Below, in pieces: positions 1 through 64,000 of a DNA stretch of 64,000 nt. How positions within the stretch are numbered: the stretch's first letter is position 1; each line of letters starts with the position of its first letter. The notes under the pieces were generated by a model. That model was not told where the DNA came from. It saw nothing but the letters and a program-made list of their open reading frames with translations, and did no database searches. This DNA comes from Bacteroidia bacterium (GTDB taxonomy: Bacteria; Bacteroidota; Bacteroidia; CAIKAF01). A program made the translations under genes and the position numbers. Where the stretch lies: positions 1 through 64,000 of the forward strand of contig JAUHWY010000003.1 in assembly GCA_030427255.1 (NCBI GenBank). Direction: 5' to 3'.

Positions 1-72
1 AACCGGGGTGCCGGATTCCCATTCTTGGAGAATCTTTACAATTTGAGTTGGGGAAAACTTGCTCTTTTTCAT
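1..72 (-). CDS. IS3-family transposase OrfA, N-terminal fragment at window edge
   Basis: The minus-strand frame from the ATG at 72 reads MKKSKFSPTQIVKILQEWES and stays open to the left edge, so it is absent from the ORF track. The pattern MKKSxFxxxQIVxIL is the classic start of IS3-family OrfA, a helix-turn-helix protein (HTH_8/transposase_8) that binds the inverted repeats. OrfA normally has about 90-110 residues and overlaps a downstream orfB that encodes the DDE catalytic domain and is read by -1 frameshifting. Only 24 codons are present. The family call rests on the motif and on the correctly placed IS terminus upstream. Confidence 0.8.
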   Translation of the reverse strand, partial: MKKSKFSPTQIVKILQEWESGTPV

Positions 73-127
73 AGACAGTCAAATTTAATTCTAGTTTTGG
101 ACTGTCCGGTTTTGGGGGAAGCTTACA
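1..127 (-). mobile_element. End of an IS3-family insertion sequence (partial, runs off the left edge)
   Basis: On the minus strand the element begins with TGTAAGCTTCCCCCAAAACC, a TG-start, C-run/A-run terminus typical of IS3-family inverted repeats. It is followed about 55 bases later by the start of an IS3 OrfA reading frame. Only the orfA-proximal end is in the window, so the other repeat and any target duplication cannot be seen. The terminus sits inside an ATPase gene and supplies that gene's premature stop codon. Confidence 0.8.
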
Positions 128-329
128 GATATACTTTGGATCTAGTATCTATCTTTAATGATGTTTCAACACATCGCAAAACGCTACTTTTACCAAATCT
201 TCTTGGCCCAATTATGGCAACGGAATTTCCGTTATTTGCTAATGAAATTAGCTGTTTCAATACCGTTTCTCTTCCAAATAGTTCAGAAGGATTAGTTATG
301 ACTGTTTTTGATGAAAAAGCATTTGCCAT
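123..329 (-). pseudogene. P-loop ATPase gene truncated by IS3 insertion (5' fragment)
   Basis: The 68-residue frame starts with a FGRE box (residues about 18-21) and a Walker A motif GPRRFGKSS (about 41-49). This is the start of an AAA_16/STAND-like ATPase that would normally be several hundred residues long. The frame ends at CTG TAA exactly where the IS3 terminus TGTAAGC begins, so the stop codon is donated by the transposon. The start codon lies one base after the stop of the 1307-residue gene (TAG-G-ATG), so the two were probably co-translated. The missing C-terminal part should lie beyond the IS, outside the window. Function is unknown; the partner also ends in a P-loop ATPase of similar type. 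Confidence 0.75.
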
Positions 330-330
330 C

Positions 331-3300
331 CTATTCGACTAATGTTGTTAAAATTAAATTAATATCAGGATGGTGATTTGCCCACCATCTTCTAAATAAA
401 TCCACGCTTAAATTATAAACAGGTATCCCTTCATCTTCTTGTTGGATTATGATTTTCTTTTCTTTTAATAGGTTTATTGCGTCAGCAAGCATGGGCCTGA
501 AAGCACTAATTTTCGTGTCAGACCAAAGTTTTTGTAGTTCATTAAAACCAACGCCTCTTGGGTCTGTTACTCTATTTTTATTAAAGTGTACAATGCTTGA
601 AATCAATACAGCCACTTCTTTAGGGTCAGTTGGACTAAACTGATTGTTTTGAAAAATATTCTCAGGCAATTTCTTAACTAATGATTTCGATGAAGAAGGG
701 TTTTCTCCGATTAATATTTTGATTACTTTTTCAACTTCAGGAAAACCTATTACCCTGCGTTTATTCTCTGATGCATAATAGCCACAATATTTGCAAATTA
801 TCTGTATAAAGTAAGGTACTCTACCAGATAAGAATTTTATGTGTTCTATTGCTTCTGGAGTAAAGGAAAGTTTATCATCAATAACTTCAATAAGTTCTTC
901 TGCCGCTTCTTCATTTATATCATTTATTTGCTCCTCAATTGCATTAACGAGTTGTCCTGTGATTCCATATCTCTCATCTCGAATGAGTGTTTTTATATCA
1001 TACGTCCCTGCAAATACGAAGCTAGCTAATTCATTAAGTGAGAATTGTCTAAGATTATGTAAAAAAGCTGAATTTATTGTGCCGTCGTCTATTAATGTTT
1101 TGATGAAGGAAAACTCGTCAATAAAAAAGATTGGGTATACATCTATATCATTTAAATATTCAAGAATAAGTTTAAAGTCCTTAGCCCTAACATTTTCTCC
1201 TATTTTTAAGCCAGTTATATCCAATTTATATTTATTTGCATATTTTTCAAGCTCTTCGAAAGTCTGTTGATATAAAATATAATTCCAAAAGTCTGAGGCT
1301 CGTTTAAAACTTGCTGCTTCTGATAAGTCCCAACTAAATGTTAAGACTAATATTTCTTTTCCTTTTTTTGTAAATGTATCACCTTCAATATATTTCTTTA
1401 AGTATTCTAGTATTGAACTTTTTCCAGTCCTTGTTAAGCCATACAATATGTACGGCTTATCTTTTTCGACAGATAAATAATGTTGTGCTAAATCTGCAAT
1501 TAACTTTTTTCGACCCTTGAATAATTGTTCAGAAGGTATTGGCCCATCCCTCCAAGGGATATCTTCATAAGTTAGAACAGACTGTGGTTCTTCTTCGATA
1601 GTAAACTCAAAATGAGAAGCAGATAAAGTTTTCTTTTGATAGACAGGTGAAATATCAATCTTGATTTCAACAGCTTTAGAATCTTTTAATAGATTTGGAG
1701 CGATGACGAAGTTGGTTTCAATTTTTCCACCAGAAGGTATTTCAATTTCACTACTATACGGGATATCAATACTTTCTTCGTAAATAGTTGACTCACAATG
1801 AATATTTAGTGCAAATCCTTCAGCAGTTGCCTCACCATTATTCTTAATAATTATTGGTGCAGTGATTTCATCATTACTTACTATGTAGTAAGGGGGGTCA
1901 ATACTTATTTCAAGTTGCGGATATGATTGAGTTACTTTTTCTTCAAGTAATGAATCAATTTCTTTTTTCCATTTGGATAACAATCCGAAAAAGAATGTCC
2001 TTCCATAGAATGTGGTGTTATCATTAATAAAACGAAGTTGCTTTTCTATAATTGACCTTGATTGAATAAGAATATTAAGTCTTTCTCTTTCACCTCTATT
2101 AAGGTATGGCTTTAATAATTCAATTATTTTATCAATTTCATTTTTAACTTCTATATCAGTTGAACTGAGGAATTTATTAAATCCTTTTATTGCAGACCAT
2201 TCATTAACTAACTGTGGTACATTATGAGGTTCAATTTCTATGATAAATACATTATTCAGGCTCTCTACAAAGTTCTTTACAGAATGCCGTCTGTTTAGAA
2301 AAATATTTTTTAAGAATTCGCCTGGCTTCAGTTCAATGTTAATACTACTTTCTTCATTTTGGTTTATAAGAGTATATATTTCCTTGGTTCTGGATGAACT
2401 AGAAAAATCTCCATACAATACCTTAATGCCATTTGGATGGTAGTTAAGGTTATTCCAAGCATTTATACTAGAGGCTCCGCAATCTACAATTACCTTGTAA
2501 GCAATTGATTCTATTTCTTTATTTCTTGTTTTTATACAGTCTTTGAATACAGTTGCAAAATTTCCTTTAAAAAGTTCATTAAAGTCAATATCACTATCTT
2601 TTTCAATGTGATAAACGGCTAATCTTAATTTTAAATAATTTGCCAAAATTGTTACTAATAATTTTGAATCAATATTCGAAAGAAGGTTTAAAGATTCAAT
2701 ATAATAACTGCAAGCACTGTCGCTGCGTCTAATAAGATTAAGAACTGTTTCACTTTTTGAGATTATTGAATTTTTAAACTGTAGAAATAATGAATTGCCT
2801 TTTAACATTGAATAATAAGCAACTGACTCTAAATAATCCTGCAAATCATAACTACCAATATTTAATTCGCTAAAGGCTTTAGCTGCTTCTAAATAGAGAG
2901 GATATCTTTCAGACATGTCAACTCCACGAGTATTTTTGGCTTCTTCAAGTATGGCCTTTGCCACAAATGCAGTAGGCTTACCACCATTACGTATAATATC
3001 TGGATGAGTGTATTTATGTTCTTTAATATCAAGGTCAATCATTTTACTAATGGCAGTGGTGTCATCATCTGTTTCAATTAGCAAATGTTCATCGGCTTCC
3101 TTATTTGTTGGTTGCTCAACCCTAACAGTCTTTCCTTCAAATTGCTTTAAAAGGTTTACAGCGAAATTGTTATTGGGGTTTAAACCTAGAGCTTTCTTAA
3201 CAGAAGATAGCGCTAATGCCTGCTTATCGATATTTTGTGCTTGAAGCCTCGCCAATTCAGTATATAAATGACTTAGATTATTAGCTGGTGATTTGATTAA

Positions 3301-4254
3301 CTCATTAAATCTAATTAACTCCTGATAAGAATTTTCAGATAAAGCAGGATTGTTGAGTGAAGAATAAATCTGTGCTTTCTTTAACAGTAGACTACTTCTG
3401 TATTTATTATCAATTGTGCTTTGTTTTAACTCTTGATCTATTGAATTTAATGCATCTTCATATTCTTGTTGACGGATTAGGTCGTTTATTCTTTTTTCAA
3501 TTTGCTTAAATGCCTTTGTATTCTCTGAATTTTTAGGTGACTTAACATCTATTTTTTTAATCTCCTTTTGCCGCTCATTTTTATTTAAGGTTTTAAAAAA
3601 TCTAATAAGAATTCCAATTTCCGGATACTTTTTATCAATGTTAGTTCTAATAATATAAAGACATAAACTTGCTTTTTCAAAATCATCGATTTCAATATAC
3701 GTAACTAATTCATTCGCAAAAGCGGAGAGACTTTGTGGTTTTGCTATTGAATTACATATAGCAACTTTCCCAACTCTTGAATAGTAAACAACTACTACTG
3801 GGATTAATGATCCAATTTCGAATGCCTCAATTTCATTCTGTAAATCGGGTTGATATATCTTACTATTAGGAACTAAAATCTTACTATGGTCTTGGTTAGA
3901 GGCAACGCATGTGGAGCCCTTGACATCAATTATATTTGCATTTGGCTTTATGAATTCATCAACTCGGCCTAGTTTTTGTCTAAGGGATTTGGCAGCTTCA
4001 AGGATTTCGTTTTTCGGAGGCTTTTCTTCAATACTTGGTATTTTCTTTTCTTTTAATTCAGTATTTGTTTTTGAAATTACCTCCCATCCACCAATTAGTT
4101 TATCGAAAAATCTATTTTGATTGTTATCATTAGCTTGTAGTAAAACGAAATTTTCACCAATAGAAGTAACTATACCTTCTGGTTCTTTTCCAGTGGTTAA
4201 GTAAAGTTTTACTTTATCCCCAATTTTTATGTCTTGCTTAAATAAGTCAAACAT
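331..4254 (-). CDS. Large multidomain protein: Sm-like N-terminus, TPR/helical region, beta-sandwich, C-terminal P-loop ATPase
   Basis: This is a 1307-residue protein I cannot assign to a named system. Residues about 8-60 (IGDKVKLYLTTGKEPEGIV) look like a small Sm-like or KOW-like barrel. Residues about 255-375 contain TPR-like helical repeats. A helical region follows, and residues about 790-885 form a beta-sandwich with IIIKNNGEATAEGF, as in CARDB-like domains. The C-terminal ATPase has GLTRTGKSS (Walker A, about 940) and IFFIDE (Walker B, about 1045), then a winged-helix-like tail. It has no signal peptide or membrane segment, so it is probably cytoplasmic. It is the upstream gene of a two-gene unit with the IS-cut ATPase. 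AT-rich base composition and the DUF262 and integrase neighbours suggest a transferred defence module; that role is inference. Start ATG 4254 is preceded by an AT-rich stretch. Confidence 0.8.
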   Translation of the reverse strand: MFDLFKQDIKIGDKVKLYLTTGKEPEGIVTSIGENFVLLQANDNNQNRFFDKLIGGWEVISKTNTELKEKKIPSIEEKPPKNEILEAAKSLRQKLGRVDEFIKPNANIIDVKGSTCVASNQDHSKILVPNSKIYQPDLQNEIEAFEIGSLIPVVVVYYSRVGKVAICNSIAKPQSLSAFANELVTYIEIDDFEKASLCLYIIRTNIDKKYPEIGILIRFFKTLNKNERQKEIKKIDVKSPKNSENTKAFKQIEKRINDLIRQQEYEDALNSIDQELKQSTIDNKYRSSLLLKKAQIYSSLNNPALSENSYQELIRFNELIKSPANNLSHLYTELARLQAQNIDKQALALSSVKKALGLNPNNNFAVNLLKQFEGKTVRVEQPTNKEADEHLLIETDDDTTAISKMIDLDIKEHKYTHPDIIRNGGKPTAFVAKAILEEAKNTRGVDMSERYPLYLEAAKAFSELNIGSYDLQDYLESVAYYSMLKGNSLFLQFKNSIISKSETVLNLIRRSDSACSYYIESLNLLSNIDSKLLVTILANYLKLRLAVYHIEKDSDIDFNELFKGNFATVFKDCIKTRNKEIESIAYKVIVDCGASSINAWNNLNYHPNGIKVLYGDFSSSSRTKEIYTLINQNEESSINIELKPGEFLKNIFLNRRHSVKNFVESLNNVFIIEIEPHNVPQLVNEWSAIKGFNKFLSSTDIEVKNEIDKIIELLKPYLNRGERERLNILIQSRSIIEKQLRFINDNTTFYGRTFFFGLLSKWKKEIDSLLEEKVTQSYPQLEISIDPPYYIVSNDEITAPIIIKNNGEATAEGFALNIHCESTIYEESIDIPYSSEIEIPSGGKIETNFVIAPNLLKDSKAVEIKIDISPVYQKKTLSASHFEFTIEEEPQSVLTYEDIPWRDGPIPSEQLFKGRKKLIADLAQHYLSVEKDKPYILYGLTRTGKSSILEYLKKYIEGDTFTKKGKEILVLTFSWDLSEAASFKRASDFWNYILYQQTFEELEKYANKYKLDITGLKIGENVRAKDFKLILEYLNDIDVYPIFFIDEFSFIKTLIDDGTINSAFLHNLRQFSLNELASFVFAGTYDIKTLIRDERYGITGQLVNAIEEQINDINEEAAEELIEVIDDKLSFTPEAIEHIKFLSGRVPYFIQIICKYCGYYASENKRRVIGFPEVEKVIKILIGENPSSSKSLVKKLPENIFQNNQFSPTDPKEVAVLISSIVHFNKNRVTDPRGVGFNELQKLWSDTKISAFRPMLADAINLLKEKKIIIQQEDEGIPVYNLSVDLFRRWWANHHPDINLILTTLVE

Positions 4255-4648
4255 TTATATATTATGATTTTTAGTTTTTATGATTAGGTACAAAACGGAT
4301 CTTATGGTTTGGCCTGTGTTTCGGATTGTGCAGTTTGGGTAAAACCAAATGTACCGTCTGTGCGGCTGGCTAAAAGATATTTTAAAAAATGCCAAGGGTG
4401 GGCTTTTACTTTCTTTTCTGTCAACTGTCCCAATAGCAAAACACGGTCAGTTTGAAAGTCTGTCTGATTGGTAGATATAGTCTGTATGTCAATTCCATTT
4501 ACGCTCATTGTTTCGTTTTGTAGTCTGTCTTTTTAGCATTGGTGGTAAAGATATCGGGTATGAAACGTAGGGCTTTTCGAAGCTCTTAACTGTCCGCTCG
4601 AAACTAAGCTTGATAAGTGCCCAAAACTTGCGGAAACCACTGTCTGCC
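4255..4648. other. Intergenic gap, no convincing gene
   Basis: This 394-base gap separates the 1307-residue gene from the DUF262 gene. It contains a 68-codon minus-strand ORF (4302-4508) with no recognisable motif and no start signal. The remainder looks like non-coding debris, possibly an eroded mobile-element flank. I see no promoter, tRNA or repeat that I can support. Confidence 0.5.
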
Positions 4649-6265
4649 CTATGGTTTTATACCCATTGGTGGCGGTAGTACCAAAGTCTTCATAGATTCA
4701 ACAATCAATTTACTTCTTTCATCAACAAAGCCATCATAATCGTCTATTTTCAATGATTCATATGTTGTTTCATTTATAAAATTCGACTTTAACACAGGCC
4801 AAAATGATTCTCCTAGATTGTTCTCCATTTCTTTAAAATACTCTGAAGGTTTTTTATCAAGAATCTCACGATTATCACCGAGGTTAAGCATGCAAATATT
4901 GGAGTGATAATTAATCTTTTTGTCGGAAACCCCTAATCTATTTAAAAATGCTTTTGGAAATATATGATGAAACTCAAGTCTATTAATATTAGCAAGTGAC
5001 TTGTAGGTATCAATTTTGTCACCATTTAAAAAGCTTAAAGGCTGATTATTTGCAAGTAGTAATGCATATGCTGTACTTGTGGCTTTATTTAATCGAAAAT
5101 AATCTTTGGCAAATCCTTCGAAGTTTACAACGGTTTCGATTGGGAACTCTTCTTTTTCCCTTAAAGCAAAAGCTCTTACGTCCTTTAGTGTACTAGTTAT
5201 TAGACCTGTATTTGCTGAACCATAATATTTACTAAAGGAGGATTTCCAAAACCAACTTTTTAATATTTGTTTTTCATTATATGTTGGTCTTGGGTTTAGG
5301 TTGAAAAATTCAACTAATAGAGTCAGTTGAAGTCCATAAGGTAGATTTTTAATGGATTTCAATGGAAGTTCTGTAGTAACGAAATCGACCGCTAGCGTAT
5401 ATGCTTCTTTTGTAGATTTAGCAGCTATTTTTAATTCATCAGGAGCTTTATCTCTTAGCTTATCAATACTTTCCTTGTGTATTCCAAGCCCTGCACAAGC
5501 TGAAATATTTCTTAAAATATGTTCATTTTGAATTAGTTCAAAATTCTTGTCTTCACACGCATTTTTTACTTCATCTATAGCATCACTTAAATCAAAACCA
5601 CCTTTCCAAGTTGCTGCACGCATTAAATCTACCATAGTCAATTGTCGCCCCGAACTATTAATTCTTTCGAAAATAGGAGCTACTTCATCCAATTCCATAT
5701 CTCCAATTGTTACTGACGCTAGCTTGTAATCTTTTATAGAATTAAGCAACTTAGTTGCATTATTTGTGTACTTCTCTTTTTTAGGACTTGCTTCAAATGC
5801 TTTACATTGGTTGAGAAAGCTCGAAGTGTCCATAAGTTTATTTAGAGGAAAGTAATTAAGTTTTTCTTCTCCTTTAGAGTGTACAAACTCTTCCTTTTCA
5901 ACATCAAAGGATACGTTCCATTCGCTGTTTACATTAGCACCATTCCAATATAATGTTCCACAGAGCGATGATAGTCTTTGCTGTCCATCGAGAAGATAAT
6001 TAAAAGGATAATCTTCTGATCTAAATTTTATATCAAGCTCTCCAATCTTATTTTCACTTGCTAATTCTTGCTTGGTATGCCAAAGCAGAATACTTCCAAT
6101 CGGATATCCACGATAAATACTATCTAGCAACTTTAATATATCTGTTTTCTTCCAAACGAATGGGCGTTGAAATTTGGGAAGTTTGATATCACCATCTTTT
6201 ACTCTTGTAACAAGCTCTTCAATTCTAAGAACTTCTGGTCTAGGGTCTATTTTTTTCTTTGACAT
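4649..6265 (-). CDS. DUF262/HNH protein, GmrSD-like (type IV restriction-related)
   Basis: The 538-residue protein has the DUF262 (GmrS) signature: FQRPFVW at about 32-38, GYPIGSILLW at about 53-62 and the invariant DGQQR at 93-97, a ParB/Srx-like NTPase fold. The C-terminal half ends in an HNH-type motif, RLEFHHIFPKAFLNRL (about 430-445), resembling the DUF1524 (GmrD) nuclease half. Single-chain DUF262-HNH proteins act as modification-dependent nucleases or anti-phage effectors in characterised relatives (GmrSD, BrxU, SspE); the activity here is inferred. It lies alone in an AT-rich island beside the 1307-residue ATPase gene and an integrase stub. There is no methyltransferase nearby, which fits a type IV mode in which host DNA need not be modified. 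Confidence 0.85.
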   Translation of the reverse strand: MSKKKIDPRPEVLRIEELVTRVKDGDIKLPKFQRPFVWKKTDILKLLDSIYRGYPIGSILLWHTKQELASENKIGELDIKFRSEDYPFNYLLDGQQRLSSLCGTLYWNGANVNSEWNVSFDVEKEEFVHSKGEEKLNYFPLNKLMDTSSFLNQCKAFEASPKKEKYTNNATKLLNSIKDYKLASVTIGDMELDEVAPIFERINSSGRQLTMVDLMRAATWKGGFDLSDAIDEVKNACEDKNFELIQNEHILRNISACAGLGIHKESIDKLRDKAPDELKIAAKSTKEAYTLAVDFVTTELPLKSIKNLPYGLQLTLLVEFFNLNPRPTYNEKQILKSWFWKSSFSKYYGSANTGLITSTLKDVRAFALREKEEFPIETVVNFEGFAKDYFRLNKATSTAYALLLANNQPLSFLNGDKIDTYKSLANINRLEFHHIFPKAFLNRLGVSDKKINYHSNICMLNLGDNREILDKKPSEYFKEMENNLGESFWPVLKSNFINETTYESLKIDDYDGFVDERSKLIVESMKTLVLPPPMGIKP

Positions 6266-6294
6266 AGTGTTTTGTTATTACCGCCAACTCGTTT

Positions 6295-6319
6295 ATAAAT
6301 GAGGCCAAACCTCATTTAT
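6295..6319. terminator. Perfect 10-bp hairpin upstream of the DUF262 gene
   Basis: ATAAATGAGG and CCTCATTTAT pair perfectly around a five-base loop. The hairpin lies 30 bases upstream of the DUF262 start. No strong T-run follows on either strand, so it could be an operator or a weak terminator. Confidence 0.4.
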
Positions 6320-6414
6320 CCACTCTCAATGGTAGGCTAAGTGATGGTTTTCCTCATTCGTTTATTCTTTGCTAATATAAGTTGTTTTCACAAATCATGG
6401 AACAGTGAACGGAC

Positions 6415-6570
6415 CTATTGAAGTAGCCGGTTGCTAACTTGCGTGTACATCTCTGTTGTCTTGCTGCTCTTATGCCCAAGCAACTCTTGAATGACTCGCA
6501 AATCGGCACCCGCCACAAGCAGTTGCGTTGAATAGCTGAGCCTCAGCAAATGAAGCGTAGCTTTCTTGCA
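6415..6570 (-). pseudogene. Tyrosine recombinase (XerD/phage-integrase family), C-terminal remnant
   Basis: No ORF of this frame is in the track. Read on the minus strand to the TAG at 6417-6415, the sequence encodes [17 protein letters not shown], then [20 protein letters not shown] and TQVSNRLLQ. This is the conserved C-terminus of tyrosine recombinases, including the LGHxxxxTTxxY segment with the nucleophilic tyrosine. The RHSFATH box has become RLSYSTQ, so two usually conserved histidines are lost. No start codon or N-terminal domain is present; upstream sequence turns into a GC-rich repeat. It is a decayed integrase stub marking the right edge of the AT-rich island. Confidence 0.85.
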
Positions 6571-6580
6571 GACTGCTGTT

Positions 6581-6630
6581 TAGCCTAAGGTTTCACCCGC
6601 AACACAGCCTACGGTTGAAACCGTGGGCTA
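6581..6630. repeat. Short palindromic REP-like element
   Basis: TAGCCTAAGGTTTCA and TGAAACCGTGGGCTA form an imperfect inverted repeat (13 of 15 positions) around a 20-base spacer, directly beside the integrase stub. It resembles RAYT-associated REP repeats, but no RAYT transposase is in the window. Confidence 0.5.
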
Positions 6631-6669
6631 GCAAAAATCTCCAAACGGAGCTTAACGCGCCCCGGCGGA

Positions 6670-6784
6670 GGCCAATTAGCCTGCCGAAGTGGGGTGCTCA
6701 GCCGCCGCGGGGGCAAGAGCGACCACAGGAAGCTCCTTGCCCCCGCATAGCGGCGTAGCTACCCCACAAGGCAGCTAATGGCCG
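6670..6784. repeat. GC-rich foldback element, copy 1
   Basis: A long imperfect hairpin: the outer arms GGCCAATTAGCCTGCC / GGCAGCTAATGGCC and the inner arms GCGGGGGCAAG / CTTGCCCCCGC pair nearly end to end. It fills the gap between the island edge and the TPM gene and belongs to the family seen in at least nine other gaps. Confidence 0.6.
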
Positions 6785-6821
6785 GAGACGGATAAGGCGC
6801 CCAAAAAAAACCAAAAAAATT

Positions 6822-7586
6822 CTACCAGGAACCGCCGGCACCGCCGCCGCCAAAGCTTCCTCCGCCAAAACCGCCGAAACCGCCGCCACCGCCAAAGCCG
6901 CCGCCGCCACTAAAGCCACCGCCGCTCCCAAAGGTGGTGCCCCAAAAAATGGGACCGCCGCCTCTAAAACCGCCGCCTTTGCCGCCGCCGCCCTTGTTCT
7001 TCCGGCCAAAAAAGAAGCCGCCAACCAAAAAGGCAATCACCAGCAACAAGAGCAATAAAGGCATGTACTTTTCGCGCTTTTCGGCCGCAGTAAGCTCGGA
7101 CTCGTACTCGCCGCGCGAAGCAGCCATGAGCGCATCAACCGCCTCATTAACCCCCTGGTAATACAGGCTTTCTTTAAAATTGGGCACGATGTGCCGCTCT
7201 ATAATCCGCTTTGCCAAGGCATCCGGAATGGCGCCCTCCAAGCCATAGCCGACCTGTATGCGCACTTCCCGGTCTTGCATGGCCGCATACAACAGCACGC
7301 CATTGTTTTTTTCGCCCGAGCCAATGCCCCAAGCCTCGGCAATGCGTAGACTATAATCAAAGGCATCTTCGCCCTCCAAACTATTGTCCAAAATCACCGC
7401 AATTTGGTTGGAGGTGCTGTCGTAAAACTGTACGAGCTTTTGCTCCAGGCTATTGACTTGATTTGAACTGAGTCGACCCGCAAAATCATAGACCAGTTGT
7501 TTCTCTTTCTTAGGTATTTGCTTGGCTTGTAGTCCGCCGGCAAAGGCCAATAGAAAGAAAAAACTTAGTAAGCGCCATTTAGTCAT
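6822..7586 (-). CDS. Secreted/membrane TPM-domain protein (YgcG family) with glycine-rich tail
   Basis: I take the start at ATG 7586, which gives 254 residues, rather than the longer track start. It yields a clean signal peptide (MTKWRLLSFFFLLAFAGGLQA) and an ATGACTAA overlap with the upstream gene. A TPM (DUF477) domain spans about 30-170, with VYDFAGRLSS near its start and QVGYGLEGAIPDA near its end. A transmembrane segment (PLLLLLLVIAFLVGGFFFG) follows, then a tail made almost entirely of Gly, Phe and Ser ending GGAGGSW. TPM domains face the extracytoplasmic side and are linked to membrane protein quality control; the exact role is unknown. It is the last gene of lemA-TPM-TPM, a recurrent unit. 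Confidence 0.9.
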   Translation of the reverse strand: MTKWRLLSFFFLLAFAGGLQAKQIPKKEKQLVYDFAGRLSSNQVNSLEQKLVQFYDSTSNQIAVILDNSLEGEDAFDYSLRIAEAWGIGSGEKNNGVLLYAAMQDREVRIQVGYGLEGAIPDALAKRIIERHIVPNFKESLYYQGVNEAVDALMAASRGEYESELTAAEKREKYMPLLLLLLVIAFLVGGFFFGRKNKGGGGKGGGFRGGGPIFWGTTFGSGGGFSGGGGFGGGGGFGGFGGGSFGGGGAGGSW

Positions 7587-8034
7587 CGGAACCTCCTTCG
7601 GGTTTGCCGAACGAAAGATCATCGGAAAGTTCGTTGGGGTTGTTTTTGGTCTTGGGGAAATAGCTTTGAAGCTTTTCGCCCACGTCACGGATGGCCAGGC
7701 ACAAGCCTTCGGTATATTTTCCTTGCTTAAAATACTCCACCATCAAATCCTTCTCGGCTTGCCAAAAATTATCGCCCACTTTTTCGTGGATGCCTTTGTC
7801 GCCCACAATGGCCAATTTATGGTCCTTATAAGCTACAAAAATTAAAACGCCATTTCGGGCGTCGGTTTCGTGCATGCCCAATTTGCCAAACCAGTCTACG
7901 GCTTCTTGGTAGGCATCGCCGGAGCAGGTGGCTTCGAGGTGCACTCGGATTTCGCCATTGGTTTGGGCCTCAGCACTGCGGATGGCTTCAATAATGGTTT
8001 CTTGTTCTTGTTCGCTAAAAAAAGTTTCAGGCAT
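7579..8034 (-). CDS. TPM-domain protein (DUF477), soluble paralogue
   Basis: The 151-residue protein is a bare TPM domain: SAEAQTNGEIRVHLE near 20-34, RNGVLIFVAYKDHKLAIVGD around 61-80, and KVGDNFW near 85. There is no signal peptide or membrane span, so unlike its downstream paralogue it probably stays in the cytoplasm. The C-terminus is acidic. It lies 2 bases after lemA and overlaps the next TPM gene by 8 bases, indicating translational coupling within the lemA operon. The biochemical function of this family is not established. Confidence 0.9.
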   Translation of the reverse strand: MPETFFSEQEQETIIEAIRSAEAQTNGEIRVHLEATCSGDAYQEAVDWFGKLGMHETDARNGVLIFVAYKDHKLAIVGDKGIHEKVGDNFWQAEKDLMVEYFKQGKYTEGLCLAIRDVGEKLQSYFPKTKNNPNELSDDLSFGKPEGGSDD

Positions 8035-8036
8035 AA

Positions 8037-8633
8037 TTAAAACTCGAATTGTACTTCAGGAGCCACATCGGCGCCTTCGGTCATTTCGAAATATCCTTTT
8101 TCTTCAGCGCCCATCATCCCGGCAAATATATTGTTGGGGAAGCGCTTGATGTAGGTATTGTAATCTCCAACGATGTCGTTGAATTTTTTGCGCTCCACGG
8201 TTATGCGGTTTTCGGTTCCTTCCAACTGCACTTGCAAATCGCGAAAGGCCTCGGTGGCTCTAAGCTGTGGATACTGCTCGGCCACTACCATCAAGCGTCC
8301 CAAGGCTTGGGAAAGTTCCCCTTGTGAGGATTGGAAGGCTTTGATTTGATCCGGGCTCAATTTGCTGGCATCCACGGTCATTTGGGTGGCCTTGGCACGA
8401 GCTTCCACCACTTGGGTTAAGGTGGTTTTTTCAAAATCGGCAGCACCTTTAACGGTGTTCACCAAGTTGGGAATGAGGTCCATGCGGCGTTGGTACACAT
8501 TTTCTACTTGTGCCCAGGCTTTCTTGGTAGCCTCCTGCTTGGTTACGATGGTGTTGTATTTTCCGCAACCGGTCCAGCCCACAATAAGAACCAAAAGACC
8601 GCCTACTATAAGTACAATATGTGAAGTTTTCAT
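8037..8633 (-). CDS. lemA: LemA family protein
   Basis: The 198-residue protein has one N-terminal membrane anchor (about 5-25) and the LemA core: QVENVYQRRMDLIPNLVNTV (42-61), then LQVQLEGTENRI (about 133-144) and YNTYIKRFPNNI near 160-171. LemA proteins are N-out membrane proteins with a helical coiled-coil domain. Bacteroidota genomes usually pair them with TPM-domain genes, as here. The molecular role is undetermined. The start is supported by TAAATTTG lying four bases upstream, which predicts a leaderless transcript for the operon. Cys 23 in GWTGC could also be read as a lipobox, leaving lipoprotein processing possible. Confidence 0.93.
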   Translation of the reverse strand: MKTSHIVLIVGGLLVLIVGWTGCGKYNTIVTKQEATKKAWAQVENVYQRRMDLIPNLVNTVKGAADFEKTTLTQVVEARAKATQMTVDASKLSPDQIKAFQSSQGELSQALGRLMVVAEQYPQLRATEAFRDLQVQLEGTENRITVERKKFNDIVGDYNTYIKRFPNNIFAGMMGAEEKGYFEMTEGADVAPEVQFEF

Positions 8634-8637
8634 AGTA

Positions 8638-8645
8638 CAAATTTA
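8638..8645 (-). promoter_or_regulatory. -7 promoter element of lemA operon (leaderless type)
   Basis: TAAATTTG on the minus strand matches the Bacteroidota TAnnTTTG element and lies 4 bases before the lemA ATG, so transcription should begin at or next to the start codon. Confidence 0.7.
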
Positions 8646-8657
8646 CAAAAAAGAGCC

Positions 8658-9905
8658 TCACCAAGAGATAATCACCTGTCCATTGCCACTTCTTTGGCCG
8701 GCTGTTGTGGATGTATTTGAAGTTTGGTAGCTGCCATGGCCTCCGGTGTAGGACGATCCGCCGCCTCCCCCTTGATGGGAAAAGCCACAAGCTCCGCCAT
8801 ACCAGCCACCGCCACCGCCGCCTACCCAGCCTACGGTCACTCCGCTGTTGGCATCGCCACCCAGACCAAAACTGCCATTTTGGCCTCCGGTACCGCCGGC
8901 GCTTTGGGTACCACCGGTCGATGTTCCATAATTGGTACAGCCTGCACTTCCTCCAGTTAGGCCGCCGCCATGGCCGCCCGTACAATTGCTGTTGTCGGTA
9001 GATCCCCCACCTCCACCGCCTACTACTACGCGGTGGTTTAGGGTTTGGCCTCCCAGCCTTACATCGGAGGCTCCCCCTCCACTTCCGGCTTCGGAGGCAC
9101 TGTTCCAAGAATAGCCGCGCCCGCCGCCGTTAAAAGCATTTTGACTGTAACTATTGGCAGGAACCGCAGGTCCTTGCTGACCCACATAAATGGATACCGT
9201 TTCTCCGGAGCTCACCGGAAAGGTAGCCTTGGCATAGCCTCCGAGACCTCCCTGATTGGTTCCGGACCAACCTTCGGCTCCCCAACATTCTACGGTAAGC
9301 GAACAAACGCCGGCGGGTACCGTCCAAGTTTGCACACTACCGGTGTAATTAAAGGTTTGCGACTGGTTTTGGCTTCCACATTGCAATACCGTTACGCTAA
9401 CGGTATCTGCGGTGCTGCATCCATTGGCATCGGTAACGGTCAAAACAGCTGCATAGGTCCCTGCATTGGACCAAGTTACGCTTGGGTTGGCCAAATTGGA
9501 AGAAGCCGGAGTTCCCGAAGCAAACTGCCACAAATAGGTCCAGCCTTGCTGGGTTTGGGTGGGCTGAAAAGAGATGCTTTGGTTCAAACCGGCCGAAGCA
9601 TTTCCGCCTTGAATGGCCACATTGGGAAAGCTGTTGCAATTGCATTCCAAGCTGCGCCATCCCGCCTGAAAATAAGATTCAACGCATTGGGTATTGGTAT
9701 TGTAAATAACCAAACCAACGGCAGGATTCGCAATGGAATTCCGTTGCGCCGTCGTTAACCTGGGCAACAAAAGCCCTTTGTCGGTAAAGTCTACTTCTAA
9801 TCCGGCCGAAGGATCGGGACTACCTCCTCCCGTGCCAATACGCACACCTTGCGCTTGTAGGGCATAGCCTGCGCATAAAACTAAGATAAAGGCGAGTTTT
9901 CTCAT
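8658..9905 (-). CDS. Secreted protein with PKD-like and glycine-rich domains
   Basis: I start at ATG 9905 (415 residues), because MRKLAFILVLCAGYALQAQG is a clean signal peptide; the longer track start adds only polar residues. An N-terminal segment (DFTDKGLLLPRLTTAQRNSI) is the module seen before tail-fibre-like regions in many Bacteroidota surface proteins. A PKD-like domain follows (LTVTDANGCSTADTVSV, about 150-180). The C-terminal half is a Gly_rich domain (FNYTGSVQTWTVPAGV, then runs such as VVVGGGGGGS) ending GQVIISW. No type IX sorting domain is visible. It is probably an exported surface or matrix protein; function is unknown. It is divergent from the Dph6-like gene. Confidence 0.8.
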   Translation of the reverse strand: MRKLAFILVLCAGYALQAQGVRIGTGGGSPDPSAGLEVDFTDKGLLLPRLTTAQRNSIANPAVGLVIYNTNTQCVESYFQAGWRSLECNCNSFPNVAIQGGNASAGLNQSISFQPTQTQQGWTYLWQFASGTPASSNLANPSVTWSNAGTYAAVLTVTDANGCSTADTVSVTVLQCGSQNQSQTFNYTGSVQTWTVPAGVCSLTVECWGAEGWSGTNQGGLGGYAKATFPVSSGETVSIYVGQQGPAVPANSYSQNAFNGGGRGYSWNSASEAGSGGGASDVRLGGQTLNHRVVVGGGGGGSTDNSNCTGGHGGGLTGGSAGCTNYGTSTGGTQSAGGTGGQNGSFGLGGDANSGVTVGWVGGGGGGWYGGACGFSHQGGGGGSSYTGGHGSYQTSNTSTTAGQRSGNGQVIISW

Positions 9906-9983
9906 TTGTGGCTGATTTTCAGGCAAGATAAATCAAATGGGAAAGCTATCCAAGTCTGTTTTTCTTCCACCAATAAGACCCCT

Positions 9984-9991
9984 TACCTTTG
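9984..9991 (+). promoter_or_regulatory. -7 promoter element of the Dph6-like gene (leaderless type)
   Basis: TACCTTTG lies 4 bases before ATG 9996. The longer track start at 9906 would place the promoter inside the coding region, so the ATG at 9996 is preferred. Confidence 0.7.
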
Positions 9992-9995
9992 CCAC

Positions 9996-10721
9996 ATGAA
10001 CCTTCCCTTGGAACCTTATGTCCTGCACTGGAGCAGCGGAAAAGATGCCGCCATGGCCCTTCAAACACTTTTAGTTCAAGGCTTTCCACCTCCGGTATGC
10101 CTAATCACCACCTACCAGCAATCCACCCAACGTGTAAGTATACATGGCACTCGCCTGGACTTGGTAACACAACAGGCCCAACGCCTCGGCGTTCCCCTGC
10201 GCGCGGTAGAACTTCCGGACTTGCCCAACAACCAAGCCTACCAAAACCAAATGGACGTTCATTACCACGCTTTAGCTCAAGAAGGCATTAAGTCGGTGGT
10301 TTTTGGGGATATTTTTCTGGAAGAACTCAAGGCATTCCGCGAATCCCAATTGAAGCCGCATGGCCTGGACGCTGTTTTTCCGCTATGGAAACAAAACACC
10401 GCAACCCTAGCGCAAAATATAGGGCCGGGTGGAATTCGAGCAAAAATCAATTGCATCATGCGCAACCGCTTGCCCGAAATCTGCCTTGGCTTGGACCTGG
10501 AAGATGCCCTGCCCCATTTCCCGGCCGATGCAGACCCCTGCGGTGAAAACGGAGAGTTTCACAGCTTTGTATACGATATGCCGGCCTTCAGCTCCCCCAT
10601 TGCGATGGATTTGGGCCAAAAAGTTGAACGGGAGTACCCGGCACCCAACGCACATTCGGAGCCGGTGCGCATGCAATTCATAGACCTTTTGCCCATTAGC
10701 GCAAGCCGTGAGAATCCCTAA
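9996..10721 (+). CDS. Dph6/MJ0570-like PP-loop ATP pyrophosphatase (diphthine-ammonia ligase family)
   Basis: The 241-residue protein has a PP-loop nucleotide site HWSSGKDAAMAL (about 11-22) and the family's C-terminal signature GENGEFHSFVYDMP (about 182-195). This is the adenine-nucleotide alpha-hydrolase superfamily, COG2102. Eukaryotic and archaeal members amidate diphthine on elongation factor 2. Bacteria lack diphthamide, so the substrate here is unknown and the eukaryotic name should not be transferred. The start is set by the promoter spacing and by the N-terminus MNLPLEPYVLHWSSGKD, which aligns with relatives. The next gene's promoter overlaps this stop codon. Confidence 0.85.
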   Translation: MNLPLEPYVLHWSSGKDAAMALQTLLVQGFPPPVCLITTYQQSTQRVSIHGTRLDLVTQQAQRLGVPLRAVELPDLPNNQAYQNQMDVHYHALAQEGIKSVVFGDIFLEELKAFRESQLKPHGLDAVFPLWKQNTATLAQNIGPGGIRAKINCIMRNRLPEICLGLDLEDALPHFPADADPCGENGEFHSFVYDMPAFSSPIAMDLGQKVEREYPAPNAHSEPVRMQFIDLLPISASRENP

Positions 10722-10726
10722 CTTTG
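10719..10726 (+). promoter_or_regulatory. -7 promoter element of the GatB/YqeY gene
   Basis: TAACTTTG overlaps the stop codon of the upstream PP-loop gene and lies 14 bases before ATG 10741. Confidence 0.6.
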
Positions 10727-10740
10727 TAAAAAGTAAAAAA

Positions 10741-11193
10741 ATGAGCCTGGAAAACACCATAAATCAAGACATCAAAGAGGCCATGAAGGCCAAGGACAGC
10801 CAAAAACTTGCCGCCTTGCGTGCCGTGAAGTCGGCGATTTTGCTGGCCAAAACCGAAAAGGGCGGCGACCAAGGCCTGAGCAAGGAACAAGAAATGGCCC
10901 TGTTGCAACGCTTGGTGAAGCAACGCAAAGAATCTTATGAGCTTTACATAGCCCAAAACCGCGAAGATTTGGCGCAGGAAGAAAAGCAGCAAATGGAGGC
11001 CATTGAGGTTTATTTGCCCGCCCAACTTTCCGACGAGGCCCTCAAAACCGAACTTCAAGCCATTATTGAGGCCCTGGGAGCGACCGGCCCCGGCGACATG
11101 GGCAAGGTTATGGGTCAGGCCAACCAAAAGTTGAAAGGCCAAGCCGAAGGCGCACGCATCGCCCAAATGGTAAAGGAATTGTTGAATAGTTAG
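10741..11193 (+). CDS. GatB/YqeY domain-containing protein
   Basis: The 150-residue all-helical protein has the YqeY hallmarks: DIKEAMKAKDSQKLAALRAV near the start, then QRLVKQRKESYELY at about 56-69, and ATGPGDMGKVMGQ near 117-129. The family shares its fold with the tRNA-binding tail of amidotransferase subunit B (GatB). It is presumed to bind tRNA or act in amidotransfer, but its role as a free-standing protein is not settled. Length is standard. It follows the Dph6-like gene and has its own promoter. Confidence 0.92.
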   Translation: MSLENTINQDIKEAMKAKDSQKLAALRAVKSAILLAKTEKGGDQGLSKEQEMALLQRLVKQRKESYELYIAQNREDLAQEEKQQMEAIEVYLPAQLSDEALKTELQAIIEALGATGPGDMGKVMGQANQKLKGQAEGARIAQMVKELLNS

Positions 11194-11341
11194 GGGCTTG
11201 CCTGCGGCCGGGCTGTCCGTTCCAAGGCGCCCATCGCCCTGTGTTTTTTTGGGGACTGCTCGGGGGTTTGCTGCGCGCCACCTCCGACCAGTCTCCCAAC
11301 AAATACACAGCCCTCAGGTCGGCTTTCCTCTCCCATCCCTA
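11194..11341. repeat. GC-rich intergenic element, copy 2 (degenerate)
   Basis: The gap contains GGGGGTTTGCTGCGCGCCACC, which matches the apical motif (GGGGCTTGCTGCGCnCCGCC) of the other foldback elements, flanked by weakly complementary GC-rich arms. Confidence 0.5.
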
Positions 11342-11371
11342 AGCCAAAATCCTCTTAAATAAATGCATTTT

Positions 11372-11893
11372 ATGGATTCTTTACCCATCAAAAATAAAGT
11401 AGCCGAAAGCGGTATTCTAACCCTTGACCTCGAACAATGGGTTCCTGTGCCTCAAGTGAAGGCATTGGATATGGCCGAACTCTTGGAGCAAGGACTTCTG
11501 CTCCGAGAAAGCTCCTTTAAAGAAAAACTAGCCCAAGTAGATTGGAAAAGCTACGAAGGGAGCGAGGTTGCCATGTATTGCTCCACCGATGCCATTGTTC
11601 CCCAATGGAGCTGGATGTGGATGGTACGCGATGCGCAAGCCGCCGGAATTTCCGCCCACATGGCGCATCCTAAAGAACTGTACACCCGACTTTTCCTTGA
11701 GGCTTTAAGCACCAAGGTTGCACAAGAAGATGCCCAACTCCAAAAAGCACGGGTGGTGGTAAAAGGTTGTGGAAGCGGAATAGTTCCCACAGAAGCTTAT
11801 GCCGCTTTGGTAAACCTCCTGGCGCCCAAGGTAAAAAGTCTTATGTATGGCGAACCCTGTTCTACGGTTCCGGTGCTTAAAAACAAAGCTTAG
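11372..11893 (+). CDS. DUF2480 family protein
   Basis: The 173-residue protein matches the Bacteroidota-restricted DUF2480 family: an N-terminal NKVAESGILTLDLEQW, a central LLEQGLLLRESSFKEKL, the segment CSTDAIVPQWSWMWM and a conserved VVVKGCGSG near 130-138. I choose ATG 11372 over the ATG 9 bases upstream because relatives begin close to this point. There are no membrane or signal segments, so it is cytoplasmic. The function of this family is unknown. It is a single gene facing the convergent gene at 11890, with a 4-base overlap of stop regions. Confidence 0.85.
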   Translation: MDSLPIKNKVAESGILTLDLEQWVPVPQVKALDMAELLEQGLLLRESSFKEKLAQVDWKSYEGSEVAMYCSTDAIVPQWSWMWMVRDAQAAGISAHMAHPKELYTRLFLEALSTKVAQEDAQLQKARVVVKGCGSGIVPTEAYAALVNLLAPKVKSLMYGEPCSTVPVLKNKA

Positions 11894-13080
11894 GGCTTGG
11901 CCAAACACTTACCCCGCTGACCGTTCAAATGCCACAGCAGTACCTCCGATGCTATGGGCAACTGAAGGTCTTGCCGGGCTTGCACCTCATAGGTTCCCAA
12001 ACTTCGGCCGCTTAGGTCAAACAATTGCAATTGGCCTTTTTGTAGGCTGTGCAGATGCCAAAAAGAACCCTTGGCCCCACAACGAAGGGCCGCCTCAGCC
12101 TTTTGCTCTGAATTCAAGGACAAACCGGGAGACACATAAGGCGCCAAAGAAAAAGCGTACAACCTGGGCGGCAAATTGAGTGTGCCCACCGCTTCGCTTC
12201 CCATAATCAGCTGATGCGCTTGGGTAAAAACCACCGATTCCAATTGCCCCATATCGAATACCGTTCCCAAATCCAAACGCCTCCAATTGCCTTGCCAGGG
12301 AAATTTGGCGCCAAAATCGAAGCCAAGCACCAAAAAAGGACTGAAAAGGGGCGGCGCATACCCAACCAAAACCAGCAGGCTGTCTCCCCAAACGTCCATA
12401 CCGGTGGCTTGGCCCTGCAGTTCGGTGGAGTCCACCGGAAAAAGCGCATATTGCCCCGGAATGGCCGGCAAACGATACCAGCGCGCCTTGGATGAATTTC
12501 GATTCTTGGTCAACAGCAATAAAGAATCTCTAAAAAAGGCCATGGATTCGCAATCCCTGTCGTGGGCATTGGGATCGCTTACGGGGCCTTGTTGATCGGC
12601 ATAGGAAAAAGCTATGGTGTCCACCGTAAGTACCTGACCTTGGCAAAGCTCCTGCAAAGGAATGCGAAGCACCGCCAGGCTGTCCCTTTGCCCGTTGTTG
12701 TTGCCAAAATCTCCTACAAACAAGTGGTTTGGACCCACACAAGCATCTTCCCAATCGATTTGCTGAACGGGAATGGGCAGGCTATCCAAAATCGATCCGG
12801 AAACAGCGTCCATACCCAAAAGCACCGGAGCCTGTCCCCCATCGTTGTGCCCCCAAAGTTTTTGGCAGGCAAAACCAAGCCCCGACAACTCACTCAGGGA
12901 ATTGGGCAATACCGCAAGAACGGCAGCTTGAGCTTGCGTAGGCGCATACTGGCAAGAACCATCGTTAACCATGGCCGCCGGATTGAAATTAATGGCCTGG
13001 GGGTCCGTACAACCGTTCCCTTGGGCGTTCACAAGTAGGGAACTACAGAAAATTCCAACAAAGAAAATCAAGCCTTTCAT
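11890..13080 (-). CDS. Secreted protein with probable type IX sorting tail
   Basis: Starting at ATG 13080 (396 residues) gives a signal peptide (MKGLIFFVGIFCSSLLVNAQG) and an ATGA overlap with the histidine kinase stop. The mature N-terminus GCTDPQAINFNPAAMVNDGSC is a cysteine-flanked calcium-site-like motif common in Bacteroidota surface proteins. The body (IDWEDACVGPNHLFVGDFGN, then HDRDCESMAFFRDSLLLLTK) reads like a beta-propeller. The C-terminus (LFDLSGRSLGTYEV onward, ending LNGQRGKCLAKP) resembles a short type A T9SS sorting domain. Its substrate is unknown. The coupling to the kinase may only reflect compact gene packing. Confidence 0.75.
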   Translation of the reverse strand: MKGLIFFVGIFCSSLLVNAQGNGCTDPQAINFNPAAMVNDGSCQYAPTQAQAAVLAVLPNSLSELSGLGFACQKLWGHNDGGQAPVLLGMDAVSGSILDSLPIPVQQIDWEDACVGPNHLFVGDFGNNNGQRDSLAVLRIPLQELCQGQVLTVDTIAFSYADQQGPVSDPNAHDRDCESMAFFRDSLLLLTKNRNSSKARWYRLPAIPGQYALFPVDSTELQGQATGMDVWGDSLLVLVGYAPPLFSPFLVLGFDFGAKFPWQGNWRRLDLGTVFDMGQLESVVFTQAHQLIMGSEAVGTLNLPPRLYAFSLAPYVSPGLSLNSEQKAEAALRCGAKGSFWHLHSLQKGQLQLFDLSGRSLGTYEVQARQDLQLPIASEVLLWHLNGQRGKCLAKP

Positions 13081-14606
13081 GAAGCTTCGTCTATTACAAT
13101 GCGTATGGTGGTTCCTTTGCCCGGCTCGGATTGACGCACGGCAATCTTTCCATTGTGGTAGGATTCCACAATGCGACGCGTTAGGGACAAACCAAGCCCC
13201 CAACCTCGCTTTTTGGTGGTGTAACCGGGCCTAAAAATGCTCTTCCAGCGTTTGCGGGGAATTCCGGAACCGCTGTCAAAAACATCCAAATACACCTTTC
13301 GGCCATGCTTTTGCGTACTTAGGTGAATCAGCCCTTCGCTTTTTATGGCGTCAATGCTGTTGCGAATGAGGTTTTCGAGCACCCATTCAAACAAAGGTCG
13401 ATTGAGTTTAACGGGCAATTCGTGGCCCGGTCCGTCGAACTTAATCACAATGCTGCTCCGCGTACGCACTTGCATGTAGCGGGCCACATCTTCTACCAAG
13501 GCATTCAAATCGGTCACTTTCAATACCGGCTCCGAACCAATTTTAGAAAAGCGATCGGCAACGGTTTGGAGCCGTTCCACATCCCTTTCCATTTCTTGAA
13601 TGGCCTCGGGATCCACTCCTCGGCTTTGCAACAAGGCCAACCAGCCCATCAGCGAGCTAAGGGGAGTGCCCAGTTGGTGCGCCGTTTCTTTACTCATGCC
13701 TACCCAAACCTGGTTTTGCTCGCCGCGTCGGGCCAGGCTAAACAACAAATAGGCCACGAATAAAAACATGCCTACAATCGCTAAAAAAATAAAAGGGAAA
13801 ATGCGCAAATTGGACAAAATCACACTATCCTCATAAAAAATAAGGTATTGCTGTCCATCGCCAAGCTCCACCTCCATTCGATTGAAGGTGCTCATGTAGA
13901 ACAACAAGCGTTTGGGGTTGTTTTGCAGACCTTCGGGCAGTTCCTCCAAATTACCTGCAGCCAGGAGCGTATCCATTTGTGGGGTAGTGAACACTACGGG
14001 AACAGAGGCGGCATTAATGACCGTTTCCGAAATAAAGCTCTCCAGCAAACCGTCTAGGGTAGCCCTCAATTCTTGATAAATGCGGCTATCGTCGTAATAC
14101 AGATATTGCTCTTGCACCTGTCCAAACACCTCATAAGAAACATCAATGGCCTCATTTTTTTCCTTAAGTCGTTTGAGCTCCATTTGCATAAAGCCGGAGT
14201 CTTGGCTTTGTGCTTCGGGGTAATTATTCACAAAAAGCACCTTATCCTCCCCATTGGCAATAATGACCGGAATATTGGTATTATTGGCCATGATTCTTGT
14301 TGGGAAATACAGGTTTTCGCCTTGGCTGTCTTCGGATTGGACAAAATAAAGACTGGCATCGGCCCAAAGGCGAATGTTTTTTCTATCCTCCGCTTCAAAG
14401 GCTTTAAACAAGCTTTTGGTTTTGCGCAGCAATTCGGCGCGGTTTTTTATGGCAGAGGCCCAAAGTTCTACCTTTTGTTGTTCTTCTTTGGCAATGAGTC
14501 CCACCAAATAGTTGGTGTAGAGCACCACAGCCACTACGATTACCCCGGCAGCAATGCCAAGCCACACTTTCCAGCGTTGCTTTCTCAAATATACCCGTGA
14601 GGCCAT
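13077..14606 (-). CDS. Orphan sensor histidine kinase
   Basis: The 509-residue inner-membrane kinase has one transmembrane segment at about 15-33, an extracytoplasmic sensor region of roughly 230 residues with no recognised ligand-binding fold, and a second membrane segment near 270-292. The HisKA box SKETAHQLGTPLSSL (about 303) carries the phospho-accepting His. The N box is ENLIRNSIDAI, G1 is DSGSGIP and G2 is GWGLGL. No response regulator lies next to it, so its partner must be elsewhere. The start is supported by TACTTTTG five bases upstream. It overlaps the secreted-protein gene by ATGA. Confidence 0.93.
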   Translation of the reverse strand: MASRVYLRKQRWKVWLGIAAGVIVVAVVLYTNYLVGLIAKEEQQKVELWASAIKNRAELLRKTKSLFKAFEAEDRKNIRLWADASLYFVQSEDSQGENLYFPTRIMANNTNIPVIIANGEDKVLFVNNYPEAQSQDSGFMQMELKRLKEKNEAIDVSYEVFGQVQEQYLYYDDSRIYQELRATLDGLLESFISETVINAASVPVVFTTPQMDTLLAAGNLEELPEGLQNNPKRLLFYMSTFNRMEVELGDGQQYLIFYEDSVILSNLRIFPFIFLAIVGMFLFVAYLLFSLARRGEQNQVWVGMSKETAHQLGTPLSSLMGWLALLQSRGVDPEAIQEMERDVERLQTVADRFSKIGSEPVLKVTDLNALVEDVARYMQVRTRSSIVIKFDGPGHELPVKLNRPLFEWVLENLIRNSIDAIKSEGLIHLSTQKHGRKVYLDVFDSGSGIPRKRWKSIFRPGYTTKKRGWGLGLSLTRRIVESYHNGKIAVRQSEPGKGTTIRIVIDEAS

Positions 14607-14611
14607 ACCCT

Positions 14612-14619
14612 CAAAAGTA
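14612..14619 (-). promoter_or_regulatory. -7 promoter element of the histidine kinase (leaderless type)
   Basis: TACTTTTG on the minus strand lies 5 bases before the kinase ATG. Confidence 0.65.
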
Positions 14620-14692
14620 GCTAATCCCAGCCATTCACAGCCGCTTGTTCATAGTTTCCTGTTGGCATTTAAAGCCATTGCCTCTAAATCCT

Positions 14693-14700
14693 CAATTTTG
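14693..14700 (+). promoter_or_regulatory. -7-like element of ftsX (leaderless type)
   Basis: CAATTTTG, one mismatch to TAnnTTTG, lies 4 bases before ATG 14705, which argues for this ATG rather than the track start at 14645. Confidence 0.5.
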
Positions 14701-14704
14701 CATT

Positions 14705-15586
14705 ATGGCAAAAAGTGAGGAAAAAAAATCACGGCGTAGGCTGCAATTGGCCCAAATTACGAGCGTTATTTCCGTCACTTTGGTCATGACCGTTCTTGGA
14801 GCCTTAGGTTTAACTTTCCTAATCTCCATGCGCCTGTCCGAATATGCCAAAGAGCAATTTTCGCTGCAGTTGGTGCTCAGTGAGGTAATGGCCGAAACCG
14901 ACGTGGCCCCTATGCAAAGCGGTTTAGAAAAACTGCCCTTTTCCCGTAAGGTCAATTACATCAGCAAGGAAATGGCCACCCAAGAGTACTTGGCCTACTA
15001 TCCCAACGATTTCATGGACGTGCTGGATTACAACCCCCTTCCTCGGGTATTCGAAGTCTATATTCAAGCAGAGTACGTGCACGAAGACTCCATTGCGTCC
15101 ATTGAGAAAAGCCTAAAAAGCAATTATCCCTTGCACATTACAGATATCGAGAAAGACCCTTTAGGAGTGCGCGAAACCAACCAAAACCTAAGGTTGATCG
15201 GGCTATTTATGGCCGGCCTCTTAAGTCTTCTAACCTTTATAATGCTGGTGCTCATTCACAATACCATACGACTTACCATTTACTCCAGAAGGTTTATCAT
15301 CCGAACCATGCAACTGGTAGGAGCCACCTCCAAGTTTATTCGACGGCCTTTTTTGCGGGCCGGATTCTGGCAAGGGTTCATTTCTGCCGTCTTGGCCTCC
15401 GGAATTACAGCCGCGGCAGCCTACCTGCTGCACAGAGAAGAGTCCGACCTCTTTCCCCGGCAATTCTTGGTTCAAACCTCCATCCTTCTGGCCTTGATTT
15501 TTATATTTAGCCTTTCGGTTACCTGGTTTTCCACCCTTTTGGCGGTTCGGAAATTTTTGAGGACTTCTACCAACCGTTTGTATTGA
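14705..15586 (+). CDS. ftsX: Cell division ABC-type permease FtsX
   Basis: The 293-residue protein has a basic N-terminus (KSEEKKSRRRLQL), a first membrane segment near 20-43, a periplasmic loop of about 120 residues and three C-terminal membrane segments. The FtsX permease signature is visible in RRFIIRTMQLVGATSKFIRRPF. FtsX works with the ATPase FtsE to activate peptidoglycan hydrolases at the septum. ftsE is not in this window, which is normal in Bacteroidota. The order ftsX-DUF3098-uppP is conserved in the phylum and supports the call. The start follows the N-terminal pattern and the promoter spacing. Confidence 0.92.
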   Translation: MAKSEEKKSRRRLQLAQITSVISVTLVMTVLGALGLTFLISMRLSEYAKEQFSLQLVLSEVMAETDVAPMQSGLEKLPFSRKVNYISKEMATQEYLAYYPNDFMDVLDYNPLPRVFEVYIQAEYVHEDSIASIEKSLKSNYPLHITDIEKDPLGVRETNQNLRLIGLFMAGLLSLLTFIMLVLIHNTIRLTIYSRRFIIRTMQLVGATSKFIRRPFLRAGFWQGFISAVLASGITAAAAYLLHREESDLFPRQFLVQTSILLALIFIFSLSVTWFSTLLAVRKFLRTSTNRLY

Positions 15587-15597
15587 TTCGGATTTCT

Positions 15598-15605
15598 TAC
15601 CTTTG
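15598..15605 (+). promoter_or_regulatory. -7 promoter element upstream of the DUF3098 gene
   Basis: TACCTTTG lies 18 bases before ATG 15624, in the short gap after ftsX. Confidence 0.55.
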
Positions 15606-15623
15606 ACTTTTAAGTAGTCGCAC

Positions 15624-15893
15624 ATGAGTAAGCAACAACCAACGGAGCAACAACAAACAGGAGACAAAACCGGCTCAGGCTTGCATTTTCACCGCAACAA
15701 TTACCTGTTGTTTTTTGCAGGCATCCTTTTGCTTGTATTGGGCAATATTTTGCTCTCCGGCGGAGGTAGCGACGACCCGGAAGCATTCAATCCCGAAATT
15801 TTCAATAGCCAAAGGCTTGTTGTTGCCCCATTAACGCTTTTGGCAGGTTTTGTTACCATAGGCTTCTCCATTATGTGGCGCTTTAAAAAATAA
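15624..15893 (+). CDS. DUF3098 family small membrane protein
   Basis: The 89-residue protein has a polar Gln-rich N-terminus, a membrane segment NYLLFFAGILLLVLGNILLS (about 26-45), a short polar hinge with GGGSDDPEAFNPEIFNSQRL, and a second membrane segment before the final MWRFKK. This is the typical DUF3098 layout, restricted to Bacteroidota and usually placed between ftsX and uppP, as here. Its function is unknown; its position suggests a link to cell-envelope growth. It ends 5 bases before the TTG start of uppP. Confidence 0.9.
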   Translation: MSKQQPTEQQQTGDKTGSGLHFHRNNYLLFFAGILLLVLGNILLSGGGSDDPEAFNPEIFNSQRLVVAPLTLLAGFVTIGFSIMWRFKK

Positions 15894-15898
15894 AGGCT

Positions 15899-16705
15899 TT
15901 GGAGTGGTGGCAAGCTTTACTTCTGGCAATTATTGAAGGACTTACCGAATTTTTGCCCGTTTCCTCTACGGGCCACATGATTTTGGCCTCCTCCGCCATG
16001 GGCATTGCCTCCGACTCCTACGTAAAAATGTTTACCGTAGCCATTCAGTTTGGTGCCATTTTGTCGGTGGTTCTCCTCTATTACAAACGCTTCCTTAACC
16101 TCACCGACCTTCGCTTTTACCTGCATCTATTTATTGCCTTTTTGCCCGCTGTATTTTTCGGTCTTTTGCTTAAAGATTGGATCGATACTTTATTGGAAAA
16201 CCCAATGGTAGTGGCCATTAGTTTGCTCCTTGGTGGCATGGTCTTGGTTGGCATTGACCGCTGGTTTCGCCAAACCGCCACCGGCAGCGGCACCCAAACC
16301 TCACCGCTTAAAGCGCTAGTCATAGGCTGCTTTCAGGTCTTGGCCATGGTCCCCGGTGTCAGCCGTTCCGCAGCAACCATCATTGGAGGCATGACCCAAG
16401 GCCTAAACCGCACCCAAGCCGCCGAGTTCTCTTTCTTTCTGGCCGTGCCCACCATGCTTGGAGCTACCGTAAAAAGCATGTGGGATTTGTGGCAAACCGA
16501 ACCCGAGCTGTTTCATGCCGAAAACCTCAAACTTTTGGCCCTCGGAAATTTGGTGGCCTTCCTAGTAGCCTTGATGGCCATACGCGGCTTCATTACCTTT
16601 CTCACAAAAAGAGGCTTTGCCCTATTTGGTTGGTACCGCATTGTATTGGGCGGTGTCATTCTCGCGTTATACGCTGCGGGCTATCAGCTGGAAATGGTGG
16701 GCTAA
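15899..16705 (+). CDS. uppP: Undecaprenyl-diphosphatase UppP (BacA)
   Basis: The 268-residue polytopic membrane enzyme dephosphorylates undecaprenyl pyrophosphate to recycle the peptidoglycan lipid carrier. The two catalytic motifs are clear: EGLTEFLPVSSTGH (about 13-26) and PGVSRSAATIIGGM (about 152-165). Length is standard. The start must be a TTG (TTG GAG TGG), because no ATG precedes the first helix; it lies 5 bases after the DUF3098 stop, implying translation by re-initiation. In many relatives truB and queA follow directly; here they are at about 29-31 kb on the other strand. Confidence 0.95.
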   Translation: MEWWQALLLAIIEGLTEFLPVSSTGHMILASSAMGIASDSYVKMFTVAIQFGAILSVVLLYYKRFLNLTDLRFYLHLFIAFLPAVFFGLLLKDWIDTLLENPMVVAISLLLGGMVLVGIDRWFRQTATGSGTQTSPLKALVIGCFQVLAMVPGVSRSAATIIGGMTQGLNRTQAAEFSFFLAVPTMLGATVKSMWDLWQTEPELFHAENLKLLALGNLVAFLVALMAIRGFITFLTKRGFALFGWYRIVLGGVILALYAAGYQLEMVG

Positions 16706-16750
16706 GTTTTTTGGGCGGCTGTTCCGGCTGCCTGCTCCAAGTCCTCAACC

Positions 16751-16825
16751 CCATCCCAAGGCTAGCTAAGGCTACGGGTGCTTGCCAAAGGCGCCGCAGC
16801 CTCGCCTAAGCTTGCCTAGGGATGG
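16751..16825. repeat. GC-rich foldback element, copy 3
   Basis: CCATCCC...GGCTAGCTAAGGCT pairs with AGCCTCGCCTAAGCTTGCC...GGGATGG around an apical GGGTGCTTGCCAAAGGCGCCGC. It fills the uppP-mscL gap. Confidence 0.55.
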
Positions 16826-16966
16826 TGTTTCCGGGCTTTCTGCGCCATCCGGGCCGCGTGTTCCAATGAGCAGAGCTACAAAAACAAAAAATTACTAATT
16901 TTCCTGCCAAATACGCCTTACCCTTTATAAAGAAAGGCATGTTGCCAAACCTAGAAAAAATCAATC

Positions 16967-17413
16967 ATGGGCATATTAAAAGAATTCAAAGACTTTGCCG
17001 TAAAAGGCAATGTGGTTGACCTGGCCGTAGCTGTGGTAATCGGCGGCGCCTTTGGAAAAATTGTATCCTCCTTTGTGGCCGATATCATTATGCCACCCAT
17101 AGGCATCCTTTTGGGCGGGGTAAATTTTGCTGATTTGGCCTATACACTCAAGGAATCCATTCCGGCACAAGTGGACGATGCAGGCACCGTACTGGTGGAG
17201 GCTGTTCCTGCGGTAACCATCAACTACGGCAATTTCATTCAAGTAATTATCAACTTCCTCATTATTGCCTTTACCGTGTTTATGGTCATAAAAGCCATAA
17301 ATGCCGCTAAAAAGAAAAAAGAAGAGGCTCCGGCCCCACCACCGGCTCCACCTGCACCAACCGAAGACCAAAAGCTGTTGGCTGAAATTCGCGATTTGCT
17401 TAAAAACAAATAA
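16967..17413 (+). CDS. mscL: Large-conductance mechanosensitive channel MscL
   Basis: The 148-residue channel subunit has the conserved amphipathic N-terminus and pore helix [20 protein letters not shown] (6-25), then [17 protein letters not shown], and a second membrane helix [20 protein letters not shown] (about 85-104). The C-terminal part has a basic KKKKEE stretch, a proline/alanine linker ([11 protein letters not shown]) and the bundle-forming helix [13 protein letters not shown]. MscL releases solutes on hypoosmotic shock. It is a stand-alone gene; a MscS-type channel occurs at 56.8 kb. Confidence 0.96.
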
Positions 17414-17510
17414 GCTGCAAGGCATTTCGGTAGGGCTGCAAGCGCCGGGCAAAGGCATACCTGCCATGTCCGGCACAGAGCAACAGCAGCAAGAGCGCCA
17501 ATAAATTCCT

Positions 17511-17518
17511 TACCTTTC
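17511..17518 (+). promoter_or_regulatory. -7 promoter element of the KtrA-like gene (leaderless type)
   Basis: TACCTTTC lies 4 bases before ATG 17523, one mismatch to TAnnTTTG. Confidence 0.55.
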
Positions 17519-17522
17519 GGAC

Positions 17523-18218
17523 ATGAATCAATCCAGGTTCGCAGTCATTGGCTTGGGTCAATTTGGAACTTCCATTGCGCGAGAATTATCGGCACGTGGT
17601 GCAGAAGTATTGGCCATAGACAACAACGAATTTCATATAGAAGCCGTGAGCGGCGAAATTGCCTATGGTGTTACCATGGATGCAACAGACGCCAAAGCCC
17701 TAAAAGCACAAAACATTCAGGATATGGACGCTGTAATAGTGGCCATTGGAGAAGATTTTGATGCCTTACTGTTGTGCGTAGTATTGCTCATGGAAATGGG
17801 AGTTCCCAGAATTATTGCTCGGGCCGAAGGCCGACATCAACGCATGATTTTGGAAAAGATTGGAGTAAAGGAAATCTTGTCGCCCGAAGATGAAATTGGT
17901 CGCCTAGTGGCAGAAAAGCTCATCAATCCAAACATTATTTCTTACATACCCTTGCCGGACGACCATGAAATTGTAGAAATCAAAACCCCTCCGGGAATTG
18001 CCAATCGCTCCTTAGGCGATATCAACCTCAGAAACCGCTATAGACTGAATCTCATTACCTTAAAGCGGGAAACCGTAGAGGAAAACAAGGGTGAGCTGGT
18101 AAGGGAGTCGCACATCATTGGGGTTCCAACCAGCGACACGGTAATTTTAGAAACAGATACCATTATTGTTTTTGGAACAACTCGTGATATTCAGCGTTTT
18201 ATTGAAATAAACCAATAG
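17523..18218 (+). CDS. KtrA/TrkA-family potassium uptake regulatory subunit
   Basis: The 231-residue cytoplasmic protein has an RCK_N (TrkA-N) Rossmann domain: GLGQFGTSIARELSARG is the nucleotide-binding loop (about 10-26) and the acidic residue in VLAIDN ends strand 2. An RCK_C domain follows from about 140 (IKTPPGIANRSLGDINLRNR). Such proteins gate KtrB/TrkH potassium channels in response to NAD(H) or adenine nucleotides. No channel partner gene is adjacent, so the partner must be encoded elsewhere. Length is typical for KtrA. Confidence 0.9.
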   Translation: MNQSRFAVIGLGQFGTSIARELSARGAEVLAIDNNEFHIEAVSGEIAYGVTMDATDAKALKAQNIQDMDAVIVAIGEDFDALLLCVVLLMEMGVPRIIARAEGRHQRMILEKIGVKEILSPEDEIGRLVAEKLINPNIISYIPLPDDHEIVEIKTPPGIANRSLGDINLRNRYRLNLITLKRETVEENKGELVRESHIIGVPTSDTVILETDTIIVFGTTRDIQRFIEINQ

Positions 18219-18269
18219 CAAGGATTCCCCTTGGGAGCCAAGTGCTATGGTCATCCGCAAAATAATGCG

Positions 18270-18277
18270 TAATTTTC
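18270..18277 (+). promoter_or_regulatory. Possible -7 element of the secreted protease gene
   Basis: TAATTTTC lies 36 bases before ATG 18314; the match is partial. Confidence 0.35.
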
Positions 18278-18313
18278 GAGAGCAAATCACATGGTTTTTC
18301 TAACATATCCTTA

Positions 18314-20410
18314 ATGAATCAATTGAAAAAGGTCACTTTGGGAGTGGCCGCTTTTTTTGCCGGGCAATTATTGTATGCACAGCAACCGGTATCTTGCCTT
18401 ACCTCAGAAATGGTGCAAGAGTCCTTTCAAAACGAAGCCCAATTGCAGCAGTTTTTAGGTGACTTTAATCAGTGGGTGGCGCAGTATCAAAACAGCTTGC
18501 AACAATCTCCCGAAAATGGAAATTATATAGTGCCTGTGGTTGTGCATGTAATCCACGATTACGGACAGGAGAATATTTCGGACGCTCAAATTGCAGATGC
18601 GCTCCGCATATTAAACGAAGATTTTAACCGGCTCAATCCCGATTGGAATACGGTAGTTCCCTCCTTTCAATCCAGAGTTGCTGATGTGGGTTTTGAATTT
18701 CGTCTGGCTCAAATTGACCCAAATGGAGACTGCACCAACGGCATTACCCGAACAGCTTCTACTTGGACTTATGACGCCCGTGACGAAGCCAAAAGCTTAA
18801 GTGGCTGGCCAAGAAACCGCTATTACAACATTTGGGTGGTACACAATATTGGCGACAGTGGCCCCGGAATTATTGGCGGATATGCTTATTTGCCGGGTTC
18901 GGCACCCAGTGCCTCAGTCGATGGAATTATTCTTGACCACCGCTATACAGGCAGCATTGAAGCCTCCAACGGCTCAAATTTTGCCGCACGCGTTATTACC
19001 CATGAAACCGGTCACTTTTTTGGTCTTTTGCACCCATGGGGATTTAGCGCCTGCGGGTCGAGTTGCGGCGATGATTTTGTAGCCGACGTTCCAACCACCT
19101 CAGGAGCTTGCAACAATTGCGTACTCGGACAAAACACCTGCAATTCCCTAGACAATGTAGAGAACTTTATGGACTATGCCCTTTGTGCCAAAATGTTTAC
19201 CGACGGGCAAGCCACCCGGATGCAAGCCGCCATTAATAGTAGTGCCGGCCAACGAATAAGCTTATGGCAACCGGCCAATTTAACAGCCACAGGAACCACC
19301 AACAATTTTTCGCAAGATTGTGCCCCAAAGGTCGACTTTTATGTAGAACGCTTTAGTGCATGCAAAGGCACCGGTTTGCTTTTGCGCGACAATACCTGGA
19401 ATGCCACACCCACTTCTTGGAATTGGACCATAACCAACGGCACTACCACCTACAACAGCACCGACCAAGACCCTTACATTACTTTCGATGAAGCAGGTTC
19501 CTACACCGTAACCTTAACGGTAAGTGCTCCCGGAGGAAACGGCACATTAACACGGAATCGGGTTATAACCATATATGAGGATATGCCCGACAACCAAAAT
19601 TGGATTTATTACGACACCTTCGATGATCAACCCCTTAGCTCAGGGCGCTGGACAGCTCCCTATTCTGAGGATGAAACCTACGGATGGTCGGAGGAAAGTC
19701 AAGTCTATTACACTTGGCCGGCATCTGTTAAGCTGTCTTCGTTTAATTCTCCTCCGGGCAAACGCTATAGTTTGGTTAGTCCTGCTTATGACTTTTCTGC
19801 CATAAACGGAGAATTGCATGTTCGCTTTAAATATGCCTACGCCAAGCGGTCGTCCAACAGCAACGACGAACTCAATATTTATATATCCAGCAACTGTGGA
19901 CTTACCTGGACATTGCGCAGAACCATCGATGCCAATGAGCTGGCCAGCGCCGGAGTGACCAACCAAGCATTTACGCCGGCTTCTACCCAAGAATGGAAAA
20001 GCGATTCCATAACCGGAAATTTGTTAGCCCCTTGGGCCAACCGCAACAATGTAAGGGTGCGTTTTGAATTTGTAACCGGAGGCGGGAACAATTTTTATTT
20101 AGACGACATCAATATTTCAGGGCCCACCAGCATAGAAGAGGCCGGCAGTCCTGCGGATATTGATTGGGAGGTATTTCCCAACCCGGCTCAGCACGTCTTG
20201 GAAACCGGGTTTTATTTGACTCAGCCGGCAGATGTTGAGTTGCACATGCTCGATGTAACAGGCCGAAGCCTTTGGAGCAAAAACTTAGGAAATCAAACTG
20301 GGCAAGTAAATACCCAAATCAACAGGCCGAACGGCTTAAGCTCCGGCATGTATTTGCTGCAATTGCGCGCCGGCTCCAGAGTTTTTTATCAAAGAATTGT
20401 TTGGCAATAA
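18314..20410 (+). CDS. Secreted M43-family zinc metalloprotease with PKD domain and T9SS sorting tail
   Basis: The 698-residue preproprotein has a signal peptide (residues 1-22, ending YAQQ), a metzincin catalytic domain with HETGHFFGLLH (about 230-240, HExxHxxGxxH) and a Met-turn in NFMDYA. This matches cytophagalysin/pappalysin-type M43 peptidases. A PKD domain follows (ITFDEAGSYTVTLTVSAPGG, about 385-405), then a jelly-roll-like region, and a type A type IX sorting domain beginning VFPNPAQ and ending RVFYQRIVWQ. The protein should be exported through Sec and T9SS and cleaved at the C-terminus. Its stop overlaps the mce start by one base, an odd pairing with a metabolic gene. Confidence 0.93.
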   Translation: MNQLKKVTLGVAAFFAGQLLYAQQPVSCLTSEMVQESFQNEAQLQQFLGDFNQWVAQYQNSLQQSPENGNYIVPVVVHVIHDYGQENISDAQIADALRILNEDFNRLNPDWNTVVPSFQSRVADVGFEFRLAQIDPNGDCTNGITRTASTWTYDARDEAKSLSGWPRNRYYNIWVVHNIGDSGPGIIGGYAYLPGSAPSASVDGIILDHRYTGSIEASNGSNFAARVITHETGHFFGLLHPWGFSACGSSCGDDFVADVPTTSGACNNCVLGQNTCNSLDNVENFMDYALCAKMFTDGQATRMQAAINSSAGQRISLWQPANLTATGTTNNFSQDCAPKVDFYVERFSACKGTGLLLRDNTWNATPTSWNWTITNGTTTYNSTDQDPYITFDEAGSYTVTLTVSAPGGNGTLTRNRVITIYEDMPDNQNWIYYDTFDDQPLSSGRWTAPYSEDETYGWSEESQVYYTWPASVKLSSFNSPPGKRYSLVSPAYDFSAINGELHVRFKYAYAKRSSNSNDELNIYISSNCGLTWTLRRTIDANELASAGVTNQAFTPASTQEWKSDSITGNLLAPWANRNNVRVRFEFVTGGGNNFYLDDINISGPTSIEEAGSPADIDWEVFPNPAQHVLETGFYLTQPADVELHMLDVTGRSLWSKNLGNQTGQVNTQINRPNGLSSGMYLLQLRAGSRVFYQRIVWQ

Positions 20411-20820
20411 TGACCGGAAAAATTGAGCACTTAGGCATAGCCGTAGCCAATTTAGACGAAGCCGAGACGCTCTACACGGCCCTTTTGGGTACTGCACCCT
20501 ACAAGCGCGAAGAAGTTGCCTCAGAAGGCGTTCGCACCTCCTTTTTCATGACCGGAACCAACAAAATAGAACTGTTGGAGGCCAGCCACCCGGATTCACC
20601 GATTCACAAATTTGTGGAGAAAAAAGGCCAAGGCATTCACCATGTTGCCTTTCATGTGGAGGATATTGTTTCGGAAATGAAGCGGCTTAAGGATGCCGGT
20701 TTTGTTTTGTTGCACGAAACACCCAAAAAGGGAGCCGATAACAAGCTTATTTGTTTTGTGCATCCCAAAACTACCGGCGGAGTATTGATAGAACTGTGCC
20801 AGGATGACCCTGAACGCTGA
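20410..20820 (+). CDS. mce: Methylmalonyl-CoA epimerase
   Basis: The 136-residue VOC-superfamily enzyme interconverts (R)- and (S)-methylmalonyl-CoA in propionate metabolism. Metal ligands fit the family: His in IEHLGIAV, His in GIHHVAFHV and Glu in GVLIELCQ, and the segment TSFFMTGTNKIELLEA is typical. I set the start at ATG 20410 (TAATG, one-base overlap with the protease stop); the track start at 20272 lies inside the protease. It overlaps prsW by 17 bases. The methylmalonyl-CoA mutase genes are not in the window. Confidence 0.93.
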   Translation: MTGKIEHLGIAVANLDEAETLYTALLGTAPYKREEVASEGVRTSFFMTGTNKIELLEASHPDSPIHKFVEKKGQGIHHVAFHVEDIVSEMKRLKDAGFVLLHETPKKGADNKLICFVHPKTTGGVLIELCQDDPER

Positions 20821-21478
20821 ATTAGAAGCACTGGGACTGTTGGCCTTAGCCATTGCCCCCTGCGTTGCACTAGCCGCATTCATCCATTTTAAAGATAAGC
20901 TGGACAGAGAGCCTTGGTACATGCTCGTTATCTCCTTTGCCCTAGGCGCTTTTTCGTCTGCGCCTGTTTTAGTGTTGGAATATGGAGTGCAACAAAACCA
21001 GTGGTTTACAACAACTTTGGGCTCAGCATTTTTAGGCATTGCGCTTATTGAGGAAGGTCTTAAGTATCTGGTATTGCTATGGTATGCCTATCCCAAAACA
21101 GTATTTGACGAACCCTACGACGGCATAACCTATGCAGTGATGGTATCTATGGGTTTTGCCACTTTTGAAAACATAGCCTATGCCTTAAGGTTTGGAACAG
21201 AAACTACGCTTCTTCGCATGTTTACGGCTGTTCCAGCTCATGCCACCTTTGCTGTTCTGATGGGTTTTTACCTGGGGCTGGCAAAATTTTCGAGGGTGCC
21301 TATGGTATATTTGATTTCGGCATTGGTAGCCCCTGTTCTACTCCACGGATTCTACAACTATTTTTTAATGGTCAAGTGGTTCGAAGGTGTGTATTGGGGC
21401 GCCTTTATAAGTTTGGCCTTAGGCGTAGGATTTTCTTGGCGGGCCATTAGAATCCATCAAAAAACAACCTATAAATAG
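20804..21478 (+). CDS. PrsW family intramembrane metalloprotease
   Basis: The 224-residue polytopic membrane protein has the PrsW catalytic signature: EEGLKY (EExxK, residues 83-88), FATFENIAY (about 118-126), and conserved His in VPAHATF and HGFYNY. PrsW-type proteases cut within membranes; the founding Bacillus enzyme performs site-1 cleavage of an anti-sigma factor. The substrate here is unknown. It overlaps mce by 17 bases, so translation is probably coupled, although no functional link is obvious. ATG 20804 precedes the first hydrophobic helix directly. Confidence 0.88.
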   Translation: MTLNAELEALGLLALAIAPCVALAAFIHFKDKLDREPWYMLVISFALGAFSSAPVLVLEYGVQQNQWFTTTLGSAFLGIALIEEGLKYLVLLWYAYPKTVFDEPYDGITYAVMVSMGFATFENIAYALRFGTETTLLRMFTAVPAHATFAVLMGFYLGLAKFSRVPMVYLISALVAPVLLHGFYNYFLMVKWFEGVYWGAFISLALGVGFSWRAIRIHQKTTYK

Positions 21479-21479
21479 C

Positions 21480-22457
21480 TTAGGCTAGCAAGGTATGTTG
21501 CCCACAAAGCAGCAAGTCTAGCCAAGCTTTATGCCATAGACTTTCGGCATTGGCCATTCGAGTGCCCCCGCACCAAAATGCTTGCATTACTTCTTGGCGT
21601 TGTTTGCTCAATAGCGCTTGTATCTGCTGCTCCAAGCCTTGGTCCTCGCTCTGCTTTTCGAAGGCCTCAGCAGCACTAAGAAGCAACTCAAAACTTTGGG
21701 CATGGCTTTGCATAAGTTGTTCCTTAAGACGAGCAAAATCCGGCTTAACGGATGCTAAGGAGGCGCTGCATTCCAAAAAGCACCGCAACATGCCCAACCA
21801 GGAAGCGCGCATGCAAAAAGAAGCAAAACCATTGAACGCTAAATCACCTAAAGGCCAACCAGGTGCTTTTCTCACCCCAACATTAAAGAACTGTTTTTCG
21901 TTCACACGTACTTGCTTGGCCTCAACTTCCCAACTTGAGGTCAAACGAAGGCCGGCATAGGGCCAATGCGCACGTTTAACCAATTCATGATCAGGCAGTA
22001 CGACCGATGTAATGGCGCCATTGGGAAGGTAAGCATTGAGGGTAAAGGAACTTGCATGTGCGGCCCCGGTGCACCAAGGCCATTGGCCCGACAACAACCA
22101 GTCATTTCCGTCTTTTATTAAGCTTCCCGAAGGTCTCCCACTGCCTCCCAACCAAGCCGTGTTTGGGCCAAACACTTCGGAGGCAAGTTCCGCTGAAAAA
22201 TCGGGACCAAAATAATTGGTGCCACTGCCTAAGTTAATGAGCCAACCCAAACTGCCTTGGTGCGCGGCAGCCTGTTCTAAAATGCTAAGCCCTTGGGGAA
22301 GATTGCACTGAAGGCCTCCAAGCGATTCGGGCACCCAAATTTTCAAGAGTTTGTGATGGAACAAGCTTTCGGTCCAAAGTTCGGGGAGATCGGAACATGC
22401 GTAGGCCTGTTCCGGATTCGGAAAATGAGTCTGCCAAAAAGAGGAATCCCATGCCAT
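21480..22457 (-). CDS. Acyl-CoA dehydrogenase-like protein, short and divergent
   Basis: The 325-residue protein resembles the acyl-CoA dehydrogenase/flavin monooxygenase superfamily in its first two thirds: WVPESLGG, GSGRPSGSLIKDGNDWLLSGQWPWCTGA (substrate-loop-like beta domain) and LTSSWEVEAKQVRVNE. The C-terminal helical part is short and lacks a recognisable catalytic Glu or the QxxGG region, so dehydrogenase activity is doubtful. I take ATG 22457 (MAWDSS), since the track start nine bases upstream is a TTG. A TTTCTTTG element lies six bases upstream. It converges with prsW, with 1 base between stops. Confidence 0.75.
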   Translation of the reverse strand: MAWDSSFWQTHFPNPEQAYACSDLPELWTESLFHHKLLKIWVPESLGGLQCNLPQGLSILEQAAAHQGSLGWLINLGSGTNYFGPDFSAELASEVFGPNTAWLGGSGRPSGSLIKDGNDWLLSGQWPWCTGAAHASSFTLNAYLPNGAITSVVLPDHELVKRAHWPYAGLRLTSSWEVEAKQVRVNEKQFFNVGVRKAPGWPLGDLAFNGFASFCMRASWLGMLRCFLECSASLASVKPDFARLKEQLMQSHAQSFELLLSAAEAFEKQSEDQGLEQQIQALLSKQRQEVMQAFWCGGTRMANAESLWHKAWLDLLLCGQHTLLA

Positions 22458-22540
22458 GATGTACAAAGAAAGTAAAAGAGAGGAAAGGAGAGGAATTAGG
22501 TATTTTGGAAAAGCGCCCCGGACCGCAGGGAAAGCCCGGA

Positions 22541-22624
22541 GTACAGAGAGCCATGGCCGGTGGTAAGGCGGCAGCGGAGCGCATGCGAGCTCGCCGGCTT
22601 GCCTACCGGCCAGGCTTTCTGTAC
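22541..22624. repeat. GC-rich foldback element, copy 4
   Basis: GTACAGAGAGCC and GGCCGGTGGTAAGGC pair with GCTTGCCTACCGGCC and GGCTTTCTGTAC. The apex GGAGCGCATGCGA recurs at 31201. It occupies the gap between two minus-strand genes. Confidence 0.6.
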
Positions 22625-22656
22625 GAGGACTTGAACTAAGGGCCGGAAATGGCGCC

Positions 22657-23289
22657 CTAATCCAACAACCCTTCGCGCAAAAGCAACTCTTTTAGCGTAT
22701 CGCCCTTGGTTAAATCGAGGTGTAGCCCTTTGATACCCACGGCAGATGCTCCTTTAGCGTTTTCGGGTAGATCATCTACAAAGACGGTGGTGATGGGGTC
22801 TAGCTTTTGCTCGTCCAAAATGAGCTGATAGCCTTCCGGGTCGGGCTTTCGGTGGCCAATGAGGTGGCTGTAATAGGCTTTTTGAAACAGAGATTCAAAA
22901 TCGAGCTCGGGATGCAATTGCTGCACCATGCTGCGGTAGGTTTGGTAGTGCCAATCGTTGATATTGGACCATAAATACAAGCGGTATCGCTGCTTTAATT
23001 GACGCAAAAGCGGCAAGGTATCGGGCCAAATACCATCGAGTATGGAGTCCCAAGCGTGTCGAATTTGTTGTTCAGAAACCCCATTAGGCGCCATGGCCAG
23101 CATTTCATGGGCGAAGGCTTGTCCGTCGATTTGGCCTCTTTCGAATCGGTACAAGATATTGTTCGGTCCGGGTTCAAAAAATACATCTTTTAATCCATGC
23201 ATACCCAAGGCACGAAAATTGTTTCCGACCGCTTCATAATTGGTTTTGAGCAAAACGCCGCCCAAATCAAGAATCACATTTTGAATCAT
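22657..23289 (-). CDS. HAD family hydrolase (subfamily IA)
   Basis: Starting at ATG 23289 the protein has 210 residues and begins MIQNVILDLGGVLL, which is HAD motif I with the first Asp retained and the second replaced (DLGGV). Motif II lies in LYLWSN, motif III is the Lys in GHRKPDP and motif IV is VFVDDLPEN. This pattern fits phosphatases of the YihX type that remove phosphate from sugar phosphates or FMN; the substrate cannot be told. The longer track start adds a non-homologous, Ser/Lys-rich leader. TATTTTTG lies four bases before the chosen ATG, as in other leaderless genes here. Confidence 0.9.
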   Translation of the reverse strand: MIQNVILDLGGVLLKTNYEAVGNNFRALGMHGLKDVFFEPGPNNILYRFERGQIDGQAFAHEMLAMAPNGVSEQQIRHAWDSILDGIWPDTLPLLRQLKQRYRLYLWSNINDWHYQTYRSMVQQLHPELDFESLFQKAYYSHLIGHRKPDPEGYQLILDEQKLDPITTVFVDDLPENAKGASAVGIKGLHLDLTKGDTLKELLLREGLLD

Positions 23290-23293
23290 GGCC

Positions 23294-23301
23294 CAAAAAT
23301 A
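23294..23301 (-). promoter_or_regulatory. -7 promoter element of the HAD gene (leaderless type)
   Basis: TATTTTTG on the minus strand lies 4 bases before ATG 23289. Confidence 0.7.
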
Positions 23302-23399
23302 CGCTTCCGATGTAAAGGAAATGTAAGAATAAGGGCAAGGATTAGCGTTAGCAGACCAGTGTGAAGCGCAAAGGCTTTGGCAAATTGGGGGGGAAAGCC

Positions 23400-23407
23400 T
23401 ACTTTTG
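23400..23407 (+). promoter_or_regulatory. -7 promoter element of hppA
   Basis: TACTTTTG lies 65 bases before ATG 23473, leaving a real 5' leader of about 60 bases, unlike the leaderless neighbours. Confidence 0.55.
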
Positions 23408-23472
23408 CGCCCTTGTAGTTTTGGTTTTTTAACGCTTAAACTCAGAAAAAACATTCATTTAATGACATACGC

Positions 23473-25683
23473 ATGAAAGACCTGTTGCTTTATTTGGTGC
23501 CCGGCCTAGGCTTGATTGGCTTATTGGTAATGGCTGTAAAATACGCCTGGGTGAACCGGCAAGATGCCGGCGACGAAAACATGCAGCGGCTTGCCGGTTA
23601 TATAGCCAAAGGCGCCATTGCTTTTTTGCGCGCAGAATGGAAAATTCTAACCTACTTCGCCATCATTGCCGGCATTTTGTTGGCTTGGTCAGGCACCTTG
23701 GTAGAAAACTCAAGTCCCATTATTGCCGTTTCTTTTTTGATTGGCGCCGTATTTTCTGCCCTGGCAGGGTATATTGGCATGAAGGTGGCCACATTGGCCA
23801 ATGTGCGCACCACCCAAGCGGCACGAACCTCTTTGGCGCGTGCCCTTAAAGTGAGTTTTACCGGGGGTACGGTAATGGGTTTGGGCGTAGCCGGTCTTGC
23901 GGTTCTTGGCCTTGGAAGCCTTTTTATTGTTTTTTATCAGTTGTATGTGGTGGCCCAAGGCGGCAGCTCCAGTGGCTTAGAAATGGAGAAAGCCTTGGAA
24001 GTGTTGGCAGGCTTTTCTTTGGGTGCTGAATCCATTGCCCTGTTTGCCCGTGTTGGCGGCGGTATTTATACCAAAGCAGCAGATGTAGGGGCCGACTTGG
24101 TTGGAAAGGTAGAGGCAGGCATTCCTGAAGATGATGTGCGCAACCCCGCCACCATTGCCGATAATGTAGGCGACAACGTAGGCGATGTAGCCGGTATGGG
24201 TGCCGACTTGTTCGGTTCCTATGTAGCCACCATTTTGGCTACCATGGTTTTGGGGCGTGAAGTAGTGGTTTCCGATCAATTCGATGGTTTATCTCCGATT
24301 TTACTTCCTATGGTGATTGCCGGCATGGGCTTGATCTTTTCCATTTTGGGAACCATGATGGTTCGAGTGTCTAAAGAAACCGACAGTGTTCAAAAAGCAT
24401 TGAACATAGGAAACTGGGCATCCATCATTTTAACGGTAGTAGCCTCTTATTTCTTAATTAACTATTTAATGCCCGAAGGCACCATGAGCTTGCGCGGATT
24501 TGAGTTTACCCGCAATGGCGTATTCGGAGCCGTTGTGGTTGGATTGATTGTAGGGGCGCTTATGAGCATCATTACCGAGTTTTACACGGCCATGGGTCGA
24601 CGTCCGGTCATGAGCATTGTAAAACAATCGTCTACGGGCCATGCGACCAACATCATTGGAGGTTTGGCCGTAGGTATGGAGTCCACAGTAGTTCCCATTT
24701 TGGTATTGGCTGCGGGTATTTATGGTTCTTTTGAGTTGGCAGGCTTGTATGGAGTTGCGATTGCAGCTGCGGGCATGATGGCCACCACGGCCATGCAATT
24801 GGCCATTGACGCTTTTGGACCCATTGCCGATAACGCAGGGGGCATTGCCGAAATGAGTGGTTTGCCCAGCGAAGTGCGCGAGCGTACCGACAACTTGGAC
24901 GCTGTTGGAAACACCACGGCCGCCACCGGAAAAGGTTTTGCCATTGCCTCGGCTGCACTAACGGCTTTGGCATTGTTTGCGGCTTATGTAGGTATTGCAG
25001 GCATTGACTCCATAGACATTTACAAGGCGGATGTATTGGCCGGCTTGTTTGTAGGTGCCATGATTCCATTTATTTTCTCTGCCTTGGCTATTGCCGCCGT
25101 AGGTAGAGCTGCTATGGATATGGTGAACGAAGTGCGTCGCCAGTTTAAAGAGATTCCCGGTATTATGGAGCATAAAGCTACGCCGGAGTACGAGAAGTGT
25201 GTAGAAATCTCTACCCGCGCCAGCCTCCGTGAAATGGTGGCTCCAGGTGCCATTGCCTTGGTTGTACCCATTTTGGTAGGCTTTTTGTTTGGCCCCGAGG
25301 TGTTGGGCGGTTTGTTGGCCGGCGTAACCGTGAGCGGAGTGCTTATGGGTATGTTCCAAAACAATGCCGGAGGCGCTTGGGACAATGCCAAAAAGAGCTT
25401 TGAAAAAGGCGTAGACATTGATGGCGAAACCTATTATAAAGGCTCCGAGCCGCACAAGGCTGCCGTAACAGGTGACACGGTTGGAGACCCATTTAAGGAC
25501 ACCTCCGGCCCATCCATGAACATTTTGATTAAGCTAATGTCTATTGTTTCCTTGGTGATTGCCCCGCACATTCGAGTGGGCGAAGGACACAGCCACAGCG
25601 CTGCCCCTTCCGAAAGCCAAGAGATACACGCTCAGGTCCAAGAACAAGCGGTCGAAGCGCAGACCTACAGGATGAGCCATTGA
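23473..25683 (+). CDS. hppA: Membrane-bound ion-pumping pyrophosphatase
   Basis: The 736-residue integral membrane enzyme couples pyrophosphate hydrolysis to H+ and/or Na+ export. The pyrophosphate-binding signature [20 protein letters not shown] lies at about 203-222, followed by [30 protein letters not shown] (about 476-485) carries alanine where potassium-independent enzymes have lysine, so this should be the K+-dependent class; Bacteroidota relatives often pump Na+. The C-terminus adds a His/Gln-rich tail after VGEGHSHS. A strong terminator follows immediately. It is a single-gene transcription unit. Confidence 0.96.
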
Positions 25684-25696
25684 GTAAGAAAATCAT

Positions 25697-25730
25697 AAAA
25701 AAAGCCGCAGAATTTACTGCGGCTTTTTTT
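25697..25730 (+). terminator. Rho-independent terminator of hppA
   Basis: AAAAAAAGCCGCAG and CTGCGGCTTTTTTT form a perfect 14-bp stem with a six-base loop, followed by a T-run. It starts 14 bases after the hppA stop. Confidence 0.9.
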
Positions 25731-25735
25731 TATGC

Positions 25736-25743
25736 TACTTTTG
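25736..25743 (+). promoter_or_regulatory. -7 promoter element of the KAS III gene
   Basis: TACTTTTG lies just after the hppA terminator. It overlaps the start proposed in the ORF track (25732) and so favours ATG 25774. Confidence 0.6.
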
Positions 25744-25773
25744 CAAACCCCAACTAAGGCCCCTTTTTCCAAT

Positions 25774-26724
25774 ATGCATATTTGTTCTGCTGCCGGTTAC
25801 ACTCCTTCTCGGGTTCTTGATAATGCCTTTTTTCAACAAGTGGCAGGTTTAGAGCCGGAATGGATTAAAGAACGCACAGGAATGGAAACCCGCCATATTG
25901 CAGCAGAAGGCGAAAACACCAATACCATGGGCATTAAAGCCGTGGAAGCCTTGCTCCCACAGCTGCCTTTTGATGCCGAGGAGATTGATTTAATTGTCGG
26001 GGCAAGTTATACGCCCTACGATACCATCTTTTCCCTGGCCCATGCCGTTCAACACCATTTGGACATTCCAGACATTCAGGTATTGAACGTATCTACCGCT
26101 TGTTCCTCCTTATTAAATGCCCTTGAAGTGGCAGAAGCTTACATGGCCATGGGTAAAAGCAAAAAAGCGCTTGTAGTATCTGCGGAACACAATACCGCCT
26201 ATGCGCATTTTCGCGATAAAGCCTCGGGACATTTGTGGGGCGACGGAGCAGTGGCCTTGGCCCTGTCATCAGAAGCCTTAACACCCAAAGACCATAAGGT
26301 GTTGTCCATAAAAACAGGTGGTGCCGCAACAGCAGGAAAAGCAAGCCAAGGGGTACTCTTAAGACCCTGGGATGGCGGCCTGTTCATGCCCAATGGAAGG
26401 GATGTATTCTTGCATGCCATTTCCTATATGAGCAGCATTAGCAAAGAAATATTGGACGATAACGGCTTCACAGTCGCTGACTTAACGGCCTTTATACCCC
26501 ACCAAGCCAACATGCGCATTAGCCGAAATGTAGCCAAAGAATTGGACTTACCCTTAGAAAAGTTGGTAAGCAATGTAGACCGACTTGGAAACACAGGAAA
26601 TGCAGGCTGTGGTATTGCTTATGCCAAAATTTGGGAATCCCTTCCCAAAGATGGTTTGGTGTTGATGTCTGTTTTTGGAGGTGGCTACTCTTACGGAGCC
26701 ATGCTGTGCAAAGTGGGAGCCTAA
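25774..26724 (+). CDS. 3-oxoacyl-ACP synthase III-like condensing enzyme (FabH family)
   Basis: With ATG 25774 the protein has 316 residues and starts MHICSAAGYTPSRVLDN, the usual FabH N-terminal pattern. The catalytic triad is intact: Cys in NVSTACSSLLNA (about 110), His in FIPHQANMRI (about 243) and Asn in LGNTGNAGCG (about 273). FabH enzymes start fatty-acid synthesis by condensing acyl-CoA with malonyl-ACP; relatives act in secondary lipid or flexirubin-type pathways. The gene stands alone, outside a fab or plsX cluster, so it may be a paralogue with a specialised acyl substrate. Confidence 0.88.
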   Translation: MHICSAAGYTPSRVLDNAFFQQVAGLEPEWIKERTGMETRHIAAEGENTNTMGIKAVEALLPQLPFDAEEIDLIVGASYTPYDTIFSLAHAVQHHLDIPDIQVLNVSTACSSLLNALEVAEAYMAMGKSKKALVVSAEHNTAYAHFRDKASGHLWGDGAVALALSSEALTPKDHKVLSIKTGGAATAGKASQGVLLRPWDGGLFMPNGRDVFLHAISYMSSISKEILDDNGFTVADLTAFIPHQANMRISRNVAKELDLPLEKLVSNVDRLGNTGNAGCGIAYAKIWESLPKDGLVLMSVFGGGYSYGAMLCKVGA

Positions 26725-26730
26725 CTTTTG

Positions 26731-27189
26731 CTACTCTGTTTCGGAAAGCACCAGATCCATGTTTCCTTCGGAAATGCTAATGGAGTCTCCACCCAAATTA
26801 AATGCCGTTAAGCTAAAGGTAGCCTTCATGCTTCCGCGTGTGCCACCATCGGGCATAGTAAGTTCAGAAATAGTCATTTGTCCGGGACGAGTGGAACGCA
26901 CAAAAAAGCCCGTTGCCATATCCTCTCCAAATAAAAAGGAATTGTTGATGGAATCCAAGGCATACTCACCGGCGGGATCATAATTGCTTAGCGAAAAAGC
27001 CATGGGCCTAAAGGTTCTGCTTTCACCATTAATAATGAGCCGCCCGGAGTTTGCCACCAAAGCACGAGTAAACGAATCGCTTTCCCATAGTTGGCCATCT
27101 ACAATAGCTGTAATAGCGCTGCTTTCGTTATCGCAACTGCTGTGGAGACCCAAACCTAGGAGGCAAGCCATCAAAATCTTATTTCTCAT
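26731..27189 (-). CDS. Lipoprotein, DUF6252-like
   Basis: From ATG 27189 the 152-residue protein has a lipoprotein signal (ILMACLLGLGLHSSC, Cys 19). A compact beta-rich domain follows, with VDGQLWESDSF, ISELTMPDGGTRGSMKATFS and the end GNMDLVLSETE. The pattern of a W after VDGxL near the start and a 'GxFxGTFxxTA'-type strand near the end is typical of small Bacteroidota lipoproteins of the DUF6252 kind; function is unknown. It is a diverged paralogue of the next gene upstream (27259-27732) with the same domain order, a tandem duplication. The track start at 27222 runs back into a terminator. Confidence 0.75.
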   Translation of the reverse strand: MRNKILMACLLGLGLHSSCDNESSAITAIVDGQLWESDSFTRALVANSGRLIINGESRTFRPMAFSLSNYDPAGEYALDSINNSFLFGEDMATGFFVRSTRPGQMTISELTMPDGGTRGSMKATFSLTAFNLGGDSISISEGNMDLVLSETE

Positions 27190-27203
27190 GCTTCTAAAAT
27201 AAA

Positions 27204-27239
27204 AAAACGGAGGAAGCCACACTAGACTTCCTCCGTTTT
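27204..27239 (-). terminator. Rho-independent terminator between the lipoprotein paralogues
   Basis: AAAACGGAGGAAG pairs with CTTCCTCCGTTTT (13 bp) and is followed by a T-run on the minus strand. It ends the 27259-27732 gene. Confidence 0.85.
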
Positions 27240-27258
27240 ATTTCAAACATAGATCGTG

Positions 27259-27732
27259 TTATTCTACATAACTAAGGTCAAACTTACCTTCGGTAATTTC
27301 TACCTCATCCTGCATGCCGGGGACTCTGGCAGTGAGGGCAAAGCTTCCTTTTACCGTACGGCTGGCGGCATTAAGGCTGCTAATGGTATAATTGCCGCTG
27401 CCGGGAAAACTGTTGTATGCCAAACCTATGCTATTGGTGTAGATGAAATTGTTGAAGTCATCATCAAAAGCAAACGTGCCAAGGGCCAAATGCTCTACAT
27501 CAATGGTTACGGTAGACCCCGAAGTAAAACCCTCTTCCATACCTGAAATGGTTAAGCCTGTTGAGGTATCCCCGGCCGCAAATAATGAAAGGTTGGAGGG
27601 ATTCCATAGCTTCCCATCCACTTTCATAGAAAAACTGGGGTTGGGGACCGGTTGATTGTCGTTGTTGTCCTCATCGTCCGAGCAGGCAACAAGCCCTGCC
27701 ATCAAAAGAATTAGCAAACTAAAGCGTTTCAT
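27259..27732 (-). CDS. Lipoprotein, DUF6252-like (paralogue of the next gene)
   Basis: From ATG 27732 the 157-residue protein has a lipoprotein signal peptide MKRFSLLILLMAGLVAC (Cys 17) and an acidic Asp/Asn linker. It then has the same beta-rich domain as its neighbour: VDGKLWNPSNLSLFAAGD, NYTISSLNAASRTVKGSFAL and a C-terminal EITEGKFDLSYVE that parallels ISISEGNMDLVLSETE. Its own terminator separates it from the paralogue, so the two are probably transcribed independently. It should sit on the outer or inner membrane surface. The role is unknown. Confidence 0.78.
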   Translation of the reverse strand: MKRFSLLILLMAGLVACSDDEDNNDNQPVPNPSFSMKVDGKLWNPSNLSLFAAGDTSTGLTISGMEEGFTSGSTVTIDVEHLALGTFAFDDDFNNFIYTNSIGLAYNSFPGSGNYTISSLNAASRTVKGSFALTARVPGMQDEVEITEGKFDLSYVE

Positions 27733-27860
27733 TGTTTTGTGTTTTGGCCTAGCTAAATCAAATGGAATGCCAAATTTTATCAAAACGCATGCAGAACATA
27801 CATTTTTTAAAAAAATAAAGCGAAATACCTTAAGCGCAGGTCAAAAACAAACCCGAAGCT

Positions 27861-29039
27861 TTATACAAAAGCATTAAAGCCCGTAACGTCAAGCCCGGTA
27901 ATCAACAAATGGATATCGTGGGTACCTTCGTAGGTTACCACCGATTCCAAATTCATCATATGGCGCATAATGCTGTACTCTCCGGTGATTCCCATACCCC
28001 CAAGAATTTGTCGGGCCTCGCGTGCCGTCTCTAAAGCCACCATTACATTGTTGCGCTTTGCCATAGAAATTTGCGCAGGTGTTGCCCTATTCTCGTTCTT
28101 CAACACACCCAAACGCCAAACCAAAAGCTGGCCTTTGGTGATTTCGGTAATCATTTCGGCAAGCTTCTTCTGTTGCAATTGAAAGGCGCCAATGGGCTTG
28201 CCAAATTGCTTGCGTTCTTGGCTATAACGCAAGGCCGTATCGTAGCAATCGAGCGCTGCACCCAAAGCTCCCCAAGCAATGCCATAGCGGGCACTGTTCA
28301 AACAAGAAAGAGGTCCTTTTAGTCCTTCTACACCGGGTAGGATATTGGACTTGGGAACTTTTACATTATCGAATACCAATTCGCCGGTAGCGGAAGCTCT
28401 CAAAGACCACTTTCCATGGGTTTCAGGGGTTGAAAAACCTTCCATGCCCCGCTCTACGATTAAGCCTTGGATTTTTCCGGCCTCATTCTTGGCCCATACC
28501 ACAGCAATGTCGCAAAAGGGTGCGTTTGAAATCCACATTTTAGATCCATTGAGCACCACATGGTCTCCGGCATCTTTAAAGTGGGTTGTCATGCTTCCGG
28601 GATCTGAGCCATGGTTGGGCTCGGTTAGGCCAAAGGCTCCCATAAAATCGCCCGTGGCCAATTTGGGCAAATACTTTTTCTTCTGCTCCTCAGAACCAAA
28701 GCTAAAAATAGGATACATGACCAAACTGGACTGAACCGATGCGGTAGAGCGTATGCCGGAATCTCCGCGCTCCAGCTCTTGCATAATGATTCCATAGGAA
28801 ATTTGATCCAGGCCTTGACCGCCATACTCGGCAGGAATATAGGGGCCAAAGGCGCCCACCTCTGCCAAACCTTTTAGGAGTTGCTTTGGAAAGCTTGCCT
28901 CTTGGGCATGCGTTTCAATAATGGGCGAAACTTCTTTTTTCACAAAGGACCGAACGGTATCTCGGATGAGTTTGTGCTCTTCGGTCAACAGTTCATCCAC
29001 TCCGTAATAATCGTGGTGCTGGTATTTGTCCTGGTACAT
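27861..29039 (-). CDS. Acyl-CoA dehydrogenase, glutaryl-CoA dehydrogenase type
   Basis: The 392-residue flavoprotein has the three-domain acyl-CoA dehydrogenase fold, with FGLTEPNHGSDPGSM and KMWISNAPFCDIAVVWAK as FAD/substrate contacts. The catalytic base is the Glu of TYEGTHDIHLLITG (about 370), the position and context used by glutaryl-CoA dehydrogenase (GcdH) and not by medium-chain enzymes. GcdH oxidises and decarboxylates glutaryl-CoA to crotonyl-CoA in lysine and tryptophan breakdown. ATG 29039 gives the standard length. No other genes of the pathway are adjacent. Confidence 0.9.
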   Translation of the reverse strand: MYQDKYQHHDYYGVDELLTEEHKLIRDTVRSFVKKEVSPIIETHAQEASFPKQLLKGLAEVGAFGPYIPAEYGGQGLDQISYGIIMQELERGDSGIRSTASVQSSLVMYPIFSFGSEEQKKKYLPKLATGDFMGAFGLTEPNHGSDPGSMTTHFKDAGDHVVLNGSKMWISNAPFCDIAVVWAKNEAGKIQGLIVERGMEGFSTPETHGKWSLRASATGELVFDNVKVPKSNILPGVEGLKGPLSCLNSARYGIAWGALGAALDCYDTALRYSQERKQFGKPIGAFQLQQKKLAEMITEITKGQLLVWRLGVLKNENRATPAQISMAKRNNVMVALETAREARQILGGMGITGEYSIMRHMMNLESVVTYEGTHDIHLLITGLDVTGFNAFV

Positions 29040-29082
29040 GTGCTTGACTTTGACTATCTAATACAGAAATCCGCTGCTTTGT

Positions 29083-30132
29083 TTAAAGAATAAGCATGGC
29101 GTCGCCGTAGGTAAGAAAGCGATACTTTTCCTTAATGGCCGTTTTGTAAGCTTCATGGGTCAACTCTAAGCCCGCAAAGGCCGCCACCATCATGAACAAC
29201 GTAGACTCAGACCGGTGGAAATTGGTAAGCAGGCTGTCGGCCACGCTAAAATCGTAAGGCGGGAAAATGAACTTATTGGTCCAACCTTGATAGGTTTTAA
29301 GCAAGCCCTCGGTGGAAACAGAGGTCTCAATGGCGCGCATAACCGAAGTATCTACGGCGCAAACCCGGCCTTTGTTTCTGATCGATTGATTCACAATATC
29401 CACCGCCTGCTGGTTGACCATGCATTCCTCCGAATCCATTTTATGTTTGGTCAGGTCTTCTACTTCGACCGGTCTAAATGCTCCAAGGCCCAAATGCAGG
29501 GTTATTTCCGCAAAGTTTATGCCTTTAAGCTCCATACGCTTCATGAGCTCACGGCTTAAATGCAAACCGCCTACAGGGGCAGCCACAGCGCCTTCTACCT
29601 TGGCATAAATGGTTTGGTAACGTTCCCGGTCCTCCGCTTCGGTAGGTCGGTCAATATAGCGTGGCAGGGGCGTTTCGCCCAATTGCGCTAAAATATCTTT
29701 GAACTCATCGTGCGTTCCATCGAATAAAAACCGAAGGGTGCGACCTCTGCTGGTGGTATTGTCGATTACTTCGGCCACCAACATATCGTCTTCGCCGAAA
29801 TACAATTTATTTCCAATGCGGATTTTTCGGGCGGGATCAACCAATACATCCCACAATTTGCTTTCACGGTCGAGTTCGCGAAGCAAAAACACCTCAATTT
29901 GGGCTCCGGTTTTTTCTTTATTCCCATACAAACGGGCAGGAAACACGCGGGTATTGTTTAGAATCATGCAATCCCCTTCATCGAAATAGTCAACCAAATC
30001 TTTGACCAATTTATGCTCGATGGTTCCCTTGTCGCGGTGCACCACCATCATGCGTGCATCGTCGCGGTGGGGTGTGGGATGCTGGGCAAAAAGTTCAACG
30101 GGTTCTTTGTACCTGAATTGAGATAATTTCAT
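29083..30132 (-). CDS. queA: S-adenosylmethionine:tRNA ribosyltransferase-isomerase QueA
   Basis: The 349-residue enzyme moves the ribosyl part of SAM onto 7-aminomethyl-7-deazaguanine in tRNA to make epoxyqueuosine. Family signatures are clear: the start [18 protein letters not shown], then [34 protein letters not shown] and the end [11 protein letters not shown]. Length is standard. TATCTTTG lies 29 bases upstream of the ATG, after the truB terminator, so queA has its own promoter although it follows truB on the same strand. The truB-queA pair keeps part of the phylum's ftsX-uppP-truB-queA order. Confidence 0.96.
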
Positions 30133-30161
30133 GCGGCTTCCTGCTCTGTTTATTAGGCCGC

Positions 30162-30169
30162 CAAAGATA
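30162..30169 (-). promoter_or_regulatory. -7 promoter element of queA
   Basis: TATCTTTG on the minus strand, 29 bases before the queA ATG and just downstream of the truB terminator. Confidence 0.6.
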
Positions 30170-30171
30170 AG

Positions 30172-30201
30172 AAAAAGGAGCGTAGCTTAAGGCTCCTTTT
30201 T
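30172..30201 (-). terminator. Rho-independent terminator overlapping the end of truB
   Basis: AAAAAGGAGC and GCTCCTTTTT form a 10-bp stem with the truB stop codon in the loop. The last truB codons (KKEP) are part of the stem. Confidence 0.75.
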
Positions 30202-30906
30202 GACCTCTGTTTTGGCTGTGGTTTCGGCATGGGCTAAAGCCTCTTTAAACCCTTCCATAGTCATGGCTTCTTTTAGCTGAAACTGCCCTACTGCTGTGCG
30301 CAGCAGGCCACTCATAAGCGCACCACAACCCAAATACTCTCCCATATCCCTAGCCAGCGACCGAATGTAGGTACCCTTGGAACAATGAATGTGCAGCTCC
30401 AGCTCCGGCCATTGGTAGCGGAGCAATTCCAAAGAATAAATCTCTATGGGCGCAGGACGCATTTCTACATGCTGTCCTTTACGAGCCAATTTGAACGCCC
30501 GCTTGCCATCGATTTTTTTGGCCGAAAACACGGGTGGCAGCTGCATTTGAACTCCGGTAAAATGCTCCAAAGCTTCCCAAAGCTTAGCTTCTTTAGGCGG
30601 CAACGCATCAAGCACCGGCTCCGGATCGGTCTCCAAATCGTCGCTGGGACTGGTTTGCCCTAAACGAAATGTGGCCCGATATTGCTTGTCTTGGGCCGTA
30701 AGCTCCATAGCTTTACGGGTTGCTTTTCCTGTGCAAATTACCATAAGCCCTTCAGCTAGAGGATCTAAGGTTCCGGCATGCCCCACCTTAATTTTGGGCG
30801 TTCCCGGCTCCTGAATGCGCTTGCGTACAAACTTCACCAAGCCAAAAGAGCTCATTTTTGGAGGTTTATGAAAGAGCAAGACCTCCCCTTCTCTAAAATG
30901 CCACAT
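30187..30906 (-). CDS. truB: tRNA pseudouridine(55) synthase TruB
   Basis: From ATG 30906 the protein has 239 residues, the short Bacteroidota form without a long PUA tail. The catalytic Asp is D48 in GHAGTLDPLAEG. KMSSFGLVKFVRK near the start, QLPPVFSAKKIDGKRAFKLAR and GTYIRSLARDMGE complete the signature. It makes pseudouridine 55 in the T-loop of tRNAs. The track ORF begins 135 codons earlier, but that extension is encoded by a GC-rich repeat and has no homology. TATCTTTG lies four bases before ATG 30906, which supports this start and a leaderless message. Confidence 0.95.
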   Translation of the reverse strand: MWHFREGEVLLFHKPPKMSSFGLVKFVRKRIQEPGTPKIKVGHAGTLDPLAEGLMVICTGKATRKAMELTAQDKQYRATFRLGQTSPSDDLETDPEPVLDALPPKEAKLWEALEHFTGVQMQLPPVFSAKKIDGKRAFKLARKGQHVEMRPAPIEIYSLELLRYQWPELELHIHCSKGTYIRSLARDMGEYLGCGALMSGLLRTAVGQFQLKEAMTMEGFKEALAHAETTAKTEVKKEP

Positions 30907-30910
30907 GGGA

Positions 30911-30918
30911 CAAAGATA
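30911..30918 (-). promoter_or_regulatory. -7 promoter element of truB (leaderless type)
   Basis: TATCTTTG on the minus strand lies 4 bases before ATG 30906, which shortens the track ORF by 135 codons. Confidence 0.75.
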
Positions 30919-30919
30919 C

Positions 30920-31357
30920 GAGACCGAAGGCTTTTTTGATTTTGGGCCCCGGGCGGGCTGCCTGCTGCAAATCCTCGCCCGGAGGCTAAGGGCTGCCGCA
31001 GCTCCGGGTGCCCCCGAAGTGTCGGGGGCATCCTCGCTTGCGGCATCCCTAAGCCTCCGTGCTGTGGGTTTTTCGCGGCATCCCTGGGCCTTGAGCCCCT
31101 CTTCCATGTTGGGAACAATACACCTTATAGAATTACGGGCTAGGGACCGCACGAAAACCCCTTGCAGGCGAAAGGTTGCAGACCCATGGGCCCCGGACGT
31201 GGAGCGCATGCGAACGCTCCGAGGCCCTTGGGGCTGCCCTTGAGCCAAAAGGAGTTGCAGTAAGGGCCCGGCGGGCCTCTTTTCATAGCTCCGGAAGAAC
31301 GAAAAACTCACTAAATAAGAGCCTTGCTAAGTGCTGCAATAAGGCCCGGGCCCTAGC
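30920..31357. repeat. GC-rich foldback elements, copies 5a and 5b
   Basis: The gap between aspartokinase and truB holds two hairpins. In the first (30979-31060), GGAGGCTAAGGGCTGCCGCA pairs with TGCGGCATCCCTAAGCCTCC, and an inner TGCCCCCGA-AGTG-TCGGGGGCA stem is perfect. The second (about 31185-31235) has GGAGCG / CGCTCC at its apex and shares GGAGCGCATGCGA with the element at 22541. Plus- and minus-strand ORFs through the region are repeat-encoded and unlikely to be genes. Confidence 0.65.
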
Positions 31358-32653
31358 CTAAACCTCTTCTTCAAACAACAGGCGCCACGTATTCGCATTG
31401 CGCTGCTCCATGCGAAGTTGGCCCATGCCCCGCAGTTTTGGCTCCTGTTTTAAATCTCCTGCCTGATATACCGTTATGAGTATCATTGGTTTATGCATAG
31501 TAAAGTTCCAGCCTTTAGCCAGGGCCTGCTCTGCCAAGGAGTCGAGCCTGCGGCTTTCGCCCTCTACGCAAAGCTCTATTCTTAAGGCGCTGTTTTGCAC
31601 CATATGCACTTTAATCCTATGCTCATGAAGCAACTGTAAAGCTTCGCTAAGCAAACCTTCAGTAGCGAATCTAAAATCGTCTTGATACATGGTGAGCAAG
31701 GCTTGGCCGCGCTTAACGATATAGCAGGGCTTGGCCGGGGATTTGGTGCGTGTAGACACCCGGGTTCCCGGCGCCTCCGGCTCCACAAAAGACTTCACCT
31801 CCAAAGGAATACCCGCATCGTGGAGCGGCTGCAAGGTTTTGGGATGTATCACCGTAGCTCCAAAATAGGCCATTTCTATAGCGTCTTGATAAGAGAGCTC
31901 CGGCAGCAGCTCAGGCGCGTCGAATTCCTTGGGATCGCCATTAAGCACACCCTGCACGTCCTTCCAAATGGTCATGCATTTCGCTTCGAGGCAATAGCTC
32001 AAAATGGCAGCAGAATAATCCGAACCCTCCCTACCTAAGGTTGTTGTCTTTCCTTCTAAAGTAGCCCCAATGAAACCCTGGGTTAACACAAGGGGGGCCT
32101 TTGGACGGCTAAACAGGGGCGTTAAGTGCCGCCGCACCAAGTGTGCCGTACCGGACCAGTTCACCTTGGCTTCGCGCCATGTGGCGTCGGTGCGGATAAG
32201 CTGCCGAGCGTCGAACCAAGCTACAGGAATTTTATTCAACTCAAGCCAGTCTGCCAAAATTAAGGTAGAAACCTGCTCACCTAAGGAGACCACTTGGTCG
32301 TACAGAAAATCAAAATCCAACCGATCTCTTTGCTCCAACCAGTCCAAGGCTTCGGTGAGTAGGGTATCGATTTTTCGGAGCAATAGGTCCGGTTCGGGAA
32401 ACAAGCTAGTAACGATGTCGGCATGAAAATCATAGACTTGCCGCCAAGCCCTTTGGCAAGCAGGGTCTTTGGCATCCGAAAAACGAAGCAAGGCTTCCAA
32501 ACCATTGGTAGTTTTGCCCATGGCAGACACCACCAAAACCAAGTGATGGTGCTGCGGTCTTTGCTCCAACAAACCTAACACATTGCGCAGGGCCTCTGCA
32601 TTCCGGACCGAAGCCCCACCTAATTTGTAGACCAAAACCGGCATAGGTTTCAT
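31358..32653 (-). CDS. Aspartate kinase
   Basis: From ATG 32653 the monofunctional enzyme has 431 residues. It begins VYKLGGASVRNAEAL, the amino-acid kinase phosphate-binding loop (KFGGTS-like), and has QGFIGATLEGKTTTLGREGSDYSAAI (substrate/ATP loop, about 190-215). C-terminal ACT-type regulatory sequence starts near 325 (ALLTMYQDDF onward). It phosphorylates aspartate at the head of the lysine, threonine and methionine pathway. The start is an ATGA overlap with the GNAT stop; the longer track start is not homologous. The GNAT-aspartokinase pair facing fbp recurs in Bacteroidota. Confidence 0.92.
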   Translation of the reverse strand: MKPMPVLVYKLGGASVRNAEALRNVLGLLEQRPQHHHLVLVVSAMGKTTNGLEALLRFSDAKDPACQRAWRQVYDFHADIVTSLFPEPDLLLRKIDTLLTEALDWLEQRDRLDFDFLYDQVVSLGEQVSTLILADWLELNKIPVAWFDARQLIRTDATWREAKVNWSGTAHLVRRHLTPLFSRPKAPLVLTQGFIGATLEGKTTTLGREGSDYSAAILSYCLEAKCMTIWKDVQGVLNGDPKEFDAPELLPELSYQDAIEMAYFGATVIHPKTLQPLHDAGIPLEVKSFVEPEAPGTRVSTRTKSPAKPCYIVKRGQALLTMYQDDFRFATEGLLSEALQLLHEHRIKVHMVQNSALRIELCVEGESRRLDSLAEQALAKGWNFTMHKPMILITVYQAGDLKQEPKLRGMGQLRMEQRNANTWRLLFEEEV

Positions 32654-33117
32654 GGGAGCAGTTTTTGGGTTGAAATAGACATATTGATCCAAGTAGGGTC
32701 AGCGGATGCGCCCATTTTCGTGTAAAAATCTATGGCCGGTTGGTTCCAATCCAGCACCTGCCATTGCAAATAAGGCATGTGTTGTTCTTGGGCAAATTTC
32801 GCTGCTGTTCTAAACAGCTGAAGCGCCATACCACGGCCTCTAAATTCGGGGAGCACAAACACATCTTCTACGTAAAGCACAGGGCCGCGCCAAGTAGAGA
32901 ATCGACGATAGGCCAGCAGGAAGGCAGGAATTTCAGTTCCGGTATCCACCACCCAAGCCCAAAAAAAAGGAGGGTCAGAGAAGCCCCAGTCCTTTAGGGC
33001 TTGCACTTGCACCTCTACGGCATGAGGCTCTTTTTCGTAAATGGCCAATTGCTGAATGAGGTGCAACACATTTGGCATATCTTCCGGACCTGCTGCCCGA
33101 ACTTTCCAGTGCTCCAT
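32650..33117 (-). CDS. GNAT family N-acetyltransferase
   Basis: The 155-residue protein starts at ATG 33117 (MEHWKVRAAGPEDMPNVLHL), the standard GNAT N-terminus. The acetyl-CoA loop is visible as VLPEFRGRGMALQLF (about 97-111, RxxGxG), and the end (LDWNQPAIDFYTKMGA) matches spermidine/diamine-acetyltransferase-like members. The longer track ORF adds 62 unrelated residues. TATCTTTG lies five bases upstream of ATG 33117. It overlaps the aspartokinase start by ATGA, so both are made from one message. The substrate may be a polyamine or small amine; that is inference. Confidence 0.9.
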   Translation of the reverse strand: MEHWKVRAAGPEDMPNVLHLIQQLAIYEKEPHAVEVQVQALKDWGFSDPPFFWAWVVDTGTEIPAFLLAYRRFSTWRGPVLYVEDVFVLPEFRGRGMALQLFRTAAKFAQEQHMPYLQWQVLDWNQPAIDFYTKMGASADPTWINMSISTQKLLP

Positions 33118-33122
33118 AAAGT

Positions 33123-33130
33123 CAAAGATA
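33123..33130 (-). promoter_or_regulatory. -7 promoter element of the GNAT-aspartokinase operon (leaderless type)
   Basis: TATCTTTG on the minus strand lies 5 bases before ATG 33117. Confidence 0.7.
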
Positions 33131-33309
33131 CATTGGCGAAGCCAAATCAAGGCAGCCGGACAGGCCTTTATACGCAAAGCGGCAGCATGGTATGGCGCAC
33201 CGTTGGGCGTCAATTGAGCAGCCAAAAGGGCAAGCCGTGTAAGATTTTTGTTTTTCTTTGCAGGAAATTCACACAGATTTAACCTACTGTCGAGAAACGC
33301 CAACCAGTC

Positions 33310-34344
33310 ATGGGACCGAACAAGTTTAGCCGGGAAGTCATTACCCTAACGGAATTTATCATTGCCCGTCAAAAGGATTTTCCCTTTGCAAAGGGAGACC
33401 TTACCTCCTTACTTAACGACATTGCCGTTGCGGCGAAAATTGTCACCAGAGAAGTAAGAAAAGCAGGCCTTGTGGACATTCTGGGAGAAGCGGGAGCGGA
33501 AAATATTCAAGGTGAGTCCCAAAAAAAGTTGGATGTATATGCCAACGAGCAGTTTATTTCGGCCCTTAGGCACGGGGGGGTGGCATGCGGTGTAGCCTCA
33601 GAAGAAAACGACGATTTCATAGGTTTTGATGAGCAATTTTACACCGGAACTACTTATGTGGTGGCCATGGATCCTTTGGACGGAAGCTCCAATATTGATG
33701 TAAATGTCTCCATAGGTACCATATTTTCCATTTACCGCACGCTGGAACCCAACCGCAGTGCCAGTTTGGAAGATTTCTTACAAGCAGGCACCGAGTTGGT
33801 GGCCGCAGGCTATGTTATTTACGGCTCTTCCACCATGTTGGTCTACACCACCGGTAGAGGCGTAAACGGCTTTACCTTAGACCCCTCGATTGGGGAGTTT
33901 TGCTTGAGTCATCCGGACATAAAAATGCCGGAAACCGGCAGCATATATTCTATAAACGAAGGCAATTATAAAGCGTTTAGCGAAGGGGTACAGCACTATT
34001 TAAACTGGTGCAAAGGCATAGGCGAGGACGCCCCTGAAAAACCTTTGACCGGTCGATATATAGGCAGTTTGGTGGCGGATTTTCACCGCAATCTCATCAA
34101 AGGAGGAATTTACATGTACCCGCCTACCAAATCGGCACCCAAAGGAAAGCTGCGTTTGCTGTACGAATGTGCCCCGCTGGCCTTTATTGTTGAACAAGCA
34201 GGAGGTATGGCCACCGATGGACACCGAAGAATTATGGAGTATACGCCCCGGGAGTTGCATCAACGGGTGCCCTATTTTGTAGGTTCCAAAAATTTGGTTG
34301 AGAAAGCCATGGAGTTCCTCAAGCAGGAAATCGAAGCAAGCTGA
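33310..34344 (+). CDS. fbp: Class 1 fructose-1,6-bisphosphatase
   Basis: The 344-residue enzyme hydrolyses fructose 1,6-bisphosphate in gluconeogenesis. The metal-binding signature [19 protein letters not shown] is at about 121-139, and [22 protein letters not shown] (about 278-299) is the C-terminal active-site segment. Length and motifs are those of the type I family. It is divergent from the GNAT-aspartokinase pair across a gap of about 190 bases. ATG 33310 gives the expected N-terminus ([16 protein letters not shown]). Confidence 0.96.
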
Positions 34345-34439
34345 GCTTGGATAGCCCAAATTAAGCCGGCTGAGCGCTTCCCTCGAGAAATTTTTTCAGG
34401 CTCATATTCAGCGATTTAACAAAAAAGCTTTTTAATCTA

Positions 34440-34451
34440 TAGTATATACTA
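34440..34451. promoter_or_regulatory. Perfect 12-bp palindrome, possible operator
   Basis: TAGTATATACTA is a perfect palindrome 25 bases upstream of the -33 region of the next promoter, in the fbp downstream gap. Confidence 0.4.
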
Positions 34452-34468
34452 ATAAACAAGGGGTTGAT

Positions 34469-34506
34469 CAAGCGCTTGCGCAAATAAACCCAGGGTGCTA
34501 TATTTG
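34469..34506 (+). promoter_or_regulatory. Promoter of the 34589-36503 gene group, with an overlapping palindrome
   Basis: TATATTTG (34499-34506) is a full match to the -7 element, with TTG at 34476-34478 in the -33 position 20 bases upstream. The -33 TTG is the end of a perfect 10-bp palindrome CAAGCGCTTG (34469-34478), where a regulator could block polymerase. The leader to ATG 34589 is about 80 bases. Confidence 0.65.
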
Positions 34507-34588
34507 TATTGCGAGCAAACATAAATAAGGGTTAAAGTCTTGGTGAAACCGACACGTTGTTGGACACCATCACTTAAATTCAGTTGTT

Positions 34589-35044
34589 ATGTTGTTATCT
34601 GTGTTTTCGTTTTTGTTGTGGTTTGGGCAAGCTCAAGCGTCCCTACCATCTGCCGAGCAGGAGTTAGCGCATCCGGAAAAGACCCGGATAGAATTTCACA
34701 TTGTATTTGGGAAGTACCGTCCGGAGATTGACGATTGCAAAGGCTTTGGCGTTTGCGATTTTCGCTTGGTTGTGGTTGGAGGCATCTCCGCTGATGAGCA
34801 AAATGCTTTGGCTACCGGCGAAGTAGATGGGAAAGGGAAACTGGTATTGAGTTTTGCACGTAGATCAGGACTTAGCGATTCGGCGTACCGAAAGTACTTT
34901 GCACGAGGTATTTTCTTAGTGGAAGCCGATTACCCGGTTTCAGAGAGCATCTGCAGCAAACTTGGCCTACGAAGAGGCTATGTAATAAAAGCCGGAAAAT
35001 ACCCGGTGAAAGAAGAAGGTAATTTGGTAAAGATAACCTTATGA
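34589..35044 (+). CDS. Small secreted protein of unknown function
   Basis: The 151-residue protein has a signal peptide (MLLSVFSFLLWFGQAQA) and a mature part of about 134 residues. I do not recognise the family. It has cysteines in DDCKGFGVCDF (about 48-58) and a third in ESICSKLG, and beta-rich segments such as CDFRLVVVGGIS and GKGKLVLSFARR. The C-terminus is basic (KAGKYPVKEEGNLVKITL). It is the first gene after a good promoter and overlaps the next lipoprotein gene by ATGA, so the two exported proteins are co-translated and may act together at the envelope. Confidence 0.7.
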   Translation: MLLSVFSFLLWFGQAQASLPSAEQELAHPEKTRIEFHIVFGKYRPEIDDCKGFGVCDFRLVVVGGISADEQNALATGEVDGKGKLVLSFARRSGLSDSAYRKYFARGIFLVEADYPVSESICSKLGLRRGYVIKAGKYPVKEEGNLVKITL

Positions 35045-35604
35045 AACCCTGCATACGAGCAGCCCTCGGGCTGCTCGTTTCTTTGGTCCTTCTAGCCTCT
35101 TGCCAATCCATAATGGGTCGGATGGCAGGCATTACCAAGCCCAAAGAAATGAGCAAGTCTGAGCTATTGAGTTGCATAAATGCCTTGAATTGGCCCCAAG
35201 ACGAAGTACTTTACATGACCCAAAAGGGCTGGCATCGTTACTTCAGCACCGAAGGGTATCTTCCACAAGTATTTGTATTTCGACCCGACGGCTGGCTAAG
35301 CTTTAAACGGGGAGGCCAAAACTGCGACAAGTCTTTTATGGATTTTGTGCCAACCATAAACCAAGGCACACTTCCGGTACACCAAGATTCGATGCATATC
35401 AAGGACTGGTGGCCGGAGTGGAGAAGCTTAAAGGACAGTTCTGCTACAGCCCCACCAAACGATATTGTATTGGTAAGCTTTTGGGCAAATTTTGCACGGC
35501 CGGTCTCGGTCTGGACCGAAAGGGTAGACAGCATCTGCAAAGCAGATCAGTTGCCCCTTCGGTTTTACCGAGTCAATGCCGACCCTATAGGCTGGAAACC
35601 CTAA
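35041..35604 (+). CDS. Lipoprotein of unknown function, thioredoxin-like size
   Basis: The 187-residue protein has a lipoprotein signal (GLLVSLVLLASC, Cys 21), then a mature domain with PQVFVFRPDGWLSFKRGGQNC, a long acid/aromatic loop (HIKDWWPEWRSLKD) and DIVLVSFWANFARPVSVW followed by a Cys. The alternation of strands and the VSFWANFAxP segment recall thioredoxin-fold proteins, but no CxxC is present, so redox activity is not supported. It overlaps the upstream secreted gene by four bases, and the next frame opens immediately at its stop. Function is unknown. Confidence 0.65.
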   Translation: MKPCIRAALGLLVSLVLLASCQSIMGRMAGITKPKEMSKSELLSCINALNWPQDEVLYMTQKGWHRYFSTEGYLPQVFVFRPDGWLSFKRGGQNCDKSFMDFVPTINQGTLPVHQDSMHIKDWWPEWRSLKDSSATAPPNDIVLVSFWANFARPVSVWTERVDSICKADQLPLRFYRVNADPIGWKP

Positions 35605-35606
35605 AC

Positions 35607-36503
35607 CTTGGGCTTTGGCCTCCTTGGAAGCCAAGTGAATGGTTTAGCTTATTGGCTCGAGCCACCGACAGCAGCAGCCAGGCAAAAACAAAGCACTTTT
35701 GGGTCCTGCATCCATCATTGCAATGGCAAAGCAGGCACCATTGGGAGCAATCGAACGAGGTGTTATGGGAGCTTCAACCCGGTTGGGAATTCCGGTACCG
35801 ACCAGAGGGGAGTATTCGCTCCTGGGAATGGCAAGTAGAACTTGAGCAACGGTTTAGAATACGCTGGATTCCTGACAGTTTAGTGGAAATAAACGAAGAC
35901 CATTGGCACTTGCAAGCACAATTGGACAAAAGTTTTGCTCATCAACAGCTGTTTTGGAGCCAGCAGGGGCGTCTAGAAAGCAAGGCGCTACCCGCAGCTT
36001 GGAAAGACGGAATGCATGGCCAAAGCGACCTAGAGTTTCCCTTCCCCTATGCCATGAATCCGGGCATATTCGCCTTCGACTCCGGAATTCGTTGGGAAGC
36101 TCCTCCCATGTGGGATTTGCGCTTGGGAATTAGCGGTGGAAAATTCAGTTGGATAAGCGACGCATCGCTGTGGACAAGATTTCCCGACGAAGATCAAATT
36201 TTTGGCATGGAAAGGCCGCAGCATTGGCGCTTTGACTATGGGTGTTCTGCACAAATACAGTGGCTTTGGGAGCCTAAGCCCTCTTGGAAAATCGAATTAA
36301 GGTCAAGGGCTTTTTACGGTTTTAATGAGGGTGCACAATGGAGTTTGGAAAGCGAAAAAAATCTGCAATGGAATCCTTGGCACCGTCTAGCCTTTGCTTG
36401 GGTAAGTCGCTGGCTATATCAGCCCTTGGTTTATCAGCACCACCAATGGATGATGGAATGGCGTTTGGGCTATATTTTGGGCAGCAAAGACAGCAGTCCT
36501 TGA
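35607..36503 (+). CDS. Probable outer-membrane beta-barrel-like protein, start uncertain
   Basis: The open frame (track start GTG 35409) runs through the lipoprotein gene in another frame, and only the part after 35604 looks like protein. It is rich in Trp and in alternating polar/hydrophobic strands (WQVELEQRFRIRWIPDSLVE, then MWDLRLGISGGKFSWISDAS), which suits a small outer-membrane barrel or DUF3078-like fold. No ATG exists before residue 100 of the visible homologous-looking part; TTG 35652 is the nearest in-frame alternative start. There is no obvious signal peptide, so the gene may be 5'-damaged or translated by readthrough or frameshift from the lipoprotein gene. Family unassigned. Confidence 0.5.
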   Translation, partial: LGLWPPWKPSEWFSLLARATDSSSQAKTKHFWVLHPSLQWQSRHHWEQSNEVLWELQPGWEFRYRPEGSIRSWEWQVELEQRFRIRWIPDSLVEINEDHWHLQAQLDKSFAHQQLFWSQQGRLESKALPAAWKDGMHGQSDLEFPFPYAMNPGIFAFDSGIRWEAPPMWDLRLGISGGKFSWISDASLWTRFPDEDQIFGMERPQHWRFDYGCSAQIQWLWEPKPSWKIELRSRAFYGFNEGAQWSLESEKNLQWNPWHRLAFAWVSRWLYQPLVYQHHQWMMEWRLGYILGSKDSSP

Positions 36504-36556
36504 TAGAGAAAAGCCTTAAAGGCTCCCAAAAAAGCTTTTGCTTTCCTAGGCTTGTG

Positions 36557-36564
36557 TATTTTCG
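36557..36564 (+). promoter_or_regulatory. -7-like element of mfd
   Basis: TATTTTCG lies 9 bases before ATG 36574. The same TATTTTCG variant precedes rplM, and TATCTTCG precedes prs. Confidence 0.45.
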
Positions 36565-36573
36565 CAGCACATC

Positions 36574-39500
36574 ATGGAAAATTCGCTCGCTGCAATTACC
36601 GAAGCCTGGGGCCAGTGGCTCAGACAACAACTTCCGGCACAAACTTGGGCACAAAAAGGCGTACAGATTCAAATTAAAGGACACACCGGCAGCGCTTTGG
36701 CCTTTGCCATGGAAGCTGTGGCCGGTCAAAGCCAAAAGCCTCAGCTTATGGTTGCCCAAGACCGGGAAGAAGCCGCTTATTTGTTCAATGATTTGCAGGC
36801 TTTGGTGGGGAACCAAGCAGTCTTCTTTCCGGAAAGTTACCGAAGGGCCTACGATGTAGAAGAAACCGACAATGGCAACATCATGCTGCGCACAGAGGCC
36901 TTGAACCTCATTGGGCAGGGCAAAGCTTCTATAATGGTTAGCTATCCGGAGGCCCTATCCGAAAAAGTGCTTGCTCCTCAAACGCTCAAAAGCAGTCGAC
37001 ATACCCTAAGCCTGGGGGACCCCTTAGACATGGATTTTTTGACGGATTTGTTGATTGAATTTGATTTTGAGCGGGAGGATTTTGTTTATGAGCCCGGTCA
37101 ATTTGCGCTGCGGGGTGGACTTATGGACGTTTTCTCCTACGCCATGGACCAGCCTGTGCGCATTGAATTTGATGGGGACTCCATAGGAAGTTTACGGACC
37201 TTTGATCCGGAAAGCCAATTGTCGACAGGAAGTCTCAGTCAGGCAGATTTGGTTCCTAGCATAGAGCGCAAACTGGAACACGAGTCAAGGATTGGTCTGA
37301 TTGATTTTTTCCCTGTTGCTCCTTTGCTTTGGACCTTCTCAACGGAGGCCTTGGAAGAAAGGTTACAGAGCCGCTTTGCAGAGGCTCAAGACCGCTTTGA
37401 AACACTGGATGGCCCTGTAAAAAGACAACAGCCTGATCAGCTTTACCTAAGCGCGGAAGCATGGCGCCACTGCAGCCAAGATTTAGTAAAGCTGCACTTT
37501 GGGAAGGCCGAAAATCAAGGGGTATTGTTGGACTTAAATTGTAGACCTCCTGCCCAAATTCACAAAAATTTTGCTTTGTTGAAGGACCGCTGGGAATGGC
37601 TTAAAGAGCAAAACCAGCGTATCTTTTTAATGAGCGACCAAGAAAAGCAAAGAGGCCGCTTGTTTACCATTTTGGGCGAGCAGTTTCCCGAGTGGAACCC
37701 AAAGGAGCTAATAGACATAGTTTCGACCGGTATTCGGGGAGGCTTTGAAGCTCCGGATTTAGGATTGGCCATTTACACCGACCACGAAATCTTTGATAAG
37801 TACAGGAGATTTAAGCTAAAGGCTAGATTTAGCAAGGAGCAAGCCGTTTCTATTAAGGAGTTGGCCCAATTGCAACCGGGGGATTATGTAACCCATATTG
37901 ATCATGGTGTTTGCCAGTTTGCCGGTTTGGAGAAGCAAAGGATTGGTCAAAAAGTACAAGAGGTAATTAAGTTGGTCTTTAAGGACGGAGATTCCGTGTT
38001 TGTGAGCATACACAGCTTGCACCGCATTAGTCGTTACAGCGGCAAGGACGGAAAACAGCCAAGTTTGTCTAAGTTGGGCAGTCAGGCTTGGTCAAAATTA
38101 AAAGCCAAGGCAAAATCCAGGGTCAAAGAGCTGGCCTTTGACCTTTTAAAATTATATGCTCGGCGCAAGCAAGAAAAAGGCTTTGCTTTTGGTGCTGACA
38201 CTTACCTAATGCACGAATTGGAGGCCTCCTTTCCCTTTGAAGAAACACCGGATCAGGCCCAAGCCATTGCTGATGTAAAAGCAGACATGGAACGCCCCTA
38301 CCCTATGGATCGGCTGGTTTGCGGCGACGTAGGTTTTGGCAAAACCGAGGTAGCGCTCCGTGCGGCCTTTAAAGCGGTTTGTGACGGCAAACAAGTGGCC
38401 GTATTGGTTCCCACCACTATTTTGGCACTTCAGCATTTCAAGACCTTTAAAAAACGCATGGAAGGGCTTCCGGTATCTATTGACTACATTAATCGATTCC
38501 GAAGTACAGCCCAGCAAAAAGAAAGTTTGGCAGCCTTAGCCGATGGCCGTTTAGACATACTCATTGGCACCCATCGCATTATTGGCAAGGATGTAAAGTT
38601 CAAAGACTTGGGACTCCTGATTGTAGATGAGGAACAAAAGTTCGGTGTAAGCGCCAAAGAAAAACTCAAAACGCTACGGGTAAATGTAGACACGCTCACC
38701 ATGACCGCGACGCCCATTCCCCGGACCTTGCAATTCAGCTTACTTGGCGCACGTGACCTATCCGTTATACGTACTCCACCCCACAACCGTTACCCTGTCA
38801 TTACCGAAATCAAAGGTTTCAACGAAGCCTTTATTAGGGATGCCCTTTTGTATGAATTGGGAAGAAATGGGCAAGTCTTCTTTTTGCATAACCGGGTAAG
38901 CAACCTTCCCGAAATAGCCGGCATGCTTCAACGCTTGGTTCCCGATGCCAAAATCCGCTATGCCCATGGCCAAATGGACGGAAAGGAGCTAGAAGGCATA
39001 ATGCTCGATTTTATTGAGGGAGATTTTGACGTACTGGTTTCTACATCCATTATTGAAAACGGCTTGGACGTACCCAACGCCAATACCATGATTATTAATC
39101 AGGCACACACCCACGGCTTAAGTGATTTGCACCAAATGCGCGGGCGCGTTGGCAGAGGAAATCGAAAAGCCTTTTGCTACCTTATTACTCCTCCATTTTA
39201 CGGTCTTCCCCAAGAAAGCCGAAGACGTTTGCAAGCCTTGGTTGAATTTTCGGATTTGGGAAGTGGGTTTAACATTGCCATGAAAGACCTGGATATTCGC
39301 GGAGCCGGGGATTTACTGGGGGCAGAACAAAGTGGCTTTGTACACGAAATGGGCTACGAAACCTACCAGCGCATCTTAGCAGAGGCTGTTCAGGAGCTTA
39401 AGGAAGAGTCTTTTAAGGAGACCTTCAAGGAGGAACTAGAAAGCCAAGCCCACCAATGGGCTCAGGATTGTCAAATAGATACCGACATGGCGCTTTTGCT

Positions 39501-39936
39501 GCCCGATAGCTATGTAGACCAAATCGCTGAGCGTTTAGCTTTGTACAAGGAATTAGACAGTCTAGATTCCAGAATGGAGGTGGCCCGATTTGGACAAAAA
39601 TTAGAGGACCGTTTTGGCCCACTTCCTCCACAAGCCCGAGAACTTCTCAAGACCATTGAGTTAAGAATGAAGGCACGAAGCTTGGGAATTGAAAAACTAG
39701 TACTCAAGGGTGGACGCATGCTGTGCTATTTTCCGGGTCAAGACCGTACCGCATTTTACGAAAGTCAACTGTTTCAATCTTTGCTCAATCGACTGGCCGA
39801 ACTACGGAAAGTGCAAATGAACCAAAAAAACGACCGCCTTACCCTAAGTTTTCAGGCAGTAGACAGTGTTCAAAAAGCTTTGGCGCATTTGGAGGACTTA
39901 ATGCCCGGAGAGGCCGAATCCGATTCTGAGAACTAA
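36574..39936 (+). CDS. mfd: Transcription-repair coupling factor Mfd
   Basis: The 1120-residue SF2 translocase removes RNA polymerase stalled at lesions and recruits UvrA. The N-terminal UvrB-like region (YELLF-type start, VSYPEALSEKV) is followed by the polymerase-interaction domain (LQPGDYVTHIDHGVCQFAGL, about 433-452). The helicase core has GDVGFGKTEVALRAAF (Walker A, about 585), DEEQKFG (Walker B, about 684) and MTATPIPRTLQFSL, and motif VI is MRGRVGRGNR. The TRCF C-terminal domain is present. Length is standard. It is monocistronic, with prs following after 52 bases. Confidence 0.97.
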   Translation: MENSLAAITEAWGQWLRQQLPAQTWAQKGVQIQIKGHTGSALAFAMEAVAGQSQKPQLMVAQDREEAAYLFNDLQALVGNQAVFFPESYRRAYDVEETDNGNIMLRTEALNLIGQGKASIMVSYPEALSEKVLAPQTLKSSRHTLSLGDPLDMDFLTDLLIEFDFEREDFVYEPGQFALRGGLMDVFSYAMDQPVRIEFDGDSIGSLRTFDPESQLSTGSLSQADLVPSIERKLEHESRIGLIDFFPVAPLLWTFSTEALEERLQSRFAEAQDRFETLDGPVKRQQPDQLYLSAEAWRHCSQDLVKLHFGKAENQGVLLDLNCRPPAQIHKNFALLKDRWEWLKEQNQRIFLMSDQEKQRGRLFTILGEQFPEWNPKELIDIVSTGIRGGFEAPDLGLAIYTDHEIFDKYRRFKLKARFSKEQAVSIKELAQLQPGDYVTHIDHGVCQFAGLEKQRIGQKVQEVIKLVFKDGDSVFVSIHSLHRISRYSGKDGKQPSLSKLGSQAWSKLKAKAKSRVKELAFDLLKLYARRKQEKGFAFGADTYLMHELEASFPFEETPDQAQAIADVKADMERPYPMDRLVCGDVGFGKTEVALRAAFKAVCDGKQVAVLVPTTILALQHFKTFKKRMEGLPVSIDYINRFRSTAQQKESLAALADGRLDILIGTHRIIGKDVKFKDLGLLIVDEEQKFGVSAKEKLKTLRVNVDTLTMTATPIPRTLQFSLLGARDLSVIRTPPHNRYPVITEIKGFNEAFIRDALLYELGRNGQVFFLHNRVSNLPEIAGMLQRLVPDAKIRYAHGQMDGKELEGIMLDFIEGDFDVLVSTSIIENGLDVPNANTMIINQAHTHGLSDLHQMRGRVGRGNRKAFCYLITPPFYGLPQESRRRLQALVEFSDLGSGFNIAMKDLDIRGAGDLLGAEQSGFVHEMGYETYQRILAEAVQELKEESFKETFKEELESQAHQWAQDCQIDTDMALLLPDSYVDQIAERLALYKELDSLDSRMEVARFGQKLEDRFGPLPPQARELLKTIELRMKARSLGIEKLVLKGGRMLCYFPGQDRTAFYESQLFQSLLNRLAELRKVQMNQKNDRLTLSFQAVDSVQKALAHLEDLMPGEAESDSEN

Positions 39937-39988
39937 CCTTGGTCAATGCCCTATCTACTCGTATCTTCGTCCTTACAAGGCATATCCT

Positions 39989-40924
39989 ATGAATCCTTTT
40001 AAAATATTTTCGGTTTCCGAACACAGCGAAAAGCTCACCAAGGACATTGCCTCCACATTGCAGGTTACTCCCGGCGCTCTCTACAATACTAGGTTTAGTG
40101 ATGGCGAAGTATATGCTCGATTCGATGAAACGATTCGAGGTGAAACCGTGGTTCTGATTGCTCAAGTAGACTTGCCATACCATCATTTATTTGAGCTCTT
40201 TGTGGCTGCAGATGCCGCCAGACGGTCATCGGCAAAAGAAATTGTAGCGGTAATTCCCTACTTGCCCCACAGCAGACAAGAACGAAGAGATGGTGAACGA
40301 ACGGCTGTAACCTCTCGATTAATTGCAGATTTTATTGAGCACGCCGGCGCAACTCGTGTGCTTACGGTGGATATGCACACCCTTAGCATTGAAGGTTTTT
40401 TTAAACTACCCATCGACCACCTGCAAATGAGCTCGGTGTTTTTGGAGGATTTGCGCAGCCGTTATGCCAAAGACGACCTTTTGTTATGCAGTCCCGACTT
40501 TGGCGGACTCAAACGTATTAGAGCGTACAAACAAGCCTTGGACTGCGACATGGCAGTGATTCACAAAGAGCGCTTACGACCTAACCAAGTCGATAATATG
40601 GAGATTATCGGAAATGTAAAAGGTAGGGACGTAGTGCTTATTGATGACCTAATCGACACCGGAGGAACTTTAGTTAAGGCCGCTGAATTGTTGCTTCAAC
40701 AAGGTGCCAGATCAGTCTCGGCCTACTGTACACATGCCGTATTGAGCGGAGATGCACCAAAGCGCTTGTTGGCATCCCCGCTAAAAGAAGTCGTTTGGAC
40801 TAATACCATACCCAATCGTCCTACCGGAGCCAAGTTTCGAACCATCAATTGTGCGCCTCTTTTGGCACGCGCTTTAAAACAACTGCTCTCCAACCAAAGC
40901 ATCAAAGCCATTAACCAATTGTAA
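39989..40924 (+). CDS. prs: Ribose-phosphate pyrophosphokinase
   Basis: The 311-residue enzyme makes PRPP from ribose 5-phosphate and ATP. The family motifs are present: RFSDGEVYARFDETIRG near 33-49, PYLPHSRQERRD (ATP-binding), VDMHTLSIEGFF (flexible loop and metal site) and the PRPP loop VVLIDDLIDTGGTLVKAAEL (about 212-231). The length is typical of class I enzymes. Its stop is two bases before the TTG start of the following membrane protein, so the two may be co-translated. TATCTTCG about 20 bases upstream of the ATG is a possible -7 element. Confidence 0.95.
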   Translation: MNPFKIFSVSEHSEKLTKDIASTLQVTPGALYNTRFSDGEVYARFDETIRGETVVLIAQVDLPYHHLFELFVAADAARRSSAKEIVAVIPYLPHSRQERRDGERTAVTSRLIADFIEHAGATRVLTVDMHTLSIEGFFKLPIDHLQMSSVFLEDLRSRYAKDDLLLCSPDFGGLKRIRAYKQALDCDMAVIHKERLRPNQVDNMEIIGNVKGRDVVLIDDLIDTGGTLVKAAELLLQQGARSVSAYCTHAVLSGDAPKRLLASPLKEVVWTNTIPNRPTGAKFRTINCAPLLARALKQLLSNQSIKAINQL

Positions 40925-40926
40925 CC

Positions 40927-42336
40927 TTGGGGCAGTTTCTATCCATAATCGATGTGTTTTGGTTGCTTGCTCTGCCCATTGGACTCAATGTTTGGGCGAG
41001 AGTGCAGGTCGAAAAAAACTTGGCTACCAAACCCCATTTCCGCTTTTTTCGTCAAGCCCTCAACTACCGACTGCTCATGGGTATGGCATTTATTGGCATT
41101 TACCTGTTTGTATATGGCGGGGGCGACACCATCAATTACTGGCTTGGCGGTAATGCCATGAAAAACCTATTGCTCCAAAGCCCGGGACGTTACTTGGAAA
41201 TGATGTATGGGGAACCTACTTGGGCCAAGTACTGGAATAATTTTAATGCCGATACGGGCTACCCACCCACCTGGCTTTATCGGAGATTAGAAAACGTGGT
41301 TGTGATTCGCTTTGCCTCTATTCCCTTGCTTTTTACCGGGGGTAGTTTGGTTGGTGGCACCATGGTTTTTGCCTTCTTTTCCTTTAAGGCCATTTGGAAG
41401 CTTTACGAAATGTTCATTTACTATTTCCCTAAACATGAGAAGGTGTTAAGTTGGTCTATTCTTTTCTTTCCTTCAGTAGCATTTTGGGGAACAGGCATTA
41501 TGAAGGATACACTAACCATGATTGGCATGGGGTATTTCTTGTACATATTTTACCGCCGGTTTGTACTTCGCAATATTTCCTTATTGCCATTTCTGTTTTG
41601 GCTGTTGGTCTATGGATACATTGTGTACATAGTTAAGCCCTATGTGCTTATTGCATCTGCACCGGCTTTGCTCATTTGGTTGAATATTGAAACCATTAGA
41701 CGCATCAAAAGTGTGCTTATTCGAGTGGTGGTGCTTCCTTTAGGCTTAATTACTACCATTTTACTTGGCATTGTTGCCTACCTAAACTCCGGAGAAGCCT
41801 TTGGCGAATATGCTCCCGATACCATTTTGGAAAGAGCCGCCATTACCCAACAAGATTTGGTACGCGAAGATGCCTATGGAGGAAACAGCTTTGATATTGG
41901 TGCCTTTGACCCCACCATTGGTGGTGTGCTTTCAAAAGCCCCTGTAGCCATTTCGGCAGGATTGTATCGTCCTTTTTTATGGGAATCCGGAAATATAGTT
42001 ATGCTTTTCTCAGGACTCGAAAACACCTTTCTGCTGTTGATTAGTCTTTTCTTATTAATCAAACTTTCACCTATTGGGGTTTTTCGTCGTATTCAGGCCT
42101 ATCCGCTCTTTTTCTTTTGCTTTATATTTTCTCTGTTGATGGCCTTTTCCATTGGCCTTACTACGGCCAATTTTGGAGCCTTGGTGCGCTACAAAATTCC
42201 TTTACTGCCTTTTTATGCATCCATGGTAATGCTCATGTATCGATTGGAGGGCAGTTATAAAGCCGAACAAAAAAAGGTGAAAGAAATCAAGGCAGAAGAA
42301 GCACGAAAGGCAGAAGAGGCTGAGGTTAAAGCTTAA
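40927..42336 (+). CDS. Polytopic membrane protein of unknown function (polymerase/glycosyltransferase-like)
   Basis: The 469-residue protein has about ten predicted membrane helices, for example LLMGMAFIGIYLFVYGGGD near 50-68 and MIGMGYFLYIFYRR near 198-211. Large extracytoplasmic loops include WAKYWNNFNADTGYPPTWLYR. The layout and the FWGTGIMKDTLTM segment resemble EpsG/O-antigen-polymerase-like membrane proteins, but no catalytic motif can be named. It must start at TTG 40927, since no ATG precedes the first helix. The C-terminus is a charged helix rich in Glu, Lys and Ala. It lies two bases after prs. Confidence 0.65.
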   Translation: MGQFLSIIDVFWLLALPIGLNVWARVQVEKNLATKPHFRFFRQALNYRLLMGMAFIGIYLFVYGGGDTINYWLGGNAMKNLLLQSPGRYLEMMYGEPTWAKYWNNFNADTGYPPTWLYRRLENVVVIRFASIPLLFTGGSLVGGTMVFAFFSFKAIWKLYEMFIYYFPKHEKVLSWSILFFPSVAFWGTGIMKDTLTMIGMGYFLYIFYRRFVLRNISLLPFLFWLLVYGYIVYIVKPYVLIASAPALLIWLNIETIRRIKSVLIRVVVLPLGLITTILLGIVAYLNSGEAFGEYAPDTILERAAITQQDLVREDAYGGNSFDIGAFDPTIGGVLSKAPVAISAGLYRPFLWESGNIVMLFSGLENTFLLLISLFLLIKLSPIGVFRRIQAYPLFFFCFIFSLLMAFSIGLTTANFGALVRYKIPLLPFYASMVMLMYRLEGSYKAEQKKVKEIKAEEARKAEEAEVKA

Positions 42337-42425
42337 ATTGCTAGGACATTCATCTTGCCCAAAAGGGCGATTTCTTAATTTCGGTTAAGGTGATTTATAT
42401 CATAAATTTTAAAATAAAAGATTCT

Positions 42426-42433
42426 CAACTTTG
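42426..42433 (+). promoter_or_regulatory. -7-like element of the metal-efflux operon (leaderless type)
   Basis: CAACTTTG, one mismatch to TAnnTTTG, lies 4 bases before the GTG at 42438 and supports that start over the track's 42390. Confidence 0.5.
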
Positions 42434-42437
42434 CCTA

Positions 42438-42833
42438 GTGAAACGGTTTATTGGAATAGCAATGTATGTTTTAGCCATCGGCTTTTGGCTTATTCATGCA
42501 TTTACTCCACACCATCACCATGGTTCATTTATTGCCATAGAGCAACAAGGGATTGACCACATCACCACTGCCGAACACAACCCGCTTCATGATTGGCTTG
42601 AGGTAGACTTAGGAAGCAACCACCTGAATCTTGGGCTTCGCAAATCAGCAGAGCATAATTTCTGCATCCCACCTTATTCACACTTCATAAGTATTAACGA
42701 GGCTACGCCTTCACTACTAAAAGTAGAAAAATCCTTTTCTCCCCGCTCGAGCCGCCCTGCCTTTGTAAAATCTAGGTTTAAGAACCCTCAACCTGGAAGA
42801 GTGCCCGTGGGGCACAGCCCTCCTTTGGTGTAA
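42438..42833 (+). CDS. Small His-rich membrane-anchored protein heading a metal-efflux operon
   Basis: With GTG 42438 the protein has 131 residues: a basic start (KRFIGIAMYVLAIGFWLIH), one hydrophobic segment and then HAFTPHHHHGSF. The mature region has further His residues (IDHITTAEHNPLHDWLE) and a basic, Pro-rich C-terminus. Comparable small His-rich proteins precede CzcA-type pumps in Bacteroidota and may bind the metal; that role is inference. It is 63 bases upstream of the pump gene on the same strand. The alternative start at 42390 would put the promoter element within the gene. Confidence 0.7.
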   Translation: MKRFIGIAMYVLAIGFWLIHAFTPHHHHGSFIAIEQQGIDHITTAEHNPLHDWLEVDLGSNHLNLGLRKSAEHNFCIPPYSHFISINEATPSLLKVEKSFSPRSSRPAFVKSRFKNPQPGRVPVGHSPPLV

Positions 42834-42896
42834 TGCAACACTTTTTCTCTGCCTCTTTACAGAAGCAGGTTTTTGCCTTACAACCAAACTCTTAGT

Positions 42897-45800
42897 ATGT
42901 TTCTTAGTAAAATTATTGGATTCTCTATCCAACATAAATCATGGGTTGGATTTGCCATAGTCCTTTGGACCCTATGGGGTGCTTGGTCCCTATATCATTT
43001 ACCCATAGATGCTGTTCCCGATATAACCAATCACCAAGTTCAGCTGGTTACCACTGCTCCACATTTAAGTGCCGGAGAAATGGAGCTTATGGTAACCGAA
43101 CCTTTAGAACGTCGCTTTTTTCATTTGCAAGGCTTGGTGAACATGCGCTCCTTAAGCCGTTATGGCCTTTCTGTTATTACGCTGGTCATAGAGGAAGATA
43201 TGGATCCGTTCCATGCGCGCCAACTGGTGAGCGAAAGATTAAAGGGCATAGAAAACGAATTGTCTCCGGGGGTAAATCCTCCGGAAATGTTACCTATGAC
43301 CACCGGACTAGGGGAAATTGTTCAATACCGACTCAAACAGCAGCCCAACATAAGCCCCAAATATACCTTGCAAGAACTCCGGTTCCTTCAGGATTACCGG
43401 ATCAAACCCTTGCTGGCAGGGATTCCGGGTATTACAGAAATCAGCACCTTTGGGGGCTACGAACCGGGCTATACCTTTATTCCCGATCCACATAAGCTTC
43501 GTTCCGCAAATATGGACCTTTTGAGCTTAAAGCAACAGCTTCTAGGCTTCAACTTAATTGGTGGAGGAGGCTACCAAAACATTCAAGGAAAAAGTCAATA
43601 TTACCAACTTGATGGCAGGCTGAATGAAGCTCGGGGTCTGGAACAAATTTCCGTACAAAATCGGCAGGGAAAAACCTTTAGGCTATGGGAGCTTGGCCAT
43701 ATAGATAGTACGGCGGAGACCTTACGATTTGGAGCGCTTACCGCTGATGGCCAAGGAGAAGTAGTTGGCGGCATTGCTCTTCTTACCAAGGGAGCCAACG
43801 CTTTTCAAGTAAGTCAGCAGGTTTCCGAACGAATTGCAGAAATTCAAACCACCCTCCCAAAGGGACTCGAAATTCAAATCTACTTAGATCGTGCCAAACT
43901 TGTAGGGCGCACCATTCGCACGGTAAAGACCAACTTAATGGAAGGCGGACTGATTGTGCTGTTTGTACTCATTCTGTTTCTAGGGCACCTGCGCGCAGGC
44001 TTGGTGGTGGCTAGTGTTATTCCCTTATCCATGCTCTTTGCGGCAGGCCTAATGCGCACCTTTAACCTAAGTGGCAACCTTATGTCTTTGGGGGCTATTG
44101 ACTTTGGCCTTATGGTAGATGGCGCCGTTGTTTTGGTCGAAGGGGTATTGCACTCCCTACACCGTCAAGGCCTTCTTAAAAATTCAGCGGAGGTGTCAAA
44201 TAGGGTAAGCTTGTCCGTTTCTAAGCGCTTATTAAGCCCGGCCCTTTTTGGCCAACTTATCATTTTGGTGGTTTACATTCCGATTCTTTCTCTACAGGGG
44301 GTGGAAGGTAAAATGTTTAAACCCATGGCATTTACCGTCATATTTGCCATGACCGGTGCCATTCTATTATCTTTCACTTATGTGCCCGCCATGACTGCTG
44401 CCCTGGTTGCTCCCCGGCCCAAAAGTACAGGGCCCTGGGCCGATTGGCTCTTTAAAAACATCTCCAAAGGATATACCCGTGTGCTTCGCTTTTCGCTTCG
44501 AAAAGGAGCTATGGTGATTAGCCTGTCGTTGCTTTTACTGGGTGCTTCTATAGTTCTTTTCACCCAACAAGGCACCGAATTTATCCCAACCTTGGAAGAA
44601 GGAGATTTAGCTATGCAAATGACCGTACCTCCGGGTACACCTCTAGACACCATGGTGGCAAAAACTCAACGGGTAGAAAGCGCTTTGATTCAAAAATTTC
44701 CTGAAGTAAGGTCTGTGGTTTCCAAAATCGGCACCTCCGAAATTCCCACCGACCCTATGGGCTTAGAGGATGCAGACATCATGATTCTTTTAGAACCCAA
44801 GGAGCTTTGGACAACGGCCCAAAACCGAGAAGCCTTAGTAGACTCCATGAAATTCTATTTGCAAGGCATTCCTAACGCCTCTTTCGAATTCACACAACCT
44901 ATTGAACTAAGATTCAACGAACTGCTTAGCGGAGCCAAAAGTGATTTGGTGTTTAAGGTCTATGGCCCAAACAGGGACAGCTTGGTTGGCATTGGTAAAC
45001 GGATGGAGGTGATGGCAGAACAAACCAGAGGAGCCTCAGACATTAAACTAGATGTAACAGAAGGCCTACCTATGAAACAATGGAAACCTAACTATTCCCT
45101 TTGTCAAGCCCACGGAATTAGCCCGGATGAGTTGAACCAACTTTTGGAACTTGCCAGTTCAGGCACAAAGCTTTCGGACATCCGAAAAGATGGCGGTTTA
45201 AAAAGCTTTTCGTTAAGACTACCCCAAAGCTGGAGAGCACAAAAAGATGCTTGGCAATACCTTCAAATTCAAGCAAAGTCCGGCGAGCTGCTTCCGCTTG
45301 GTCTATTCCTTTCCGCGGAAACACGAACCGGGCCCGTACTCATAAGTCGTGAAAAAGGTCAGCGGTTTATTGCGTTAGGGATTAATGTTAGAAACCGCGA
45401 CATGGGTTCCTTGGTAGAAGAGTTGCAAACCAACCTAAAAATGCACCTGAATTTACCGCCTGGCTACACCCTTAGCGTTGGGGGAGATTTCGAAAACCTA
45501 AACAGGGCCAAAAAGCGCCTGCTCATTGCCCTTCCACTGGCCCTAGTGCTTATTGCCTTCTTGCTTCTTTTGGCATTAAAACAAGTACTAGACGCCGCAG
45601 GCGTGTTTTTAGCCATTCCGTTTTCTGCGATCGGGGGCATTTTTATGTTGTATGCATTTGGGCTACCCTTTAGCATATCGGCAGGCATTGGTTTCATAGC
45701 CCTTTTTGGCATTGCGGTGCTCAACGGCTTAGTTATGGTCAATGGCTATAAAAACAAACAGTTCGAGGGCCATTCTTACCTCACCGCCGTTTGGAAAGGA

Positions 45801-47171
45801 AGCCTAGAAAGGGTTCGGCCTGTGCTAATGACGGCTACGGTTGCCGCTCTTGGCTTCTTGCCTATGGCCTTTTCTACCGGCGATGGTGCCGAAGTTCAAA
45901 GGCCGCTAGCCCTAGTAGTAATTGGGGGCTTGGTTTCCTCTACTTTATTAACCTTAATTATTCTTCCCATTGTGTTTATTGAACGCTTCAAACGCTTTGG
46001 CAAAAACAAAGCACTAACCGGCCTAGCCCTTCTTTGCCTGTTTGGTACCGCTCAAGCGCAAGTGGGTCCCCAACAAGTTATGGATTTGGCTCAACAACAT
46101 GCCCCGGAGGTCCACGTTTGGGAAAAAGAACTCCAAGCCGCTGCTCCTTTGGCAAAGTTTCGTCCCAACCTGGGCAGCACCGACCTGCTGTACCAACGCG
46201 GACAAATCAATGGCCTTATGCAAGATTACTTCGTAACCCTTAGTCAAGACTTGGGAAACCCTGTTTCTTGGTTTACTCAAAAAGCCGAAGGCCAACGCTT
46301 TTTGGAACTGCAACAGGAAAAACTGAATCAAAGCATCCTTCAAAATCAATGGCTTGCCCTTTCTGCTTGGGTAGATTGGACGTATCAGACCCTGATAAAA
46401 CAGCTCATTGAGCAGGAATACGAACTCTTGTTGCAGGAAAAAAGCCTGCTCAAAATTCAAGAAGAAACAGGCCAGTCCGGAAAAGCCGCTTGGCTTCTTG
46501 CCGACCTGCAAGCCATGCGCCTGCAACAAGATATGGACGAGGCACAGCACAAAAAAGACCATGCATTCTTAATGCTAAAACACCTTTGTGGCGATAGCTT
46601 AAGGCCTGATGTGGATACCGCTGCTTATTGGGAAATCGGCTTTTTGGCCTCGCCGCAAAAGCCCAATCCCTCCCTTCTTGTGGCTCATGCAGAAACCCAA
46701 TGGGCTCAAGCGCAGTGGAAGCATGCCCAAAGCCGGCATTTGCCTCGTTTTCATGTCGGATATTTTACTCAACAACTCGAAGGCCAACCAGGATTTAACG
46801 GCTGGCAAGTGGGTGGCAGTTTCCCCTTGTTTTCAATGGCCCAATACGCCCAAACCCGGTCTTTAGCTCTAAATACCCGTGTTTACGAGGCCAAAAGCAT
46901 CCTGATTCAAAGCCAAAGTCAGGTCGCACTTAAACAAGCCCAAATGGAGCAACAACACCTGACTCAAAGGAAAGAAGAGCTGGAAGCGTATCTGCAAAAA
47001 AACTTGGAAGCACTGGCTGCTTTAAACCTCCAACTGAAACAAGGTGGCCTCCAAGGCCAAAGCCTTTACCTCCAAAGCCGTAGAGAGCTTCTAAAACTTC
47101 GTCAAGAATGGCTTGGCCTCCAACGTCAGCTTTGGTTTAATCTAATTGCTCAACAACAAAACAACATCTGA
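42897..47171 (+). CDS. CzcA-type heavy-metal efflux RND pump fused to a TolC-like outer-membrane channel
   Basis: The 1424-residue product (start ATG 42897) joins two tripartite-pump parts. Residues 1-1030 are an HME-RND inner-membrane pump: PIDAVPDITNHQVQLVTTAP near the start and the proton-relay helix DFGLMVDGAVVLVEG (about 401). Residues from about 1050 are a TolC/CzcC outer-membrane efflux protein with the usual helical repeats. At the junction, ALTGLALLCLFGTAQAQVG looks like a complete Sec signal peptide with an AQA cleavage site, so the chain may be cut into two proteins. Such fusions are known in Bacteroidota. The substrate is a metal such as Cu, Zn, Co or Cd; it cannot be resolved here. 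Confidence 0.92.
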   Translation: MFLSKIIGFSIQHKSWVGFAIVLWTLWGAWSLYHLPIDAVPDITNHQVQLVTTAPHLSAGEMELMVTEPLERRFFHLQGLVNMRSLSRYGLSVITLVIEEDMDPFHARQLVSERLKGIENELSPGVNPPEMLPMTTGLGEIVQYRLKQQPNISPKYTLQELRFLQDYRIKPLLAGIPGITEISTFGGYEPGYTFIPDPHKLRSANMDLLSLKQQLLGFNLIGGGGYQNIQGKSQYYQLDGRLNEARGLEQISVQNRQGKTFRLWELGHIDSTAETLRFGALTADGQGEVVGGIALLTKGANAFQVSQQVSERIAEIQTTLPKGLEIQIYLDRAKLVGRTIRTVKTNLMEGGLIVLFVLILFLGHLRAGLVVASVIPLSMLFAAGLMRTFNLSGNLMSLGAIDFGLMVDGAVVLVEGVLHSLHRQGLLKNSAEVSNRVSLSVSKRLLSPALFGQLIILVVYIPILSLQGVEGKMFKPMAFTVIFAMTGAILLSFTYVPAMTAALVAPRPKSTGPWADWLFKNISKGYTRVLRFSLRKGAMVISLSLLLLGASIVLFTQQGTEFIPTLEEGDLAMQMTVPPGTPLDTMVAKTQRVESALIQKFPEVRSVVSKIGTSEIPTDPMGLEDADIMILLEPKELWTTAQNREALVDSMKFYLQGIPNASFEFTQPIELRFNELLSGAKSDLVFKVYGPNRDSLVGIGKRMEVMAEQTRGASDIKLDVTEGLPMKQWKPNYSLCQAHGISPDELNQLLELASSGTKLSDIRKDGGLKSFSLRLPQSWRAQKDAWQYLQIQAKSGELLPLGLFLSAETRTGPVLISREKGQRFIALGINVRNRDMGSLVEELQTNLKMHLNLPPGYTLSVGGDFENLNRAKKRLLIALPLALVLIAFLLLLALKQVLDAAGVFLAIPFSAIGGIFMLYAFGLPFSISAGIGFIALFGIAVLNGLVMVNGYKNKQFEGHSYLTAVWKGSLERVRPVLMTATVAALGFLPMAFSTGDGAEVQRPLALVVIGGLVSSTLLTLIILPIVFIERFKRFGKNKALTGLALLCLFGTAQAQVGPQQVMDLAQQHAPEVHVWEKELQAAAPLAKFRPNLGSTDLLYQRGQINGLMQDYFVTLSQDLGNPVSWFTQKAEGQRFLELQQEKLNQSILQNQWLALSAWVDWTYQTLIKQLIEQEYELLLQEKSLLKIQEETGQSGKAAWLLADLQAMRLQQDMDEAQHKKDHAFLMLKHLCGDSLRPDVDTAAYWEIGFLASPQKPNPSLLVAHAETQWAQAQWKHAQSRHLPRFHVGYFTQQLEGQPGFNGWQVGGSFPLFSMAQYAQTRSLALNTRVYEAKSILIQSQSQVALKQAQMEQQHLTQRKEELEAYLQKNLEALAALNLQLKQGGLQGQSLYLQSRRELLKLRQEWLGLQRQLWFNLIAQQQNNI

Positions 47172-48211
47172 TGAAAATCCTCTCTTTCAATATCTCGCTT
47201 AGCTTTTTTGGGCTGCTCTTTTTTGCCTCTTGCCATAGCAATCCGGAAAAAGACGCCGCCCTTAAACCTAACGACATGCGTCCTAGCAAAGACACCGTTC
47301 GGTTAATCATTAAACAAGAAAAGTACAGCTTCCAAGCGCAACTGGTTCCCGGTCCCAACGAAAGCTTTGAGCAATGGATTCCCATGCCGCTCTTTGTCCA
47401 AGAATGGTTGATTATGCCAGGAACCCTTGTTCAAAAAGGCCAACCCGTCGTGCGCATGCAGCACCCGGACTTGATGGCCGCCGGTCAATCCTTTATTGCT
47501 TTAACCCAAGAAGAGCAACAAAAAGAACAACGATGGAAACATTTAGAGGAAGCAGCACAAAAGGGTGCCTCCGGTCATGAACAAGCTGCCGCAGCCAAAA
47601 CCGATTGGGTTCGGTGCAAGGCCGAGCGGGAAGCCTTAGGAGCCAAGCTTATTTCACTTGGCTTGGACCCATTCAGCCCCGGCTTTAAACCTTCGGCCCA
47701 AATACAACTCCGAGCTCCCAAAAGCGGCTACCTATCGGAGGGGCTAGCCACCGAAGGGGCATTAGCGGGAACGGACACCAAGCTCTTTACCTTAATTGCC
47801 CAACAACCTAGTCAATTCCGAATTGAAACATTAAGCAAACCCGAAGGGCTTAGTCTAGGCGACACATTATTCGACCCGCAGAGCTCTCTTAGCTTACAGC
47901 TTACCCGGTGTTTACCCCCTCAGAATGCAGCCAATCCACTTTGGATATTATTTGCTGAATCCAACCGTCCCACCGGCATTGCTCCCTTTTCTTGGACCAC
48001 CCTGCATTGGCATGGAGAAGTGGACAGTGTTGGAGTCATTGCTCAACCCCAAGGTTTCAACCAGCGCAGCATTAAGCTGGTAAGTCCTGATGGCAAAACC
48101 ATAGAGGCCCAAACCCAAATCGATCCTATTGCCGGAGAATTGCTGTTGGACAAAACCTTTGTTGGATTCGCCGTGGCCACGGACAAAACGGAAACAGCTG
48201 ATGGCTTTTAA
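47171..48211 (+). CDS. Periplasmic adaptor lipoprotein of the RND pump (CzcB/HlyD family)
   Basis: The 346-residue protein has a lipoprotein signal (ISLSFFGLLFFASC, Cys 21) and the membrane-fusion-protein layout. It has a barrel/lipoyl half (MPGTLVQKGQPVVRMQHPDL), a short helical hairpin of about 70 residues (EEQQKEQRWKHLEEAAQKGA), the second lipoyl half (LRAPKSGYLSEGLATEGALA) and a C-terminal barrel. It links the inner pump to the outer channel. The TGATG overlap with the pump gene shows coupling. The hairpin is short, as is usual for heavy-metal adaptors. Confidence 0.9.
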   Translation: MKILSFNISLSFFGLLFFASCHSNPEKDAALKPNDMRPSKDTVRLIIKQEKYSFQAQLVPGPNESFEQWIPMPLFVQEWLIMPGTLVQKGQPVVRMQHPDLMAAGQSFIALTQEEQQKEQRWKHLEEAAQKGASGHEQAAAAKTDWVRCKAEREALGAKLISLGLDPFSPGFKPSAQIQLRAPKSGYLSEGLATEGALAGTDTKLFTLIAQQPSQFRIETLSKPEGLSLGDTLFDPQSSLSLQLTRCLPPQNAANPLWILFAESNRPTGIAPFSWTTLHWHGEVDSVGVIAQPQGFNQRSIKLVSPDGKTIEAQTQIDPIAGELLLDKTFVGFAVATDKTETADGF

Positions 48212-48214
48212 GTT

Positions 48215-48388
48215 TGGGCACCCAATCCTGCCCTCCTTGCAAGTCCTCGCAGGGCAAAAAAGGAGCGCTAGGCAGTGCAGGGGCTTACTGCGTGCCGCCG
48301 CTGCCTGCCAAGCGCTCCTAATTTGCCCTCCTCCAGGCTCCATGAGTCCTGACCGAAGCGTCAGGGCTTTCCACTCGGTCAGGGGCGC
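48215..48388. repeat. GC-rich foldback element, copy 6 (near-identical to copy 7)
   Basis: GGGCAAAAAAGGAGCGCT pairs with AGCGCTCCTAATTTGCCC around GGGGCTTACTGCGTGCCGCC. The segment is almost identical to 49634-49787, but carries an extra internal hairpin, CCTGAC-CGAAGC-GTCAGG, of about 30 bases. Confidence 0.75.
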
Positions 48389-48512
48389 AAAATTCTCCGG
48401 TATTGCGAGCTCCATAAAAAAGAAAACACCCTAAGCTTCATCAACCCAGTAAATTCCGTACCCACCAAAAGCCCTTCCCCCACCCAATGGCTCTACCAAC
48501 AAATAATCCTAT

Positions 48513-48533
48513 TTTAGGTGATTAAAACCTAAA
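48513..48533. promoter_or_regulatory. Inverted repeat upstream of the Crp/Fnr gene
   Basis: TTTAGGT-N7-ACCTAAA is a perfect inverted repeat about 85 bases before the regulator's ATG and could be an operator. The rest of the 48389-48616 gap is AT-rich without a clear gene. Confidence 0.4.
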
Positions 48534-48616
48534 CATCCCGGCCCATTACCTCATCCAAGCTTTTGCCGCAACTTTTCAACCTTAGGTTGATTTCCAATTT
48601 AAGTAATATTCCGGAA

Positions 48617-49186
48617 ATGACTGAAATTCTAGAACAATACATAATTGAACGCTTCAGAAAAAGGCCCGAAAACCTGGATAAGGTATTGCTAAACTTTGAG
48701 TTTAAAAAGGTTAAGCGGGGAACGCATCTGTTGACCCAAGGTGAAGTCTGCAAATACGTGTACTTTGTCCTTAAGGGCTGCATTCAAGTGTATATACTTG
48801 ACAAAAACGGCAACGAAGCTACCCGGTCCTTCTATTTTGAAAACGGCTGGGTTACCGACATTTTTGGATTCAAAAATCAAAGGCCCTCCACAGAGTTTAT
48901 CAAATGCATTGAACCTTGCGAATTGTTGCGCATACACTTTCATGCATTTCAAGCCATGTGTAAGGAAGTTCCCCAATTCGATGCCTTGTATAAGGAAATC
49001 CTGGAAGCCTCCTACAATACTACAGTTTATAGGGTAAACACCTTAACATCCCTCAATGCGCTTGAACGGGTGCAATGGCTCATGGAAACCAAGCCCCTCA
49101 TTATGACCCGACTTTCCAGCAAGCTTATTGCCTCCTATTTAGGCATTTCCCCGGAAACCCTTACCCGCCTAAAATCCAAACTCTAA
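48617..49186 (+). CDS. Crp/Fnr family transcriptional regulator
   Basis: From ATG 48617 the protein has 189 residues. The N-terminal cyclic-nucleotide-binding-type barrel shows RGTHLLTQGEVCKYVYFVLKG (about 38-58) and VYILDKNGNEATRSFYFENG; the C-terminal helix-turn-helix is short and ends SSKLIASYLGISPETLTRLKSK. It lacks an Fnr-type N-terminal cysteine cluster and the RxS phosphate-binding motif of true CRP, so the ligand is unknown; this is the common Bacteroidota form. The track start adds 18 residues of no family resemblance. A TTGA-N6-TCAA palindrome lies just after it, before the YCII gene. Confidence 0.88.
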   Translation: MTEILEQYIIERFRKRPENLDKVLLNFEFKKVKRGTHLLTQGEVCKYVYFVLKGCIQVYILDKNGNEATRSFYFENGWVTDIFGFKNQRPSTEFIKCIEPCELLRIHFHAFQAMCKEVPQFDALYKEILEASYNTTVYRVNTLTSLNALERVQWLMETKPLIMTRLSSKLIASYLGISPETLTRLKSKL

Positions 49187-49189
49187 AAT

Positions 49190-49205
49190 CTTGACAATTG
49201 TCAAG
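49190..49205. promoter_or_regulatory. Fnr/Crp-type operator between the regulator and the YCII gene
   Basis: CTTGACAATTGTCAAG is a perfect 16-bp palindrome that contains TTGA-N6-TCAA, the half-site spacing of FNR-family operators. It begins 4 bases after the regulator's stop and ends 55 bases before ATG 49261. Confidence 0.65.
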
Positions 49206-49260
49206 AGCCAAGCAGGCCCCATTTTGGAATTTTGTTCCACAAACATCAAAATTCAACAAA

Positions 49261-49608
49261 ATGAAAGAGTACTTATTATTGTTTTGGAACGAATCAGGCG
49301 ACGATCAATACCAAATCGATCCTGAGAAAATGAATGATGGAATGAAGGCTTGGCAAGCATGGATTGGAAATATTGCCCTGCAAGGAAAGCTGGTTTCCAC
49401 AAAGCCCGTCCATTGGGATGGCATTCAAATCGGGCATGAAACCAGAAAGGACAGTCCGGTAATTGCAGATAAAATTATGGTTACCGGCTACTTGATTTGC
49501 AAAACAGACCAAGTGGATGAAGTGGTAGAATGGGCAAAAACCTGCCCCATACTCCGCAGTCCAACAGGCTTTACGGAAATCAGAGAAATTGCCCCCTTCG
49601 AAATGTAA
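49261..49608 (+). CDS. YCII-related domain protein
   Basis: The 115-residue protein is a small ferredoxin-like YCII domain: MKEYLLLFWNESGDD, then MKAWQAWIGNIALQGKLVST and KIMVTGYLICKTDQVDEVVE, ending EIREIAPFEM. Members of this family (also called DGPF domain) often occur with regulators or sigma factors; no enzyme activity is established for most. ATG 49261 gives the usual start (MKEYLLLF), while the track start at 49198 lies within the upstream palindrome region. The Fnr-type palindrome suggests it is a target of the adjacent regulator. Confidence 0.87.
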   Translation: MKEYLLLFWNESGDDQYQIDPEKMNDGMKAWQAWIGNIALQGKLVSTKPVHWDGIQIGHETRKDSPVIADKIMVTGYLICKTDQVDEVVEWAKTCPILRSPTGFTEIREIAPFEM

Positions 49609-49633
49609 GAAGAGGCAATAGCCATCAGCTTGG

Positions 49634-49787
49634 GTAGGGTTTGGGCGCCATATCCTGCCCTCTTTGCAAGTCCTCGTAGGGCAAAAAAGGAGCCCTAGGC
49701 AGTGCATGGGCTTACTGCGTGCCGCCGCTGCCTGCCAAGCGCTCCTAATTTGCCCTCCTCCGGGCTTTCCACTCGGTCAGGGGCGCT
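49634..49787. repeat. GC-rich foldback element, copy 7 (near-identical to copy 6)
   Basis: Starting at GGGCGCC and ending GGTCAGGGGCGC, this matches 48215-48388 with few substitutions and without the extra internal hairpin. The stem arms and apex GGGCTTACTGCGTGCCGCCG are conserved. Confidence 0.75.
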
Positions 49788-49839
49788 AGATTCTTCAAAA
49801 AAATAGCCCCCCGGCCAAACGAAGGACCCTTTGAAGGCG

Positions 49840-49960
49840 AAGGAGGAGCCGCCCTTAGCCGAGGAGGTGTAGCTTTGCGGAACCACCGCAGGCTTAGGAC
49901 GGCAATCCTAAGCCGAGAAGGACCGCAGTCAGGGCCGGATAGCATACTAAAACACAAATT
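49840..49960. repeat. GC-rich foldback element, copy 7b
   Basis: A second hairpin region in the same gap, with perfect arms GGCTTAGGA / TCCTAAGCC (49891-49914) and a weaker TTTGCGG / CCGCAGG pair. The rest of the gap to pyrH shows no gene. Confidence 0.5.
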
Positions 49961-50034
49961 GGAACCGGGGCCCAAAAAATAAAATCCCCTGGGAATCAAC
50001 AGATAAAAATTGAAAAGGGAAGCCTTAGGATGCC

Positions 50035-50748
50035 TTAGCCTTCGTTGGTGACCAGTGTGCCTACTTGTTCGCCGTCCACCAGTCGGAGCAGTTCGCCGGG
50101 CTGGTTGATGTTGAAAACCACAATGGGGAGGCGGTTTTCGTTGCAGAGGGTAAAGGCCGTCATGTCCATTACGTTGAGGCCTTTGCGGTAGACTTCGTCG
50201 AAGCTGATGGTTTCGTAGCGTGTGGCGCTTGGATCTTTTTCGGGGTCTGCGCTGTAAATGCCGTCAACTCGGGTTCCTTTGAGGATTACGTCGGCTTCGA
50301 TTTCGATGGCGCGAAGGCTTGCGGCTGTGTCTGTAGTGAAGTAAGGGTTGCCGGTGCCTGCGCCAAAAATTACCACGCGACCCTTTTCCAGGTGGCGAAT
50401 GGCGCGGCGACGGATAAAGGGTTCGCCAATTTCTTTCATTTCTATGGCGGTTTGCAGCCGGGTGTGAATGCCGATATTTTCTAGTGCGGACTGGAGTGCC
50501 ATGCCGTTCATTACGGTGGCCAACATGCCCATGTAATCGCCTTGCACCCGGTCATAGCCACCTTCTACGGCATTGATGCCGCGGTAGATGTTACCACCGC
50601 CGATTACGACCGCTACTTGAGCGCCTCTCTCCAATACGGCTTTGATTTGTCCGGCATAATGGCTCAACATGGCCGGATCGATTCCGAATTGGCGTTCACC
50701 CATAAGCGACTCTCCGCTGAGTTTGAGTAAAATGCGTGTATATTTCAT
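50035..50748 (-). CDS. pyrH: UMP kinase PyrH
   Basis: The 237-residue amino-acid-kinase-family enzyme phosphorylates UMP to UDP. It starts [20 protein letters not shown] and contains [12 protein letters not shown] (about 45-56), [20 protein letters not shown] (about 117-136) and DPEKDPSA, all typical of bacterial PyrH. It is the last gene of rplM-rpsI-rpsB-tsf-pyrH and lies 57 bases after tsf, with a terminator between them. It may therefore be made from read-through or from an internal promoter. Confidence 0.96.
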
Positions 50749-50774
50749 GGCAATTGCTTCAAAAAGGGTAAAAA

Positions 50775-50802
50775 AAAAGGAGAAACCTAAGTTTCTCCTT
50801 TT
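50775..50802 (-). terminator. Rho-independent terminator after tsf
   Basis: AAAAGGAGAAAC and GTTTCTCCTTTT form a 12-bp stem with a four-base loop, followed on the minus strand by a T-run. It ends the ribosomal operon before pyrH. Confidence 0.85.
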
Positions 50803-50805
50803 CTA

Positions 50806-51645
50806 TTATTGCAATGCGTAACGCCGGAAAGCAGTTACGGTAAGCTCCTTGTCTGCGGACTGCAAATACTGCAGTACGCTCATTTTTCCGTCCTTAATAA
50901 AGGCTTGCTGCAGGAGGGTGTTTTCTTTGAAAAATTTCTCCAACTTGCCTTTGGCAATCATATCGATTTTGTCGGCAGGCTTTCCTTCTTGGAGCAGCTG
51001 CTCTTTGGCAATTTCGATTTCCTTTTCGATGGTGTCTTGAGAAACATCGTCTTTATCCAAAGCTACGGGCGCCATGGCAGCGGCTTGCATGGCCACATCT
51101 TTTGCGATGGTTTCTACATCACTAACATCGGATTTATTGAGCGCTACAATGGTGGCTACACGGTTGCCCGGGTGGTTGTATCCAACCACAAAAGCACCTT
51201 CAATAAATTCGCAATTGCCTACTTCGATTTTTTCTCCAATTTTGCCAACCATGTCGGTTATGTGTTCCCCGATGGTACGGCCATCTAATGAAGCTTGAAG
51301 CAAAGCTTCGGGAGAATTGATTTGGTTATCGAGGGCAATTTTAGCGATGGTGTTTCCAAAGGAAACAAAATCCTCGTTTTTGGCAACGAAGTCGGTTTCG
51401 CAATTAAGGGCAAGCAAAATGGCTTGTCCTTTATCGTTGGTGTGCGCTACAACATATCCTTCGCTTGCTGAGCGATCGGAGCGGTTAGCGGCGACCTTTT
51501 GGCCTTTTTTACGAAGGATTTCTACTGCTTTTTCGAAATCCCCTTCCGCTTCGGTAAGGGCTTTCTTGCAGTCCATCATACCCGCGCCGGTTTGTTTGCG
51601 GAGATTATTTACTTCAGCAGCTGTAATTTTTACCGTTTCAGACAC
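50806..51645 (-). CDS. tsf: Elongation factor Ts
   Basis: The 279-residue nucleotide-exchange factor for EF-Tu has the N-terminal UBA-like module (VNNLRKQTGAGMMDCKKALTEA), the conserved ILRKKGQKVAANRSDR, and the core TDFVAKNEDF (about 87-96). The dimerisation domain follows, with AMQAAAMAPVALDKDDV. Length and order in the rpsB-tsf pair are standard. The 17-base gap to rpsB indicates one message. A strong terminator follows. Confidence 0.97.
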   Translation of the reverse strand: MSETVKITAAEVNNLRKQTGAGMMDCKKALTEAEGDFEKAVEILRKKGQKVAANRSDRSASEGYVVAHTNDKGQAILLALNCETDFVAKNEDFVSFGNTIAKIALDNQINSPEALLQASLDGRTIGEHITDMVGKIGEKIEVGNCEFIEGAFVVGYNHPGNRVATIVALNKSDVSDVETIAKDVAMQAAAMAPVALDKDDVSQDTIEKEIEIAKEQLLQEGKPADKIDMIAKGKLEKFFKENTLLQQAFIKDGKMSVLQYLQSADKELTVTAFRRYALQ

Positions 51646-51662
51646 CTTGGTATGGGTTTAAA

Positions 51663-52553
51663 TTAATTAGACTCTTCGTCGGAAGCTTTGCTGTCGTCGC
51701 CTTCGGAATCGGCTTCGGCAGTAACAGTTTCCTTAGTTTCTTTGGCTTCGCTTTTTGCTTCGGCTTTAGGTTCTGCTTTGGCTTCGGACTTAGCTTCAGC
51801 TTTTGCTTCACCTTTGGCTTCCTTAGCATCCTCTTCTTTAGGCGCAGCAGGCTTGTTTTTGTCTTGCTTGCGTTCTTCCAAACCTTCGTTAATGGCTTGG
51901 CTAATCACCTCCAGGATTAAGGCAACGCTATCGGAAGCGTCGTCGTTGGCCGGAATCGGGAAATCGATTTCGTTGGGATTGGAATTGGTATCCACGATTC
52001 CAAAGGTGGGGATATTGAGCCTTTTGGCTTCTGCCACGGCGATGTGCTCACGCTTGATGTCCACAATGAACATGGCAGCGGGAAGGCGGTTCAGATCGGC
52101 AATAGCTCCAAAGTCTTTTTCCAATTTAGCTTTGGTACGTGAAATGACCAAGCGCTCTTTTTTAGACAAGGTTTCGGCAGTGCCGTCCTTGAGCATGCTT
52201 TCGAGCTGGGTCATTTTTTTCACCGTTTTGCGGATGGTCACAAAGTTGGTGAGCATACCACCGGGCCAACGTTCAGTAACGTAAGGCATTTGGCAGTTAC
52301 GCGCTTTTTCGGCGATAATCTCTTTGGCCTGCTTTTTGGTACCAACAAACAAAACCTTTTTGCCGGAGCGTGCAATTTGACGAAGGGCTTTTGAGGCGTC
52401 TTCGAGTTTAGCAGAGGTTTTGTTTAAGTCAATAATATGGATGCCATTCTTCTCCATGAAGATGTATGGAGCCATTTGAGGGTTCCATTTACGGCGAAGG
52501 TGTCCAAAGTGAACACCGGCATCCAGCAATTGTTGTACAGAAACTTTTGACAT
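51663..52553 (-). CDS. rpsB: 30S ribosomal protein S2 with a long charged C-terminal tail
   Basis: The 296-residue protein has a normal S2 core (VQQLLDAGVHFGHLRRKWNP to about 230, including RWPGGMLTNF and PTFGIVDTNSNP). It is followed by about 65 residues of Glu, Lys and Ala repeats with motifs such as AEAKSEAKAEPKAEAK, ending in Asp/Glu/Ser. S2 binds S1 and the small-subunit platform. The tail is predicted to be disordered; charged S2 tails are seen in some Bacteroidota, but this one is long and repetitive. It is third in the operon after rplM and rpsI. Confidence 0.96.
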   Translation of the reverse strand: MSKVSVQQLLDAGVHFGHLRRKWNPQMAPYIFMEKNGIHIIDLNKTSAKLEDASKALRQIARSGKKVLFVGTKKQAKEIIAEKARNCQMPYVTERWPGGMLTNFVTIRKTVKKMTQLESMLKDGTAETLSKKERLVISRTKAKLEKDFGAIADLNRLPAAMFIVDIKREHIAVAEAKRLNIPTFGIVDTNSNPNEIDFPIPANDDASDSVALILEVISQAINEGLEERKQDKNKPAAPKEEDAKEAKGEAKAEAKSEAKAEPKAEAKSEAKETKETVTAEADSEGDDSKASDEESN

Positions 52554-52574
52554 AAGAATGAGTGCAGCTTGAGA

Positions 52575-52967
52575 TTAACGCTTGGAGAATTGGAAGCGAC
52601 GACGGGCCTTTTTGCGACCGAACTTTTTACGTTCTACCATACGGGGGTCGCGGGTAAGGAGTCCATGCGTACGCAATTGAGGGCGAATTTCTTCGTCTTC
52701 GGACACGAGCACTTTAGAGATGGCCAAACGTACGGCCTCGGCCTGTCCGTTGATACCACCGCCATGCACGTTGATATTTATATCGAATTGAGAAAAATCC
52801 TGCTCAGTAACCTCAAAAGGCTGCGTGATTTTGTATTGCAGAATAGAGGTTGGGAAATAGGCTTTGTAATCGCGCTTATTTACAGTGATTTTGCCTGAGC
52901 CTCCTTTTTTGAGGTAAACACGTGCCACGGAGCATTTCCTGCGGCCGGTCATGTTGATCACTTCCAT
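52575..52967 (-). CDS. rpsI: 30S ribosomal protein S9
   Basis: The 130-residue protein has the S9 pattern: GRRKCSVARVYLKKGGSG near the start, INVHGGGINGQAEAVRLAIS in the centre and the basic C-terminus RKKFGRKKARRRFQFSKR, whose final SKR reaches the ribosomal P site. It is one base downstream of rplM (coordinates 52969 and 52967), the conserved rplM-rpsI pair. ATG 52967 with MEVINMTGRRK is accepted; a shorter start at the second Met is possible. Confidence 0.97.
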   Translation of the reverse strand: MEVINMTGRRKCSVARVYLKKGGSGKITVNKRDYKAYFPTSILQYKITQPFEVTEQDFSQFDININVHGGGINGQAEAVRLAISKVLVSEDEEIRPQLRTHGLLTRDPRMVERKKFGRKKARRRFQFSKR

Positions 52968-52968
52968 A

Positions 52969-53424
52969 TTACTTTATTGCGTTGAGGTCAATCGTTTTGG
53001 GTTGTTGAGCTTCGTGCGGATGCTCCGTGCCGGCATATACCTTAAGGTTGCCCATAAGCGCGCGACCGAGACGGTTCTTTGGCAACATGCCACGCACCGC
53101 ATTTTCCAAAGGAAATTCGGGACGCTTGTCGAGCATGCGTGAAAACTCCAACTCACGCTGCCCACCGGGGTATCCGGTATGCTTGCGGTAAGTCTTTACC
53201 TGAGCTTTTATGCCTGTTAGTCGAACTTTGTCGGCGTTAATTACAATTACATTATCTCCACAGTCGCTGTGGGGAGTGAATCCGGGTTTGTGCTTGCCGC
53301 GCAGCATCATGGCGATGCGTGCTGCCAAACGTCCCAGTACTTGATTTTCGGCGTCTACTATGATCCACTCTTTTTGAGCGGTCGCGGCGTTCACCGAAAT
53401 TGTTTTGTAGCTATTTGTTTCCAC
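52969..53424 (-). CDS. rplM: 50S ribosomal protein L13
   Basis: The 151-residue protein has the L13 hallmarks WIIVDAENQVLGRLAARIA (about 19-37), GDNVIVINADKVRLTG, KHTGYPGG and AVRGMLPKNRLGRALM (about 110-125). It starts with GTG 53424; no ATG is closer to the conserved sequence. TATTTTCG on the minus strand about 37 bases upstream is a probable promoter element, so this gene has a short leader, as expected where ribosomal-protein autoregulation could act. It heads the ribosomal operon. Confidence 0.97.
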   Translation of the reverse strand: METNSYKTISVNAATAQKEWIIVDAENQVLGRLAARIAMMLRGKHKPGFTPHSDCGDNVIVINADKVRLTGIKAQVKTYRKHTGYPGGQRELEFSRMLDKRPEFPLENAVRGMLPKNRLGRALMGNLKVYAGTEHPHEAQQPKTIDLNAIK

Positions 53425-53461
53425 TATACTATCGTTAGCCTATTCTCCGTAAAATGGGCTG

Positions 53462-53469
53462 CGAAAATA
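53462..53469 (-). promoter_or_regulatory. -7-like element of the rplM operon
   Basis: TATTTTCG on the minus strand lies 37 bases before GTG 53424 and matches the variant element ahead of mfd. Confidence 0.5.
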
Positions 53470-53519
53470 AGGACTATTTTTCATCCCACCAATATTTCAA
53501 CAAAGCAATATTGAAAAAC

Positions 53520-54839
53520 TTAAGGTTCATATCCTAAATAAACCAAGCAAGCTCCCCCATCTACAGGTTTATCCAGCCATGATTTTCGTATGCCCGGAAT
53601 CCAAACTACCTCTCCTCCAAGCCGCCATACCGCTTGGTTCCTTTTTCGTTCTCCTCTTAATCCCGCCTCGTTCAACACGTCGCTTACTTTTTTTCGTCCG
53701 TTTCGAATGGCAATTTTATCGCCGCTCCTCCAAAGCCCATATTCCAAACCGTTATTTTCCCAGCCGGGAGGAAGCGAAAACATCCGCAAACTTGGTTCTT
53801 GGCTTCCCTCCGGGTCCAAAATATAGCCCGGAGGAAGTGCTGTATGCACATCTTCCTCGGAGTTAAATCTCCAATCGGACAAAAGCTCTTTGGCTCGTTC
53901 TTGTAAAATTAAGGCATGCTTTTCGGCAATCAATTCAAACTCCGGGCTTAGCAGTCTTTTTCCCGGTGCTGCCCCTATCAATTCCCAAGCCAAACGACCT
54001 TGGGCCTCAGTAAACCCATAAGGCTCCAACAACCAGCTCAGCACGTGTTCGTCTACACCGGCGGCTGCCATTTCTAAAAAAAGCATTCGATAGTCTCCGG
54101 TCTCCGGATCCTGATGCATCAGTCGGTTTCTCCTCTCGTGCAGCCATTGTTTTTGAATGTTCAAGCTGGTTTCCAATTTGGAAAGGCTCCGTTCAAAACT
54201 TTGCGGCCAAGCCGGATTCAATGATTTGAGTATGGGCAATAGCTTATGGCGCACCAGGTTGCGCTTGTACTTAAGTTCGGTATTGCTTTTGTCTTCCCTC
54301 CATGCCAGCTGCTTTTGGCGGGCAAATTGCTCAATCTCCTCTGCGGTAGCAAAGCGCAAAGGACGAATTTTATGGCCATCTCTGGCCGGAATTCCTTTTA
54401 GACCGGAAAGACCTGTGCCGCGGGAAAGGTTCAGCCATAAGGTTTCGAGGGCATCGTCTAAATGATGGCCTGTAGCCAGCCATTGGGCTCCCTTTTCTTT
54501 CCTTAGCTGCTCAAAGGCAGCGTAACGAAGTTGACGGGCTTTAAGCTGCACCCCATGCTTTTGCCCACCTAAATCGGCTTGAACGACCTTAAGTTCCAAA
54601 CCCAAAGTTGCACAGACCTCACCCACCAAAGCCTCGTCCTTTAATGAATCTTCCCCCCTCAAATGGTATTGCACATGCACCGGCCATAAGATATGTCCAT
54701 TTTGATGCAAGAGCTGCAGCAATACCATGGAATCCACCCCACCACTTACGCCCACGACAAAAGCTTGAGGCGACTCAGGGAGAAGCTCCGCCAAATAGGC
54801 CTTAAATCGCTCCTCGAAGCCTTGGTCTTTAGCTTTCAT
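53520..54839 (-). CDS. tilS: tRNA(Ile)-lysidine synthase TilS
   Basis: The 439-residue enzyme converts cytidine 34 of tRNA-Ile(CAU) to lysidine using ATP and lysine. The PP-loop is VSGGVDSMVLLQLLH (about 31-45), followed by ATGHHLDDALETLWLNLSRGTG and the segment KYKRNLVRHKLLPIL. The C-terminal domain ends RLGGEVVWIPGIRKS, the TilS_C anticodon-region module. Length is standard. It overlaps pabB by 11 bases, so the two are co-translated. Confidence 0.95.
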   Translation of the reverse strand: MKAKDQGFEERFKAYLAELLPESPQAFVVGVSGGVDSMVLLQLLHQNGHILWPVHVQYHLRGEDSLKDEALVGEVCATLGLELKVVQADLGGQKHGVQLKARQLRYAAFEQLRKEKGAQWLATGHHLDDALETLWLNLSRGTGLSGLKGIPARDGHKIRPLRFATAEEIEQFARQKQLAWREDKSNTELKYKRNLVRHKLLPILKSLNPAWPQSFERSLSKLETSLNIQKQWLHERRNRLMHQDPETGDYRMLFLEMAAAGVDEHVLSWLLEPYGFTEAQGRLAWELIGAAPGKRLLSPEFELIAEKHALILQERAKELLSDWRFNSEEDVHTALPPGYILDPEGSQEPSLRMFSLPPGWENNGLEYGLWRSGDKIAIRNGRKKVSDVLNEAGLRGERKRNQAVWRLGGEVVWIPGIRKSWLDKPVDGGACLVYLGYEP

Positions 54840-56136
54840 CGTTGGTCCATTTAAGCCACTCCCGCAAACGAGCTGTTTTCCAACCTAATTCTTCCCATTC
54901 TTGTTCCGGATCGCACTTTCGGGTCAAGGCGCTGCCTACCCATAGGCGGGCTCCTTCATCCGGATTTACCAATAGACTTCGAATCAACACATTAAAATCA
55001 CCGCCCAAACCGGGAATCCAGTACCCTGCAGAGCCCGAAAAAGCACCTCTAGGCTCTTCTTCGGCCTCCGCAATGCATTGCATGGCGCGCAATTTAGGCG
55101 CTCCGGTCATGCTGCCCATAGGAAACATAGCCGCTAAAACTTCGTGCCAAGCCAGCCGGGGTTTGGGCTTAGCCACAAGCGTAGAAATCATCTGATGCAC
55201 CCCGGGAAAAGGTACGGTTTGACACAAGTGTTTTAGCTTGACTGTACCTTTTTGTGCAATTTGGCTCAAATCGTGGCGAACCAAGTCTACAATCATAATG
55301 TTTTCGCTGCGTTCTTTAGCGTTTTCTTGCAAGCGAAAGGCCGCCGCCCGGTCCTCTTGTGGGTCTTCAGCCCTAGGAGCCGTTCCTTTCATAGGTTGAC
55401 TGAACCATTGCCCATCGCGAAAGCAGGCAAAACGTTCAGGACTTACCGACACCACTGTTTCTTGTGGCGTTCGCAAAAATGCCGAAAAGGGCATCGGTTG
55501 CCGAGCGGTCCAATCCAGCCAAAAAGCCGGCCAATTGGTGTCCAAGGGTAAGTTTAACTGCAGCTTATTGCAAAAATTCACCTCATAAATTTCCCCTAAA
55601 TCCATTAACCGCAGCAAAGAAGCTGCCTTCTTTAAGTACTCGGGTTTATTGAATTTCCATTGGGCTCGGATTGGCGAATGAGGTTTAAAGCCTACCGATA
55701 CCTCGTCCGCGCCACCGGACCGTATCCAAGTTTCCAACCAAGGCAATGTAGGCCCGGCATGGTGCAATTGCCCGTGCAATGCATATAGGACATGCGCCGG
55801 TCTAAAAAAATACCCGGCTTTACCGTTTGGTGAGGGCAATTTGTGCTGCCAGTGAGCAAAACCTGCCTCGTAACAAAAGTGACCTACCCAAAACTGATCG
55901 CTTGGCATGGGAGCAAAACCCGCCATACCTTGAGCCAAAGAGGGACTTCGCACCTCTATAGGCTCCCAGGCCAAAAGCCAATCTACCAAAGGAGGCATAA
56001 AGGGACTTTCTGCTCGAGGGTCACTAAAGCCTTGGCTACTAAAGGCGGCCAAGATCGGTTCCTTGGACAAACGGGCAAACAATTGCCGAAACCAAGTGGC
56101 ATTCTTTTCGGCAGGAATGGGATAGACTTGAGTCAT
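54829..56136 (-). CDS. pabB: Aminodeoxychorismate synthase component I / anthranilate synthase component I family
   Basis: The 435-residue chorismate-binding enzyme has GEIYEVNFCNKLQL (about 176-189), SPERFACF, MKGTAPR (Lys of the substrate site), NIMIVDLVRHDLSQIAQKGT and the C-terminal TGAPKLRAMQCIAEAEEEPRG (about 340-360). In Bacteroidota this gene sits in front of tilS, as here, and is usually annotated PabB or anthranilate synthase component I; no glutamine amidotransferase subunit is adjacent. Folate precursor synthesis is the likely role. It starts in an ATGA overlap with DUF2461. Confidence 0.87.
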   Translation of the reverse strand: MTQVYPIPAEKNATWFRQLFARLSKEPILAAFSSQGFSDPRAESPFMPPLVDWLLAWEPIEVRSPSLAQGMAGFAPMPSDQFWVGHFCYEAGFAHWQHKLPSPNGKAGYFFRPAHVLYALHGQLHHAGPTLPWLETWIRSGGADEVSVGFKPHSPIRAQWKFNKPEYLKKAASLLRLMDLGEIYEVNFCNKLQLNLPLDTNWPAFWLDWTARQPMPFSAFLRTPQETVVSVSPERFACFRDGQWFSQPMKGTAPRAEDPQEDRAAAFRLQENAKERSENIMIVDLVRHDLSQIAQKGTVKLKHLCQTVPFPGVHQMISTLVAKPKPRLAWHEVLAAMFPMGSMTGAPKLRAMQCIAEAEEEPRGAFSGSAGYWIPGLGGDFNVLIRSLLVNPDEGARLWVGSALTRKCDPEQEWEELGWKTARLREWLKWTNDES

Positions 56137-56813
56137 GGTTGAGTCAAAGCCTGTTCAAAATAGTGGGCCACCGGCAAGGCGTCGTCGTAATGGGCCAAGC
56201 TCCATTCCAACAAATCGTCCTTGAGCAAGGGCATAGCATCCTCGTATTTTGCCATGTAGTAAAACTGCTTGTTGTACATCAAGGGCTGTAACTCTGCTGC
56301 TGCCTTATGTTGAGACTCGCTCAACCGCTTGTTTTTATCGCCTTGTATTCCTCCATACCGTTTACGAAACGCTTCGTCGGATATGGCTTTTTCGAACTTG
56401 GCAGGATCGGCAGCCATGTAATCTCGAATGCGTTTTAATTCGGTTTTATCCGGAGCGTAGGCCCCTCCGGCGAACATAATGGCTTCCGGCGAAAATTGGA
56501 AATAGAGCCCCAGGCGTCCGGCCGCATCTTTTTTGCCATTGACGGAAATAGCGGCTGCCATGTGCAATTTATAAGGCTCCTTGTTTTTGCTGAACCGAAT
56601 ATCTCTGTTGATACGAAACAAGCAAGAAGCAGCCGGTTGAACCAACCGAGCATCGCGCTTTCCCAATTCATCTATTAAGGCTTGGGTAAAGGCCAAGAAA
56701 GGCTTGCGAACTTGATCTTGGTATATATGCCGGTTCGCATCAAACCATGCCTTATGGTTGTTCGGAGCAAGCTCCATAAAAAAGTCCAAAAATGCTTCCG
56801 AAAACCAAGCCAT
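56133..56813 (-). CDS. DUF2461 family protein
   Basis: The 226-residue protein matches DUF2461 (TIGR02453): FMELAPNNHKAWFDANRHIY (about 12-31), the conserved RINRDIRFSKNKEPYKLHMA (about 67-86) and GLYFQFSPEAIMFAGGAYAP (about 101-120). Cytoplasmic; no enzyme function is established. It is the middle of mscS-DUF2461-pabB-tilS, starting 9 bases after the mscS stop and ending in an ATGA overlap with pabB. The order is probably compact packing rather than a pathway. Confidence 0.93.
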   Translation of the reverse strand: MAWFSEAFLDFFMELAPNNHKAWFDANRHIYQDQVRKPFLAFTQALIDELGKRDARLVQPAASCLFRINRDIRFSKNKEPYKLHMAAAISVNGKKDAAGRLGLYFQFSPEAIMFAGGAYAPDKTELKRIRDYMAADPAKFEKAISDEAFRKRYGGIQGDKNKRLSESQHKAAAELQPLMYNKQFYYMAKYEDAMPLLKDDLLEWSLAHYDDALPVAHYFEQALTQP

Positions 56814-56822
56814 GGTATTGAA

Positions 56823-58436
56823 TTATTGGGGTGAAACTCTTTGCTTGTAGGAAGCCAACCAAGCCTCCATTTTTTCCTTTCCTTGGTCCGGGGCAAAAGG
56901 CGCCGTGGGGGTTAAGGAAGTTTGTCCGGGCACTTCTTCGATATGCAGGGTTTGGGTTGGGAATGCAAAACGGATGCCCAAATATTCTGCCAACCGCATA
57001 ATTTCCAAAATCATTTGTTGCCGAATTTTCAGCTCTTCGGACCAAGTAGGCACATCAAAAAATACATAAAACAACACATCAATGCTGTGTGCACCCATAT
57101 TGTTCACGTGGATTTCATAGGTATCCTTCCACGTTTGCGGATGGTTCAAAACAATGTCCTTTAATCCCTCCACAAACACCTCCAACACATGAGGAGCCGT
57201 ATCGTAGGTGACCGCAATATGTGTATTGAACCTGCGGTAGTTGCGCATGCCCATATTGTTCACAATCATATCGGCTACCTTGCCGTTGGGTACATAGGTA
57301 ACCGAATTGGCGAAGGTGCGCACACGGGTACTTCTAAAACCAACCTCTTCTACCGTACCATCGAGGCCATCGGCTTGAATCCAATCGCCTACCTGAAAAG
57401 GCTTATCTATGAAAATCATGAGGCTGCCGAACATATTTTTTATGGTATCTTGAGCAGCCAAAGCAAAGGCCAAACCACCGATAGATACGCCGGCAACCAG
57501 CGCCGTAACGTTAAAATCTAAGCTGGAAAGCACCCAAACAATGCCAATAATAACCACCACTACCTTGGCCATTTTACGCACCAAGGGCACCAATTGATCG
57601 TCGAGGGTAGTCTCTGTTTTCTCGGCCCTGCGCTCCATAAAAATGGATACCACATCTACAATGCGGTACAAAGTCAAGGTTAAGAAAATGGGTTCAGCTA
57701 CATGAAAGCCGGTAAATAGAATTTGAGAAACCGTGACCTGCAATTGCAATACCGGAATAAAAAACTCCAATACTTGCAGCAACAAAAAATAGCTAAAGGG
57801 AATAGCGGCTTTATGCACAGCCACGCGCACTGGTCTTGGCACTACCGGACTCTTGATAAGTATCCGCACCAAACGCTCCAGCACAAAGGTGAACAGCTTA
57901 TGCAGCAAAAAGGCCAAAAGCAAGAGCACCGCAATACCAATCCACTGCCAGGCTTTTAAGCCCAAAAAAGAACCGGTTTGATCGCCGGGCATCCAGTTCA
58001 TTAAGGCATCTGTACCAAAAGGAAACACCGCACTATGGATGGAAGGGATGGCCTGCTGGGCAGACTTGCTGTACACCCATTGGCTCCCTTCTTTCACCAA
58101 AAAAACCTCAGGATAGGTTTTATGCAGCACATATTTGTGCTTTCCGCTAAGACTGTCAACGTAATCTGCGGCATTGGGAATCTCTTCCATATTTAGGAAA
58201 AGACCCCTGGAATCAAAAATCTGTTTGAGTTGAATGGCTAAACGTTCGGCCTCTTTTGGCGATTTGCCGGGAAACAGGTCATGCACCCTGCTTGGTTGGT
58301 AATGGTCTTCGCTCAGCGCATAAAAGTGCAGATACACGGCATGCTGAGGATTCGCCTGATTTAAGGGATACTCCTGCGCCTTTAAACCAACCGAACAAAG
58401 CAATACCAACAAGAAAATACCACACAAGCTTCTCAT
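56823..58436 (-). CDS. MscS family mechanosensitive channel with signal peptide and N-terminal extracytoplasmic domain
   Basis: From ATG 58436 the protein has 537 residues: a signal peptide (MRSLCGIFLLVLLCSVGLKAQ), a periplasmic region of about 170 residues, several membrane helices (QWIGIAVLLLLAFLLHKLF and others) and the MscS pore and beta domains. The pore-lining region is VAGVSIGGLAFALAAQDTIK (about 310-329), followed by GSLMIFIDKPFQVGDWI and RSTRVRTFANSVTYVPNG. It vents solutes on osmotic downshift. The track start (58562) lies within a hairpin repeat. TATATTTG four bases before ATG 58436 confirms the shorter start. Confidence 0.93.
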   Translation of the reverse strand: MRSLCGIFLLVLLCSVGLKAQEYPLNQANPQHAVYLHFYALSEDHYQPSRVHDLFPGKSPKEAERLAIQLKQIFDSRGLFLNMEEIPNAADYVDSLSGKHKYVLHKTYPEVFLVKEGSQWVYSKSAQQAIPSIHSAVFPFGTDALMNWMPGDQTGSFLGLKAWQWIGIAVLLLLAFLLHKLFTFVLERLVRILIKSPVVPRPVRVAVHKAAIPFSYFLLLQVLEFFIPVLQLQVTVSQILFTGFHVAEPIFLTLTLYRIVDVVSIFMERRAEKTETTLDDQLVPLVRKMAKVVVVIIGIVWVLSSLDFNVTALVAGVSIGGLAFALAAQDTIKNMFGSLMIFIDKPFQVGDWIQADGLDGTVEEVGFRSTRVRTFANSVTYVPNGKVADMIVNNMGMRNYRRFNTHIAVTYDTAPHVLEVFVEGLKDIVLNHPQTWKDTYEIHVNNMGAHSIDVLFYVFFDVPTWSEELKIRQQMILEIMRLAEYLGIRFAFPTQTLHIEEVPGQTSLTPTAPFAPDQGKEKMEAWLASYKQRVSPQ

Positions 58437-58440
58437 AGCA

Positions 58441-58448
58441 CAAATATA
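58441..58448 (-). promoter_or_regulatory. -7 promoter element of the mscS operon (leaderless type)
   Basis: TATATTTG on the minus strand lies 4 bases before ATG 58436 and drives mscS-DUF2461-pabB-tilS away from the hairpin array. Confidence 0.75.
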
Positions 58449-58483
58449 CTCAGCCACCCCTCCCAACCCAAATGCCCTTTCAT

Positions 58484-59075
58484 TGAGAGACGAGAGGCAT
58501 CCCGTCTTTACTTCATCATTCAGAGACGGGAAATGTCCCGTCTTTACCTCATCATTCATCATTCATCATTGAGAGACGGGAGGCATCCCGTCTTTACATA
58601 ATCATTCATCATTGAGAGACGGGAGGCATCCCGTCTTTACATAATCATTCACCATTCATCATTTAACCTTTCCTTTTTGATTCGGTATTCTTCCGCCCCT
58701 GATGGAAGCAGGTAGCTGACGCGGCTCCGGCCCCGGTATGCGGCCAGGCGAGGAGGCTGAGGAACGAAGACCCCGGAGCGGCCGCAGACCGTGGGCCGGA
58801 GACGTGGCACTACCGCAGACAGCAGGATAAGGCGGCCAAAAAAATGAGACGCAAGATGTTGCGTCTTTACCATATCATTGATCCTTTATCATTCATCACC
58901 CATCATTCATCATTCATCATTGAGAGACGGGAGATATCCCGTCTTTACATCATCCTTGAGAGGCGGGAGGCATCCCGTCTTTACCTCATCCTTGAGAGAC
59001 GGGAGGCATCCCGTCTTTACATAATCATTCATCATTCATCATTGAGAGACGGGAGATATCCCGTCTTTACATCAT
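58484..59075. repeat. Array of nine short hairpin repeats with co-varying stems
   Basis: Nine units of about 36-50 bases occur in the same orientation, each GAGAGACGGGAGGCATCCCGTCTTTAC or a variant, separated by AT-rich (ATCATTC)n linkers. Their 18-base palindromes start at 58489, 58525, 58575, 58618, 58848, 58926, 58962, 58998 and 59048. The unit at 58848 has GACGCAAGATGTTGCGTC, where both arms changed together. Loops vary as AGGCAT, AAATGT and AGATAT. A GC-rich element (58680-58840) interrupts the array between units 4 and 5. The N-terminal part of the track ORF 58844-59917 is translated repeat, not gene. Confidence 0.85.
58680..58840. repeat. GC-rich foldback element, copy 8, inside the hairpin array
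   Basis: Contains GCGGCTCCGG / CCCCGGAGCGGCCGC pairing and ends GGATAAGGCGGCCAAAAAAA, which matches the tail of copy 1 (GGATAAGGCGCCCAAAAAAA at about 6790). Confidence 0.55.
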
Positions 59076-59122
59076 TCACCATTCCTCATTCCCCTCCTCC
59101 CTCCCGCCTCCTTAATTTTCCT

Positions 59123-59130
59123 TACATTTG
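59123..59130 (+). promoter_or_regulatory. -7 promoter element of the alpha/beta hydrolase
   Basis: TACATTTG lies 25 bases before ATG 59156, immediately after the hairpin array. Confidence 0.65.
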
Positions 59131-59155
59131 GAATCCGAATACCACCCGTATAGGC

Positions 59156-59917
59156 ATGGATATGGAAATTAAAAAAGAGGGAAAATTTGAGTTTGTAGAA
59201 GTTGGTCAAGGCCCCGTCATGATTATCCTTCACGGCCTTTTTGGTGCACTCAGCAATTTCCGTGAAGTCGTCGGCCATTTTAGCCAAAACTACACCACCG
59301 TAATTCCCCTAATGCCCATCTACCAGCTCCCGTTGCTGGACACCAACGTTAAACGCCTCACGCGTCATATCGAAGATTTTATCAAGCACAAGGGCTACGA
59401 AAAAGTTACTTTGCTTGGCAACAGCCTCGGTGGACATGTAGGCCTCATTTACACGGCCCAGCAGCCTGAAATGGTGGAACACCTTATCCTCACCGGTTCC
59501 TCCGGGCTTTACGAAAACGCTTTTGGCGGCTCCTATCCCCGAAAATCCGACTACGATTTCATCAAAAGCAGGGTAGAATACACCTTTTACGATCCCAATA
59601 CGGCCACCAAGGCTTTGGTCGACGAAGTGTTTGAGATTGTGAACAATAAGGCCAAAGCCATTCGCATCATTTCCTTGGCCAAGAGCGCCATTCGCCACAA
59701 TATGGCTTCGGAATTGCCCAACATGAACGTGCCGGTGTGCCTCATTTGGGGGAAAAACGACACCATTACTCCGCCCGAAGTGGCCGAAGAATTTCATAAA
59801 CTTTTGCCGGACAGCAACCTGTTTTGGATTGACCAATGCGGCCATGCCCCTATGATGGAGCGCCCGCACGATTTCAACAACACCCTTCAATCTTGGCTTG
59901 AAAGCCGAAAAGGCTAA
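59156..59917 (+). CDS. Alpha/beta-fold hydrolase
   Basis: From ATG 59156 the protein has 253 residues; the track ORF starts 104 codons earlier inside the hairpin array, and TACATTTG sits between that start and the true one. The fold is clear: oxyanion motif LHGLFGALSNF, nucleophile elbow LLGNSLGGHVGL (Ser near 94), an acid in IWGKNDTITPP and the catalytic His in QCGHAPMMERP (about 236). There is no signal peptide. The substrate is unknown. It lies three bases before engB, so the two are co-transcribed. Confidence 0.9.
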   Translation: MDMEIKKEGKFEFVEVGQGPVMIILHGLFGALSNFREVVGHFSQNYTTVIPLMPIYQLPLLDTNVKRLTRHIEDFIKHKGYEKVTLLGNSLGGHVGLIYTAQQPEMVEHLILTGSSGLYENAFGGSYPRKSDYDFIKSRVEYTFYDPNTATKALVDEVFEIVNNKAKAIRIISLAKSAIRHNMASELPNMNVPVCLIWGKNDTITPPEVAEEFHKLLPDSNLFWIDQCGHAPMMERPHDFNNTLQSWLESRKG

Positions 59918-59920
59918 ATC

Positions 59921-60514
59921 ATGCCCACTATGGAATTTATATGCAGCTCGGCGAAGCCAAGCCAATGCCCCGAAACGCAGGACCCCGAATTTGCCTTCCT
60001 TGGGCGGTCCAACGTAGGCAAAAGCAGCCTGCTCAACCTATTGGCCGGAAATAAAAAACTGGCCAAAACCTCCGGAACTCCCGGCAAGACCCAACTAATC
60101 AATCACTTTAAATCAAGCGAAGGCTTCTACATAGCCGATTTACCCGGCTATGGCTACGCCAAAGTGAGCAAAGTGCAGCGCGCCGACTTCAAAAAATTGA
60201 TTTACGGATATTTGGAGCAGCGCAGCAACCTCAGCTGCGCTATGGTACTCATTGACAGCCGCTTGCCTTTGCAAAACGCCGACCGCGACATGCTGGCCTG
60301 GCTGGGCGAGCGCGGCATCCCCTGCGCCATCGTTTACACCAAAGCCGACAAAAGCCCCAAAGGCGCCCTGGACAAGCAATTGGCTCAAATCCGCAAATCC
60401 CTATTGCAAGACTGGACCCAACTTCCCCCTGAATTCATTAGCTCGAGCGTAGACCGGCGCGGCGGCGAAGAGCTTTGGGCTTGGATGCGGGAAATCAGCC
60501 AATCGCTAGATTAA
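59921..60514 (+). CDS. engB: Ribosome biogenesis GTPase YihA/YsxC (EngB)
   Basis: The 197-residue small GTPase acts in 50S subunit assembly. Motifs: G1 GRSNVGKSS (28-36), switch region KTSGTPGKTQLINHF, G3 DLPGYGYAK (about 73-81), G4 YTKADK (about 130-135) and the C-terminal ISSSVDRRGGEELW. It follows the hydrolase by three bases and uses ATG 59921. The length is standard for the family. Confidence 0.96.
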   Translation: MPTMEFICSSAKPSQCPETQDPEFAFLGRSNVGKSSLLNLLAGNKKLAKTSGTPGKTQLINHFKSSEGFYIADLPGYGYAKVSKVQRADFKKLIYGYLEQRSNLSCAMVLIDSRLPLQNADRDMLAWLGERGIPCAIVYTKADKSPKGALDKQLAQIRKSLLQDWTQLPPEFISSSVDRRGGEELWAWMREISQSLD

Positions 60515-60520
60515 TTTTTG

Positions 60521-60678
60521 CCGCCTGCCGGGCCTTCGGCTTTACTCCACGGTCTTGGGAGCTAGGTCTCCTGCCCTTCGCCGGGGCTTGCTGCGCTCCG
60601 CCGCGGCTCAGGGCGGCGGCCTAAGCTCCCAAGCCCGCGGCGGTACCGCCTCAGTCCCTGGCGGAGTGCATCGCCCAA
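60521..60678. repeat. GC-rich foldback element, copy 9 (near-identical to copy 10)
   Basis: CTTGGGAGCT pairs with AGCTCCCAAG around GGGGCTTGCTGCGCTCCGCC, and CCGCCTCAGTCCCTGGCGGAG follows. About 158 bases are nearly identical to 62395-62552. The following 260 bases up to the ATPase gene hold no supported gene. Confidence 0.8.
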
Positions 60679-60911
60679 ATTAAAGTTACCCCCTCGGAAA
60701 AAAGCTCTCCTAGGGCTCTAGGGCAAGATTGCCCAAGAAAAGATGGCGTCAAGAGGCTAAATAGGAAAGCGTCAAAAAACTCCACAATGGCTTGGGAAAA
60801 CAACAAAGGGCTTGAAAAGGACCTGAGCAAAAAAACTAGCTCCATTGCTTATGATGTGAAAGCCCCTGAAAAAATTTTGGGACAAGCTTCCTTAAATTCT
60901 CTTTTTTGTTA

Positions 60912-60919
60912 ATTTTGGG
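60912..60919 (+). promoter_or_regulatory. -7 promoter element of the AAA_14/DUF4143 gene
   Basis: TAATTTTG lies 22 bases before ATG 60942. Confidence 0.55.
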
Positions 60920-60941
60920 ATAAACGCACCAAAACTCGAAA

Positions 60942-62345
60942 ATGGTTTTCAGCAAAGAAATTCTTAGGCGTAGAATAAGGAGCGATAACCCTTGGTGGTC
61001 CAGTGCTAAAATTCCCTTTTACAGGGAATACCGGAAAAGAAAATATTACCCCGGCTTTTTTGATTTAGTCTCTCAAGCCTTTCCTCACCGAGCCGTGGTA
61101 TTGATGGGGCCTAGGCGCGTCGGCAAGACGGTGCTCATGTTCCAAGCCATTCAGGATTTAATGGATTCGGGAATAGACCCGCAACGCATCTTTTTCTTCA
61201 GTTTGGATGCCCCCATCTACACCAACCTCCCATTGGATCAATTAATCGAAGAAGGCCTCAACATTCATAATCTGGAAGTAGAGCATTGCTTCTTCTTTTT
61301 TGATGAAATACAATACCTTAAAGATTGGGAAATCCATTTAAAAGTTTTAGTTGACAGAAACCGCAACAGCAAATTCATTGCTAGCGGCAGTGCTGCTGCG
61401 GCTTTAAGAATGAAAAGCATAGAAAGTGGTGCCGGCAGGTTTACCGATTATTTTCTACCTCCACTTACCTTCTCTGAATTCATCGATTTAAATGGCTACA
61501 ACAGCCTACTCACCGAAACGGTGATTGATTACAAGGGACCACAAAAATTTTACACCTGCAACAACATTGAATTATTCAATAAACACTTTATAAATTACAT
61601 AAATTTTGGCGGATTCCCTGAAATCGCATTGAACTCCGAATTAGTCCGGAACCCCGAACAAGTCATTCAAAAAGACATTACCGATAAGGTAATTATGAAA
61701 GACTTACCCGGACTCTTTGGAATAGAAAACACGCTGGAACTTCAGCAATTTTTCAATGTCTTGGCCTACCGGACCGGTGAAATCCTTGACTACCAAAAAG
61801 TTTCTAAAGAAACCAAAACCGACAACAAAACCATAAAAAAGTACATTACCTACCTCGAAGCTGCATTTTTAATTAAGGTTTTACACCGTGTAGACATAAC
61901 GGCAAAGCGCTTTAAAAATATTACTCAATTTAAAGTGTACCTAACCAACCCCAGTTTGTATACCGGATTGTTTGGACGAGTAGAACAGGAGGATGAGCGA
62001 TTCCCCCACTTGGTAGAAACCTCGGTATATGCACAATACCTGCACCGAGGACATGAATTTTTGAGATATGCACAATGGAAACAGGGAAAGGAAGAAGGCG
62101 AAGTGGATATTATCCAATTAAGTAAACACTTTCAGAAAGTACATTGGGCCCTGGAAGTGAAATGGTCCGATAAGCCCAAGGCAAACAAGCTCAAACAGTT
62201 CATGCATAAAAACAAACTAAGCAAAGGAGTGATTACCAGCAAAACCTTATTCCAAAACCATGAGGACCTGCTCATAGTCCCTACAAGTATTTATGCTTAT
62301 GTGTTGGGAAAAAACGCCCTTTCCACTGTTCATGAACAGGGCTAA
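60942..62345 (+). CDS. AAA_14/DUF4143 ATPase
   Basis: The 467-residue protein has an AAA_14 P-loop domain (VVLMGPRRVGKTVLMF, about 52-67; Walker B FFFFDEIQYL, about 115-124; sensor region KFIASGSAAAALR). A DUF4143 domain of the restriction-nuclease-like fold follows, with VYLTNPSLYTGLFG and the C-terminal EGEVDIIQLSKHFQKVHWALEVKW; EVDII...EVKW fits the DxnExK nuclease pattern. The family is very abundant in prokaryotes, often patchily distributed, and its biological role is not established. The gene lies between two near-identical GC-rich repeats, which suggests movement as a unit or repeat-mediated exchange. Confidence 0.88.
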   Translation: MVFSKEILRRRIRSDNPWWSSAKIPFYREYRKRKYYPGFFDLVSQAFPHRAVVLMGPRRVGKTVLMFQAIQDLMDSGIDPQRIFFFSLDAPIYTNLPLDQLIEEGLNIHNLEVEHCFFFFDEIQYLKDWEIHLKVLVDRNRNSKFIASGSAAAALRMKSIESGAGRFTDYFLPPLTFSEFIDLNGYNSLLTETVIDYKGPQKFYTCNNIELFNKHFINYINFGGFPEIALNSELVRNPEQVIQKDITDKVIMKDLPGLFGIENTLELQQFFNVLAYRTGEILDYQKVSKETKTDNKTIKKYITYLEAAFLIKVLHRVDITAKRFKNITQFKVYLTNPSLYTGLFGRVEQEDERFPHLVETSVYAQYLHRGHEFLRYAQWKQGKEEGEVDIIQLSKHFQKVHWALEVKWSDKPKANKLKQFMHKNKLSKGVITSKTLFQNHEDLLIVPTSIYAYVLGKNALSTVHEQG

Positions 62346-62394
62346 AGGCTCAGCCATTACTTAGGAAAAAAATCAAAGGGGCCTGCAGTTTTGG

Positions 62395-62552
62395 CCGCCT
62401 GCCGGGCCTTCGGCTTTACTCCACGGGCTTGGGAGCCAGGCCGCCTACCCTTCGCCGGGGCTTGCTGCGCGCCGCCGCGGCTCAGGGCGGCGGCCTAAGC
62501 TCCCAAGCCCGCGGCGGTACCGCCTCAGTCCCTGGCGGAGTGCATCGCCCAA
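62395..62552. repeat. GC-rich foldback element, copy 10 (near-identical to copy 9)
   Basis: Same order and arms as 60521-60678: CCGCCTGCCGGGCCTTCGGC at the start, CTTGGGAGC / GCTCCCAAG stem, and GTGCATCGCCCAA at the end. The next 136 bases to the Fic gene are AT-rich with no gene. Confidence 0.8.
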
Positions 62553-62688
62553 CCTAAGGACCTTCAAAACAAAAGAGCAAAATAGTAAATCAAAATATTG
62601 CGCCCCAATTCCAAAAATAGTAAATAGCCAGAGCGTCATTCCCATATTTTTCTTATGTTTAATAGCATCAAATGATAGTATCAAATAA

Positions 62689-63657
62689 GTGAACCCTCCG
62701 TATCAAATCACCCCGGAAATACTAAAACGGATTACTTCTATTTCAGAAAAAATAGGGCAGATTCATGCAAATCTTCTGGATAAACCATCACCAAAGCTGC
62801 GCAAGGAAAACAAAATCAAAACCATTCATGCTTCCCTAGGCATAGAGGGCAATACGCTCACTGAGGAGCAAATCACAGCATTAATCGAAAACAAGCGAAT
62901 AATTGGGCCGAAAAAAGACGTGAATGAGGTCTTGAACGCCATTCAAGTGTATAACCAATTGGCTTTATTCAATCCCAACTCGGTCAAGTCCTTTCTAAGT
63001 GCGCACAAGATGCTTATGAATGGTCTCATTCCTGACCCCGGGAAATTTCGAAATAAAGGGGTTGGCATTATGGCAGGAAATAAATTGGCGCATATGGCCC
63101 CACCAGCCGAAAATGTACCCTACTTAATGAACGATTTGTTTGCTTATGTAAAATCATCCAAGGAGATTCCGCTAATTAAGAGTTGTGTGTTTCATTACGA
63201 AATGGAGTTTATTCACCCATTCACCGATGGGAACGGCAGAATGGGCCGTTTATGGCAAACGCGCATTTTAATGCATGAATACCCTGTGTTTGAGTTCATC
63301 CCATTTGAAAACATAATCCAAAAAACACAAACGCTCTATTATCAGGCACTCTCAAAAAGCGACAAGGCCGGAAACTCAAGCCCTTTTATTGAATACATGC
63401 TTGGGGTTATCGATGAGGCACTCAACGAAATCCTTGATTTTAAACATAGGACAATGAGCGCTAAGGATCGTTTGGCCTACTTTTTCGAAATAGCCGAAGT
63501 CGAATTCAGCCGGAAAGCGTATATGAACGTATTTAAAAATATTTCTTCGGCAACCGCCAGTCGTGACTTAAAACAAGGCCTTGAGCTCGGCTTGTTTGAA
63601 AAGCAGGGCGACAAAACCAAAACCATTTACAGAAAAAAAGCCCACCACAGCCAATAA
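62689..63657 (+). CDS. Fic family protein (AMP-transferase type, class II-like)
   Basis: The 322-residue protein has the full Fic motif HPFTDGNGRMGR (about 176-187), with the catalytic His and the phosphate-binding DGNGR. The N-terminal helix carries an SLGIEGN segment (49-55), the (S/T)xxxE(G/N) inhibitory motif in which the Glu blocks ATP binding. This marks a self-inhibited class II enzyme that transfers AMP to a protein target. The C-terminus has a winged-helix-like DNA-binding region (KAYMNVFKNISSATASRDLK). It starts at GTG 62689. The target is unknown; the AT-rich gene lies in an accessory region. Confidence 0.93.
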   Translation: MNPPYQITPEILKRITSISEKIGQIHANLLDKPSPKLRKENKIKTIHASLGIEGNTLTEEQITALIENKRIIGPKKDVNEVLNAIQVYNQLALFNPNSVKSFLSAHKMLMNGLIPDPGKFRNKGVGIMAGNKLAHMAPPAENVPYLMNDLFAYVKSSKEIPLIKSCVFHYEMEFIHPFTDGNGRMGRLWQTRILMHEYPVFEFIPFENIIQKTQTLYYQALSKSDKAGNSSPFIEYMLGVIDEALNEILDFKHRTMSAKDRLAYFFEIAEVEFSRKAYMNVFKNISSATASRDLKQGLELGLFEKQGDKTKTIYRKKAHHSQ

Positions 63658-63855
63658 ACATCAAAGGTTGGAACCAATAATACCAATGATACTGCGTTAT
63701 CTATTGGTTTGGACATGGTTGGTGAATATGAAATTTCCTCAACAGAATTTTCCTTGGAACAATCCCTCATCAACCCTTTCTTTCTACCCTAAGAGATTTG
63801 CCCATTTCATTCAAGTCCTTTAAAAACGGCCAATTTGTTGAATATAAAGCTGCAT

Positions 63856-64000
63856 ATGCCCATAAAAAACCTTTCCACCTCCCGAACCTTAAGCTCCAAT
63901 TGGAATATTATTGGATGGCTTGGCTTGGCATTAATAAGTTGCTTCGGGGAAGAAGACCCTGTTAAATCCGGACAAATCAAGAAGCCCAAGAAACCAAAAC
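63856..64000 (+). CDS. Lipoprotein, N-terminal fragment at window edge
   Basis: The frame from ATG 63856 is open to the right edge and is missing from the ORF track. It has a signal peptide with a lipobox (IIGWLGLALISC), followed by an acidic start (FGEEDPVKSGQ) and a lysine/proline-rich stretch (IKKPKKPK). The type II signal is clear, but the mature protein lies outside the window, so no function can be named. The 200 bases between the Fic gene and this start show no other supported gene. Confidence 0.65.
   Translation, partial: MPIKNLSTSRTLSSNWNIIGWLGLALISCFGEEDPVKSGQIKKPKKPK

Follow-up and report, generated by a model that had tools for sequence, protein, structure and literature searches.

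The left edge of a Bacteroidia contig carries a gene for a 1307-residue protein that ends one base ahead of a second, truncated P-loop ATPase gene, which raises the question of what the two genes encode together and how the second one came to be broken. The stretch analyzed here, termed the window, covers positions 1–64,000 of contig C5 in a 57-contig, 3.2-Mb genome (G000). The original prediction saw in the pair a mobile, probably defence-type system that had been switched off by transposition. Our analysis gives a probability of roughly 0.55 that the two genes form the tandem-ATPase core of a conflict system, mobile and of defence type, that was disrupted by IS3-family transposition.

Disruption of the second ATPase gene by an IS3-family element

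Both open reading frames were present as claimed, with the large protein encoded on the minus strand at positions 331–4254 and the second frame following after 1 bp on the same strand (123–329). The latter spans 68 codons and contains the start of the second ATPase (ATPase2), of which codons 1–67, including the Walker A motif GPRRFGKSS, occupy positions 128–329 (minus strand). Sequence and translation show that the frame is then closed by a TAA codon (123–125, minus strand) contributed by the end of an insertion sequence. The left end of this IS3-family element covers positions 1–127 on the minus strand, with the inverted repeat TGTAAGCTTCCCCCAAAA at 110–127 and the start of OrfA at about 1–72. 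Position 1 coincides with the start of contig C5, which is thus interrupted within the IS repeat.

Seven further copies of positions 1–127 were detected in the same genome with 92–98% identity, the majority of them at the ends of contigs, as a collapsed repeat would produce, and the terminal sequence TGTAAGCTTCCCCCAAAA is common to the IS copies. In the least disturbed copy (contig C50) an IS3-type OrfA, containing a helix-turn-helix (HTH) and a leucine-zipper-like sequence, lies behind the terminus. The left inverted repeat TGTAAGCTTCCCCCAAAA and the right inverted repeat TGTAGGCTTCCCCTAAAC match at 17 of 26 positions in an ungapped comparison. For the assignment to the IS3 family we considered imperfect terminal inverted repeats starting with TG, an OrfA with HTH and a target duplication of 3–4 bp, and found all three features.

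A continuation of the ATPase frame beyond the element had been predicted beforehand, and the missing part was located on contig C3 when the intact homologue of another Bacteroidia genome (G496) served as query against the genome. There, positions 124–1518, directly behind the right end of the IS, encode the counterpart of residues 67–524 of the homologue with 46% identity, and the fragment in the window is 52% identical to its residues 9–64. Both flanks of the element share the tetranucleotide TATC (gene strand; 128–131 in the window and 127–130 of C3) as the target-site duplication. The reconstructed empty site is in frame and reads SKVY|PVYFDFKE, where the homologue has VIFPIYFDFKD. The interior of the element was not assembled at this site. 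A second IS copy, recovered on contigs C39 and C35, is likewise flanked by a 4-bp duplication (ATTA). The inverted repeats, OrfA, the target duplication and the stop codon inside the repeat thus bear out the predicted arrest of ATPase2 by an IS3-family insertion.

The search with the G496 homologue revealed no other or intact copy of ATPase2 in the same genome. Together, these data support the loss of the second ATPase through IS3-family insertion in the assembled copy of this genome, documenting in a natural genome, with both flanks and the target duplication, how a gene of putative defence type is lost. Since ATPase2 is cut just after the Walker A motif, the assembled copy of the gene pair should be inactive; the statement that the system was switched off by transposition holds at the level of this assembled copy.

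Domain composition of the two proteins

The domain order proposed for the 1307-residue protein, an Sm-like amino terminus, a TPR-like region, a β-sandwich and a carboxy-terminal STAND-like ATPase (ATPase1), was recovered with differing degrees of support. The TPR region (residues 243–373; 3136–3528, minus strand) forms a confident stretch in the AlphaFold2 model (pLDDT about 73–89 over residues 250–370), and its best Foldseek matches are TPR domains (E 1e-4). Residues 779–867 (1654–1920, minus strand) resemble a CARDB-type β-sandwich, with a Pfam match (E=5e-4) of 20.6 bits falling slightly short of the cut-off of 22.7. Residues 12–62 (4069–4221, minus strand) may adopt an Sm/Hfq-like fold, as tentatively indicated by five strands in a low-confidence AlphaFold2 region (pLDDT 50–60), by Hfq as the best PDB profile match (E=0.12) and by the conservation of this segment at the amino terminus of the homologue from a second Bacteroidia genome (G655). 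By eye, the alignment with this homologue also evoked a cold-shock-like domain at residues ~100–175, which found no profile support and is not claimed.

ATPase1, including a helical, winged-helix-like carboxy-terminal part, comprises residues 905–1307 (334–1542, minus strand), as delineated by hhalign and motifs. Its Walker A motif GLTRTGKS is located at residue 939 and its Walker B motif IFFIDEF at residue 1042, and both predicted Walker A sequences, that of ATPase2 included, are intact. Matches to AAA_16, nSTAND1 and ATPase_2 were obtained for the window proteins and their homologues, mostly below or near the cut-offs. Based on these matches and the presence of Walker A and Walker B motifs, both proteins are predicted to be ATPases of the STAND/AAA+ type (AAA_16, ATPase_2, nSTAND group). 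No effector-associated domain (EAD) was found in the window proteins, and the PADLOC 2.0 profiles assigned 0 families to the large proteins of the window (1307 aa) and of G655 (1650 aa).

The carboxy terminus of ATPase2 is predicted to be helical and likely harbours a HEPN-type RNase effector in the G655 homologue, for which HEPN_Swt1 was matched with E 3.4e-5 at 24.6 bits (Pfam cut-off 27.5). The ATPase2 proteins of the window lineage, G496 and Acinetobacter gave no HEPN profile match, and hhalign comparison of the carboxy termini across lineages yielded no support for a shared domain. An R-x4-6-H motif, short enough to occur by chance, is found in the helical domain as RHSLGKGH in the C3 fragment, RHSIGGGH in G496 and RNPLAH in G655, and is missing from the Acinetobacter protein. 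In the window and G496 lineage it is thus the motif RHSxGxGH that would hint at a HEPN domain. A single-sequence AlphaFold model of the G655 ATPase2 was unusable (pLDDT 34).

Recurrence of the pair and its genomic setting

The predicted recurrence of the gene pairing was confirmed in the two other Bacteroidia genomes, G496 and G655, and on plasmids of Acinetobacter ursingii, amounting with the window to four independent loci, in all of which the two genes are adjacent or overlapping. Within the class, 3 of 385 genomes carry the pair, counting the genome studied here. In G496 the contig starts within the large gene, the encoded carboxy terminus is 65% identical to that of the window protein, and the gene overlaps by 8 bp with that of an intact ATPase2 of 525 aa. 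The G655 locus (JAUIKF010000031.1, a Bacteroidia MAG) consists of one run of three genes encoding an NYN-EAD11 protein (338 aa; NYN E 7e-11, EAD11 E 1.1e-14), the large protein and ATPase2 (521 aa); the NYN-EAD11 gene is separated by 17 bp from that of the large protein, which in turn overlaps the ATPase2 gene by 4 bp. The Acinetobacter locus comprises a WYL-domain gene, an HsdR-like gene (748 aa), a gene for a 1323-aa protein combining N6_Mtase, Methylase_S and a carboxy-terminal ATPase, and, overlapping the latter by 8 bp, the gene for ATPase2 (520 aa).

Profile comparison indicated that ATPase1 is homologous in the window, G655 and Acinetobacter, the joint alignment of the first two matching the third over 361 columns (hhalign, E 7e-18, 99%). 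ATPase1 is furthermore related to ATPase2 (hhalign, 95.7% over 234 columns). Homology of ATPase2 among the three lineages is weak outside the P-loop part, and the score obtained for a β-sandwich in the Acinetobacter protein lay within the range of shuffled sequences. The Walker motifs are intact across the homologues, with the sole exception of Walker B in the Acinetobacter ATPase2, which has DG instead of DE.

A scan of genome contigs with the single protein gave no matches, and the same scan with a two-row alignment returned the G655 locus again (L052) and nothing further. Viral contigs gave no matches with any of the queries. Tblastn of the large window protein against plasmids found no match; the plasmid search with the longer homologue reached Acinetobacter. 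Plasmid matches from Rhodococcus, Enterobacter and Vibrio, as well as Bacteroidia matches of ~380–420 aa, proved to be stand-alone ATPases without an ATPase2 partner and were therefore left out of the member count. A 1453-aa match in a further genome (G485) was rejected as an alpha-2-macroglobulin-like protein. Stand-alone relatives of about 400 aa, unpaired with ATPase2, are common in Bacteroidia and Actinobacteria.

The pair lies in an AT-rich island with a GC content of 31–34%, compared with ~51% outside. On the C3 side, ATPase2 is followed by a PDC-M16A-type helicase, DarT, DarG, AbiD and a PDC-S26/PDDEXK_4 protein, and then by folC and other housekeeping genes. The helicase has 444 aa, compared with 690–930 aa in its family, and ends shortly before an IS3-type OrfA remnant. 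On the window side, upstream of the pair, there are a DUF262/GmrSD_N-type gene (4649–6265, minus strand; PADLOC PDC-M55C, 1.7e-88; Pfam 4e-32), the 3′ remnant of a tyrosine integrase at the island edge (6416–6570, minus strand, identified by translation) and then TPM-domain and LemA genes. A same-genus genome has the same TPM/LemA flank (LemA 96% identical) and the integrase stretch twice at the corresponding place, with other contents including HepT/MntA-like genes. The ATPase region of the large protein was absent from all 14 related genomes searched (5 of the same genus and 9 of the same family). The predicted defence-island setting is thus substantiated by DarTG, AbiD and PDC-S26 beyond the IS, in combination with a patchy distribution. 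A missing continuation of the ATPase frame, a lack of recurrence and a match of the large protein to a housekeeping family had been named as outcomes against the original prediction, and none of them occurred.

Proposed function and relation to known systems

Beyond the observed gene order, homology, recurrence, disruption and island context, a defence function of the pair is proposed from context and domain content, and nucleotide switching and RNase output would be further steps of such a proposal. The description as mobile and probably defence-type agrees with the AT-rich defence island and the recurrence; for defence itself it remains a reading of neighbours and domains. The large protein would act as sensor or scaffold, combining an RNA-binding-like Sm domain, TPR repeats, an Ig-like β-sandwich and a STAND-like ATPase, and its partner, a related ATPase, would end in an all-helical carboxy-terminal domain. 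Upon recognition of an invader signal by the front end, the two ATPases would exchange nucleotide and assemble, switching on an effector, which may be the HEPN-type ribonuclease (R-x4-6-H) at the carboxy terminus of ATPase2. In other versions the output may instead come from a type I restriction apparatus or from an NYN ribonuclease for which EAD11 serves as the tether. The pair is best read as the signalling core of a defence system, made up of two STAND-like ATPases and combined with exchangeable recognition front ends. More tentatively, and with doubts prevailing, the loci may represent an unnamed modular defence family, in which a constant ATPase1/ATPase2 tandem is placed on differing front ends, an Sm/TPR RNA sensor in Bacteroidia and type I M-S/R in Acinetobacter; restriction enzymes and RNA sensors alike would then act through one and the same ATPase switch with its RNase-type effector. 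If this core is real, one ATPase switch would be common to type I restriction and to STAND/HEPN-type immunity based on RNA sensing, and the idea of a plug-in architecture in bacterial immunity could be tested on it.

STAND ATPases with TPR repeats are often regulators, and the pair could accordingly be a signal-responsive regulator of the MalT/ORC-like kind that governs how a mobile element is transcribed or its DNA partitioned and neither kills nor blocks phages. The carboxy-terminal part of ATPase1, which resembles a winged helix in the alignment, would fit such a role, as would the negative HEPN profile searches in the window lineage. We consider this unlikely in view of the fusion to type I methylase and specificity domains and the HsdR linkage in Acinetobacter, the linkage to an NYN-EAD11 RNase in G655, and a defence-island setting with no element-core genes alongside. 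The truncation might also reflect an assembly or population effect, with the IS carried by some cells and the pair still functional in others. The contig break in the repeat and the unassembled IS interior would be compatible with this, but IS ends on both flanks, the same kind of 4-bp duplication at a second IS copy and the lack of an intact ATPase2 in the genome make it a minor possibility.

The DUF262 neighbour had been named among the pointers to a mobile, probably defence-type system, and the 1307-residue protein might work together with this GmrSD-like gene in a system of three genes, to which DUF262 would contribute the effector nuclease. Same-strand orientation, the common AT-rich island and the membership of DUF262 in a known nuclease-type defence family speak for this arrangement. 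Against it stand a gap of about 395 bp between the genes and the absence of DUF262 beside the pair in G655 and Acinetobacter (two of the three other loci, the G496 contig being cut upstream), as well as the occurrence of DUF262 relatives (up to 43% identity) in 170 plasmid records, with no relative of the large window protein found by the plasmid search. A joint three-gene system is therefore improbable; as a member of a widespread separate family that is missing beside the pair elsewhere, DUF262 is probably a separate gene outside the pair. The literature search returned no description of partner genes for PDC-M55.

The tandem-ATPase core favoured here is apparently a rare two-ATPase conflict system built from known domain types in an unnamed combination. 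Its component parts are already known, as EADs have been proposed as coupling adaptors (PMC7159879) and HEPN proteins of the Swt1/Abi2 family fused to STAND-ATPase, TPR and S1 domains are on record (Npun_F6454, MED222_16016 and Desac_1927; PMC3710099, Table 1). Neither the two-gene tandem nor its occurrence behind RNA-binding-type as well as type I restriction front ends was found in our literature search, which is no proof of novelty. The recorded fusions resemble the pair in their STAND-like ATPase and TPR repeats and, by the tentative assignments made here, in an RNA-binding β-barrel-type domain and a Swt1-like HEPN, whereas here two adjacent genes encode two paralogous ATPases, HEPN is marginal or motif-level, an Sm-like domain would take the place of S1 and a β-sandwich is added. 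With NTP-dependent conflict systems containing effector-associated domains (PMC7159879, PMC8195603) the pair shares a core NTPase and variable effectors, including NYN-EAD11 in G655, but it is not a vWA-MoxR-VMAP/iSTAND ternary system and its window proteins are devoid of EADs. The Acinetobacter homologue shares N6_Mtase, Methylase_S and an HsdR-like gene with type I restriction-modification (HsdR/M/S), from which it differs in that M and S are fused to ATPase1 and ATPase2 comes next; R, M and S are all missing from the window version. Finally, the P-loop region of ATPase2 matches, over its first 45–80 residues only, the archaeal-type ATPase candidate PDC-S01 of PADLOC, which is described as a single-gene ATPase fused to a PD-(D/E)XK domain (PMC12988326), in contrast to the two-gene tandem found here.

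Repeated transposition in the AT-rich island

The same genome's contig that bears the remainder of the second ATPase and the far side of the island (G000:C3, L051) carries a second IS3-type OrfA remnant at about 2870–3400. Because this remnant lies a short way behind a PDC-M16A-like helicase of 444 aa, as compared with 690–930 aa in the family, the island is one that transposons have struck more than once. Beyond the IS, as seen from the window, and ahead of folC, the region 3634–8965 holds defence genes for DarT, DarG, AbiD/Abi_2 and a PDC-S26/PDDEXK_4 protein, with DarT and DarG being of intact length.

Intergenic gap and island edge

For the short ORF at window 4302–4508 and its surroundings, in the gap that separates the large TPR/ATPase gene from the DUF262 gene, no family match was obtained, and this segment is probably non-coding. 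The edge of the island, where a stretch from the 3' end of an integrase gene lies (window 6278–6821), looks like an insertion hot spot. Two copies of this stretch are present in a same-genus genome (L146 4464–5030 and 15928–16379), where they flank quite different genes.

Observations in other Bacteroidota

A different recurrent pair in Bacteroidota comprises a ~400-aa ATPase followed by a ~1060–1090-aa ATPase with Sel1/TPR-like repeats, the two genes being adjacent or overlapping (L045 7960–9207 and 9792–12977; L124 5278–6462 and 6455–9730). The start of a similar pair was observed on G655:C17 (L048), from the Bacteroidia MAG harbouring an intact homologous ATPase pair. In this MAG, the gene for DNA polymerase III alpha (L044 1106–5167) appears to contain an intein, the putative element extending from CLVGETEIVDAKTGEV... 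to ...HNFVANDIIVHN.
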